Source: Erysipelothrix sp.
GTDB lineage: Bacteria > Bacillota_I > Bacilli_A > Erysipelotrichales > Erysipelotrichaceae
NCBI GenBank assembly: GCA_012735275.1
Contig: JAAYHR010000023.1
Coordinates: forward strand, 1-40,436
Length of the DNA: 40,436 nucleotides
Direction: 5' to 3'
The notes beneath the pieces are model-generated. The model searched no databases and had not been told where the DNA came from. It saw only the letters and a list, made by a program, of their open reading frames with translations. The translations under genes were made by a program, and so were the position numbers. Below, piece after piece: positions 1 through 40,436 of this stretch; positions within the stretch are counted from its first letter, which is position 1, and each line of letters opens with the position of its first letter.

Positions 1-1
1 G

Positions 2-414
2 TGTATGGAATATCTCTTTGTTGAACAAGATCAAAGCGGGAAAGATCCAGTTAGGGCTGGTCACATGCTTTTGCCCATGGAGCTGATTTAATTGGTGCCT
101 GCACGATGTCTGACTTCTTTACTGATAATGAAGTTAAAGTCTTTTTAGAGATCCTTCAACATGTTTTAATTACTAAGGAAGGCTTACTTTATAGTGAAGA
201 AGGTAGATTTGCGCGAGCTACATTAAATTTAATTAAATCTAATAAAATAGCTAATGAAGATTTAATAACTTTTATCGAAAAGCAAAATGAATATATTGAT
301 GAGTTAAACTTCTTTAAAATGAATTGGAAGAACTATTTAACTAGTCTTTATTTCACTTTAGCAAATGAAAATCTCCTTAATGATCAGTTAAAAATACGAT
401 TGAGCAAGCAATAA
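2..414 (+). pseudogene. DUF2785 family protein, 3' part, with a one-base frameshift
   Basis: The 5' end lies outside the window. The frame from base 2 reads EYLFVEQDQSGKDPVR up to about base 55 and, left alone, stops at 89-91. The frame from base 55 reads GWSHAFAHGADLIGAC and continues to the TAA at 412-414. Adding one G to the GGG run at 54-56 joins the two into ..DPVRGWSHAFAHGAD.., which matches the conserved core I associate with DUF2785 (a glycine-tryptophan-[AS]-H..AHGAD block followed by helical repeats with an [ED]GR/ER-type pair). The ATG at 106 has no good ribosome binding site and falls inside this domain, so a separate 102-residue gene starting there is unlikely. The function of DUF2785 is unknown to me. 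The lesion is either a real mutation or a sequencing error in a G run. Confidence 0.72.
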
Positions 415-499
415 ATATCTTCTATAAAAAGTTTAAAAGATTGTAGAAAAGAAGCAATAGTTTGTGAATTAAGTAACTTGAAAATAAAGTGTCTTAAGA

Positions 500-528
500 T
501 TGAATGCTTAATTGAACTAATATAAACT
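500..528 (+). promoter_or_regulatory. Possible promoter of nrdB-nrdA
   Basis: TTGAAT at 500-505 and TAAACT at 523-528 are separated by 17 bases and lie 38 bases before the nrdB start. The match is only partial. An alternative -10, TATAAA at 521-526, would have a short 15-base spacer. I see no clear NrdR box pair in the 151 bases between the DUF2785 remnant and nrdB. Confidence 0.35.
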
Positions 529-565
529 ATCATTAGTGATTTGAAAAAAGGGGAGTGTTTATTAG

Positions 566-1837
566 ATGACAAGTAATTTAAATAAAACTATTATTAAGCG
601 TAATGGTGCAATTACAGAGTTTATTCCATCGAAAATTACTAAAGCAATCGGATTAGCAGGTAAGCAAACCGGAGAATTTGACCTTGCACGTGCTGAGCTA
701 TTAACAAATGATGTTTTAGAAAAAATAAGTAAAGAAAATAATCAAGAACTTACTGTTGAAGGTGTTCAAGATCTAGTTGAGTTAGTCTTACTAGAGTCTG
801 AATTTAAATTAACAGCAAAAGCTTATATTTTATACCGTGCTGAGCGTACTTTAGCACGTAAACCAGATTTATTTAAGTTTAGATTAAACTTAAAACCATA
901 TGAATATCCTGAATTAGCTGAATATAAAGAAGCTATTCAACACTCATACTGGCTACATACTGAATTTAACTATACTTCAGATATTCAAGACTTTAAAGTA
1001 AACGTTTCTGAATCAGAGCGTAATGCGATTAAAAATGCGATGTTAGCAATTGCGCAAGTTGAAGTTGCGGTTAAAACATTCTGGGGCGACTTGTATAAAC
1101 GTATCCCTAAACCAGAAGTTGGCTCAGTTGGATTTACTTTTGCTGAATCAGAAGTAAGACACCAAGATGCTTATGCTCACTTATTAGAAATCTTAGGCTT
1201 AAATAGTGAGTTTGAAAGAATAAAAGATATTCCAGAATTAATGCAAAGAGTTAACTACTTAAATCAATCAGCAATTCTGGCACGTACAGAAGATAATCGT
1301 GACTACACATTATCAATATTATTATTCTCATTATTTATTGAACATGTTTCATTATTCTCACAATTCTTAATTATAATGTCATTTAATAAATATAAAAATA
1401 TCTTTAAGGGAATGTCAAATGCGATTGAAGCTACTTCAAAAGAAGAGCAAATCCATGGTTTATTTGGAATTGAATTAATCAATATTATTCGTGATGAACA
1501 TCCTGAATGGTTTGATGAAGATTTAGAAAAAACAGTCTTAGCTGCAGCTCAAGAAGCATATGCATCAGAAGAAGTAGTTATTGATTGGATCTTTGAACAA
1601 GGAGAACTAGATTTCTTACCAGTTCAAGTAGTAAAAGAGTTTGTGAAAAACAGATTGAATAATTCATTAGAAGATATTGGATATGCCCGTATCTTTGATG
1701 TCGATGATTCAATTGTTGAGCAAACAGATTGGTTTGATGATGAAGTTGTCGCAACAAAACACGTTGACTTCTTTGTAAAAAGATCAATTAACTATAGTAA
1801 GAGAACACAAAGTATTACTGGAGACGACTTATTTTAA
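566..1837 (+). CDS. nrdB: Class I ribonucleotide reductase radical subunit (NrdB) with N-terminal ATP-cone
   Basis: This is the radical-generating subunit that activates NrdA for reduction of ribonucleotides to deoxyribonucleotides. Residues 8-95 form an ATP-cone (KRNG at 11-14, then EFIPSKITKAI), a nucleotide-sensing domain normally found on NrdA. The ferritin-like body follows: likely metal ligands are E166, E196 and H199 (EVRH), E259, and E294 with H297 (EEQIH). Y203, four residues after H199, sits where the radical tyrosine is expected, so this looks like a tyrosyl-radical enzyme. At 423 residues it is longer than an ordinary NrdB because of the cone. The start follows an AAGGGGAG ribosome binding site. 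nrdA lies 18 bases downstream, so the two are one operon. ATP-cone fusions to NrdB are known in subclass NrdBi; assignment to that subclass is inference. Confidence 0.92.
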   Translation: MTSNLNKTIIKRNGAITEFIPSKITKAIGLAGKQTGEFDLARAELLTNDVLEKISKENNQELTVEGVQDLVELVLLESEFKLTAKAYILYRAERTLARKPDLFKFRLNLKPYEYPELAEYKEAIQHSYWLHTEFNYTSDIQDFKVNVSESERNAIKNAMLAIAQVEVAVKTFWGDLYKRIPKPEVGSVGFTFAESEVRHQDAYAHLLEILGLNSEFERIKDIPELMQRVNYLNQSAILARTEDNRDYTLSILLFSLFIEHVSLFSQFLIIMSFNKYKNIFKGMSNAIEATSKEEQIHGLFGIELINIIRDEHPEWFDEDLEKTVLAAAQEAYASEEVVIDWIFEQGELDFLPVQVVKEFVKNRLNNSLEDIGYARIFDVDDSIVEQTDWFDDEVVATKHVDFFVKRSINYSKRTQSITGDDLF

Positions 1838-1855
1838 TTAGAGGAGATAGATAAA

Positions 1856-3526
1856 ATGAAATGGTTAAACGAACATAGTAAATTATTCTTATCAAGAGGT
1901 TATTTAACTGAAGGTGTTACGGCTGAAGGTCGTGTTAGATTTATTGCAGATAAAGCAGAAGAAATCTTAGGAATTGAAGGTTTTGGCGATAAGTTCTATG
2001 GCTATATGTCAGAAGGATACTATTCATTGTCATCACCAATTTGGTCTAACTTTGGAATTGACAAGGGACTTCCAATCTCATGCTTTGGATCAAATCTTCC
2101 AGACCATATGGGTGGAATCTTATATACACAATCAGAAGTTGGAATGATGAGTAAATTTGGTGGCGGTACTTCAGGCTACTTCGGTCACTTAAGACCACGT
2201 GGTGCTGCGATTAAAGATAACGGAATCTCATCAGGTTCAGTTCACTTTATGAAATTATTTGAAACAATTATTGACGTTGTCTCACAAGGTTCAACAAGAC
2301 GTGGACGTTTTGCACCATACTTACCAGTTGAACACCCAGATATTGAAGAATTCTTAAACATCGGTACTGAGGGAGATCCAATTCAAGAATTAACACATGG
2401 TGTTACAGTAACGAACGATTGGATGAAAGCAATGGTTGCTGGAGACGCTGAGAAACGTGCTATCTGGGCTAAAATCATTCAAAGAAGAGTAGAAATTGGC
2501 TATCCATATATCTTCTTTAAAGACACAGTAAACAACAATACAGTTGATGTCTATAAAGACAAAGGATTAGAAATTACGCACTCAAACTTATGTTCAGAAA
2601 TTGCTCTTCCAGATAACGAAGAATGGTCATTTGTATGTAACTTATCATCAATGAATATTCTCCACTATGATAAATGGAAAGATACTGATGCAGTAGAAAC
2701 AATGGTTTACTTCCTAGATGCTGTTATGAGTGATTTCATTACTAAATTAGAAGCACTAAGAGACTCGGCTGATAAAGAAGATAACTTAGCATTCTACTTT
2801 ATGGAAAAAGCATACCAATTTGCAGTTGATAACCGTGCATTAGGTTTAGGCGCACTTGGATGGCACTCATACCTACAATCTAAAATGATTCCATTTGAAT
2901 CAATGGACGCATTTAAAATTAACGCTGAAGTATTTAGAACTATTCAAAATCGTGCACATGCTGCATCGAAAGACTTAGCAGAATTATTAGGTGAGCCAAA
3001 AGTATTAAAAGGATATGGTCGTAGAAATACAACATTAACAGCAATTGCTCCAACTACTTCATCATCATTTATTCTTGGTCAAGTATCACAGTCAATTGAA
3101 CCAATCTGGTCAAACAACTATGTTAAAGACGTTGCAAAAACTAAAATTACAATTAGAAACGTCTACTTAGAAGAAATTCTAGAAGAACGTGGAAAAAATA
3201 CACGTGATGTTTGGAACAATATCCGTGATAATGATGGATCTGTCCAACACCTTGATTTCTTAACTGATCATGAAAAAGAAGTATTTAAAACATTTAGTGA
3301 AATCGATCAATATGTTATCTTAGACCAAGCGTCAACAAGACAACAATTCCTAGATCAATCACAATCATTAAACATTATGGTTAATCCATCAATGTCAGCA
3401 AAAGAAATTAATGAGTTATACTTATTTGCATGGCAAAATAATATTAAATCATTATATTACCAACACTCAACAAATGCTGCACAACAGTTCTCAAAAGATA
3501 AACTTTGCGTAAACTGTGAAGCATAG
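1856..3526 (+). CDS. nrdA: Class I ribonucleotide reductase catalytic subunit (NrdA) lacking an ATP-cone
   Basis: This catalytic subunit reduces ribonucleotides using a thiyl radical delivered by NrdB. Visible active-site residues are C76 (PISCFGSN) and C261 (FVCNLSS) as the redox pair, and N244, C246 and E248 in NLCSE. Y534-Y535 is the radical-transfer tyrosine pair and C551-x-x-C554 is the C-terminal reducing tail. At 556 residues it is short: it begins directly with the catalytic domain and has no N-terminal ATP-cone, in keeping with the cone being on the partner gene upstream. The start follows GAGGAG. It ends just before a strong hairpin terminator. Codon use resembles its neighbours. 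Confidence 0.93.
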   Translation: MKWLNEHSKLFLSRGYLTEGVTAEGRVRFIADKAEEILGIEGFGDKFYGYMSEGYYSLSSPIWSNFGIDKGLPISCFGSNLPDHMGGILYTQSEVGMMSKFGGGTSGYFGHLRPRGAAIKDNGISSGSVHFMKLFETIIDVVSQGSTRRGRFAPYLPVEHPDIEEFLNIGTEGDPIQELTHGVTVTNDWMKAMVAGDAEKRAIWAKIIQRRVEIGYPYIFFKDTVNNNTVDVYKDKGLEITHSNLCSEIALPDNEEWSFVCNLSSMNILHYDKWKDTDAVETMVYFLDAVMSDFITKLEALRDSADKEDNLAFYFMEKAYQFAVDNRALGLGALGWHSYLQSKMIPFESMDAFKINAEVFRTIQNRAHAASKDLAELLGEPKVLKGYGRRNTTLTAIAPTTSSSFILGQVSQSIEPIWSNNYVKDVAKTKITIRNVYLEEILEERGKNTRDVWNNIRDNDGSVQHLDFLTDHEKEVFKTFSEIDQYVILDQASTRQQFLDQSQSLNIMVNPSMSAKEINELYLFAWQNNIKSLYYQHSTNAAQQFSKDKLCVNCEA

Positions 3527-3540
3527 ATAATAAACAAATT

Positions 3541-3564
3541 AAAAACATCCGCGAGGATGTTTTT
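3541..3564. terminator. Bidirectional intrinsic terminator between nrdA and the DUF4261 remnant
   Basis: The arms AAAAACATCC (3541-3550) and GGATGTTTTT (3555-3564) are perfectly complementary around a GCGA loop. T runs exist on both strands, so it can end nrdBA transcription and also transcription arriving from the minus-strand remnant. Confidence 0.85.
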
Positions 3565-4338
3565 AGTTTAAATATTTTATTTTAGTTGTATTGTGACCAA
3601 AGATTGGTGATGGTGAAATATTAGCTTGAATAATTCGACCATCGACTAAATCAACGCGCTCACCTTCAGAGAAGTTAACACCAAGGGTAATTAGTTCGGT
3701 AAATATATCTCTAATCGCATTAAATAGTTCCATTGGATCAAGAACTGAATCGATTACTTCAATTTCTAACTTACCAAAGTGATCTAATCCATAAGTATAA
3801 GCAGATAGTTCATCACGTTCATTATAATAAACACGAATATAAGCCTGCGTTAAGACCGGATAGACATTTTCTTTAATTCGATAAGCGGCATCACGATAGA
3901 AGATTGGATCATAAACTGTTCCAACAACTGAAATTCCGATTGCATTATCAAGTGATAGTGTCGAAGCATTAACTTGAGAATCGAGAATACTTGCATCAAC
4001 AGCACCTTTATCAGTCGGTAATACAACAACCGCCAGCTAGACTTTATGGTTAACTGCAACATCCATGGCATCTTCCCAAAAGAAATTGGTACTAGCGTAA
4101 TTTTCAATGGTTGTTTGATCAAATGGTTCAGCGACTAGTTTTACTGATACAACCATCCGATTTTTCTAAACATTAAGAAATCTTTATCATCGCTCTCATC
4201 ATGGATTGATAAGTTTCAATCGGCAACAAGATTCTTAATTAACTCGTTTTTATCAAAATCACTATTTTCTAATAATATAACACTATAAAATGGAACAGAC
4301 TCCCAAACTGGTAAATCAGTATGCTTTCTCTTGTACAC
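3563..4338 (-). pseudogene. Decayed DUF4261-domain protein
   Basis: This fills the roughly 900-base space between the two reductase loci. From a GTG at 4338 (preceded by AAGGGA) one frame reads LPVWESVPFYSVILLENSDF and so on to a TGA at 4216-4218, then NLSIHDESDDKDFLMF. Near 4158-4165 the reading must shift to another frame, which gives VSVKLVAEPFDQTTIENYAS.., WEDAMDVAVNH, a TAG at 4037-4039, then LAVVVLPTDKGAVDAS.., FYRDAAYRIKENVYPVLTQA, FGKLEIEVIDS and a TAA at 3563-3565. The order and motifs (W-E-A..H.A, a long helical middle, FGK.E.E.I.S, a final EGE.V) fit DUF4261 as I remember it. Two stops plus one shift make it non-functional under the standard code. The TGA falls where a Trp would be natural, suggesting TGG to TGA. 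Confidence 0.7.
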
Positions 4339-4367
4339 TTTGAAGATTCCCTTAATATACCACTCTC

Positions 4368-4384
4368 TTTCACTCTATAAGTTA
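4368..4384 (-). repeat. Copy A of intergenic motif TTTYACTCTRTAAGTYA
   Basis: The plus-strand sequence is TTTCACTCTATAAGTTA. It lies upstream of the decayed DUF4261 gene, in what would have been its promoter region. Closely similar copies are at 7967-7983 and 36980-36996. Only three transitions separate the three copies over 17 positions. Confidence 0.6.
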
Positions 4385-4446
4385 CATATCTACCTATATT
4401 ATATTGTAGTTGGGTGAAAAAGTAAGTTTTAATACACTTAAAGTAA

Positions 4447-4470
4447 GAAAAAAGAACCCGAAGGTTCTTT
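4447..4470 (-). terminator. Intrinsic terminator after nrdJ
   Basis: On the minus strand AAAGAACC, a TTCG loop and GGTTCTTT are followed by more T residues. The stem directly abuts the nrdJ stop codon at 4471-4473. A UUCG loop is typical of stable terminators. Confidence 0.85.
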
Positions 4471-6978
4471 TTAAATATCACACTTTAATTGGGCATTACA
4501 GTTAGTACATGTATTACAGCCGCCGAGGTCTTCAACTTGTCCTTCAAGACAGATTGGACATAGGTTTCCAACTTCAACACCGATCTCACGATCAAGACGA
4601 TCCGATCTTAAATCAGTTTGTTTTGCTGGCTCTTGTACTTCAGCAACTGAAGCGCCAAAGTCTTTAACTAAGTCCAATTGATCCCAGTCATTTTCTTCTT
4701 TACTTAAGCTTAGTACTTGTGAGTCTCTTGAACCATCAACGTAAACAGTTCCACCCTTAGCACCATCTTTATATAGTCTTTCATAAATCTTTTGAACTTC
4801 TTCAACTGAGAAACCACGTGGAGCATTAACTGTTTTTGAAATCGATGAATCGATCCAATATTGAATCGTTGTTTGCACGTCCGCATGTTCTTCTGGAGAT
4901 AATTCCATTGCTGAAACGAAGTAGTCTGGTAATTCTTTACCACGGTATTCTGGGTTTAATTCTAACCATTCTTCAACGATTGCTGCATTAACTTCAATGA
5001 ACTTACCTAAACGTCCAGATCTGAAGTATGAGAATGAGAAGTATGGCTCAAGTCCAGTTGAGACACCTACCATTGTGCCGGTTGATCCTGTTGGAGCAAT
5101 TGTTAATAGATGTGAGTTTCTAATTCCGTGTTCTTTAATACGAGCTCTTAATCCTTCACTCAAGTGTTGAGTAAATCCTGTTTCTAAGAAGTCTTCGTTG
5201 TTTTCTAAGAATGGGAATGAACCTTTATCAATTGCGATATCGACAGATGCTGAGTATGCTGCTTCTGCGATTATTTTAAAGACATCATTAATAATATCGA
5301 TTGATTCTTTTGAACCGTAACGAACTTTTGACCAAATCAACATGTCATGTAGTCCCATTACTCCAAGTCCAACTCTTCTTTCGCCTAATGCTTGTTTCTT
5401 ATTAGCTTCTAGGAAGTATGGTGTTGAATCAATAACGTTATCTTGCATTCTAACTTGTAGTGCAACTGTGTTTGCGAGTTCATCGTGAAGGATTTCTCCC
5501 GTTTCCTTATTAACAAAGTTAGCTAAGTTAACTGCAGCTAGGTTACATACTGAGTATGGTGCTAGCGGTTGTTCACCACATGGATTTGTTGCTACAACTT
5601 TTTGACCGTATGATGTAGCGTTAGTCATCTTGTTAGCATTATCGATAAAGAAGATTCCTGGTTCTGCAGAGTATGTTGCACAGAATGAAATTAAATCCCA
5701 TAAGTCTTTAGCGTTAATTGTACGATGAACTTTTACAGGGTAGCCTAAACTTTCCCATTCTCTAACGTCACCAATTTCATGCCAGTGATTATCATAATAA
5801 GTTTTTTGTTCATCATTATAGTTTTCTAGATCTGGATAACGAAGTTCAAATTCAGAGTTATTTGCCACAGCTTCCATGAAGTCATCTGTAATAGTTACTG
5901 AGATGTTTGCTCCTGATAAGAATTCTGGATCATTAACATCAAGGATTCCACCATCAAGTAATTTATCTTTAGCATATTCTTTAATATCTTCATCAGCATC
6001 ACTCTTAACTAATGAATCATAAATATTGTACTCAGTTTGTGTTAAAGGAATAAATTTAAGTTTTTTGTTTGCTTGAATTCTTATTTCTTCATCTGGTGAA
6101 TTATCACCTAACCATTTTAATACTTTTGGATTTTGCATTTTTGAAATAATGAATTCTATAATATCTGGATGCCAGTCTGCCATCATAATCATTTGGGCAC
6201 CACGGCGTGATCCACCTTGTTCAACTAAGTGAGTTAGGTTAGCAATATCATTTAACCATGATACAGCACCAGATGATTTACCACCAACGCTTTTAGCCGG
6301 TGATGATTTTGGTCTTAGTGTTGATCCGTTAGTTCCAACACCGCCTCCACGTGACATAATTTCCATTACTTCTTTACGGTGATCAGCAATTCCGCCACGG
6401 CTATCTTCGATAAATGGCATAACGAAACAGTTGAAGTAAGTTACTTCTGATTCTGAACCAGCTCCGTATAATACACGTCCGGCTGGAATTGTATTAAGTT
6501 CTGCAATTTGCTCAGCAAATAATTCAGCGTATTTGTCTTTATCAGTTTGGCTAACTTCAACTTGTGCTAAAGCTTTACCAACACGTGCTGCGACTTGTTC
6601 AAAGTATAATTCTAGTGGTTTATCGATTTCTTTGATTTCACGAATAACAATACCTGTTTCTGATTCAGTTTTATCATCAAGTGTAGCTCTAAACTCGCTA
6701 TCAATTAATAATGTAACTTTCTCTTCATCTTCGTTAATTTCAATAACTCTTCCAACTCCACGTGCTGGATATTTAGGATCTTCTCTAATTACTGTTAATA
6801 CGATATCATCCACTTTTAAAGTTTTTAAGTCTAAGTCTTTTTGTGCATAACGATCAAGCATAACCAGACGGCTTACCCCTTCATAAGTTAATTTGTAATC
6901 AGCTTTTACTTCAGCTAAATGTGGGAAATGTTCTCGTAAATCTTTATTTAAATTGTCTATTGATGTTTGTGAGTACAT
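4471..6978 (-). CDS. nrdJ: Class II, adenosylcobalamin-dependent ribonucleotide reductase (NrdJ)
   Basis: This oxygen-independent reductase makes deoxynucleotides using a 5'-deoxyadenosyl radical from B12. C184 (YFNCFVMP) and C478 (YSVCNLAAVNL) are the redox pair; N465, C467 and E469 in NPCGEQ form the active-site loop; GSRRG at 256-260 and TIAPTGSTGTMVG are further conserved signatures. The C-terminus carries six cysteines, C807, C810, C821, C824, C827 and C833, in the zinc-ribbon-like tail usual for long NrdJ proteins. Length (835 residues) is in the family range. The start follows AAAGGA. It is the last gene of an operon, 15 bases after the S-component gene. It complements the O2-dependent enzyme encoded by the convergent nrdBA, so the cell should make dNTPs with or without oxygen if B12 can be obtained. 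Confidence 0.95.
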   Translation of the reverse strand: MYSQTSIDNLNKDLREHFPHLAEVKADYKLTYEGVSRLVMLDRYAQKDLDLKTLKVDDIVLTVIREDPKYPARGVGRVIEINEDEEKVTLLIDSEFRATLDDKTESETGIVIREIKEIDKPLELYFEQVAARVGKALAQVEVSQTDKDKYAELFAEQIAELNTIPAGRVLYGAGSESEVTYFNCFVMPFIEDSRGGIADHRKEVMEIMSRGGGVGTNGSTLRPKSSPAKSVGGKSSGAVSWLNDIANLTHLVEQGGSRRGAQMIMMADWHPDIIEFIISKMQNPKVLKWLGDNSPDEEIRIQANKKLKFIPLTQTEYNIYDSLVKSDADEDIKEYAKDKLLDGGILDVNDPEFLSGANISVTITDDFMEAVANNSEFELRYPDLENYNDEQKTYYDNHWHEIGDVREWESLGYPVKVHRTINAKDLWDLISFCATYSAEPGIFFIDNANKMTNATSYGQKVVATNPCGEQPLAPYSVCNLAAVNLANFVNKETGEILHDELANTVALQVRMQDNVIDSTPYFLEANKKQALGERRVGLGVMGLHDMLIWSKVRYGSKESIDIINDVFKIIAEAAYSASVDIAIDKGSFPFLENNEDFLETGFTQHLSEGLRARIKEHGIRNSHLLTIAPTGSTGTMVGVSTGLEPYFSFSYFRSGRLGKFIEVNAAIVEEWLELNPEYRGKELPDYFVSAMELSPEEHADVQTTIQYWIDSSISKTVNAPRGFSVEEVQKIYERLYKDGAKGGTVYVDGSRDSQVLSLSKEENDWDQLDLVKDFGASVAEVQEPAKQTDLRSDRLDREIGVEVGNLCPICLEGQVEDLGGCNTCTNCNAQLKCDI

Positions 6979-6993
6979 AGTTTAATTCCTTTC

Positions 6994-7479
6994 TTAATTA
7001 ATAATTTTCTCTAAACTATTCTTGATTGGCTTAAATAAAATAAGCACGGTTAAGTAGTTTGAGATCGCATGGATTATATCCCATGGTAATCCTCTTAGCC
7101 ACATGGCATAAAAGGTTTGTGGTCCATAAATTAGTATATTTACTAATGAGTCCACGGCTCCAAATGATAATCCGAAGATTGCGGCTGCGATTGCTAATGA
7201 GAGATTACTTGCATTAACTTTTTTAAGTAATCCACTGATTATGACTAATAATGGCCAGATAATAAAGTATGTTAATATCCACAAATGTGGTGGATAAATA
7301 AAGGCTTGGATTAGGGTAAATATTATTGCAATATAGATTGATCCCCTAACGCCCACAACATAAGTGTAGGCCATAATTAGTAGCGTCACAATTTCGACAT
7401 TTGGTAAAACACTAAGTAGCTCTTTCGAAACGATTAAGAGTGCACTTAAGAAGGCAGTTTGAATTAATCGGCTTCGCAT
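6994..7479 (-). CDS. ECF transporter S component, probably for cobalamin
   Basis: A small (161-residue) very hydrophobic protein with about six predicted membrane segments, the size and layout of an energy-coupling-factor substrate-binding S component. The first helix contains A-F-L-S-A, fitting the AxxxA motif used to dock on EcfT. I chose the ATG at 7479, one base after the DUF4430 stop codon; the longer reading from a TTG at 7524 would overlap that gene by 44 bases. No ribosome binding site stands directly before the ATG, so translation is probably coupled. EcfA and EcfT are not in the window and would have to be shared. The substrate is inferred from the neighbours: a DUF4430 protein before it and a B12-dependent enzyme after it, as for CbrT-type cobalamin S components. 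Another substrate cannot be excluded. Confidence 0.75.
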   Translation of the reverse strand: MRSRLIQTAFLSALLIVSKELLSVLPNVEIVTLLIMAYTYVVGVRGSIYIAIIFTLIQAFIYPPHLWILTYFIIWPLLVIISGLLKKVNASNLSLAIAAAIFGLSFGAVDSLVNILIYGPQTFYAMWLRGLPWDIIHAISNYLTVLILFKPIKNSLEKIIN

Positions 7480-7480
7480 T

Positions 7481-7912
7481 TTATGGTTTTGTGATAATAA
7501 AGTTAAATTGGTCTTTATCGTCAATAACTAATGCATCAATACCAGGGCAGAAGGCCTCAGCTAAACACATTTTATTATTTTCTGATTCATAAACCCAAAA
7601 TCCTGATCCATTATCAACATCTTCAATACTTTCAATATAGCGACCAAACTCAGAATCCTTATCACCTGATAAATTAAATTTTGCTTTATTTTCATTAAGT
7701 TCGTCAATTAATTCTCCTAAAGTTTCTGCATTTGTTTTTAGTTCTTCTTTAAAAACATTTTCTTCATCAATATTGAAAATTTCAAGTGTTACTGTTTTAT
7801 TTCCTTGATTACCACTTGGTTTATTTAGATTAGATACGAATAAGTATGCACCAACTAAGGCTAAAACTAATACGACTCTAATTAATATTGATTTTTTCAT
7901 ATTTCTATCCAT
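7481..7912 (-). CDS. Membrane-anchored DUF4430 protein, candidate cobalamin-capture protein
   Basis: After MDRNMKK there is one membrane segment (about residues 6-25), then a polar linker and an extracytoplasmic domain of about 115 residues. The end of the domain (GSGFWVYESENNK, CPGIDALVIDDKDQFNFII) resembles DUF4430, the fold shared with the C-terminal domain of transcobalamin and intrinsic factor. The N-terminus lacks a lipobox cysteine, so it is a signal-anchor protein and not a lipoprotein. The start at 7912 is placed 8 bases after GAAAGGA; the ATG at 7921 overlaps that site and is not usable. It is first in the operon with the S component and nrdJ. Two cysteines (CLAEAFC) could form a disulphide. 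Cobalamin binding is inference from fold and context. Confidence 0.72.
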   Translation of the reverse strand: MDRNMKKSILIRVVLVLALVGAYLFVSNLNKPSGNQGNKTVTLEIFNIDEENVFKEELKTNAETLGELIDELNENKAKFNLSGDKDSEFGRYIESIEDVDNGSGFWVYESENNKMCLAEAFCPGIDALVIDDKDQFNFIITKP

Positions 7913-7938
7913 TATATACATCCTTTCGCAGTATAGTA

Positions 7939-7947
7939 ATTATAGCA
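7939..7947 (-). promoter_or_regulatory. Extended -10 promoter of the DUF4430-S component-nrdJ operon
   Basis: On the minus strand TG (7947-7946), C, then TATAAT (7944-7939). No good -35 is present. The predicted start gives a leader of about 20 bases. No cobalamin-riboswitch signature was found between here and the next gene. Confidence 0.6.
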
Positions 7948-7966
7948 TAGATAAGAGACAGGAATA

Positions 7967-7996
7967 TTTTACTCTATAAGTTAAAAAAATAACTTA
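7967..7996. promoter_or_regulatory. Copy B of the 17-bp motif, extended into an inverted repeat
   Basis: TTTTACTCTATAAGTTA occupies 7967-7983. The last seven bases, TAAGTTA (7977-7983), are mirrored perfectly by TAACTTA (7990-7996) across six A residues, and the arms extend to CTRTAAGTTA with one mismatch. It lies between divergent promoters for the nrdJ operon and tmk. It is shaped like an operator for a dimeric regulator. Confidence 0.5.
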
Positions 7997-8096
7997 CAGG
8001 AAATAAATTACATATATTTTAGCTAAAAGGCTAATAAATCAGTGAAATAAGCAATATAATCTAGTCTCGATTTCCTCTTAAATAAGGCAACTAATA

Positions 8097-8105
8097 TGCT
8101 ATAAT
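8097..8105 (+). promoter_or_regulatory. Extended -10 promoter of tmk
   Basis: TG (8097-8098), C, TATAAT (8100-8105). A weak -35, CTTAAA, lies at 8077-8082. The predicted transcription start (about 8112) falls inside the AAGGTG ribosome binding site at 8111-8116, so the real start may be a little upstream or the leader is extremely short. Confidence 0.5.
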
Positions 8106-8121
8106 TGATTAAGGTGATTAT

Positions 8122-8754
8122 ATGCAAACAAAAGGATTATTTATTACATTCGAAGGACCGGATGGAAGTGGAAAAACAACAATATCTAAGCTAGTTTACG
8201 AAAAATTAAGTCAACTTGGCTATGATGCTTTATATACAAGAGAACCAGGTGGAATTGGGATTTCAGAATCAATTCGTGACATTATTTTAGATGTGAAAAA
8301 CGTTAATATGGATACTCGTACGGAAGCCCTATTATATGCAGCGAGTCGTCGTCAACATTTAGTTGAGAAAATCATTCCGGCAATCAATGCCAATAAAATT
8401 GTTATCTGTGATCGTTTTATTGACTCTTCTTTAGCTTACCAAGGTTTCGCAAGAAATATTGGGGTTGAAGAAGTATTACATATTAATGAGTTCGCGATTG
8501 AAGGTAGATTTCCTGATGTGACTTTATTCCTGGATATTTCGGCGCAAGAAGGACTAAATCGTATTGAAGGTCGTTCTTTTAAAGACCGTCTTGATTTAGA
8601 GTCTATTGATTTCCATAATCGTGTTTATGAAGGTTATCAGTTAGTCTTAAATAAATATAAGGACCGTATGGTTGTGATTGATGCGGAAAAATCTATTGAA
8701 GCAATCGTTGATGAAGCAGTTGAGGTAATTATTCAGGTTATGGCAAATGCTTAA
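8122..8754 (+). CDS. tmk: Thymidylate kinase
   Basis: Phosphorylates dTMP to dTDP in the cytoplasm. The P-loop GPDGSGKTT is at residues 13-21, the DRF motif in VICDRFIDSSLAYQG marks the catalytic and nucleotide-binding region, and the lid region follows (EGRSFKDRLDLE). Length 210 is typical. It starts the tmk-holB-ricT-rsmI cluster known from Bacillus, but with the darA, yaaR, yabA and yabB genes of that cluster missing. Its stop overlaps the holB start. It sits back to back with the reductase operon, so nucleotide supply genes are grouped. Confidence 0.95.
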   Translation: MQTKGLFITFEGPDGSGKTTISKLVYEKLSQLGYDALYTREPGGIGISESIRDIILDVKNVNMDTRTEALLYAASRRQHLVEKIIPAINANKIVICDRFIDSSLAYQGFARNIGVEEVLHINEFAIEGRFPDVTLFLDISAQEGLNRIEGRSFKDRLDLESIDFHNRVYEGYQLVLNKYKDRMVVIDAEKSIEAIVDEAVEVIIQVMANA

Positions 8755-9718
8755 TCTTGAGCGCTTAAAAAATAATCAACCGGTTGTCTATACAATTTTA
8801 AATAATTCTTTAGTTAATAATAAACTGGCGCATGCTTATATGTTGTCAGGCATTAAGGGATCTCTTCAAACTGAGACAGCTTATTTACTGGCACAATCTT
8901 TAGTTTGTACTAAGGGCATGTGGGCCTGCGAAGTCTGTGATGATTGCTTAAGAGTAAAAAATAATACTTACTCAGATGTAATTATTATTGATGGTAGTAA
9001 AAGTATCATTAAGAAAGAGGATGTTCTTGAACTTCAGAGCCAGTTTTCAATGACGGCTTTTGAGAAATCCTCAGCAAAGATATTTATTGTTAAGGATGCG
9101 CATAATATGACTGTGTCCGCTGCCAACTCACTATTAAAGTTTTTAGAGGAGCCAAGTAATGATGTTTTAGGGATATTAATATCTGATGAGGTGACTTCGA
9201 TATTACCGACGATAATGTCGCGTTGTACCGAGTTAGAATTTAAGCTGCTAGCTGGTGATTCAGCTTTATCACTAATGAATGATTTAGATATCTCAGCGCG
9301 TGAAGCACATTATTTTAGTCAAGTTGTGAGTAAGTATTTAGATAGTGATGAATTTTTAGAAGCAGAAGCTTATTTGCTATTTAAGGATGTCTTTTCAAAA
9401 TTTATTAAAACTTTATCTTATGATCCGGATAAATCTTCCTATGTTTTACAAAATATCTTACTGAAGAATAAGGATAAAGAAGTAGTAGATATGGCTTTAA
9501 ATATGTTTTTAGATATGCTAATTGTCTTTTTTAATGATATTATAATAGGGAGAGAAGTTGATGAATTATACACAAATATGTGTGATAAATTCAGAGATGA
9601 TTATAATTATTTAGAATTATTGACTGAAGTTTTAGCGATAAAAGCTAAATTAGTTAATAATGTGAATGTTCCTTTGCTTATGGATCAGTTAATGTTCAAT
9701 TTCAGGAGGGTAATGTAA
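8747..9718 (+). CDS. holB: DNA polymerase III delta prime subunit
   Basis: A clamp-loader component that helps place the sliding clamp at the replication fork. The AAA+ fold is recognisable, but the Walker A region is degenerate (SGIKGSLQTET), as expected for delta prime, which does not hydrolyse ATP. A zinc-binding set C54, C61, C64, C67 follows. LEEPS and a sensor MSRC motif are present. The N-terminus HAYMLSG is typical. It overlaps tmk by 8 bases and ricT by one (TAATG). The C-terminal third is poorly conserved to my eye, as is usual for this subunit. Confidence 0.9.
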   Translation: MLNLERLKNNQPVVYTILNNSLVNNKLAHAYMLSGIKGSLQTETAYLLAQSLVCTKGMWACEVCDDCLRVKNNTYSDVIIIDGSKSIIKKEDVLELQSQFSMTAFEKSSAKIFIVKDAHNMTVSAANSLLKFLEEPSNDVLGILISDEVTSILPTIMSRCTELEFKLLAGDSALSLMNDLDISAREAHYFSQVVSKYLDSDEFLEAEAYLLFKDVFSKFIKTLSYDPDKSSYVLQNILLKNKDKEVVDMALNMFLDMLIVFFNDIIIGREVDELYTNMCDKFRDDYNYLELLTEVLAIKAKLVNNVNVPLLMDQLMFNFRRVM

Positions 9719-10587
9719 TGTCTACTTCATATGAAAATTTTGTAACTGTGAATTTTAAGGATTTCCCTAAAAAATATTTCTTTGCTGTTGATAATATTGA
9801 TTTAAAATATGGTGATTATGCTGTAGTAGAAACAGATGTTGGACTTGAGTTAGTTGAAGTTATTGCGGATGTAAAGCCTGTCAGAGATATTGAGGGTGAT
9901 TTTACTTTAAAACCGATTTTTCGTAAAGCTAGTCGTCGTGATATCGCTAATTATGATCGATCACTTGAACTTGGTGATAAGGCAATTGAAGTAACTAAGC
10001 GTGCGATTAAAAAATTAAAATTAAAGATGAATCCCCTATCGGCTAAATATTCATTAGACTTAAGTCGGGTCTTAATTACTTATGTTGCGGAAGAGCGCGT
10101 TGATTTTCGTGAACTACTGCAAATATTAAATAAAGAATTAAGTGTTCGGATTGAACTTAAGCAAATTGGTGAGCGTGATAAAGCCAAACTAATTAGTGGA
10201 CTCGCAACTTGTGGAATGGAAACATGCTGTTCCCGTTATATGAATGAATTTAATATGGTTTCAATTAATATGGCTAAGAATCAAAACTTAGCGATTAATG
10301 TTTCTAAGTTATCAGGCTTATGCGGTAAGTTTATGTGCTGTTTACGTTATGAAAATGATGATTATAAAGAGATGCGTAAAGAATATCCACCAGTAAATAC
10401 GAAAGTTATGTATAAAGGTCAATCATATCATGTAAATTCACTAAATTATCTAGCTGAGGAAGCTAAATTAGTTAATCGTGAAGAAACTATATTTGTAAAC
10501 TTTAATGAAGCTTTCTATGACTACAATCGCCAAATGAATAATATGGCAGATAAGACATGTAAATGTCCTAAAAAACAAATGCAGTAA
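9718..10587 (+). CDS. ricT: PSP1-domain protein RicT (YaaT)
   Basis: A cytoplasmic protein of the RicT/YaaT family. In Bacillus it works with RicA and RicF in a complex carrying iron-sulphur clusters that promotes RNase Y-dependent RNA maturation. The PSP1 domain spans about residues 60-150. Conserved cysteines follow: C165, C170, C171 (ATCGMETCC) and C202, C207, C208 (LCGKFMCCLRYE), and the C-terminus ends in CKC (C281, C283). The family and gene neighbourhood (holB before, rsmI after) match Bacillus. RicA and RicF are not in this window. Confidence 0.9.
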   Translation: MSTSYENFVTVNFKDFPKKYFFAVDNIDLKYGDYAVVETDVGLELVEVIADVKPVRDIEGDFTLKPIFRKASRRDIANYDRSLELGDKAIEVTKRAIKKLKLKMNPLSAKYSLDLSRVLITYVAEERVDFRELLQILNKELSVRIELKQIGERDKAKLISGLATCGMETCCSRYMNEFNMVSINMAKNQNLAINVSKLSGLCGKFMCCLRYENDDYKEMRKEYPPVNTKVMYKGQSYHVNSLNYLAEEAKLVNREETIFVNFNEAFYDYNRQMNNMADKTCKCPKKQMQ

Positions 10588-10597
10588 GGATGATAGT

Positions 10598-11452
10598 ATG
10601 AAAAGAGTTTCAAATTTTAATAATGATAATAATACGCTATATATTGTAGCGACACCAATTGGTAACTTAAATGAAATGAGTCCAAGAGCGATCGATGTCT
10701 TAAAAAATGTTGATATAATTGCGGTTGAAGATACGCGTGTCACAGGAAAGTTACTAAAACATTTTGAAATCGACACGAAGATGATTATTCATCATAAGCA
10801 TAATGAGAATGCTTCAACTGATGGAATCATTGAATTATTAGCGAGTGGAAAGGATGTTGCCTTAGTTTCTGATGCTGGATATCCATTAATATCAGATCCA
10901 GGTCATACCTTAGTTTCAAAAGCGATTCATAATGACTTCAATGTTGTGCCGATATCTGGATCAAGTGCGGTCTTAAATGCCTTAGTTGCATCAGGTCTGG
11001 CGACAGATGCTTTCTCTTTCGTTGGTTTTCTACCACTAAAGAAAAGTGAGATTAAAGCTAAGTTGGAATCTATTTCTGATCGAACTGATACTTTAATTTT
11101 CTATGAAGCACCACACCGTATTGAAGCAACCCTCAAAGCACTTGAAACTTACCTTGGTAATCGTTCAATTGTTATTGCCCGGGAAATCACTAAACGCTAT
11201 GAAGAGTTTATTCGTGGTAACATTAGTGCTATCATTGAAAACCTTAGTACGATTAAAGGTGAAGTTGTTATTGTCGTTGAAGGTAAGAAAATTGTTGATG
11301 AAGAGTTTTTACCAGTCGACTTAGTACAAATGGTTAATGATCAAATATCTGGTGGAATGAGTCGTTCGGAAGCAATCAAGTTTGTTGCGAAAGATACAAA
11401 GGTTAAGCGAAATGACCTTTATCAGATTTACCACAATGATTTTGAGAACTAA
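10598..11452 (+). CDS. rsmI: 16S rRNA (cytidine1402-2'-O)-methyltransferase
   Basis: A tetrapyrrole-methylase-fold enzyme that 2'-O-methylates C1402 in the 16S decoding centre. Diagnostic motifs are TPIGNLNEMSPRAID near the N-terminus, VEDTRVTGKLL, VALVSDAGYPLISDPG, SGSSAVLNALVASGL and FYEAPHRI. Length 284 is normal. It starts 10 bases after the ricT stop and is the last gene of the tmk cluster before a gap of 187 bases. Confidence 0.95.
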   Translation: MKRVSNFNNDNNTLYIVATPIGNLNEMSPRAIDVLKNVDIIAVEDTRVTGKLLKHFEIDTKMIIHHKHNENASTDGIIELLASGKDVALVSDAGYPLISDPGHTLVSKAIHNDFNVVPISGSSAVLNALVASGLATDAFSFVGFLPLKKSEIKAKLESISDRTDTLIFYEAPHRIEATLKALETYLGNRSIVIAREITKRYEEFIRGNISAIIENLSTIKGEVVIVVEGKKIVDEEFLPVDLVQMVNDQISGGMSRSEAIKFVAKDTKVKRNDLYQIYHNDFEN

Positions 11453-11480
11453 GCATAATAAATAATTAGACTTTACAAAT

Positions 11481-11528
11481 AAGTTGGGGAAAATTATGAC
11501 TATTAGTACATGATTTACCTAACTTTTT
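11481..11528 (+). terminator. Possible terminator after rsmI
   Basis: AAGTTGGG (11481-11488) can pair with CCTAACTT (11518-11525) including one G-U pair, followed by TTTTT ending at 11528. The loop of 29 bases is large, so it is a weak call. A second partial hairpin, GTTTC/GAAAC, lies at about 11551-11577. Confidence 0.4.
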
Positions 11529-11604
11529 AAATGAAATAATTAGCTGAGTTTCTGCTATTGTTTTAACAGGGAAACTTTAATAAAATGCACTTTTGTTGTA
11601 TGAT

Positions 11605-11610
11605 TATAAT
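11605..11610 (+). promoter_or_regulatory. -10 element of the metG promoter
   Basis: A perfect TATAAT 30 bases before the metG ATG, preceded by TGAT. No convincing -35. No T-box or SAM-riboswitch signature is visible in the preceding 150 bases. The ribosome binding site AGGAG is at 11626-11630. Confidence 0.5.
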
Positions 11611-11639
11611 AGAAAATATGGAGATAGGAGAAAAGAATA

Positions 11640-13544
11640 ATGAGTAAAGAAAAATTTTATTTGGCAACTGCGATTGCTTATACATCAGGTAAGCCACATA
11701 TAGGGAATGTTTATGAAACAATATTAGCGGATGCGATTGTTAGATATAAGCGTTTAAGAGGTTTTGATGTCCTATTTCAAACAGGAACAGACGAACATGG
11801 ACAAAAGATTGAAGAAAATGCAATAGCGGAAAATATTTCTCCAAAGCAATTTGTAGATAACCATGCAGCTGCAATTAGAAAAATCTATGATGACTTCAAC
11901 ATTTCTTACGATAAGTTTGTTCGTACAACGGATGAAAACCATGTTAAGACTGTTCAAGATATCTTCCAAAAACTTTTAGATCAAGGCGATATTTATAAGG
12001 GAGAATATGAAGGTTGGTATTGTGTACCAGATGAATCTTTCTATACTGATGCGCAACTAGTTGATGGTAAGTGTCCAGATTGTGGTCGTGATGTTATTAA
12101 GACTAAGGAAGAAACTTATTTCTTTAAACTATCGAAATATCAAGCAGATCTTGAAAAATACTATGCTGACTATCCAGACTTTATTGTTCCAGCATCACGT
12201 AAGAATGAAATGTTAAACAACTTTATTAAACCAGGACTTTTAGACCTATCAGTATCTAGATCTTCATTTAAATGGGGTATTGATGTTCCATTTGATAAGA
12301 ATCATGTTATTTATGTTTGGATTGATGCTTTAAGTAACTATATTACTGGACTTGGCTATTCGGCTGATGGAAATCATTCAGAAGAGTTTAAAAAATACTG
12401 GCCAGCTGACTTAATTTTAATTGGAAAAGATATTGTTAGATTCCATACAATTTATTGGCCAATCTTATTAATGGCTTTAGATATACCACAAACTAAGCAA
12501 ATGTTTGGTCACCCTTGGTTATTAATGGGTGATGGTAAAATGAGTAAGTCACGTGGTAATACAGTTTACCCTGATCAATTAGCTAAATACTTTGGTGTTG
12601 ATCCAGTAAGATTCTATGTACTTAAGGAAATTCCTTTTGCGCATGATGGAGTCTTAACTTATGACTTAATGATTGATCAAATTAATACTAACTTAGCTAA
12701 TGTTTATGGAAACTTAGTTAACCGTACAATCTCAATGACAAACCAATATAAAGCAGGTAAGGTTACAAAACCAGCAAGTATGACTGATTTAGATAAAGAA
12801 CTATATGCTTTTGCTGATCAAGTAATTAGTAAATATGAAGCTAAGTTTGATGAGTATAAAGTTTCTGAAGCGATCTCTCAAGTGATTGAGTTATTAAGAA
12901 GAGCTAATAAGTATATTGATGAAACTACACCTTGGGCTTTAGCGAAAGATGAAGAACAAAGTGATCGCTTAAATGCAGTTTTATATAACTTATTAGATAT
13001 TATTTCAAAAGCAACAATTATGTTACTGCCAATAATTCCAGAGTCAGCAGAATATTACTTATCAGCATTAAATATTACTGATGTTGATTATGATCAAATT
13101 AAAGTTGTGCAAATGCAAGCTGAGTATCAGGTAGTTGATGATGTGAAAATTGTCTTTGCTCGTTTAGATCATGTGAAAAAGATGGAAGAAATTGAAGCAG
13201 ATACTAATCCAGTTATTACTGAAAAAGAATTAATTGAATTTGAAGACTTTACTAATGTTGAAATGGTTGTTGGGACAGTCTTAGAATCTAAAGTTCATCC
13301 TGACGCTGATCGTTTACTAATCTCACAAGTTGATGTTGGTACTGGGGTTGTTCAGATTGTTTCAGGGATTGCTTCTTGGTGTAAACCAGAAGATTTAGTT
13401 TCTAAAAATGTAATTGTGGTTAGAAACTTAAAACCAATTAAATTACGTGGCGTTATAAGTGAAGGAATGATCTTAGTTTCTAAAAATAAGAAAGAAATTG
13501 AGTTATTATCTTCAAGCTTACCAGCTGGTTCTTTGATTGAGTAA
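11640..13544 (+). CDS. metG: Methionyl-tRNA synthetase
   Basis: Charges tRNA-Met. The HIGH-class signature is HIGN at 20-23 and the KMSKS loop is at 300-304. A zinc-knuckle region retains C128, C145 and C148 (CVPD..CPDC), but the position that is the second Cys of the first pair in Bacillus-type enzymes is D131. The anticodon-binding helical domain occupies about 340-500, and a C-terminal tRNA-binding OB domain (about 530-634, FEDFTNVEMVVGTVLESK) is fused. 634 residues is normal for this domain set. It appears to be a single-gene transcription unit with its own promoter. Confidence 0.96.
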   Translation: MSKEKFYLATAIAYTSGKPHIGNVYETILADAIVRYKRLRGFDVLFQTGTDEHGQKIEENAIAENISPKQFVDNHAAAIRKIYDDFNISYDKFVRTTDENHVKTVQDIFQKLLDQGDIYKGEYEGWYCVPDESFYTDAQLVDGKCPDCGRDVIKTKEETYFFKLSKYQADLEKYYADYPDFIVPASRKNEMLNNFIKPGLLDLSVSRSSFKWGIDVPFDKNHVIYVWIDALSNYITGLGYSADGNHSEEFKKYWPADLILIGKDIVRFHTIYWPILLMALDIPQTKQMFGHPWLLMGDGKMSKSRGNTVYPDQLAKYFGVDPVRFYVLKEIPFAHDGVLTYDLMIDQINTNLANVYGNLVNRTISMTNQYKAGKVTKPASMTDLDKELYAFADQVISKYEAKFDEYKVSEAISQVIELLRRANKYIDETTPWALAKDEEQSDRLNAVLYNLLDIISKATIMLLPIIPESAEYYLSALNITDVDYDQIKVVQMQAEYQVVDDVKIVFARLDHVKKMEEIEADTNPVITEKELIEFEDFTNVEMVVGTVLESKVHPDADRLLISQVDVGTGVVQIVSGIASWCKPEDLVSKNVIVVRNLKPIKLRGVISEGMILVSKNKKEIELLSSSLPAGSLIE

Positions 13545-13579
13545 GTAAAGAGTTCAAAAATAATAAAATATGTGAATTA

Positions 13580-13588
13580 TGGTATACT
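13580..13588 (+). promoter_or_regulatory. Extended -10 promoter for the mnmG operon
   Basis: TG (13580-13581), G, TATACT (13583-13588), 36 bases after the metG stop. It would give a leader of about 205 nt before mnmG. Confidence 0.5.
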
Positions 13589-13594
13589 AAGTAA

Positions 13595-13800
13595 TCAAGA
13601 AATGTAATAAATTAGTGTGTTTTACTAATAAAATTATGCCACTACCTTTATCGTTTGATAGTTAAGCTATCATGGTATGTGTAAGATATATGGTTTTGAT
13701 GAGCTGTCAAGAGCTGATTTGTGGACATGAGTAGTAAGTAGTCCTTTGGGACAAATGCGTCTTTGTATTTTTTGACAAGCGAATTCAGGAGAGTGATTTT
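13595..13800 (+). promoter_or_regulatory. Long leader that looks structured, ahead of mnmG
   Basis: Several hairpins can be drawn. ATTAGT/ACTAAT is at 13611-13629. A compound stem has outer arms CACTACC (about 13640) and GGTATGTG (about 13674) around TGATAG/CTATCA (13656-13672). GTCC-TTTG-GGAC is at 13741-13752. ACAAA/TTTGT (13751-13766) is followed by ATTTTTT and looks like a weak terminator. The last two overlap by two bases and are mutually exclusive, as in attenuators. No known riboswitch class was recognised. The ribosome binding site AGGAG is at 13787-13791. Very short ORFs in the leader lack ribosome binding sites. Confidence 0.4.
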
Positions 13801-15651
13801 ATGCGCGATATAATAGTAGTAGGAGCAGGGCATGCTGGAATTGAAGCAGCTTTTGCCGCAAGTAATATGGGAGTTAAAGTAACTCTTATAACTTTAAATA
13901 GTGATTTAATGGCAACTTTACCATGTAATCCATCAATTGGTGGACCAGCAAAGGGGATCGTTGTTAGAGAAGTAGATGCTTTAGGTGGAGTTATGGGTCG
14001 CATGGCCGACTTAAATGCACTACAAATAAAAATGTTAAATATGGCTAAAGGCCCTGGTGTTAGAGCATTAAGAAACCAAATTGATAAGGTTAAATATGTT
14101 CGTGATATGAAGGCATTAGTTTTAGCTAATGAAAATATTGAATTAATTGAAGATCAAGTTGAGAATTTAATTATTGAAAATAACCAAGCTAAAGGAGTTA
14201 AACTAGCTGACGGTACTATTTTAGAATCAAAAATGGTAATCTTAACGGCTGGTACTTTCTTAGCGTCAAAAATTATGATTGGTCATGAAGTTGAAAATAT
14301 TGCTTCTGATAACCAAGCCACAACTGATGGAATTTCAAACTCATTAAGTGGGGAGAAGTTGGATTTAATTCGTCTAAAAACTGGTACAGTGGCGCGAATT
14401 AAAACGAACTCAGTTCACTATGATCGTGTTGAAATTCAACCAGGTGATGAAGAATACTCATTCTTCTCATGGCAATCAACTAAGGAAGATATTAAACTTC
14501 CACAATTACCTTGTTATTTAACTTATACAAACTTAGATACGCATGAAATTATTGAGGCTAATCTAGACTCATCAGCAATGTATGGTGGAGTTGTAACAGG
14601 TGAAGGTGCTAGATACTGTCCTTCAATTGAAGATAAGATTGTTCGCTTTGCTGATAAAGAGCGCCACCAATTATTTATTGAACCAGAATCATTAGAGATG
14701 GATACAGTTTATGTTCAAGGTTTATCAACATCACTACCAGCTGAAGTTCAAGATGAAATGATTAAGAGTGTTGTTGGACTTGAAGATGCAGAAATTACTG
14801 CTTATGGTTATGCAATTGAATATGATGCAATTAATCCAATTCAATTAAAGAAAACATTAGAGTCAATGAGTGTTGATAACTTATTCTTCGCTGGTCAAAT
14901 TAATGGTACATCGGGCTATGAAGAAGCAGCGGGTCAAGGAATTATGGCTGGAATTAATGCTGGTTTAAAATTCTTAGGTAAAGATCCATTAATTTTACGT
15001 CGTGATGAAGCTTATATTGGGGTTATGATTGATGACTTAGTAACTAAAGGTACAAAAGAACCTTACCGTTTACTAACTTCTCGATCTGAATATCGTTTAC
15101 TTTTACGTCATGACAATGCGGACTTAAGATTAACGCAATATGGTTATGATATTGGAACGGTTAAAGATGATCAATATGCTCATTATCAAAATAAAATGAA
15201 AGTGATGGCAGAAATTGAAGAGAAACTAAAAGCTAATACTTTTGTTCAATCAGATCCAATCAATGAGTTCTTATTAGGTATGGGCTTTAATAATTTAAAT
15301 GAGCGTACTTCTGCTTATGACTTATTAAAACGTCCAACGATTACGGCGGAAGTTATTGCACCATTCTTAGATTTCGATATTGATTTAGAAATTGCGAAAT
15401 TTAATGAGATTGAAATTAAATATGAAGGTTATATTAAAAAAGCTAAGCGTGAAGCTGAGCGTTTGAAAAAAATGGAAATGGTTAAGATTCCTACGACATT
15501 AGATTATGCTGAAATTGAGCATTTATCTCAAGAAGGTCGTGAGAAGTTAGCTCTAATCAAACCAGAAACATTAGGACAAGCATCACGTATTGCTGGAGTA
15601 AATCCATCGGATGTGACAATTCTTTCATTCTTTATGAAGGATAAAAAATAA
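13801..15651 (+). CDS. mnmG: tRNA uridine-34 5-carboxymethylaminomethyl modification enzyme MnmG (GidA)
   Basis: An FAD-dependent enzyme that with MnmE modifies the wobble uridine of several tRNAs. The dinucleotide-binding motif GAGHAG is at residues 8-13, PCNPSIGGPAKG at 41-52, and the conserved Cys block RYCPSIEDK has C273. GTSGYEEAAGQG and LTSRSEYRLLLRHDNAD are family signatures. 616 residues is typical. mnmE is not in the window. It heads mnmG-rsmG-noc-soj-spo0J, an arrangement usually close to the chromosome origin in Bacillota. Confidence 0.97.
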   Translation: MRDIIVVGAGHAGIEAAFAASNMGVKVTLITLNSDLMATLPCNPSIGGPAKGIVVREVDALGGVMGRMADLNALQIKMLNMAKGPGVRALRNQIDKVKYVRDMKALVLANENIELIEDQVENLIIENNQAKGVKLADGTILESKMVILTAGTFLASKIMIGHEVENIASDNQATTDGISNSLSGEKLDLIRLKTGTVARIKTNSVHYDRVEIQPGDEEYSFFSWQSTKEDIKLPQLPCYLTYTNLDTHEIIEANLDSSAMYGGVVTGEGARYCPSIEDKIVRFADKERHQLFIEPESLEMDTVYVQGLSTSLPAEVQDEMIKSVVGLEDAEITAYGYAIEYDAINPIQLKKTLESMSVDNLFFAGQINGTSGYEEAAGQGIMAGINAGLKFLGKDPLILRRDEAYIGVMIDDLVTKGTKEPYRLLTSRSEYRLLLRHDNADLRLTQYGYDIGTVKDDQYAHYQNKMKVMAEIEEKLKANTFVQSDPINEFLLGMGFNNLNERTSAYDLLKRPTITAEVIAPFLDFDIDLEIAKFNEIEIKYEGYIKKAKREAERLKKMEMVKIPTTLDYAEIEHLSQEGREKLALIKPETLGQASRIAGVNPSDVTILSFFMKDKK

Positions 15652-15665
15652 GATAAGGAGTTTTT

Positions 15666-16358
15666 ATGGAAGCAAAAGGATTAATTGAGAGTTTAGTTAA
15701 ACACAATATTACACTTTCTGATAAGCAGTTAGAACAGTTTAAGGACTATCGTGAACTACTACAAGAATATAATAAGGTTATGAATTTAACTGCAATAATT
15801 GAAACAGATGAAATTTATATTAAGCATTTTTATGACTCAATTATTCCCGCTACTTTTATTGATCTAGCTGGTTCATTGCTAGATGTTGGTGCGGGAGCTG
15901 GCTTTCCATCGATTCCACTTAAAATCTTATTACCAGAATTAGATGTTACGATTTTGGAACCAAACAACAAAAGGGTAAAGTTTCTAAATGTCTTATGTAA
16001 AAAGTTAGATATTAATGTTAATATAGTTGAAGAGAGAGCTGAAGATTTTATTAAGCAATCAAATGTAAGATATGATTTTGTAACAGCCCGTGCTGTTGCG
16101 AATTTACCGATATTACTTGAATTATGTGTGCCTTTTGCTAAAGTAAATGGCTATTTTATTGGACTTAAAGGGTCTAAGTATGAGGAAGAATTAAAGGAAA
16201 GTCAAAATGCTCTAAAAGAATTATCTTGCCTAGTTAAAGAAATCTATACAATTGATTTAGATGATGCTTTAAGGTCGATAATTTTAATTGAGAAAACTAA
16301 GAAAACTAAACTTAAATATCCAAGGAATTATGGACAAATTAAGAAAAAACCATTGTAA
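15666..16358 (+). CDS. rsmG: 16S rRNA (guanine527-N7)-methyltransferase
   Basis: A SAM-dependent methyltransferase acting on G527 of 16S rRNA. The glycine-rich SAM motif DVGAGAGFP is at residues 73-81, followed by LEPNNKRVKFL, and ARAVANLPILLEL is the family catalytic/substrate block. 230 residues is normal. A ribosome binding site AAGGAG lies before the ATG. It is followed 9 bases later by the Noc-like gene. Confidence 0.95.
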   Translation: MEAKGLIESLVKHNITLSDKQLEQFKDYRELLQEYNKVMNLTAIIETDEIYIKHFYDSIIPATFIDLAGSLLDVGAGAGFPSIPLKILLPELDVTILEPNNKRVKFLNVLCKKLDINVNIVEERAEDFIKQSNVRYDFVTARAVANLPILLELCVPFAKVNGYFIGLKGSKYEEELKESQNALKELSCLVKEIYTIDLDDALRSIILIEKTKKTKLKYPRNYGQIKKKPL

Positions 16359-16367
16359 GGGGATTGT

Positions 16368-17126
16368 ATGCAAGATATAAGAAGTATTTCTATTGATTTA
16401 ATTAAACCAAATCGTTATCAACCGCGTTTAGCTTTTGATGATGATAAGATTATTGAATTGTCGCAGTCGATTAAAAATAATGGACTTATTCAACCAATTG
16501 TCGTCACTGAAAGTGAAAATGGTTTTGAAATTGTCGCGGGTGAGCGTCGTTTTCGTGCCAGCATTTTAGCAGGTGTTACTGAAGTTGAAGCGATTGTTAG
16601 AAAAGTTAATGCTTTAGAGTTAAGTGAAATGGCTTTGGTTGAAAATATTCAACGGGAAGACTTAACAGCGATTGAAGAAGCGCGTGCCTATGTTTTATTA
16701 AAAGAGAAGTTTGGATTAACTCAAGCAGAACTTGGTAAGCGTGTTGGAAAATCACAATCAACGATTGCTAATAAATTACGTTTATTAAATTTATCGGAAG
16801 ATGTTCAAGATGCAGTTATTACTCGTCAAATTACTGAGCGTCATGCAAGATCACTCTTAAAATTAGATGAAGAACAACAAGTTAAGATTTTAGATGAGAT
16901 TGTTGAAGGTAAATTAACAGTTAGTCAAACTGAAAAAGAAGTTTCTAAAACAATTAAACCACCGGTTAAAAAGGGTGTTGCTAAAGGATTTACAAAGAAT
17001 CATCTATTAGCGATTAATACTGTTAAACAAGCCGTTAAAATGATTAATGATATCGGACTAGAAGCCATCTTAGTTGAAGATGATAAAGAAGATGAAATTG
17101 TAATGTCTATTACAATTAAAAAATAG
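16368..17126 (+). CDS. noc: Noc-like ParB-family DNA-binding protein lacking the N-terminal membrane helix
   Basis: A ParB/Noc CTPase-type protein. The nuclease-like N domain carries GERRFRA at 58-64 and ENIQREDL at 92-99; a helix-turn-helix lies at about 118-140 (TQAELGKRVGKSQSTIANKL). Position between rsmG and soj matches Noc, the nucleoid-occlusion factor. Bacillus Noc starts with an amphipathic membrane-targeting helix of roughly 30 residues; here the protein begins directly with the ParB fold (IDLIKPNRYQPR at 9-20), and the in-frame codon ten bases upstream is a stop, so no extension is possible. It could therefore be a Noc that does not bind membrane or a second ParB. Confidence 0.85.
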   Translation: MQDIRSISIDLIKPNRYQPRLAFDDDKIIELSQSIKNNGLIQPIVVTESENGFEIVAGERRFRASILAGVTEVEAIVRKVNALELSEMALVENIQREDLTAIEEARAYVLLKEKFGLTQAELGKRVGKSQSTIANKLRLLNLSEDVQDAVITRQITERHARSLLKLDEEQQVKILDEIVEGKLTVSQTEKEVSKTIKPPVKKGVAKGFTKNHLLAINTVKQAVKMINDIGLEAILVEDDKEDEIVMSITIKK

Positions 17127-17139
17127 GAAGGAATGACTC

Positions 17140-17907
17140 ATGGGAAAGATTATTGCAGTTGCCAATCAAAAAGGTGGAGTAGGTAAAACAACTACGACGG
17201 TTAACTTAGCCGCAGCTTTAGCTTATTTAAAAAAGAGAATTTTAATCGTTGACTTTGATCCACAAGCAAATGCTACCCAAGGGGTTGGAGCATATAATAT
17301 TGGTGTTAATAAGTCTTCGTACGATTTATTATTTTCTGATATTCCAGCGAAAGATACTGTTAAACAGTTATCAATTCCTCCATTATCAATTGTTCCCGCA
17401 ACTATTGAGCTTGCAGGGGCAGACTTAGAAATGTCTGAGTACAAAGTTGGTAAAGAGTTAATTCTAAAGAATCGTTTAAATGAAATCCGTGATGATTATG
17501 ACTTTATCTTAATTGATTGTCCACCATCACTAGGATTATTAAACACAAATGCATTTACCGCAGCAGATTCGGTTTTAATTCCTGTTCAATGTGAATATTA
17601 CGCATTAGAGGGATTAACACAATTACTGTCTACTATTAGATTAGTTCAAAGACTATTTAATCGTAAACTTGTAATTGAAGGTGTATTACTAACAATGTTT
17701 AATGCTACAACTAACTTAAGTTTAGAAGTACAACAAGAAGTTCGTAGATATTTTAAAGAGTCTACTTATACTACACATATTCCAAGATCAGTTAAATTAT
17801 CAGAAGCGCCATCGCGTGGACAAACTATTTTCGAATATGATATTAAGTCGGCTGGAGCTATTGCATATGCTTCTTTAGCTAAAGAAGTAATTAAAGATAA
17901 CGAATAG
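17140..17907 (+). CDS. parA: Chromosome-partitioning ATPase ParA/Soj
   Basis: A deviant Walker-type ATPase that with ParB positions the origin and regulates DnaA in Bacillus. The P-loop KGGVGKTTTT is at 11-20; VDFDPQANAT contains the switch I aspartate; LIDCPPSLG is Walker B. 255 residues matches chromosomal Soj, with no N-terminal HTH as found in plasmid ParA. It sits between noc and parB with gaps of 13 and 10 bases. Confidence 0.96.
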   Translation: MGKIIAVANQKGGVGKTTTTVNLAAALAYLKKRILIVDFDPQANATQGVGAYNIGVNKSSYDLLFSDIPAKDTVKQLSIPPLSIVPATIELAGADLEMSEYKVGKELILKNRLNEIRDDYDFILIDCPPSLGLLNTNAFTAADSVLIPVQCEYYALEGLTQLLSTIRLVQRLFNRKLVIEGVLLTMFNATTNLSLEVQQEVRRYFKESTYTTHIPRSVKLSEAPSRGQTIFEYDIKSAGAIAYASLAKEVIKDNE

Positions 17908-17917
17908 GGGCGAAAAT

Positions 17918-18796
17918 ATGAGTGATAAAAAATTAGGTCGTGGACTTGGGGCTATTTTTGGCGAAGGAATTGAAGCAGCACTAGAAGATATTCAGCAAGG
18001 TGCCGAAACTTCTAATTCTGGAAAGAAAACTGATATTGAACTAAAATCAATTCATTCAAACCCATATCAGCCACGTAAAGTTTTTGATGAAGATAAATTA
18101 ACCGAACTGGCAGAGTCAATTAGCCAAGTTGGAGTCTTTACACCAATACTAGTTAGAAAAGCAATTCAAGGCTATGAACTAGTTGCCGGAGAAAGACGTG
18201 TTTTAGCGTCAAGACAAGTTGGTTTAGAAACAATTCCAGCGATCATTGTTGATTTCAATGATGATATGATGATGGAAATTGGATTACTTGAAAACATTCA
18301 ACGTGAAGACTTAAATGTTATTGAAGAAGCAATGGCATATGCGAAAATGATTGAACACTTTGACTATACTCAAGTTGAGTTAGCTGAACGTGTTGGTAAA
18401 ACGCGTGAGCATATTGCTAATATCACAAGATTATTAAGATTACCAGAAAAAGTACAAATGATGGTTGTAAATAATCAGTTATCAATGGGACATGTTCGTC
18501 CATTAATTACTTTAAAAGACAAAGATGAAATCATTCATTATGCTGATGAAATTATTGATAAAAACTTATCAGTTCGTGCTGTTGAAAAATTAATGCGCGA
18601 AGATCGTGAAGTTGGTCAAAGTACAGAAGCAGGAAAAGTAGTCAAAGTTGATCCACAATTAAAAGCCGTTGAAAAAGCAATTGAGGAAAAACTAGCGACT
18701 CGTGTAAATATCGCAAATAAAAAAATCGTAATCAACTATACTGATAATTCTGACTTAAATCGAATCCTTGAAATTTTGGATCTATTAGAGAAATAG
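17918..18796 (+). CDS. parB: Chromosome-partitioning protein ParB/Spo0J
   Basis: A CTP-dependent clamp that loads at parS sites. The N-terminal LGRGLGAIF (6-14) is the ParA-stimulating segment. GERRVLAS at 91-98 is the CTP-binding arginine patch (GERR, with VLAS where FRA is common). ENIQREDL follows at 125-132, the helix-turn-helix at about 150-172, and a C-terminal dimerisation domain from about 225. No parS-like 16-mer was found in the window. It ends 3 bases before an SGNH hydrolase. Confidence 0.95.
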   Translation: MSDKKLGRGLGAIFGEGIEAALEDIQQGAETSNSGKKTDIELKSIHSNPYQPRKVFDEDKLTELAESISQVGVFTPILVRKAIQGYELVAGERRVLASRQVGLETIPAIIVDFNDDMMMEIGLLENIQREDLNVIEEAMAYAKMIEHFDYTQVELAERVGKTREHIANITRLLRLPEKVQMMVVNNQLSMGHVRPLITLKDKDEIIHYADEIIDKNLSVRAVEKLMREDREVGQSTEAGKVVKVDPQLKAVEKAIEEKLATRVNIANKKIVINYTDNSDLNRILEILDLLEK

Positions 18797-18799
18797 TCT

Positions 18800-19930
18800 A
18801 TGAAATATTCACCAATATACGGTTATAAAACTAAAGACTACTCATTGCATAAACTGCACTTAAGAGGAAGAAAACAAGTATTAACTTTTTCTACCCAAGT
18901 GTCAGGGGATACGATGCGTATTCTTTTTACAAATAAATACAGTCATAAATCATTAAGGGTTATGAGTGTTAATATGATTATTAATGGTAACTCTTATCCG
19001 ATTAAGGTTGCGGGAAAGACTTCATTTAAGATGCCAGCTCACACTGAGTATTATTCAGATGAAATAAAACTTCCCTACCAAGATCTAAGTGCAGTTGTTA
19101 TAAACGCAAGATTTGGTTTATTCGCATCCGCATATGGATCATCTGACTTTAAATCCCATAAGATTATTAATGCTACACACCGTGGTATGTTGAATCGAAA
19201 AGTACATTTAGGCCTTTCAACAAAGGCTATATCTGATTTATCATTAAAATTAGTTGCACTAATAAAACAAGTTGAAATTGTTTCAGATCAAAAATCAATT
19301 GCCTGGTTTGGCGATTCACTAACTAATCACTCGCATTATACGCAGCCACTGCAAGCAAGATTATTTGAAGCAAAAGCAAATATTAATATTGTAAATGCTG
19401 GACACTCAGGTAACCGCTTATTACATGATGGATCAAACATTTTAAAAGAAGAGTTTGGTATTGCTGCGATAAATCGCTTTTATGAAGATGTTATGGAATA
19501 TAATACTCCTGATTTAGTTGTGGTTGCTCTTGGAGTCAATGATTTAATTCATCCAGGTCGTACTTCACCGCAAGATGAAATGCCAAGCTTACAAGATATG
19601 ATCGATGGATACTTAAATCTACACGACCAAATTAGAGCTAAAAATGCTAAAGCAGTCATCACAACAATTACTCCATTTGGTGGATATAGTAATGCTATCT
19701 TAGATTATGCCGAAGAGTTAAGATTAGCAATTAACGTATGGATAAAAAATCAAAAAGATTTTGATCACGTTATTGATATTAATGCTATCGTTGAAGATCC
19801 AGATAATCCTGGATACTTAAAAGATGAGTTTAAAGGTCATGATAATCTCCACTGGGAACAAATTGGTGGTCAGATTATCGCGGATAGTATTGATTTAGAG
19901 AGTTTAATTAAATTGGTAAATGAAAAGTAG
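18800..19930 (+). CDS. Cytoplasmic SGNH/GDSL-family hydrolase
   Basis: An esterase-type hydrolase of unknown substrate. Residues 20-150 look like a beta-rich domain and the SGNH domain follows. Catalytic signatures are GDSLT at 171-175 (nucleophile S173), a Gly in block II (NAGHSGN, about 199-205), GVND at 245-248 (N247), and D348-x-x-H351 (DNLHW). There is no signal peptide. This two-domain layout resembles carbohydrate-esterase-like GDSL proteins, but the substrate cannot be told. It follows parB by 3 bases with no strong ribosome binding site of its own, so it is probably co-translated with the partition genes. It ends inside a strong terminator stem. Confidence 0.85.
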   Translation: MKYSPIYGYKTKDYSLHKLHLRGRKQVLTFSTQVSGDTMRILFTNKYSHKSLRVMSVNMIINGNSYPIKVAGKTSFKMPAHTEYYSDEIKLPYQDLSAVVINARFGLFASAYGSSDFKSHKIINATHRGMLNRKVHLGLSTKAISDLSLKLVALIKQVEIVSDQKSIAWFGDSLTNHSHYTQPLQARLFEAKANINIVNAGHSGNRLLHDGSNILKEEFGIAAINRFYEDVMEYNTPDLVVVALGVNDLIHPGRTSPQDEMPSLQDMIDGYLNLHDQIRAKNAKAVITTITPFGGYSNAILDYAEELRLAINVWIKNQKDFDHVIDINAIVEDPDNPGYLKDEFKGHDNLHWEQIGGQIIADSIDLESLIKLVNEK

Positions 19931-19949
19931 ACTAGGTCTACTTTTTTTT
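19923..19949 (+). terminator. Terminator of the mnmG-parB-hydrolase operon
   Basis: AAAAGTAGAC (19923-19932), loop TAG, GTCTACTTTT (19936-19945), then T to 19949. The hydrolase stop codon lies within the left arm. Confidence 0.9.
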
Positions 19950-20069
19950 ACATGATAGATTGTAAAATTAAAGCATTTTTGAAAAAAGAAAATTTTTAGT
20001 CATTTCACTTATCTATAAGTAAGTTAAACGATTATTTGGATTATCTTGATGCAAAGTAATATAGTAAAT

Positions 20070-20093
20070 AGAACCTTAGGTTCTTTTCTTTTT
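20070..20093 (+). terminator. Second terminator, with no gene assigned upstream
   Basis: AGAACC, loop TTA, GGTTCT, then TTTCTTTTT. The T-rich side is on the plus strand only. Between this and the previous terminator lie about 120 bases with no convincing ORF; see findings for a possible small RNA. Confidence 0.7.
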
Positions 20094-20107
20094 GCCAATT
20101 GGTCCAC

Positions 20108-20136
20108 TTTATAAATACTGCATTTTTTGATACAAT
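20108..20136 (+). promoter_or_regulatory. Promoter of mutS
   Basis: -35 TTTATA (20108-20113), 17-base spacer, -10 TACAAT (20131-20136) with an extended TG at 20128-20129. It lies 24 bases before the mutS ATG. Confidence 0.55.
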
Positions 20137-20160
20137 ATGACAATGAAGTAGAGGTAGATT

Positions 20161-22689
20161 ATGAAAACACACACGCCAATGATTAGACAGTATTTAGATA
20201 TTAAAAAGGATCATGAAGATGCTTTATTATTTTATCGATTAGGAGACTTTTATGAGCTCTTTTTTGATGATGCTAAGGTAGCGGCGGAGGAGTTAGGTTT
20301 AGTATTAACGGCACGTGGTAAAAGTGCTGATGCGATTCCAATGTGTGGCGTTCCACATCATGCCTCAGCATCTTACATTTATCGATTAGCACAAAAAGGT
20401 TATCGAATTGCGATTGTTGAACAATTAGAAGATCCGGCTGAAGCGGAAGGAATTGTTAAACGCGGAGTTGTAAAAATAGTTACACCGGGAACAATTATGG
20501 ATGAGTTATCGGATAATTCAGAAGCAATTTATATGGCAAGTGTTTATGACTTTGCTTATGGTTATTCGGTCGCAATTGTTGAGATGGCTAGTGGTAAGGT
20601 AATTACTTTTACCCTTGATCATGATGATGAAAAATTAATATCATCACTACTTAATTACAATATTAAAGAAATAGTTTTAATTACTGATACTAATGCAGCC
20701 CTAAAACGTGAGCTATCATTTGTGTCAGATATTTTAGTATCGGAAATTGCGGGGGTGAGTGACACCAAAGCTTATAGTCATTTATTTGAACATCTAGATA
20801 ATAAATATTTAGTTGCAGCAGTAGAGATATTATTATCTTACTTAAGTGAAACACAGTTAAAGTTATTAAATCACTTAAGAAAGGTTGAAGAGATTAGAAA
20901 TGATGGTTATTTAAAAATTGACTACAACTCAATTGCAAACTTAGAGTTAGTTGAATCGCTGCGTGGTGGTTCAGTTAAAAACTCACTTTTAGATTTCTTA
21001 GATCATTCAAAAACTTCAATGGGTAAGCGAACTCTACGTTCTTATATTACTCGTCCATTAATTAATCGTGCAGATATTTTAAAGCGTCAAGCACAGATTA
21101 CTGACTTAAGAAATGATTATATTTTATATGATGATTTAGAAGAATCTTTAAAAGCTATTTATGACTTAGAAAGATTGAATGCGAAAATATCTTATGGTAA
21201 TGCGAATCCATTAGATTTAATAAGAATTCAAAAGTCACTTAATGCCGTGCCAAAATTATTAGCTAATCTAATTGGTCTAAGTAACTTTAGCGATCTAATT
21301 GATATTGATCCCCTAACTGATTTAGCAGGTTTAATTGAATCAGCTATTTCTGAAGACGCGAAAGTAAATATTCGTGAGGGAAATATCTTTAAGGATGGTT
21401 ATAATAGTGATTTAGACCATGCCCGCTCTATTCAAAAACATGGTCAAAATTGGATCGTTCAATTAGAAGCAGATGAGCGTGAGAAAACGGGAATTTCAAC
21501 TTTAAAGGTTGGTTATAACCGTGTCTTTGGTTATTTTATTGAAGTATCGAAAGCAAATATTGATAAAATCAAGGATGAGTTTAATTATGTTAGAAAACAA
21601 ACTTTAACCAACTCAGAGCGTTATGTTACTGAAGAGTTAAAGTCTAAGGAAGAAGAAATCTTAAATGCTGATGAGATTGCGAAGGCATTAGAATATAGTT
21701 TATATAATGATTTGATTAATCAAATTGCTACATACTCAAGTAAGATCTTAGCTTTATCAGATGTTATTGGTCAGATTGACTTCTTATTCTCTTTAGCGAC
21801 CGTCGCAAGATTTAAGGGTTATAGTTTACCGGAAATTTCAAGTGATCGCTCATTTGTAATTAATGATGGTAGACATCCAATCTTAGAAACAATAATGCGC
21901 GATAAGGATTATGTTGCCAATAAGTTAGATATGTCTAATGAAGATATCTGGGTTATTACGGGCCCTAACATGGGTGGTAAATCGACCTTTATGCGTCAGT
22001 CAGTTTTAATCGTAATTATGGCGCAAATGGGATCATATATTCCAGCTACTTTTGCTAAAATTCCAATCTTTGATCAGATCTTTACTCGTATTGGAGCGTC
22101 TGATGATATCTTATCAGGCAAGTCTACTTTTATGGTGGAAATGGCTGAGGCTAATGATGCCCTATCTAATGCGACTGAAAACTCATTAATTATCTTTGAT
22201 GAAATTGGCCGTGGTACATCTACTTATGATGGTATGGCATTAGCTAAATCAATGATTGAATATATTGCATTAAATATTAAAGCGAAAACACTTTTCTCAA
22301 CTCACTATCATGAACTAGTTAGTTTAGCTGAACGTTTTGAGAATGTTTCTAACTATCACTTACTAGTTAAAGAAGAAGCTGGTGAGATAAGTTTACAATA
22401 TCAAGTTGTACCAGGTGTTTCGAATAAATCATATGGTATTAACGTTGCAAAACTGGCAGGTCTTCCAAATAATGTCCTACTTAGAGCTTCAGAAATTCTT
22501 GATGGACTTGAGGCCAGTGAGGTAGTACATTCGGGTGCGGAAGTAATCTACAAAGATGTTGAAGTAATACCAAATAATTTAAATCGTATTTCATCAATCT
22601 TATCAAAAACTAACTTAAATGAAATTACACCAATGATGGCTATGCAGTTGTTAGATGATTTACTAAAAGAATTGAATGAGGATGAGTAA
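20161..22689 (+). CDS. mutS: DNA mismatch repair protein MutS
   Basis: Recognises base mismatches and small loops. The mismatch-reading Phe-x-Glu motif is F30-Y31-E32 (GDFYELF). The ATPase domain has Walker A GPNMGGKS at 601-608, Walker B with IIFDEIGRGTST, and STHYHEL. 842 residues is the normal length. The start follows GAGGT. It leads a mutS-mutL-miaA-tcdA transcription unit with minimal gaps. Confidence 0.97.
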   Translation: MKTHTPMIRQYLDIKKDHEDALLFYRLGDFYELFFDDAKVAAEELGLVLTARGKSADAIPMCGVPHHASASYIYRLAQKGYRIAIVEQLEDPAEAEGIVKRGVVKIVTPGTIMDELSDNSEAIYMASVYDFAYGYSVAIVEMASGKVITFTLDHDDEKLISSLLNYNIKEIVLITDTNAALKRELSFVSDILVSEIAGVSDTKAYSHLFEHLDNKYLVAAVEILLSYLSETQLKLLNHLRKVEEIRNDGYLKIDYNSIANLELVESLRGGSVKNSLLDFLDHSKTSMGKRTLRSYITRPLINRADILKRQAQITDLRNDYILYDDLEESLKAIYDLERLNAKISYGNANPLDLIRIQKSLNAVPKLLANLIGLSNFSDLIDIDPLTDLAGLIESAISEDAKVNIREGNIFKDGYNSDLDHARSIQKHGQNWIVQLEADEREKTGISTLKVGYNRVFGYFIEVSKANIDKIKDEFNYVRKQTLTNSERYVTEELKSKEEEILNADEIAKALEYSLYNDLINQIATYSSKILALSDVIGQIDFLFSLATVARFKGYSLPEISSDRSFVINDGRHPILETIMRDKDYVANKLDMSNEDIWVITGPNMGGKSTFMRQSVLIVIMAQMGSYIPATFAKIPIFDQIFTRIGASDDILSGKSTFMVEMAEANDALSNATENSLIIFDEIGRGTSTYDGMALAKSMIEYIALNIKAKTLFSTHYHELVSLAERFENVSNYHLLVKEEAGEISLQYQVVPGVSNKSYGINVAKLAGLPNNVLLRASEILDGLEASEVVHSGAEVIYKDVEVIPNNLNRISSILSKTNLNEITPMMAMQLLDDLLKELNEDE

Positions 22690-22690
22690 T

Positions 22691-24499
22691 ATGACAACAA
22701 TAAAAAAACTAGACAAACATCTAATGAATATGATTGCGGCTGGAGAAGTTGTTGAAAGACCAGCGGGAATTGTTAAGGAGTTAGTTGAGAATGCGATTGA
22801 TGCTAAAGCAAATATAATTGAAGTTCAAATTAAAAATGGTGGAATCGATTATATTGCAGTTACTGATAATGGGATTGGAATGAGTAAGGATGATGCCCTT
22901 TTAGCGTTTGAACGTCATGCGACAAGTAAGATTGCTAGTGAGCGTGATCTTTGGTCAATCGCCACACTCGGTTTTCGTGGTGAAGCCCTACCTTCGATTG
23001 CTTCAGTTGCTCGTGTTACCCTAATATCAAATAATCAAAAAGAAGCAACGGAAATTACAATTAACTATGGTGAATTAGTTTCTAATCAAATGGTGGCTGC
23101 AAATGTTGGAACCAAAATAATTATTGAAGGACTTTTCCATAATACTCCAGCTCGATTAAAATCTTTTAACTCAGTTAATTATGAGCGCGCTGTGGTTTTA
23201 TCAACAATTGAAAAATTTGCTTTTTCATATCCAAATCTTTCATTTATCTTAAAAGATGAGGAGCGAACTTTAATCCATACTTCTGGTAGTGGTGATTTAA
23301 AAGAAATTCTCTACCATGTTTATGGAAAAGAAGTAGCTCGTAATTCCTTTGATTTTGCTGATGAGTCGTCTGACTTTAAAATCTCAGGTTCCCTAACTTT
23401 ACCAAGTGAAACACGTGCTAATCGAAATCATATTCAAATCTTTATTAATGATCGTATGATTAGAGCCTACAAATTAACGAATGATGTAGTTGCGGCATAT
23501 CGTAACTTAATGTTTAATGATCGCTTCCCAATCGCAATTATTAAACTAGAAATGGATTATCAGTTAGTGGACGTAAACGTGCATCCAAGTAAGTGGGAAG
23601 TAAGGATTGCTAAAGAGAAGGTCTTATCTGAATTTATCCAAGCATCAATTAGAAAAGCTTTAAATGCTAATTTAGAAGCAGTACAAGTGAAACGATTAAA
23701 ATCAGTCGAACCAATTTATGATCAACTAGAACTTGAAACTAAAGAAGCTTATATTGCAGATCCAAAACCAAGTTATGAGCTAGCACAACCAATTATTCAA
23801 ACTTTTAAAGAAGTTGCAGTGATTGAGCAAGTTATTGAGGATAAAACTAGTGATCTGGAGCAAGTGGAAGTAATTGAAGAAATTGTCAAAAAAGTAGAAG
23901 AAGTAGAAGAAGTTGTAACAAATGAATTTACTAACTTAAAAGTTATTGGCCAGTTACATGGTAAATACATATTGGCAGAGTCTCCAGATAATTTATATAT
24001 TATCGATCAACATGCAGCTGAGGAGCGAACTAACTTTGAGAAAATCCGTAAGCAGATTGTTAATGATAAGATTGAAGCAACTGGACTTTTAGTACCTAAT
24101 ATTGTTGATATTAAACTTTCGGATATGTATCTTGTTGAAACTTTAGTTGAAACTTTAGATAGTGTTGGCTTTGTTATTGAGGTCTTTTCTGAATCTTCAA
24201 TTATTGTTCGTGAAATCCCATTATGGTTAATTGATGGCGACACTAATGCCTTTGTTTTAGATATTTTAGAATATATTAAAGCAAATAAAAATGTAGATTT
24301 GGAAACAATTCGTTATGATGTAATTGCATCGAAAGCATGTAAAGCCTCAATTAAATTTAATCATCATTTATCAAATATGGAAATGATGCAAGTTATTAGA
24401 AACTTATCAGAGTGTAGTGAACCATATCACTGTCCACATGGACGTCCGACATTAATTAAGATAAGTGAGAAGCAATTAATTAAGGAGTTTATGCGATGA
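22691..24499 (+). CDS. mutL: DNA mismatch repair protein MutL
   Basis: A GHKL ATPase and endonuclease coordinating mismatch repair. N-terminal motifs are IAAGEVVERPAGIVKELVEN, DNGIGM and FRGEALPSI. The C-terminal domain keeps the metal-dependent nicking motif DQHAxxExxxxE (DQHAAEERTNFE) plus CPHGRP, so it is of the methyl-independent type. I prefer the ATG at 22691, 9 bases after GAGG and directly after the mutS stop, to the in-frame ATG at 22676. Between domains is an acidic low-complexity linker. Its stop is TGA, inside ATGA shared with the miaA start, and is the only TGA stop I found in the window. Confidence 0.96.
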   Translation: MTTIKKLDKHLMNMIAAGEVVERPAGIVKELVENAIDAKANIIEVQIKNGGIDYIAVTDNGIGMSKDDALLAFERHATSKIASERDLWSIATLGFRGEALPSIASVARVTLISNNQKEATEITINYGELVSNQMVAANVGTKIIIEGLFHNTPARLKSFNSVNYERAVVLSTIEKFAFSYPNLSFILKDEERTLIHTSGSGDLKEILYHVYGKEVARNSFDFADESSDFKISGSLTLPSETRANRNHIQIFINDRMIRAYKLTNDVVAAYRNLMFNDRFPIAIIKLEMDYQLVDVNVHPSKWEVRIAKEKVLSEFIQASIRKALNANLEAVQVKRLKSVEPIYDQLELETKEAYIADPKPSYELAQPIIQTFKEVAVIEQVIEDKTSDLEQVEVIEEIVKKVEEVEEVVTNEFTNLKVIGQLHGKYILAESPDNLYIIDQHAAEERTNFEKIRKQIVNDKIEATGLLVPNIVDIKLSDMYLVETLVETLDSVGFVIEVFSESSIIVREIPLWLIDGDTNAFVLDILEYIKANKNVDLETIRYDVIASKACKASIKFNHHLSNMEMMQVIRNLSECSEPYHCPHGRPTLIKISEKQLIKEFMR

Positions 24500-25413
24500 A
24501 AGTTTTAGTTATTGTCGGTCCAACCGGTGTTGGTAAGAGTGAAGTAGCGATTGAGTTAGCCAAAAAATATAATGGAGAAATTATCTCAGGTGATTCAGTT
24601 CAAGTTTATAAAGAATTAAATATTGGCTCAGCCAAAGTATCTAAAGCTAAACAAACTGAAGTTGTTCATCACTTAATTGATGTTTATGACTTAGAGGAGA
24701 ATTATGATGTGTCAATTTTCCAAACTGAAGCTCGTCGTTTGATTGCGGATATTGCAAGTCGTAATAAACTTCCAATAATTGTTGGGGGTACAGGTTTATA
24801 TATTGCAGCCGTCTTGAAGAACTATATCTTTCAAGAGGAAACAGTCGATCACAAACTCCAAGCATATTTAGAATCATTATCTAATGAGGAACTATATGCA
24901 GAGTTATTAGAACTTGATGAAGCATCTGCTTTGAAGTTACATGTCAATAATCGTCCACGCTTAATTCGTGCACTAACCATTGCTAAAAGTAATGATCAGT
25001 TAAAGAGTGATATTGTGGCTAAGCAAAGAGATGAATTATTGTATGATGCGAAAATTATAATGTTATCAATGGAACGTTCACTATTATATGAGCGTATTAA
25101 TAATCGTGTCTTGGCTATGGATGAGTTAGGCTTAGAAGCTGAATTAAAAGCCATCTATGCTAAGTATGATAACCCCTTTGCGTTTAGAGGCATGACTGGG
25201 ATTGGTTATAAAGAATGGAAACCATACTTCTATGAAGGAGCTTCAAAGGAGTCAGTATTACAAGAGATTCAGAAGCGTTCCCGCAATTATGCTAAGCGTC
25301 AGTATACTTGGTTTAATAATCAATTTGATGCTAATGTTGTGGATATCTTAGAAGATGGATTTAAAGAAAAATTAGAAGTAAGTATTGAGAAATGGTTGCT
25401 TGAGAAGGAGTAA
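24496..25413 (+). CDS. miaA: tRNA dimethylallyltransferase
   Basis: Adds a dimethylallyl group to A37 of tRNAs reading UNN codons. The P-loop GPTGVGKS is at residues 8-15; SGDSVQVYKELNIGSAK is the substrate-binding signature; GGTGLYI and RNYAKRQYTWF are family motifs. 305 residues is typical. Translation is coupled to mutL by a 4-base overlap. Confidence 0.96.
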   Translation: MKVLVIVGPTGVGKSEVAIELAKKYNGEIISGDSVQVYKELNIGSAKVSKAKQTEVVHHLIDVYDLEENYDVSIFQTEARRLIADIASRNKLPIIVGGTGLYIAAVLKNYIFQEETVDHKLQAYLESLSNEELYAELLELDEASALKLHVNNRPRLIRALTIAKSNDQLKSDIVAKQRDELLYDAKIIMLSMERSLLYERINNRVLAMDELGLEAELKAIYAKYDNPFAFRGMTGIGYKEWKPYFYEGASKESVLQEIQKRSRNYAKRQYTWFNNQFDANVVDILEDGFKEKLEVSIEKWLLEKE

Positions 25414-25415
25414 GT

Positions 25416-26138
25416 ATGTTTGAAAGAACGAAACTATTACTAAGTGAAGAGTCATTTAATATTTTAAGTAATAGTACGGTATTAGTCGTAGGTGTTGGTG
25501 GAGTTGGCTCGATTGCTGTTGAGGCTTTAGCACGATCTGGTGTTGGTAAGATTAATATTGTTGATAATGATACAATTGCCTTATCGAATTTGAATCGTCA
25601 GGTTCAAACTAATTATCAGAATGTTGGTAAATCAAAAGTGTTTGAAATGGTTAACTATGTTAAATCGATTCATCCTGATATTGATATTGAAGGCTACGAG
25701 CTATTCTTTGATAAGTCAGTAGATGAAATCTTTGCTGGTGTTGATTTTGTTATTGATGCGATTGATACGGTTTGTAATAAATTTGAATTAATTGAAAAGT
25801 GTCATGAATTAAAGATTCCAATGATATCTAGTTTAGCAATGGGTAATCGAACTGATCCAACGCAATTAGTTATTACTAGTTTGGATAAAACAAGTTATGA
25901 TCCACTAGCGAAAGTGTTAAGAAAAATGGCAAAAGAAAAGCGTATGAATACACGTAAGATTAAAGTTGTTTTCTCGAAAGAGCAACCAATGGTTCAAAAG
26001 CAAGTTATTAATGCGGAAGGTTTAACGCGTAAACAAAAGATGCCACCAGCATCAATGTTTATCGTACCACCAGCATCAGGCTTGGCTTGTGTATCATACT
26101 GCATAGATTATTTAATAAACAATCATGCTATAATATAA
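25416..26138 (+). CDS. tcdA: tRNA threonylcarbamoyladenosine dehydratase (TcdA/CsdL family, ThiF fold)
   Basis: An E1-like adenylating enzyme that cyclises t6A37 to ct6A37 in ANN-decoding tRNAs. GVGGVGS in the N-terminal nucleotide-binding motif is followed by ALARSGVGKINIVDNDTI, LSNLNRQ and VIDAIDTVCNK. The C-terminal extension fits TcdA better than ThiF or MoeB, and no E1 zinc-site CxxC pairs are present. It starts 3 bases after miaA, another A37-modifying gene. TcdA is the likeliest assignment; another ThiF-fold enzyme is possible. Confidence 0.88.
   Translation: MFERTKLLLSEESFNILSNSTVLVVGVGGVGSIAVEALARSGVGKINIVDNDTIALSNLNRQVQTNYQNVGKSKVFEMVNYVKSIHPDIDIEGYELFFDKSVDEIFAGVDFVIDAIDTVCNKFELIEKCHELKIPMISSLAMGNRTDPTQLVITSLDKTSYDPLAKVLRKMAKEKRMNTRKIKVVFSKEQPMVQKQVINAEGLTRKQKMPPASMFIVPPASGLACVSYCIDYLINNHAII
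26126..26134 (+). promoter_or_regulatory. Extended -10 promoter for the ArsR-family gene
   Basis: TG (26126-26127), C, TATAAT (26129-26134) inside the tcdA 3' end. It suggests arsR can be transcribed independently of mutS-tcdA. The arsR ribosome binding site is an unusually G-rich AAGGGGGG at about 26144-26151. Confidence 0.5.
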
Positions 26139-26157
26139 ATATTAAGGGGGGTATTGG

Positions 26158-26499
26158 ATGAGTTATACACATTTAAGTGCAGAAGATTTAAAAGCAGTCG
26201 CTGATAGTTTTCCTGATCAAGATAAGCTTGATGACTTAGTTGGCTTATTTAAATTGTTTGGTGATCAAACACGTTTGAGTATATTAATGGCCCTAATGAA
26301 TCGTGAATTATGTGTTCATGATATTTGCAAAACTATTGATGTTTCTCAGTCAGCCGTATCCCATCAACTGCGTAATTTACGTGAAGCAAAATTAGTTAAA
26401 TCACGTCGTGTTGGTAAAGAAATTATTTATTCTTTAGATGATGATCATGTTAAAGAAATTTATTCTGTTGGTCTAACCCATATTTTAGAAGGTAAATAG
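26158..26499 (+). CDS. ArsR/SmtB-family metal-sensing repressor with an alpha-5 metal site
   Basis: A winged-helix transcriptional repressor, 113 residues. The recognition helix lies in VSQSAVSHQLRNLREAKLV (about 62-80). The ELCVHDIC segment (50-57) matches the metal-box region of ArsR/CadC proteins. The C-terminal helix carries D95-x-H97, ten residues, H108-x-x-E111, a complete DxH(x10)Hxx(E/H) alpha-5 site as in the zinc/cobalt sensors SmtB and CzrA. The expected ligand is therefore Zn(II) or Co(II); this is inference. Targets may include itself and possibly the importer starting at 26795. It is followed by a terminator. Confidence 0.88.
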   Translation: MSYTHLSAEDLKAVADSFPDQDKLDDLVGLFKLFGDQTRLSILMALMNRELCVHDICKTIDVSQSAVSHQLRNLREAKLVKSRRVGKEIIYSLDDDHVKEIYSVGLTHILEGK

Positions 26500-26504
26500 T
26501 TATT

Positions 26505-26532
26505 AAAGTCTTGTTAATGCAAGGCTTTTTTT
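26505..26532 (+). terminator. Terminator after the ArsR-family gene
   Basis: AAGTCTTG pairs with CAAGGCTT (one G-U pair) around a TTAATG loop, then a T run. It separates arsR transcription from the siderophore importer. Confidence 0.8.
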
Positions 26533-26623
26533 ATTGGGAAACCTTGGCTTTATTTGACTTGTTATTGTGATATTTTATCAAGAAATAACAACTAGTGAAA
26601 ATTTTACTTATTTGATAATAAAG

Positions 26624-26653
26624 ATTGACATATGTCAATTTATTCACTAAACT
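26624..26653 (+). promoter_or_regulatory. Promoter with overlapping 16-bp palindrome for the siderophore importer
   Basis: -35 TTGACA (26625-26630), 17-base spacer, -10 TAAACT (26648-26653). The -35 lies in ATTGACATATGTCAAT (26624-26639), a perfect palindrome and an obvious operator candidate. It does not match the full Fur consensus. A sequence TTTGATAATA just upstream resembles only half of a Fur box. Confidence 0.65.
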
Positions 26654-26659
26654 ATAAAT

Positions 26660-26677
26660 AGTTAGCAGCGGCTAACT
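26660..26677 (+). other. 5' hairpin at the start of the importer mRNA
   Basis: AGTTAGC (26660-26666), loop AGCG, GCTAACT (26671-26677). The predicted transcription start is at about 26660, so the transcript would begin in this stem, two bases before the GGAGG ribosome binding site of the small gene. It may protect the 5' end or tune translation, or act as a further protein-binding site. Confidence 0.45.
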
Positions 26678-26688
26678 CGGAGGTTACT

Positions 26689-26805
26689 ATGTTGATGATG
26701 ATAAATAACTATCCCCATAAGCTAAATCAAGATGATTTTTTCTTTGTTGCTATTGAGTTATTATCAAATTCACTTATAAATGAGGTCGATACTCATGAAG
26801 ATTAA
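26689..26805 (+). CDS. Small 38-residue protein coupled to the importer genes
   Basis: Not recognised. ATG follows a perfect GGAGG (26679-26683) at 5 bases. The product starts MLMMINNYPHKLNQ, continues with an aromatic/aliphatic stretch DDFFFVAIELLSNSLINE and ends in VDTHED. No signal peptide or full membrane helix is evident. Its stop TAA lies inside the permease gene, overlapping the ATG region by 11 bases, so the permease is likely translated by coupling. It could be a small regulatory protein or a leader peptide controlling importer translation. Confidence 0.55.
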   Translation: MLMMINNYPHKLNQDDFFFVAIELLSNSLINEVDTHED

Positions 26806-27751
26806 TCTAAAATATATTGTCCTAATAATTGTATTAGCATTTATTTCCTTAAGTATTGGCAATATGGAATTTTCATGGATTGATCTGATTAATCTGGATT
26901 CATCAGCTATTAATGTCTTTATTACCAGTCGTTTCCCGCGATTAGTAGCAGTATTGCTCACTGGTATCGGACTTAGTATAAGTGGGCTTATCTTACAACA
27001 GCTAGTAAGAAATAAGTTTGTCTCGCCGTCTACAACCGCTACGGCAAACTCAGCACGCTTAGGTATTATGGTTTCTCTAGTACTACTTCCACAGTTAACA
27101 ACAGTCACAAGATCGCTCTTCGCTTTTGCATTTGCACTGGCTGGAACGGGCTTGTTTGTTTGGATGATACAAAGAATTAAGTTGAAAGATGTTATTTTTA
27201 CTCCCCTAATCGGAATGATGTTGGGAACAGTGATTGACTCCATCACAACATTCTTAGCCTTACATTTTGATGTATTACAAGTCTTAAATGGCTATATGAT
27301 TGGTAGTTTTACACTGACAATCAAAGGTCGTTATGAGTTATTATATTTACTTATCCCAGTTATATTAATTACTTATGCTTATGCTCGCTATTTCAATATT
27401 GCGGCCTTAGGCGAGGACTATGCTTCAAACTTAGGTTTGAATTATAAGAAAATTCTAGTGGTCGGGATTATGATTGTTTCACTTAATAGTGCAGTAATCA
27501 TTTCAACAATTGGCAATATAGCCTTTGTTGGATTAATAATCCCTAACCTTGTATCGATTCGCTATGGTGATAAAATTGATTCAACTATAACGATTACAGC
27601 TCTCATGGGAAGTATCTTCTTATTGGCAGCTGATATCATATCTAGATTAATTATTTATCCTTATGAAATTCCAATTTCATTAACTGTTGGTGTTATTGGG
27701 TCAATCATATTCTTAATATTAATATTAAGGAGAAATAAAAATGAAAAATAA
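26795..27751 (+). CDS. Iron-siderophore ABC transporter permease (FecCD family, YclN-like)
   Basis: An integral membrane protein with about nine or ten hydrophobic helices; the family forms the channel for ferric-siderophore, haem or B12 import. Recognisable parts are RFPRLVAVLLTGIGLSISG near the N-terminus, the G-E-D-Y-A-x-N-L-G cytoplasmic coupling loop (LGEDYASNLGL), and FVGLIIPNLV. I chose the ATG at 26795, 9 bases after GAGG; an in-frame ATG at 26780 lacks spacing. First of two permeases, overlapping the next gene by 11 bases. Gene order permease-permease-ATPase-binding protein matches Bacillus yclNOPQ. Confidence 0.88.
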   Translation: MKINLKYIVLIIVLAFISLSIGNMEFSWIDLINLDSSAINVFITSRFPRLVAVLLTGIGLSISGLILQQLVRNKFVSPSTTATANSARLGIMVSLVLLPQLTTVTRSLFAFAFALAGTGLFVWMIQRIKLKDVIFTPLIGMMLGTVIDSITTFLALHFDVLQVLNGYMIGSFTLTIKGRYELLYLLIPVILITYAYARYFNIAALGEDYASNLGLNYKKILVVGIMIVSLNSAVIISTIGNIAFVGLIIPNLVSIRYGDKIDSTITITALMGSIFLLAADIISRLIIYPYEIPISLTVGVIGSIIFLILILRRNKNEK

Positions 27752-28688
27752 AACTAGATATAATTTATTAATAATATTAGTCATAAGTGTTTGTCTCTTG
27801 TATGTCTTTTATGGCATGACTGGAAATAATGCTAGTTATTTATTCTATCGTCGCATACCGCGGCTACTAGCAATGATCCTAGTTTCGATTGCCATAACAA
27901 TTTCGACATCAATCTTTCAAACAATAACTAATAATCGTTTATTAACTCCTGACTTATTAGGTTATAGTCAGTTATATATATTACTACAGACATTTATTGT
28001 CTTTGCTTTTGGTGGACTACATCTTTTAAATATTAATCCATATTTAAATTTTATTGCGATTACTGTCTTAATGGTAATGTTCTCGCTAGTGATATTCTCT
28101 TATATTCTAAAGAAGTCTAATCACTATGTTTATCTCTTATTGTTAATTGGAATGATCTTGAATACACTGTTTTCTAGTATCTCATCATTTCTACAAATGG
28201 TAATTGATCCAAATGAATTCTCAATTATTCAAAACAATGTTATAGCAAGTTTCAATACTATTAATACTAATGTTATTTATATCGCAGTTTTAATTCTCTT
28301 ATTACCACTACCTTGGGTAATAAAAAACTTACATAATTTTGATGTCTTACTACTCGGTGAAGATTATGCCAAAAACTTATCAGTGGATACTAATAAGTTA
28401 TATACATCATCATTAATCGTCATTTCAATATTAACTAGCTTATCAACAGCCTTAGTTGGCCCAATTGTTTTTCTTGGAATGTTAGTTGTCAATATAGCGC
28501 GTATCTGGAGTAAATCTTATCAGCATAAGGAATTTATTAAAACAGCTATATGTTTATCGATTATTTTAACTGTCGGTGGTCAGTTTATAATTGATAAGGT
28601 CTTCAATTTCTCTGTGACTTTGTCGGTACTATTAAACTTGATCGGTGGCCTATACATGATTTATCTAATTATGAAGGAGCGAACATAA
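27741..28688 (+). CDS. Iron-siderophore ABC transporter permease (FecCD family, YclO-like)
   Basis: The second membrane subunit, 315 residues, with many hydrophobic helices, RRIPRLLAMILVSIAITIST near the start, the coupling loop LLGEDYAKNLSVD and GPIVFLGMLVVNIAR. It pairs as a heterodimer with the preceding permease. The start follows AAGGAGA. It overlaps the ATPase gene by one base (TAATG). Confidence 0.88.
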   Translation: MKNKTRYNLLIILVISVCLLYVFYGMTGNNASYLFYRRIPRLLAMILVSIAITISTSIFQTITNNRLLTPDLLGYSQLYILLQTFIVFAFGGLHLLNINPYLNFIAITVLMVMFSLVIFSYILKKSNHYVYLLLLIGMILNTLFSSISSFLQMVIDPNEFSIIQNNVIASFNTINTNVIYIAVLILLLPLPWVIKNLHNFDVLLLGEDYAKNLSVDTNKLYTSSLIVISILTSLSTALVGPIVFLGMLVVNIARIWSKSYQHKEFIKTAICLSIILTVGGQFIIDKVFNFSVTLSVLLNLIGGLYMIYLIMKERT

Positions 28689-29443
28689 TGATAGAAATCA
28701 GGAATCTGAGTAAGTCTTATGGAAGTGTTAAAGTATTAGAAGATATTAATCTTAAAATTAAACCAGGATCTTTTAATATGATAGTTGGCGGTAATGGAGC
28801 GGGAAAATCAACTTTAGTTAATATTGTTGGTAGTCTCTTAGATCGTGACTCGGGTGAAGTTATTTTAGATGGTAAGGAAGTAAGTGAGTATTCACGTGAT
28901 GAGCGTGCCCAAAAGATTTCCATCCTAAAACAAAATAATAATATTGATTTAAATATTACGGTAAGAGATTTAGTAGGCTTTGGTCGTTTCCCTTACAGTA
29001 AAGGTCGTTTAAATAAAACTGATTTAGATATAATAAATCAAAGCTTAGTCTCAACGCAAACGCTTGAGTATGCTGATCGAGAAATATCTAAATTGTCAGG
29101 TGGTCAAAGACAAAGAGCCTTTCTGGCCATGATCCTAGCCCAAAAGACTGATGTAATTTTATTAGATGAACCTTTAGCAAGTCTCGATTTAAAACACTCA
29201 GTAGATTTTGTGAATATGTTAAAGCAGATATGTTTAGAAGAAAATAAAACAGTAGTAATGATTGTCCATGATTTAAATGTTGCGGCGATGGCAGCTGATC
29301 AAATTATTGCCCTCAAGAATGGGAAACTCCAAGCCTGTGGCTGTGTTGATGATGTTATATCAAAAGACTGCCTCTATGATATCTTTGGAGTCGAATTTGA
29401 AGTTGAAAGTTTTGGCGACCGTAACGTTTGCTTTATAAAATAG
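28688..29443 (+). CDS. Iron-siderophore ABC transporter ATPase (FecE/YclP-like)
   Basis: The nucleotide-binding subunit. Walker A GGNGAGKST, the signature LSGGQRQR, Walker B VILLDEPLASLD and the H-loop IVHDLN are all present. 251 residues is normal. The sequence between Q-loop and signature (LVGFGRFPYSKGRLNKTD) is typical for siderophore-class ATPases. Confidence 0.95.
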   Translation: MIEIRNLSKSYGSVKVLEDINLKIKPGSFNMIVGGNGAGKSTLVNIVGSLLDRDSGEVILDGKEVSEYSRDERAQKISILKQNNNIDLNITVRDLVGFGRFPYSKGRLNKTDLDIINQSLVSTQTLEYADREISKLSGGQRQRAFLAMILAQKTDVILLDEPLASLDLKHSVDFVNMLKQICLEENKTVVMIVHDLNVAAMAADQIIALKNGKLQACGCVDDVISKDCLYDIFGVEFEVESFGDRNVCFIK

Positions 29444-29451
29444 GAGAGAAT

Positions 29452-30375
29452 ATGAAAAAAATACTATTATTAATTGCTTTACTAGTTTTAGTTGGCTGTA
29501 GCCCAACAAGCGTTGAAGAAGAAAACACAACAAGTATTCCCATTAAACATGCCCTTGGCGAAACTGATGTAAAAGAAAATCCAGAAAAAGTAGTTATCTT
29601 TGATCTTGGTGTACTAGATATCTTTGATGCCTTAGATATTGAAGTAGCCGGCGTTCCAAAATCAAACTTATCAGCGCGTTTAGAAAAATATAATCATGAT
29701 GATTATGTCAGTGCTGGAACATTGTTTGAACCAGATTACGAAGTCCTAGCAGAAATGGCACCTGATTTAATTATCATATCAGGTCGTGCTGCTGGCGAGT
29801 ATGATGAGTTATCAAAGATTGCTCCAACCATTGCCCTGACAATTGATAATAGTGACTTTATTGGCTCACTAATTAATCGCTTAGAAACGGTTGGAAGTTT
29901 ATATCCAGCTAAAGTTGATTTAATCGAAACTGAAATTTCAAATATTAGCGAAAGTGTTAAAGATATTAAAGCAGAAGTTGAAAAACATGATGAGCAAACG
30001 CTATTTATTTTAACGAACGGTGACTCAATGTCGATTTATGGTCCGGGATCAAGATTTGGAATTGTTTATGATGATCTTGGCTTTAAAGCAATTGATGGTG
30101 TCACTTATGACACTTCAACACATGGTCAACAAATTTCATTTGAGTTTATTGCCCAGTATAATCCAGATAACATTATCGTAATGGATCGTGTTGTAATTAC
30201 TGGTGATCAAGCACCACCTGCCAGTGATCTATTAAATAATGATTTAATTAAAGATGTTAATGCTTTTAAAAACAATAAAGTATTCTATGTTGATCCCCAT
30301 GTTTGGTATGTTGAAACAGGTGGATTAAACTCAACTAAACATATGATAGAAGAAATGGATTCTATCTATAAGTAA
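29452..30375 (+). CDS. Siderophore-binding lipoprotein (YclQ/CeuE/FatB-like)
   Basis: The cell-surface receptor of the importer. The signal peptide ends in LVGC with lipidation at C16. The mature part has the two-lobed periplasmic-binding type III fold: HALGETDVKENPEKVVIFD, EPDYEVLAEMAPDLIIISGR, KIAPTIALTID and YGPGSRFGIVYDDLGFK. This pattern is closest in my recognition to YclQ (petrobactin) and CeuE, which bind catecholate ferric complexes. The ATG at 29452 follows AGGAGAG; a TTG at 29428 would overlap the ATPase gene. No siderophore biosynthesis genes are in the window, so use of foreign siderophores is likely. Confidence 0.9.
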   Translation: MKKILLLIALLVLVGCSPTSVEEENTTSIPIKHALGETDVKENPEKVVIFDLGVLDIFDALDIEVAGVPKSNLSARLEKYNHDDYVSAGTLFEPDYEVLAEMAPDLIIISGRAAGEYDELSKIAPTIALTIDNSDFIGSLINRLETVGSLYPAKVDLIETEISNISESVKDIKAEVEKHDEQTLFILTNGDSMSIYGPGSRFGIVYDDLGFKAIDGVTYDTSTHGQQISFEFIAQYNPDNIIVMDRVVITGDQAPPASDLLNNDLIKDVNAFKNNKVFYVDPHVWYVETGGLNSTKHMIEEMDSIYK

Positions 30376-30377
30376 TG

Positions 30378-30400
30378 AAGACACATTCGTGTCTTTTTTT
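30378..30400 (+). terminator. Terminator of the siderophore importer operon
   Basis: AAGACAC, loop ATTC, GTGTCTT and a run of T. It sits 3 bases after the lipoprotein stop and immediately before the PHO box. Confidence 0.9.
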
Positions 30401-30412
30401 ATTTTCTGCTAT

Positions 30413-30452
30413 TTTACATAAACTTTACATAGACTTGCTAAAACACTTTACA
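30413..30452 (+). promoter_or_regulatory. PHO box of the pst-pho operon
   Basis: Direct repeats TTTACA (30413), TTTACA (30424) and TTGCTA (30435) are spaced exactly 11 bases start to start, followed by TTTACA (30447) at 12. This matches the TTHACA-type PhoP-binding repeats of Bacillota. A -10-like TATTAT lies at 30462-30467 or 30465-30470. Since phoP-phoR are the last genes of the operon, autoregulation is likely. Confidence 0.8.
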
Positions 30453-30492
30453 TTGGCTTGTTATTATTATTCCAGTGAAGAGGAGAATGAAA

Positions 30493-31350
30493 ATGAAGAA
30501 AATATTATCAGTATTACTTGTAAGTTTATTATTAGTTGCTTGTGGATCATCATCGAAAGAATTTGACCAAGGCAAATCAATTAGTTTAGTATCACGTGAA
30601 GATGGTTCAGGTACTCGTGGAGCATTCGTAGAATTATTAAAAATCGAAGAAAAAGATGCCGATGGTAACAAGAAAGATTTAACAAGCCCAGAAGCAATCA
30701 TTGCTAATAAAACAGATGTTATGTTATCAAATATCGCAAACGATATGTATGCAATTGGATACTTATCATTAGGTTCATTAAATGACACAATTAAAGCTTT
30801 AGAAATTGATGGTGTTGTTCCAAGTGTTGAGAATATTGTTTCAGGTGACTACAAAGTAGCCCGTCCATTCAATATTGCTAAATCATCAAGCGATCATGAA
30901 CTAACAAATGATTTTGTTGGTTACATCTTATCTAAAGATGGACAAAAAGTTGTTGAAAATACAGGCTACATTGCAATTGAGAGTGACTACAATTATGAGT
31001 CAAAAGCTTTAAGTGGAAAAGTTGTTGTAGCTGGATCATCAAGTGTAAGTCCAGTTATGGAAAAATTAGCTGAAGCTTATAAAGCAATTAATGCTAATGC
31101 CGAAATTGAAATCCAAACATCTGACTCAACAGCTGGTGTTCAAGCAGCAATTGATGCTACAGCAAACATTGGTATGGCAAGTCGTGATTTAAAAGATGAA
31201 GAAAAAGCAGTGTTAGAACCAATTGTTATTGCAATTGATGGAATCGTCGTAGTCGTTAACAACGAAAACCCAGTAAAAGGATTATCTAGTGATACAGTAA
31301 AAGATATATTCACGGGCACAATTAGCTCATGGGAAAAATTAGGTGAGTAG
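30493..31350 (+). CDS. pstS: Phosphate-binding lipoprotein PstS, circularly permuted order
   Basis: The surface receptor of the high-affinity phosphate importer. Signal peptide with lipobox LVAC (C17). Phosphate-binding motifs are all visible but swapped: SREDGSGTRGAF is at 34-45 and AGSSSVSP at 180-187, whereas ordinary PstS has the AGSSSV block first and SREDGSGTR after it. The protein ends in ISSWEKLGE, which in ordinary PstS leads directly into the SREDGSGTR segment. Length 285 equals a single complete domain set, so nothing is missing. Start: the ATG at 30493 is 7 bases after AGGAG; the ATG at 30487 is too close. Overlaps pstC by 8 bases. Confidence 0.9.
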   Translation: MKKILSVLLVSLLLVACGSSSKEFDQGKSISLVSREDGSGTRGAFVELLKIEEKDADGNKKDLTSPEAIIANKTDVMLSNIANDMYAIGYLSLGSLNDTIKALEIDGVVPSVENIVSGDYKVARPFNIAKSSSDHELTNDFVGYILSKDGQKVVENTGYIAIESDYNYESKALSGKVVVAGSSSVSPVMEKLAEAYKAINANAEIEIQTSDSTAGVQAAIDATANIGMASRDLKDEEKAVLEPIVIAIDGIVVVVNNENPVKGLSSDTVKDIFTGTISSWEKLGE

Positions 31351-32227
31351 AATATACAACCACTTATTATCTAACAAAAGGATGCAAGCTATAATGAAGA
31401 TATTCTTCCTTATAGCTGCTTCTTTTTCCCTTATCGCAATCGTTCTAATTTGTGGTTTTCTATTTGCGAACGGATTTCCGGCTATTGCAGAAATAGGATT
31501 TCTAAACTTTATGCTAGGTACCAATTGGCTACCTGGTGACATGCCAGCATCTTATGGAATCTTCCCAATGATTTTGGGTTCCATCTATGTAACATCATAT
31601 GCCATCTTAATTGGTGGACCGCTTGGTGTTGGGACAGCTATCTTCTTAGCCTTTGATTGTCCTAAGAAATTTAAAGCTCCAATCTTATCATTAGTAAATC
31701 TGCTAGCTGGTATTCCATCAGTTGTCTATGGATTCTTTGGTATGGTTTTAATTGTACCTTTAGTCCGCTCTATCTCAGGTAATGGATCATCAATCCTGGC
31801 AGCATCATTACTATTAGCACTGATGATTGTTCCAACAATTATTACAATGTCATATAATGCCATCGTAAATGTTGATGAAGATTTATACAACTCTGCAATT
31901 GCCCTTGGTACGACTCATGAGCGTTCTATTTATAAGGTAATCTTACCATCAGCACGTTCGGGTATTATGGCATCTTTAGTATTAGGTGTTGGTCGTGCAA
32001 TTGGTGAAACAATGGCTGTAATCATGGTTGTAGGTAACCAGGCGATTATTCGTCTACCCTTTGATATCTTTAAAGGGGTAAGAACTTTAACCGGTAATAT
32101 CGTCATTGAGATGGGGTATGCAGCAGGTCTACACCGTCAAGCACTTATTGCAACGGGACTAGTTCTCTTTGTGCTAATTATTATAATTAATATTATTTTT
32201 TCTATGCTTAAGAAGGAGGAAATCTAA
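31343..32227 (+). CDS. pstC: Phosphate ABC transporter permease PstC
   Basis: A membrane subunit of about six helices. The family loop is clear (IALGTTHERSIYKVILPSAR followed by VLGVGRAIGETMAVIMV), with LLAGIPSVVYGFFG upstream. The GTG at 31343 overlaps the pstS end; a GGGAAA lies 9 bases before. A shorter start from an ATG within residues 14-18 is possible. 294 residues is normal. Confidence 0.92.
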   Translation: MSRIYNHLLSNKRMQAIMKIFFLIAASFSLIAIVLICGFLFANGFPAIAEIGFLNFMLGTNWLPGDMPASYGIFPMILGSIYVTSYAILIGGPLGVGTAIFLAFDCPKKFKAPILSLVNLLAGIPSVVYGFFGMVLIVPLVRSISGNGSSILAASLLLALMIVPTIITMSYNAIVNVDEDLYNSAIALGTTHERSIYKVILPSARSGIMASLVLGVGRAIGETMAVIMVVGNQAIIRLPFDIFKGVRTLTGNIVIEMGYAAGLHRQALIATGLVLFVLIIIINIIFSMLKKEEI

Positions 32228-33045
32228 TGCGTGATAAATTATTTAAACTATACACTCATCTTTCAACCTTAATTGTTTTAGGAGCATCGCTCTTCTTAAT
32301 TGCCTATATTCTAATCAATGGTTTACCACACTTAAGTTTAGATCTCTTCTCATTTAAATATACAAGTGAGAACGTATCATTAATGCCAGCTTTAATTACA
32401 ACCTTATATATGGTTGTCTTAACACTCGCACTCGCACTTCCAATTGGACTTGCAACAGCGATCTATTTAGTTGAGTATGCTAAAAAGACAAGTAAGTTTG
32501 CGCGTCTGATGAAATTAGCAAGTGAAACTTTAGTTGGTATTCCATCAATTATTTATGGATTATTTGGATTCCTATTTTTTGTTACATCACTTAATTTATC
32601 ATACTCCTTAATCTCTGGTTCCTTAACTATGGCAATCATGATTCTACCTTTTATTATTCGTGTTAGTCAGGAAGCACTGATTGATGTACCTAAGTCATAT
32701 CGTGAGGCGGCGATTGCAATGGGAGCTAGTAAACTTTATATGATCTTTAAGTTAGTCTTACCATCAGCGGCACCTGGTATTCTCTCAGGAATTATCTTAT
32801 CGATTGGTCGAATTGTCGGTGAGTCTGCAGCATTAATTTATACACTCGGAAGTGTTGCCAAAATACCAGATTCACTGTTCTCATCGGGTCGAACATTATC
32901 AATTCATATGTGGGCATTATCGAGTGAAGGATTCCATACGGATGCAGCTTATGCTACCGCAGTAATCTTATTAATCTTAGTCTTTAGTATGAATGCATTA
33001 TCAGTTTATGCAACCAAGTTACTCTTGAAAGGAAAACAAATATAA
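32227..33045 (+). CDS. pstA: Phosphate ABC transporter permease PstA
   Basis: The partner membrane subunit. [37 protein letters not shown] and [17 protein letters not shown] are PstA signatures. 272 residues. Overlaps pstC and pstB by one base each (TAATG junctions), so stoichiometric coupled translation is expected. Confidence 0.94.
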
Positions 33046-33791
33046 TGAAAATTAAAGTAGAAAATTTAGATTTATGGTATGGAGACTTTCAAGCGCTCCA
33101 TGATGTTTCAATGAATATTGAAGCTAATGAAATTACCGCATTTATTGGACCTTCGGGCTGTGGTAAAACAACTTTTCTAAAATCAATTAACCGTATGAAT
33201 GATTTAATCGACACTTGTCACATTGAAGGTAAGATTTCAATTGAAGGTGAAGATATCTATGCGGTTAAAAGTTTAGAGGAGTTTAGAAAACGTGTTGGTA
33301 TGGTCTTTCAAAAACCTAATCCATTTGCCATGTCAATTTATGATAATGTCGCATTTGGACCAAGAGCACATGGAATTAATAAGAAAGCTGAATTAGATAT
33401 AATAGTAGAGAAAGCTCTTAAAGATGCGGCTATTTGGGATGAGGTTCATGATCGATTACACAAATCTGCTCTATCTTTATCAGGAGGTCAGCAACAAAGA
33501 ATTTGTATTGCCCGTACTTTAGCAATTGAGCCCGAGATTATTTTAATGGATGAGCCAACTAGTGCGCTTGATCCAATCTCAACAGCTAAGATTGAACAAT
33601 TAATAATGGAGTTAAAAGCTAAGTATGCGGTGGTAATTGTAACGCACAACATGCAACAAGCCGCAAGAATATCTGATAAGACAGCTTTCTTCTTAGATGG
33701 AGAATTAGTTGAAATGGGTGTATCTGATGTATTATTTACAAATCCAAAAGATCAAAGAACGGAAGATTATATTACAGGGAGGTTTGGTTAA
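33045..33791 (+). CDS. pstB: Phosphate ABC transporter ATPase PstB
   Basis: The ATPase of the importer. Walker [10 protein letters not shown], signature LSGGQQQR, Walker [14 protein letters not shown] and [13 protein letters not shown] are characteristic of PstB (the MQQAAR block in particular). 248 residues. One-base overlap with phoU. Confidence 0.96.
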
Positions 33792-34423
33792 TGAAAACAG
33801 TCTTAGATAGTCAGTTAATTATACTGAAGAACAATATTTCTGAAATGGCACTATTATGTGAACAAGCTCTAACAAAAGCCATGCGCTCTTTAAGTGAGGG
33901 TGATGTATCACTAGCTAAAGAAATTATTGCTTATGATGAACATATTAATAATATGGAGAAAGAAATTCAATCACTTTGCTATTCGCTGCTTGTGCGTCAG
34001 CATCCAGTTGCATCTGACTTTAGATTTCTATCAGCATCTTTAAAGATTGTAACGGACTTAGAGCGCATCGGTGATTATGCTACTGATATCTCTGAGATAG
34101 TTATTGAGTATAGCCATGAAGACTTTGTCTATCAAAAGCAGTTAGTTAAGATGTGTAAGGATGTTATTATCATGCTGAAAGATGTGATTGAATCCTTAAT
34201 GTCGATGGATGAAACCCTGGCTGATCAAGTAATTAACTATGATGATAATATCGATAATGCACTCTTAAATCTTAAATTACAGTTAGTTAATGATATGATT
34301 AATATTGAAGATTATCATGAGTCATTACTTGATGCCTTTATGATAGCTAAGTATTTTGAAAGATGTGGGGATCGTTGTGTTAATATTGCTAAATCAGTAA
34401 TATTTTTCAAAACTGGTCAATAG
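33791..34423 (+). CDS. phoU: Phosphate-signalling regulator PhoU
   Basis: An all-helical, two-repeat metal-binding protein that links PstSCAB to the PhoR kinase and damps phosphate uptake. Motifs RQHPVASDFRFL, LERIGDYATDISE and KYFERCGDRCVNIAKSV represent the two E(R)xGD metal sites. 210 residues is normal. It ends 8 bases before phoP. Confidence 0.95.
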   Translation: MKTVLDSQLIILKNNISEMALLCEQALTKAMRSLSEGDVSLAKEIIAYDEHINNMEKEIQSLCYSLLVRQHPVASDFRFLSASLKIVTDLERIGDYATDISEIVIEYSHEDFVYQKQLVKMCKDVIIMLKDVIESLMSMDETLADQVINYDDNIDNALLNLKLQLVNDMINIEDYHESLLDAFMIAKYFERCGDRCVNIAKSVIFFKTGQ

Positions 34424-34431
34424 GAGGAAGT

Positions 34432-35109
34432 ATGGCTAAAATAGTAATTATTGAAGATGAAGAAGATATTCGTGAACTAGTTCTTTACTCATTAAAGTCG
34501 AATCAATTAGAAGGTCTGGGATTTGCTAGTGGTCAGGAGTTTTTTAAAGCTGACTTAGCTGAGGGTGAAATTGATTTAATCTTACTGGATGTAATGCTTC
34601 CAGATGAGGATGGACTACAAATTTTAGCTAAACTTAGAAGTGATCATCGTTATGAGGATCTACCAATTATTATGTTGACAGCCCGCTCTTCGGAAATGGA
34701 TAAGGTAAAGGCCCTGGATTTAGGTGCTGATGACTATGTTGTTAAACCATTTGGTATCTTGGAGTTAATCTCAAGAATAAATGCTCGCTTACGTCGTAGT
34801 AAATCAAATGATTTACTTGTCTTTAATGAAATTACTATTGATCAATCACGCTATGAAGTAAAGGTGAATAATCAATTAATCGAACTTCCAAATAAAGAAT
34901 ATGAACTTTTATTATATTTAATGAAGAACCAAAACTTGCTCGTCTCTAGAGATAGTCTCTTACTTAAAATCTGGGGCTATGACTATGAGGGCGAAAGCCG
35001 TACTTTAGATATTCATATATCTAATCTGAGAAAAAATCTTGGTGACTACGCAGGCTATATCCAAACAGTCCGTGGTCAGGGATTTAAACTAGGGAGTAAA
35101 AATGCGTAA
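34432..35109 (+). CDS. phoP: Phosphate-starvation response regulator PhoP (OmpR family)
   Basis: Receiver domain with acidic pair E9-D10/E11, phosphoacceptor D53 (LLDVMLP), T83 and K105 (VVKPF), then a winged-helix DNA-binding domain (about 130-222, RTLDIHISNLRKNLG, VRGQGFKL). 225 residues. A GGAGG site precedes the start. The predicted target is the PHO box at 30413-30452. The phoR start overlaps its end by 8 bases. Confidence 0.93.
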   Translation: MAKIVIIEDEEDIRELVLYSLKSNQLEGLGFASGQEFFKADLAEGEIDLILLDVMLPDEDGLQILAKLRSDHRYEDLPIIMLTARSSEMDKVKALDLGADDYVVKPFGILELISRINARLRRSKSNDLLVFNEITIDQSRYEVKVNNQLIELPNKEYELLLYLMKNQNLLVSRDSLLLKIWGYDYEGESRTLDIHISNLRKNLGDYAGYIQTVRGQGFKLGSKNA

Positions 35110-36754
35110 AAAAATCCAGAAAAATATGTTAGTAATTATTTTCTTTTCGATTGCCATCTATGCTTTAGGGACAATCTTTCTCTTCTTTGATACTGAGCGT
35201 AATCAATCGAAAGCAGTTGTTGAGAGTCAAATACAATATATTAGTGCTAATTATGATGAATTATTTGCTGGAGAATTAGAGTTCAAGTTAAATCCAGCTC
35301 TTAGTCAAACACGTATTTCCATTATTGATGAAAGTGGTAAAGTAGTTTATGATAATAGGTTTCCATTAGATAAGATTGAAAACCATAATGATCGACCTGA
35401 AGTTATTGAAGCTCGTTTAAATAAGCAGGGATCCTCAGAGCGTGTTTCTGATAGTGTCTTTAGCTTAACTTACTATCGTGCTAATCTATTAAAAGATGGT
35501 AATATCATTAGAATTGCTATTCCAATTAATTCATTATTTTCAATCCTTAAATTATTAGCACCATTTACAATCTTTACATTAATTTTTATTGCACTACACG
35601 CTATTCTAATGTCACGTAATTTAACGAAGAAGTTAGTTGCTCCAATTGAGAAGGTAGATTTAAAATCTGATTTATCTTCACCATATCCGGAACTAGATCT
35701 TTACTTCCAAGTTATGCGTGATCAAAAACAGCAAACAAATGAACAAAATCAAAGAATATCGCGTCGTAATGATACAATCAATATGATCTTAAATACAATG
35801 CAAGAAGGTTTTCTAATTGTTGATGAAGAATCTAAAGTATTCTTAGCAAATCAAGCATTCTTAAAGTTAATGAATGTGAAAGATTATCAAGTTAAGGATC
35901 CACTGATTCGCTTTATCTCAGATGATAAATTACTAGCTAAGGTTGATCAAGCTCTTGCTGGTAAGTCATCTTCATATAAATATAAGTTAGATAATAAAAC
36001 TTATCAGGTATATATTAGTAATTCAAGTCTATCGAATAAAAATGTAATAATTTTATACTTCGTTGATATATCTTTAGAGTATGAAAATCTTAAGTATCGT
36101 GAAGAGTTCTCAGCAAATGTTAGTCATGAACTAAAAACACCGCTAACAATTATTAAAGGTTTATCAGAACTATTATCTAATGATTTAGTTATGGATAGTG
36201 ATGTCAGTGAATTTGGGTCTAAGATTGAAAATCAATCGAATCGACTTTTAGCAATGATTGATAATATTATTAAGATATCACAGCTTGATGAAGCTAAATC
36301 AAACCTGGTTAAAGAACGTATTAACCTTCGACTATTAATCCTAGATGTTCTTGATCATCTTAAACCGAAGCTTGATGAGAAAGAAATTGTCTTAAATTTA
36401 GAGTTAACTGATATCGATTATTTTGGCAATGTCCAAATGTTAGATGAAATGTTCTATAACTTAATTGATAATGCGATTAAGTATAACCATCAAGCTGGGG
36501 AAATATTTATTAGTTTAGAGCTTCAAGCTAATGAGTTAATCTTTACGATTGTTAATGATGGAAATCCAATTGCATCGAAAGATCGACCATATATATTTGA
36601 TCGCTTTTATGTAACTGATCTTGCTCGTGATAAGAAAGTTGCGGGTACTGGACTTGGTTTATCGATTGTTAAACACATCGTTCTCTATCATGGTGGCCAA
36701 GTAAATCTCTTAGCAGATAGTAAAACAAAGATTCGAGTAATATTACCTAACTAG
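35102..36754 (+). CDS. phoR: Phosphate-starvation sensor histidine kinase PhoR
   Basis: A membrane kinase of 550 residues. First membrane helix about 9-29, extracytoplasmic sensor about 30-145, second helix about 148-170, PAS-like domain about 225-325, HisKA with phosphoacceptor H342 (VSHELKTPLT), and a HATPase domain with N box NLIDNAIKYN, DRFYV and GTGLGLSIVKHIV. Domain order matches Bacillus PhoR. Last gene of the pst-pho operon, followed by a strong terminator. Confidence 0.92.
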   Translation: MRKKIQKNMLVIIFFSIAIYALGTIFLFFDTERNQSKAVVESQIQYISANYDELFAGELEFKLNPALSQTRISIIDESGKVVYDNRFPLDKIENHNDRPEVIEARLNKQGSSERVSDSVFSLTYYRANLLKDGNIIRIAIPINSLFSILKLLAPFTIFTLIFIALHAILMSRNLTKKLVAPIEKVDLKSDLSSPYPELDLYFQVMRDQKQQTNEQNQRISRRNDTINMILNTMQEGFLIVDEESKVFLANQAFLKLMNVKDYQVKDPLIRFISDDKLLAKVDQALAGKSSSYKYKLDNKTYQVYISNSSLSNKNVIILYFVDISLEYENLKYREEFSANVSHELKTPLTIIKGLSELLSNDLVMDSDVSEFGSKIENQSNRLLAMIDNIIKISQLDEAKSNLVKERINLRLLILDVLDHLKPKLDEKEIVLNLELTDIDYFGNVQMLDEMFYNLIDNAIKYNHQAGEIFISLELQANELIFTIVNDGNPIASKDRPYIFDRFYVTDLARDKKVAGTGLGLSIVKHIVLYHGGQVNLLADSKTKIRVILPN

Positions 36755-36775
36755 TTAATAGTTATGGTTATGTAC

Positions 36776-36805
36776 AGGTGCAATACTGTTGTATTGCACC
36801 TTTTT
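36776..36805 (+). terminator. Terminator of the pst-pho operon
   Basis: AGGTGCAATAC (36776-36786), loop TGTT, GTATTGCACCT (36791-36801) and T to 36805: an 11-bp perfect stem. Confidence 0.92.
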
Positions 36806-36814
36806 CTGTCTTAT

Positions 36815-36969
36815 ACACGTTATACTGTGGAAAATTACCAGTATTCAAGTGATAGATATGATAACGTCATTAATGAATTTAAAGTAATTACTTATGTTGT
36901 ACAATTGATTATGATGAAAGTCACATTAAAAACTTAGATGAAAATCATATCTTAGTTAGTGATTATTAA
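36815..36969 (+). pseudogene. Possible short coding remnant
   Basis: This lies in the 318-base gap between phoR and the next gene. One frame reads RYTVENYQYSSDRYDNVINE and FKVITYV; a second frame then reads IDYDESHIKNLDENHILVSD to a TAA at 36967-36969. Together they look like a polar protein tail with one frameshift near 36900-36910. No family recognised and no start signal. The rest of the gap holds the terminator, one copy of the 17-bp motif and a promoter. Confidence 0.25.
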
Positions 36970-36979
36970 ATATTTTTCC

Positions 36980-36996
36980 TTTTACTCTGTAAGTCA
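36980..36996 (+). repeat. Copy C of intergenic motif TTTYACTCTRTAAGTYA
   Basis: TTTTACTCTGTAAGTCA, about 30 bases before the -35 of the exported-protein gene. Part of it, GTAAGT, is mirrored by ACTTAC at about 37010-37015, again giving an inverted-repeat shape. Confidence 0.55.
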
Positions 36997-37025
36997 ACCA
37001 ATAATGTGAACTTACTCACAAGGTC

Positions 37026-37053
37026 TTGAACTACAAAATATGTATGCTATAGT
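37026..37053 (+). promoter_or_regulatory. Promoter of the exported-protein gene
   Basis: -35 TTGAAC (37026-37031), 16-base spacer, -10 TATAGT (37048-37053) with extended TG at 37045-37046. Confidence 0.65.
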
Positions 37054-37090
37054 GTTGGTGTAACCGCATACAGTGGTAAAGGGAGGAAGT

Positions 37091-38194
37091 ATGAAATTAA
37101 GATTAACAGTATTATTAAGTATAACCTTAGTGCTGATATGTAACTCATTCAATTATGTATTGGCAGAAACTCAAAATCATGTATTTATTGAATTGGATGA
37201 GTCAAAGAGTGAAAAATGTTTGATTGAGCCGATGAACTATCAAACAAAGATTAAAGTAAGACACGATCGCTTCAAGTTAAAGTTTACAAGTGATGAAGAT
37301 ATTAAACTTAAGCATTATGTCACCAAGCAAGATCAGGTCTATGATATCTCGGGTCTACTAGCCGATGAATCATTAGTTAGATCAGATTGTACTATTCTTA
37401 ACTTACTTATGAGTGAAAATCTACTCTTAGAGTATATGTCATTAGATGAAGAAGCTGATGAGCTAACTAATATCCTCTTTGATATGTTAGATCAAGGCGT
37501 AAGTGAAGATGAAATTGAAAAAGTCTCAGAAGCAATTGATTTAATCAAGGAGGAGATGACTAATCTTATTAATGATGATCTAATTTATTCATTAGCCTTT
37601 ATAAATGATAAAGATGAAGTATTCACTTATGAATATTCAAGTGCTTATAATGGCATCTTAGTCGGCTTGGATGACAATATCATAAAACTTGATTTTACTA
37701 ATTATCCCAAGTATGATTTACTTATTGAAGAACTAAAGCAAGTATATGAAGATAGTAAGGTATATGTTAATAACAAAGCTAAGTATGAAGTTCTGTCTTA
37801 TGAGAATCTCTATCGTGAGTTTCTCTTAGCTAATAAGACCCTCGCAGATCCTTATACTTATTCAATGGATGAAATTATTAATCAAACAAATAAATTAAAG
37901 CTTGCGCTGGATAATATAGTTCTCGCTCAAGTGGATATTCCCAAAGAAGATAAAGAAAACTTACCAGCTGATTATCCTGATCAAAATGTTAATGTTGATG
38001 AGAAGGGTAAGTTCGATCCAGTTGAACCAATTGTTAAGGAAAAGAATGGAAATAATTTAGTAGAAAAAGAAGTAAGTAAGCAGATTGAACCAAAAACACC
38101 AGAAACTAGTATAGAAGTAAATAGTATCACTTGGATTTTGATTATCTTGTTGAGTTTAGGCTTAATAAGATTATCGAATAGAATTATTGATTAA
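37091..38194 (+). CDS. Exported protein of unknown function with C-terminal membrane anchor
   Basis: Not recognised. N-terminal signal peptide (about residues 1-25, ending near VLAET), then about 270 residues of acidic, largely helical sequence, a charged/proline-containing linker (KEDKENLPADYPDQ, EPKTPETS) and a C-terminal hydrophobic helix (ITWILIILLSLGLIRLS) followed by a short tail NRIID. This is the layout of a protein tethered to the outer face of the membrane by its C-terminus. There is no LPxTG sortase signal and the tail is hardly basic. Two or three cysteines in the first third could form a disulphide. The ATG at 37091 follows GGGAGG; an upstream GTG at 37073 would precede that site. 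It is monocistronic. Confidence 0.7.
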   Translation: MKLRLTVLLSITLVLICNSFNYVLAETQNHVFIELDESKSEKCLIEPMNYQTKIKVRHDRFKLKFTSDEDIKLKHYVTKQDQVYDISGLLADESLVRSDCTILNLLMSENLLLEYMSLDEEADELTNILFDMLDQGVSEDEIEKVSEAIDLIKEEMTNLINDDLIYSLAFINDKDEVFTYEYSSAYNGILVGLDDNIIKLDFTNYPKYDLLIEELKQVYEDSKVYVNNKAKYEVLSYENLYREFLLANKTLADPYTYSMDEIINQTNKLKLALDNIVLAQVDIPKEDKENLPADYPDQNVNVDEKGKFDPVEPIVKEKNGNNLVEKEVSKQIEPKTPETSIEVNSITWILIILLSLGLIRLSNRIID

Positions 38195-38208
38195 ATTATC
38201 CCCCCATT

Positions 38209-38235
38209 AAAAAGGACCTCATCCGAGGTCCTTTT
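38209..38235. terminator. Bidirectional terminator between convergent genes
   Basis: AAAAGGACCTC, loop ATCC, GAGGTCCTTTT, flanked by A and T runs on both sides. It serves the exported-protein gene on the plus strand and ade on the minus strand. Confidence 0.92.
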
Positions 38236-38239
38236 GATT

Positions 38240-40015
38240 TTATTTAAATGTTGGTACTACTTCTTTGTTTAATACGTCGACTATTCCTAGCTCTGACATT
38301 TTGAAGTTTGGAATTACAATTAATGCCATTGCGACTATTCTTAATAGTGGGTTGGCAATTTCTGTTAATCCAAATTGTCTGTTTACTTCTTTCATGCGGT
38401 TAGCTTCTTTAGCAAGGCTAGCTGCATCTTTAGTTGACATTAGTCCACCAACTTTTAACTCTAGTGTGTAAACTACTTCTTGATCGAGAACAGCTGTTTG
38501 TCCTCCACCAACTCTAACTAACTCCTGTGCTGCGACTAGCGCGTTTTCGGGAGTGTCATATACGACTGTTAAGTTATGTGAGTCATGTGAGATTGTTGAA
38601 GCTAGTGTTCCTTTGTCTGATCCAAAGTTTCTAATGATTCCAAGACCAATCTTATCTTTGTGGTGGTGACGGTTGATTACAGCTACAAATTTTAGGTTTG
38701 TATCATGTGAGATATCAATTTTACCATCGATTATTGGTAGTGTTTCTGTCGTCATTTCTGTTAGTGATACTTTTGCATCTGGATAGTTAATGATGTTTAC
38801 TTCAACTTCATTTTCTCTTCCTTCAACATCAATGATGAAGTCGCTTAAGCTTAATTCTTTTGTCGCTACTGAGTTTCTTGTTTCAATTTCAAATTCAGTT
38901 ACTGGGATTTTTTCAATTAGTTTTGTATCTTTCGCAACTAATTTTCCTTCAAAGAATACTGAGCTTGGGTGAATCTTGTTGATATCATCAACTAATAACA
39001 TGTCTGCAATAAAGCCTGGTGCAATTGCTCCTAAGTCTTCTGCGTTTATTTCGCGTCCAATATTATATGAAGCTGCTCTAATTGCATCGATTGGGTGTAA
39101 ACCTGATTCAATTGCGATATTTACAACATCGTTCATATGACCAATGTTTAGAATTTCATCTGATTCACGGTCATCTGTACATAAGCATAGGTTGTCATAG
39201 TAGCGAATCCCTTTAACACCTTCAACGATATCTTTTACGTTTAATGCTAGTGAACTTTGACGTGCATCAACTTTCATACCTTTTCTTAGTTTTTCTAGTG
39301 CATGCCAGCCAACTCTTGTTTCGTGGTCTGTTGTTGGTCCACCAATGATGTATGCTGATAAGTTTCTTCCAATTACGTTTGGAGCATGTCCTTGAATGTA
39401 CATACCTTTTTTCTCAGCTACTTCAATAATATCTAACATACGGTCATTGCCTTCAATTACTCCAACGAAGTCCATTACTTCTGCAAGTCCAACAACACGG
39501 TCATATTGTGCTAGTTCTTCGATTTGTTCTGGTTTGAATTCTGCTCCAGCAAATTCTAAGTCTAGTACTGATGGGACACATGATGGAATATCAACTAGTT
39601 GTCTTTGTGGTAGGCCTTCTGATGCGTCTAGCATGTATTTAACACCTTCAACACCAAATACATTGGCAACTTCATGTGGGTCGGTAACGACCGTTGTAGT
39701 CCCGTGTACGACTGACGCTGATGCGAAGTTTCTTGGGATCATCATACTTGATTCAATATGAACGTGAGCATCGATTAATCCTGGAATTAGGTATTTACCT
39801 TCTCCATCAATAACTTCTTTAACATTGTCTAAACCTTCATTTAGATTTTCACTTTCAACGTGGACAGTAAAGCCATCGTGGATGAATACTGTAGCTGGAT
39901 AAATTTCTCCCGTTATAACGTTTACTAGTTGTACATTAGTAATTGCTGTATCTACTTCAATTCTACCAAGGGCAGCTTGTAGTAGTACTTTTTTATTCTT
40001 TTCTTTTAGTCTCAT
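38240..40015 (-). CDS. ade: Adenine deaminase
   Basis: An amidohydrolase that deaminates adenine to hypoxanthine for purine salvage. Metal-binding motifs include DAHVHIESSMM, VTDPHEVANV, QGHAPNV and CTDDRE; the C-terminal Ade domain has GIIRNFGSDKGTLASTISHDSHNL and VGGGQ. 591 residues is typical. The start follows AGGAGAG. It lies 13 bases after a purine permease gene, forming an uptake-and-conversion pair. Confidence 0.96.
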   Translation of the reverse strand: MRLKEKNKKVLLQAALGRIEVDTAITNVQLVNVITGEIYPATVFIHDGFTVHVESENLNEGLDNVKEVIDGEGKYLIPGLIDAHVHIESSMMIPRNFASASVVHGTTTVVTDPHEVANVFGVEGVKYMLDASEGLPQRQLVDIPSCVPSVLDLEFAGAEFKPEQIEELAQYDRVVGLAEVMDFVGVIEGNDRMLDIIEVAEKKGMYIQGHAPNVIGRNLSAYIIGGPTTDHETRVGWHALEKLRKGMKVDARQSSLALNVKDIVEGVKGIRYYDNLCLCTDDRESDEILNIGHMNDVVNIAIESGLHPIDAIRAASYNIGREINAEDLGAIAPGFIADMLLVDDINKIHPSSVFFEGKLVAKDTKLIEKIPVTEFEIETRNSVATKELSLSDFIIDVEGRENEVEVNIINYPDAKVSLTEMTTETLPIIDGKIDISHDTNLKFVAVINRHHHKDKIGLGIIRNFGSDKGTLASTISHDSHNLTVVYDTPENALVAAQELVRVGGGQTAVLDQEVVYTLELKVGGLMSTKDAASLAKEANRMKEVNRQFGLTEIANPLLRIVAMALIVIPNFKMSELGIVDVLNKEVVPTFK

Positions 40016-40028
40016 ACTCTCTCCTTTT

Positions 40029-40436
40029 TTATACTAGGCCTGATGTTGCGAAGTATAGTGTTGGTATAGCTAGTAGGTACATTCCAAGGTGAACTTCTTT
40101 TCCTTTTCCTGTTGCTACTTTAATAAAGATATCAGATAAGATTCCTGATGAAAGTCCGCTTGCTATTGATCCTGTAAAGATTGTAAACATAATCATAACA
40201 AATGGTCCAAGTGCGTTTTCGAAGTTTGAGAAGTCGATGTCTTTGAATCCTTGGATCATTAAGAATCCAACAAAGATTAGTGCAGGTCCTGTTGCTGCAT
40301 TTGGAATAATTACAAATAGTGGTGCTAAGAATGCTGATAGGATAAATAGGATTGATGTTACAACACTTGTAAATCCTGATTTCCCTCCAGCTTCAACGCC
40401 GGCACTTGATTCAACGAATGTTGTAATAGTAGTACA
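40029..40436 (-). CDS. AzgA/PbuG-type purine permease, C-terminal part, cut by window edge
   Basis: 135 codons are visible; the 5' end lies beyond the window. It reads TTITTFVESSAGVEAGGKSG (the conserved TS.ITS.ES..G...GG.[TS]G block of the AzgA branch of the NCS2 family), then hydrophobic helices. The frame is open to the edge. Pairing with ade suggests adenine or hypoxanthine uptake. Confidence 0.88.
   Translation of the reverse strand, partial: CTTITTFVESSAGVEAGGKSGFTSVVTSILFILSAFLAPLFVIIPNAATGPALIFVGFLMIQGFKDIDFSNFENALGPFVMIMFTIFTGSIASGLSSGILSDIFIKVATGKGKEVHLGMYLLAIPTLYFATSGLV

Follow-up and report, generated by a model that had tools for sequence, protein, structure and literature searches.

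The window, that is, the whole 40,436-nucleotide stretch analysed, comes from a genome of small size (1.07 Mb). Its minus strand carries three consecutive genes in the order DUF4430-S-NrdJ, which were found exactly where the earlier note had placed them. The first (7481..7912, cbrS-like) encodes a DUF4430-like protein of 143 aa, predicted to be single-pass and outward-facing; the second (6994..7479, cbrT-like) encodes a six-helix ECF S component for cobalamin, of 161 aa; and the third, nrdJ (4471..6978), encodes an adenosylcobalamin-dependent class II ribonucleotide reductase of 835 aa. An AAAGG ribosome-binding site precedes the ATG of the DUF4430-like gene at 7912. For the S component, the listed open reading frame (6994-7524) starts from a TTG, but the likely true start is the ATG at 7479, 1 base past the DUF4430 stop, which gives the 161 aa. 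The intergenic gaps are thus 1 base (DUF4430/S) and 15 bases (S/NrdJ). Beyond nrdJ, a terminator-like hairpin on the same strand (4449..4472), whose 10-pair stem leads into a T-rich tail, closes the unit; upstream, a leader or promoter region (7913..8121, minus strand) separates the operon from a divergent dTMP kinase gene, and corresponds to the place where relatives carry a riboswitch. Given the short gaps and the lone hairpin past nrdJ, the three genes are probably carried on a single transcript. The observation is thereby confirmed, and the reading of the genes as a vitamin B12 importer accompanied by a B12-dependent reductase is supported. For comparison, the 60 nearest genomes were surveyed, and the genus of the window was sampled by three genomes (G000, the window's own, G001 and G002) that are 66 to 94% complete.

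NrdJ requires adenosylcobalamin. The product of the third gene scored 1319 bits against the vitamin B12-dependent ribonucleotide reductase model NF005991 (cut-off 854) and 565.6 bits against TIGR02504 (cut-off 399.95), and the motifs NPCGEQ and SVCNL as well as the C-terminal Cys motifs are present. Full-length homologues were found in nine other relatives, at 69 to 83% identity.

When the S component was compared with the PDB using phmmer, the sole significant match was CbrT of L. delbrueckii, whose role as a B12 S component has been proven by experiment (6fnp_A, E = 3.4e-6); the aligned part spans residues 18-172 of the longer, TTG-started ORF, and the motifs PNVxxVT and GLxxDxxHxxxN are common to the two proteins. 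A match of profile A2 to 6fnp was discounted as circular, since this profile includes the L. delbrueckii CbrT. The structural model (pLDDT 81.6) has six helices, and Foldseek paired it with the ECF S subunit 4huq_S (TM 0.72, probability 1.00, with a weak E-value of 0.23); the other top structural match was the riboflavin S component RibU. S components of differing specificity share one fold, and the best structural matches being a generic S subunit and RibU, the protein might be thought to carry another ligand (riboflavin, heme or another corrinoid-like molecule) and to lie next to nrdJ by accident. We regard this as highly improbable: CbrT is the only significant match at the sequence level, and the neighbours and riboswitches found in relatives are all B12-related. 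Specificity for B12 is well supported by homology and genomic context, binding and transport being predicted from these. The genes for EcfA, EcfA' and EcfT are grouped in one operon on another contig of the same genome (C3 of G000); the shared ECF module is therefore encoded apart from the S component, as in group II ECF transporters. Further S-component candidates are present in the same genome.

The DUF4430-like protein is more divergent. It has a hydrophobic segment at residues 8-26, followed by the outside domain, and no lipobox was found in its N-terminal region. As a single sequence it scores 14.3 bits against PF14478, under the Pfam cut-off of 23.8, and a search of its own genome with this model did not retrieve the gene because of that divergence; the genus relatives likewise gave sub-threshold matches or none. 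A profile of 14 relatives, in which no lactobacillar CbrS was included, matched the DUF4430-type structure 3u7z with E = 7.6e-10. This structure is from Ruminococcus gnavus, and its entry is labelled as a putative metal-binding protein. A profile including lactobacillar CbrS matched intrinsic factor (5.8e-6) and transcobalamin-1 (1.7e-4), and hhalign paired the window's family with CbrS at 75% probability (E = 2.5e-5). The AlphaFold model is poor (pLDDT 48.3), and the Foldseek list obtained with it, in which 3u7z ranks first and the cobalamin-bound transcobalamin beta domain 5np4 fourth among PDB entries, is only suggestive of a transcobalamin-type fold. Taken from the profile comparisons, a transcobalamin beta-domain-like nature of the protein is supported, and the relationship between DUF4430 and transcobalamin put forward in the earlier note holds. 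The protein also contains a two-cysteine segment, NNKMCLAEAFC, whose cysteines are both invariant in the 14 relatives; it is an extra insertion of the window's subfamily, absent in lactobacillar CbrS. No DUF4430 homologues were found in viral contigs.

Among the 60 nearest genomes, 18 had DUF4430-like matches, and in 17 of these the S component is the immediate neighbour of the match; in the 18th (G053), a separate and clear DUF4430 gene adjoins CbrT. In two further genomes, G003 and G005, the S component also has a DUF4430 gene next to it, a divergent one that the first search overlooked. NrdJ of the NF005991 type was present in 10 of the 60 genomes. DUF4430 occurs in 9 of these 10, compared to 9 of the 50 others (Fisher P = 2.8e-5), and in 6 of 7 compared to 9 of 50 when the window's own genus is left out (P = 8e-4); these P values are optimistic, since the genomes counted are related.

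Of the 30 genomes searched for the cobalamin riboswitch RF00174, 12 proved to carry it, and 10 of these 12 have it immediately before the DUF4430/S operon, in the same orientation (G003, G007, G009, G016, G027, G028, G032, G035, G053 and G057). Four of these (G007, G009, G027 and G035) show the order riboswitch, DUF4430, S, PduO adenosyltransferase, NrdJ. This context of riboswitch, PduO and NrdJ in the operons of relatives allows cobalamin to be assigned as the substrate with good confidence. In G053 (locus L036), genes for an alpha/alpha-toroid protein, a DUF4430 protein and CbrT lie in a row under a cobalamin riboswitch; the first two look like transcobalamin's alpha and beta domains encoded as separate proteins. 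A link of the S component to a different vitamin pathway had been named in the earlier note as the outcome that would speak against it; the CbrT homology and the riboswitches and adenosyltransferases of the relatives favour B12 instead, and its proposal that B12 uptake serves NrdJ is supported.

A cluster of this kind has already been described in L. delbrueckii, with the order nrdJ-cbrS-cbrT-pduO (PMC5997447); read from lactobacillar DNA, CbrS proves to be a DUF4430 protein. The 'distinct uptake design' that the earlier note saw in the association has therefore been published for lactobacilli, and no novelty of design can be claimed. Nor is an obligatory hand-over of cobalamin by the DUF4430 partner supported: with CbrS left out, CbrT and the ECF module were enough for E. 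coli to regain growth on B12, and ECF-CbrT transports B12 in vitro with a KM of about 2 nM in the absence of CbrS (PMC5997447). In L. delbrueckii the DUF4430 protein is accessory at most.

The window shares with the L. delbrueckii ECF-CbrT system (6fnp) the grouping of a B12-dependent reductase, a DUF4430 protein and CbrT in one cluster, with the ECF module encoded elsewhere and no need for BtuCDF. It differs by the lack of PduO, by the order DUF4430-S-NrdJ, and by the sequence of the S components, which are about 25% identical. The reductase is of the NF005991 type, whereas that of L. delbrueckii is of the monomeric RTPR type. Like CbrS, which is exported or anchored, the window's DUF4430 protein has an anchor and its gene lies directly upstream of cbrT; this anchor, however, is a transmembrane segment instead of a lipobox, and the protein has the extra two-cysteine segment. 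In the lactobacillar loci L061, L063, L064 and L066, CbrS is a signal-peptide or lipobox DUF4430 protein (66 to 74 bits) encoded directly upstream of cbrT. The gene is intact on L061, but appears broken in the scaffold of the L. delbrueckii type strain (L062). Many different low-GC Gram-positive genomes keep CbrS beside CbrT. A search of the open-licence PMC literature for what CbrS does, or DUF4430 next to ECF S components, found no paper.

Two other systems invite comparison. The beta domain of transcobalamin and intrinsic factor (5np4, 2pmv) is likewise a DUF4430-type domain acting on the extracellular side, but the window's protein is membrane-anchored and its corrinoid binding putative, and the operon holds the beta-type domain only, with no alpha/alpha-toroid domain. 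BtuCDF likewise takes up B12 and uses a binding protein on the outside, but is made of unrelated proteins. A FecCD pair in the window (26780-28688) was considered as a possible BtuCDF and rejected, as it goes with an SstD-like siderophore binding protein; the FecCD-type genes at 26780-30375 look like a siderophore importer.

Our main reading is that the locus encodes a CbrS-CbrT-type cobalamin uptake module transcribed together with its consumer, NrdJ; we give it a probability of about 0.78, with B12 specificity and the operon assigned by homology and context. By analogy with the isolated beta domain of human transcobalamin, which alone binds cobalamin with lowered affinity (PMC5599065), the anchored DUF4430 domain would bind corrinoid loosely outside the membrane and enrich it around the S component, transport by CbrT not being strictly dependent on it. 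CbrT would bind the vitamin, then join the shared EcfA-EcfA'-EcfT motor encoded elsewhere, and the cobalamin delivered inside would supply NrdJ. Counting against this reading are the divergence of the window's DUF4430 sequence, its poor model, and the failure to detect an adenosyltransferase in the genus despite the need of NrdJ for adenosylcobalamin. For the DUF4430 domain itself, we lean slightly towards capture of corrinoid in an accessory capacity. Since the L. delbrueckii ECF-CbrT works without CbrS, the partner may have another role: it could be a structural partner of CbrT (an aid to stability, folding or docking), or bind a metal or other small molecule. Besides the function of CbrT without CbrS (PMC5997447), the label of 3u7z, the nearest solved DUF4430 structure, would fit this, as would the lack of the two-cysteine segment in lactobacillar CbrS, which implies a differing domain surface. 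We nevertheless hold it for a possibility of lesser weight, because the fold relatives of known function, intrinsic factor and transcobalamin, bind cobalamin, because DUF4430 genes sit with CbrT under cobalamin riboswitches, and because L036 couples DUF4430 to an alpha/alpha-toroid protein, so that both transcobalamin domains are matched.

The relatives G007, G009, G027 and G035 have the same gene families in the same order as the window, but differ from it by a cobalamin riboswitch, PduO and a glycine in loop 3 of the S component. The earlier note had remarked on the absence of a riboswitch, and this was borne out: no Rfam match to a cobalamin riboswitch was obtained anywhere in the window, relaxing the threshold to E <= 10 for 7400-8400 gave none either, and there was none to RF00174 in the window's genome or in the other two genus genomes, whose operon leaders also lack one. 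The E <= 10 and genome-wide searches rule out a riboswitch missed through the choice of threshold. Because close relatives possess the riboswitch, its absence is a lineage-specific loss. Alignment of the operon leaders across the genus is poor, with a mean column identity of 56% for its three members. Control through NrdR boxes was also examined and rejected: the 16-base NrdR-like pattern had 9 matches compared to 14.3 expected, none of them at the operon leader.

The riboswitch is not the only loss. PduO adjoins NrdJ in all seven other NrdJ-carrying relatives (G007, G009, G022, G027, G028, G032 and G035), whereas neither PduO/EutT (PF01923) nor CobA (PF02572) was detected in G000, G001 or G002, at the completeness of 66 to 94% given above; with both families searched, an adenosyltransferase hidden by the choice of family was discarded as an explanation. 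Across the genus nrdJ begins almost at once after the S gene, which means that the place of PduO is vacant and not just missing from the assemblies. In the window's genus the operon has lost both its upstream cobalamin riboswitch and its PduO adenosyltransferase. One may ask whether the module is decaying in a reduced genome, the NrdJ pathway being on its way out with class I NrdA and NrdB as backup. A genome of only 1.07 Mb, the missing adenosyltransferase and the presence of class I nrdA and nrdB genes near the nrdJ operon would all agree with such decay, which we consider unlikely all the same: the three genes are intact in the three genus species, among which NrdJ is 79 to 83% identical, with motifs and gene order preserved.

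The uptake module is thus retained: DUF4430, CbrT and NrdJ are found together in 3/3 genus genomes, with neither riboswitch nor detectable adenosyltransferase. As NrdJ needs adenosylcobalamin, the coenzyme must either be supplied from outside or be made by an enzyme that went unrecognised. The loops were compared in 22 aligned S components (3 from the genus and 19 from other genomes). Residue 63 is a proline in all three genus members and a glycine in all 19 homologues from outside, and its column is the only one in the alignment that is invariant outside the genus yet fixed differently within it. In the model it maps to loop 3, which connects helices 3 and 4. In CbrT, loops 1 and 3 are gates likely to contact the variable axial ligand, and adenosylcobalamin is a weaker competitor than other cobalamin forms (PMC5997447). 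A tentative and rather doubtful extension of the main reading is that the genus stopped making adenosylcobalamin, and that the coenzyme itself is imported for NrdJ, free of riboswitch control, by the DUF4430 protein with its transmembrane anchor and two cysteines, together with a CbrT whose loop 3 carries the G-to-P change. The link between the loop 3 change and coenzyme import is a hypothesis resting on one clade, that is, on one evolutionary event.

With the cluster itself known from lactobacilli, the remaining interest lies in the role of CbrS/DUF4430, and in the loss of the riboswitch and the adenosyltransferase in the window's genus. The capture of corrinoid by a bacterial transcobalamin-like domain becomes a directly testable idea, given its context of riboswitch, adenosyltransferase, NrdJ and a split alpha/beta pair. 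Lacking a detectable adenosyltransferase, the genus is a natural case in which to ask whether intact coenzyme B12 can be supplied by an ECF importer, and loop 3 of CbrT provides a single residue on which this could be tested.

Consecutive genes at one locus of a related genome (G053; L036:4007-6525) follow a cobalamin riboswitch and encode, in this order, an alpha/alpha-toroid protein, a DUF4430 protein and the cobalamin S component CbrT. The match of the toroid protein to PF00432 is weak. This arrangement resembles a split transcobalamin-like pair adjoining a B12 S component.

A second subfamily of S components, in which the LYLE...T motif is present and the D-H-N motif absent, was defined by loci L026-L031 and L033, from relatives G021, G028, G026, G031, G016, G032 and G012. 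Its members are likewise partnered by DUF4430-like lipoproteins or anchored proteins, and are accompanied by a diverged adenosyltransferase in G016, G031 and G032, and by a cobalamin riboswitch in G016, G028 and G032. Among the lactobacillar-type loci, two tandem cbrS-like genes, the second interrupted by a stop, lie upstream of cbrT in an uncultured Lactobacillus (L064:5176-5839). A contig labelled Faecalicatena absiana (L061) carries the same gene cluster as L. delbrueckii, with a CbrT 98% identical, and is probably a contamination or mislabelling.

In the window's own genome, a PF02310 search revealed a sole further predicted cobalamin-binding protein, a radical SAM protein with a B12-binding domain (contig C2, 39226-39540). 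The importer at 26780-30375 was rejected as BtuCDF, its two FecCD permeases and ATPase being grouped with an SstD-like binding protein; it is probably of the catechol siderophore type.

No intact gene was found between nrdA and nrdJ (3560-4360); an ORF of 90 aa on the minus strand, together with broken reading frames, points to a gene that has decayed there. A class I ribonucleotide reductase is encoded at 566-3526, with an NrdB bearing an N-terminal ATP cone and an NrdA of the NrdE-prime type. The cell thus possesses both an O2-dependent and a B12-dependent enzyme, encoded by closely located genes.

Follow-up and report, generated by a model that had tools for sequence, protein, structure and literature searches.

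A probable lineage-specific leader ORF at the head of a predicted iron-regulated siderophore-type ABC operon in Erysipelothrix sp.

Background

In Escherichia coli, the small upstream ORF uof is coupled to an iron-related gene, fur, and is regulated by the small RNA RyhB. The locus described here shares with uof-fur a small upstream ORF beside an iron-related gene; regulation by RyhB is a feature of uof-fur. A short upstream ORF coupled to the next gene is likewise the point of likeness to uof-pqsR of Pseudomonas aeruginosa, in which the small RNA PhrS makes the ribosome-binding site of uof accessible (PMC8395346). In contrast, no RNA regulator is known at the present locus, and the downstream gene encodes a permease. 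Coupled overlapping gene pairs of prokaryotes, as treated in a recent review (PMC12548453), resemble the locus in having a short overlap, a Shine-Dalgarno sequence (SD) inside the upstream gene, and weak structure (at the locus, a candidate hairpin) over the downstream start; both a termination-restart model and a hairpin-opening model are described there. However, the upstream partner in the present case is a 38-codon orphan ORF, and its 11-nt overlap is not among the three enriched spacings given there (-4, -1, and -8), although overlaps of this length are frequent here, accounting for 14 of the 132 same-strand gene pairs that overlap in the genome.

The consensus published for DtxR of corynebacteria (PMC1382209) is TTAGGTTAG(G/C)CTAACCTAA, and the locus shares with these DtxR/IdeR operators the palindrome GTTAG...CTAAC, placed in each case where iron-uptake genes have their promoter. 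Here, the half-sites are AGTTAGC, they are spaced by 4 nt, and the site is a predicted one only. A literature search for coupled small ORFs, including any before siderophore permeases, returned nothing that matched by title or by the start of the abstract, which does not in itself establish absence from print. The kind of system is already known; this lineage-specific case is new.

The operon and its leader

The window, i.e., the whole 40,436-nt stretch of DNA that was analyzed, contains a siderophore-type ABC operon made up of two FecCD permeases, an ATPase, and a substrate-binding lipoprotein. The features of the operon and its surroundings are as follows:

26158..26499, + strand: ArsR/SmtB-type regulator gene (113 aa) upstream of the operon; Pfam HTH_5, E=1.8e-17, and NF033788 above cut-off
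26505-26528: terminator-like stem directly after the ArsR-type regulator gene
26625..26653, + strand: predicted promoter TTGACA-17-TAAACT, 10/12 consensus matches
26660..26677, no strand: palindrome AGTTAGC-AGCG-GCTAACT near +1, the predicted operator of a DtxR-family iron repressor
26679..26684, + strand: Shine-Dalgarno sequence GGAGGT of the small ORF, duplex energy -10.2 kcal/mol
26689..26805, + strand: 38-codon small ORF MLMMINNYPHKLNQDDFFFVAIELLSNSLINEVDTHED, predicted leader cistron
26780..26797, + strand: weak hairpin AUGAG-N7-CUCAU, -4.8 kcal/mol, over part of the permease SD (GAGG) and the start codon
26795..27751, + strand: FecCD-family permease 1 (318 aa); PF01032, E=6.8e-63
27741..28688, + strand: FecCD-family permease 2; PF01032, E=1.8e-49; 11-nt overlap with permease 1
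28688..29443, + strand: siderophore-type ABC ATPase; PF00005, E=3.1e-29; top NCBIfam match FecE, under its cut-off
29452..30375, + strand: iron-siderophore substrate-binding lipoprotein; PF01497, E=1.4e-32; top NCBIfam match SstD, under its cut-off

The -35 box sits within a perfect 14-base palindrome, TTGACATATGTCAA (26625-26638), which is absent from the congener and may be due to chance or may be a second operator. The next genes, at 30475-34423, have the look of what we take to be a phosphate ABC operon, with PstS and PstC recognized by eye only; genes of this stretch or just beyond it account for the GGAGG starts at 32227, 33791, and 34432.

The small ORF (117 nt) runs from an ATG at 26689 to a TAA at 26803-26805 and encodes an acidic peptide (pI about 4.3, charge -6.3) with a C-terminus rich in D, E, and H. 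With the permease 1 ATG at 26795, the two genes overlap by 11 nt, as the preliminary description had stated; were an in-frame ATG at 26780, which lacks an SD, the start instead, the overlap would be 26 nt. The same description had also named the GGAGG site the best ribosome-binding site of the operon, and this holds in the predicted duplexes with the anti-SD sequence: the small ORF (-10.2 kcal/mol) has the strongest of the five, with permease 2 (-9.2) a close second, followed by the ATPase (-8.0), the binding protein (-7.3), and permease 1 (-6.3). As in a translationally coupled leader ORF, the small ORF has an SD of its own and lies directly upstream, and its stop falls just inside the downstream gene, at +11. 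It is doubtful that the ORF is below usual annotation limits, as had been thought, since its 117 nt exceed the 90-nt default minimum gene length of Prodigal.

The leader RNA as a whole folds no better than shuffled sequences (z 0.42), and an Rfam search of 26480-26900 yielded no family, the only match being at chance level (14 bits vs a gathering score of 174.8). Locally, the weak hairpin at 26780-26797 is a candidate for an element that would be opened by a terminating ribosome.

Evidence for translation

To judge the start site against the rest of the genome, 587.5 kb in 41 pieces, including the window, were sampled, with genes taken as ORFs of at least 90 codons from a greedy ORF call rather than from an annotation. 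In this sample, 112 of 137 GGAGG-N4-9-ATG sites begin genes. The remaining sites comprise 16 that are intergenic with shorter ORFs, the small ORF among them, as well as 4 antisense sites, 4 within genes in another frame, and 1 late in frame. ORFs of 23 codons or fewer are found at 4 of the 16 intergenic sites; genes among the 16 that presumably, as judged by eye, can be named are those of an HPr-like protein, of the ribosomal proteins S21, L32, and L34, and of a ferredoxin, along with genes truncated at the edge of a contig.

A random frame of non-coding base composition would stay open for 37 more codons with a probability of about 0.04. Ranked against 558 real gene starts, the small ORF has a codon score at the 27th percentile. 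A score this high is attained by 0.9% of random stop-free sequences of matched composition and by 0.8% of base shuffles, and no stop-free window in frames +1 (n=193), +2 (118), -1 (156), and -2 (308) of real genes attains it. However, in antisense frame -3 it is attained by 29% of the 977 windows, and between genes by 26% of the 415 stop-free windows, small genes being included in this last set; consequently, codon usage is evidence for translation but not proof of it. Given that most GGAGG-ATG sites begin genes and that the codon usage is gene-like, the small ORF is probably translated.

Conservation of the small ORF

The 38-aa peptide was used in a tblastn search of the window's genome and 59 relatives. 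No homologue was found in the relatives; the search gave 12 chance-like matches in 10 other genomes (E 0.06-0.8), and these were rejected because each of the 12 loci, once translated, turned out to be a stop-interrupted frame, a long gene read on the wrong strand or in the wrong frame, or a segment of an unrelated protein. None of the 12 loci is recognizably upstream of a FecCD-type permease. Pfam and NCBIfam contain no match to the peptide even at E=10, and a match to a PHROG of unknown function (E=0.049) was taken as chance.

Leaders were then compared at 110 permease loci, 30 from the family (window included) and 80 from named, mostly Bacillota, genomes. With the exclusion of 4 loci whose match starts beyond residue 31 and of 1 for which no start was found, 105 were examined for an SD-led ORF of at least 12 codons near the permease start. 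Such an ORF occurs at 7 loci: the window, L018, L019, and L020, plus L046, L051, and L076, where it has 14-23 codons. By these criteria, none is present at the other 98, the congener G002 included; instead, the named Bacilli mostly have, ahead of the permease, GATAATGATTATC sequences that we take to resemble a Fur box. The preliminary description had proposed a search for the small gene upstream of YclN-type permeases in relatives and had named a lack of conservation as evidence against it, and on this side, conservation, it fails: with no relative in 59 genomes, a congener without the ORF, and 98 of 105 loci without an SD-led ORF, the data lend no support to a conserved small protein family in that position.

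Three of the other loci are similar in layout. At L018 and L019 (genomes G211 and G205, two species of one other genus), a 43-codon GGAGG-led ORF ends 11 nt inside the permease, yet its sequence shows no relation to that of the window's ORF, 939 of 1000 shuffles scoring as well. Between these two species, the DNA of the 43-codon ORF is identical at 125/132 positions and the preceding 60 bases at 58/60. The changed codons are non-synonymous in 5/6 cases in the ORF vs 14/78 in the permease (Fisher p=0.002), so that, on these small numbers, there is no sign of selection on the amino acids of the ORF. At L020 (G208), a 100-codon ABM-family gene (PF03992, E=4.9e-5) overlaps the permease by 11 nt, and the permease has no SD of its own. 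This ABM-family (IsdG-like) gene, located directly before the permease, is intact in L020, and its frame is interrupted in L021 (G201), either by decay or by a sequencing error.

Three genomes of the genus were compared, and no permease was seen in one that is 66% complete; the only congener with the permease, which is 65% identical, is G002. When the DNA of 26600-26800 is compared, G002 matches 26611-26677 at 73%, the match stopping at the last base of the operator, and two other genomes give 35-base matches ahead of the operator. Thus, the promoter and operator are kept in G002, and the small ORF is not. No SD-led ORF lies behind the G002 operator; there is just a 23-codon frame without an SD, ending 10 nt inside the permease, which was left as chance (752/1000 shuffles score as well). 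A 22-codon ORF in G117, likewise lacking an SD and significant similarity (98/1000), was also left as chance. Between the end of the ArsR gene and the iron operator in G002 (L015, 94-780) lie fragments that, named by eye, are like the end of a sugar isomerase and the end of a sugar ABC permease, which suggests gene decay or an assembly join.

The palindrome at the transcription start

The small ORF had been described as preceded by a 5' hairpin. The perfect 7-bp palindrome at 26660-26677 is indeed present, just after the -10 box, but it is better explained as DNA, a predicted DtxR-family iron operator (AGTTAGC-N4-GCTAACT), than as an RNA element. The transcript would, in addition, carry a 7-bp RNA hairpin at its 5' end, which may have a further effect on RNA stability.

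The exact pattern occurs in 30 of 195 family genomes vs 7 of 195 for the pattern written backwards as a control, and in the window, one copy of the 16-base core at no more than one mismatch was found, an exact one, where 0.08 would be expected. Many of the sites in the family follow a -10-like box and stand ahead of feoA, feoB, a gene for a DtxR-type repressor, nrdI, or sod, several of these being confirmed by Pfam; in other words, a GTTAG/CTAAC palindrome at iron-gene promoters recurs in relatives. In addition, the genome encodes two DtxR-family proteins, above the PF01325 cut-off and both with PF02742. Two more copies with one mismatch (L154 and L155; C17 and C20 of the window's genome, G000) lie ahead of the gene for an ABC exporter in which membrane and ATPase domains are fused and ahead of a gene for a lipoate ligase, respectively. 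Against an iron operator, it should be noted that other sites in the family precede genes without an obvious iron role, and that at two mismatches the count in the window's own genome, 10, is not far above the 6 of the backwards control.

Model and alternatives

These results have led to the hypothesis that the small ORF is a leader cistron, specific to the lineage, of a siderophore-type ABC operon under iron control, translationally coupled to the permease and with a peptide that is probably dispensable; we regard this account as reasonably likely. In this model, when iron is plentiful, a DtxR-family repressor bound to 26660-26677 at the transcription start would, judging from the motif, keep the operon shut. 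When iron is scarce, the mRNA would begin near 26660, and ribosomes would load at the strong GGAGG site, translate the 38 codons, and terminate 11 nt within the permease gene. They could then restart at the permease AUG, aided by the internal GAGG, or the weak hairpin over the start would have been opened, and the leader would supply ribosomes steadily to a permease with a mediocre SD. Termination-restart or hairpin opening is the natural reading because the small ORF stops 11 nt inside the permease and because the GAGG of the permease is the weaker site (-6.3 vs -10.2 kcal/mol). The SD, the codon usage, and the usual geometry of the overlap, which at 11 nt is the same as that between permeases 1 and 2, support the earlier view that the leader is built for translation of the peptide first and then of the permease; the coupling itself is what we infer. 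Against a coupled leader, permease 1 has its own SD, and thus coupling may be unneeded. Furthermore, the G002 permease does without such an ORF, the leader RNA shows no excess folding (z 0.42), and the arrangement is missing at 98 of the 105 loci. A broader proposal, that the slot before the YclN-type permease in this low-GC family repeatedly gains unrelated SD-led cistrons ending 11 nt inside it, with the translating rather than the product being selected, is put forward tentatively and seems unlikely.

Other explanations start from the peptide or from chance. The acidic 38-aa product could be a functional lineage-specific microprotein that serves the transporter or iron handling, with coupling setting the dose only. 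Gene-like codon usage with an SD, the charge of -6.3 and the D/E/H-rich C-terminus, and the ABM-family enzyme at the same position in a related operon all fit such a protein. However, it has no homologue in 59 relatives, is missing from the congener, and matches no family, and the same-placed ORF of L018 and L019 changes mostly at non-synonymous positions (5/6 vs 14/78 in the permease, Fisher p=0.002); a microprotein therefore appears quite unlikely. The lack of conservation would also suit an ORF present by chance, at which the GGAGG loads ribosomes accidentally or never and the permease relies on its own SD. About 4% of random frames are open this long, 4 intergenic GGAGG-ATG sites lead ORFs no longer than 23 codons, and 9 such sites are in-gene, antisense, or late in frame. 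Nevertheless, GGAGG-ATG sites are mostly real starts in this genome, and chance would have to produce together an SD-led start, the length, the codon score, a place right after the operator, and a standard overlap, which makes this explanation unlikely.

The ORF might also be what decay has left of a formerly longer gene, for instance one like the ABM-family (IsdG-like) gene that precedes the permease in a related genus. That gene has the same position and 11-nt overlap in G208 (L020; PF03992, E=4.9e-5), and its frame is interrupted at the sibling locus, L021. However, the 38 aa are not similar to the ABM protein (in the alignment on which the ABM reading was rejected, 927 of 1000 shuffles do as well) and have no Pfam match, and no ABM-family gene was found in the genome in a search run without a positive control. 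Descent from such a gene is consequently very improbable.

Implications

The operon can be assigned to a predicted iron-repressor regulon, which the one-mismatch operator copies before the ABC exporter and lipoate ligase genes widen further. If the coupled-leader model is true, one more small, probably missed cistron would be added to the coupled leader ORFs. It would also provide a simple case of one leader slot occupied by different, unrelated ORFs from species to species, in which the effect of translating a leader could be told apart from that of the peptide that is made.
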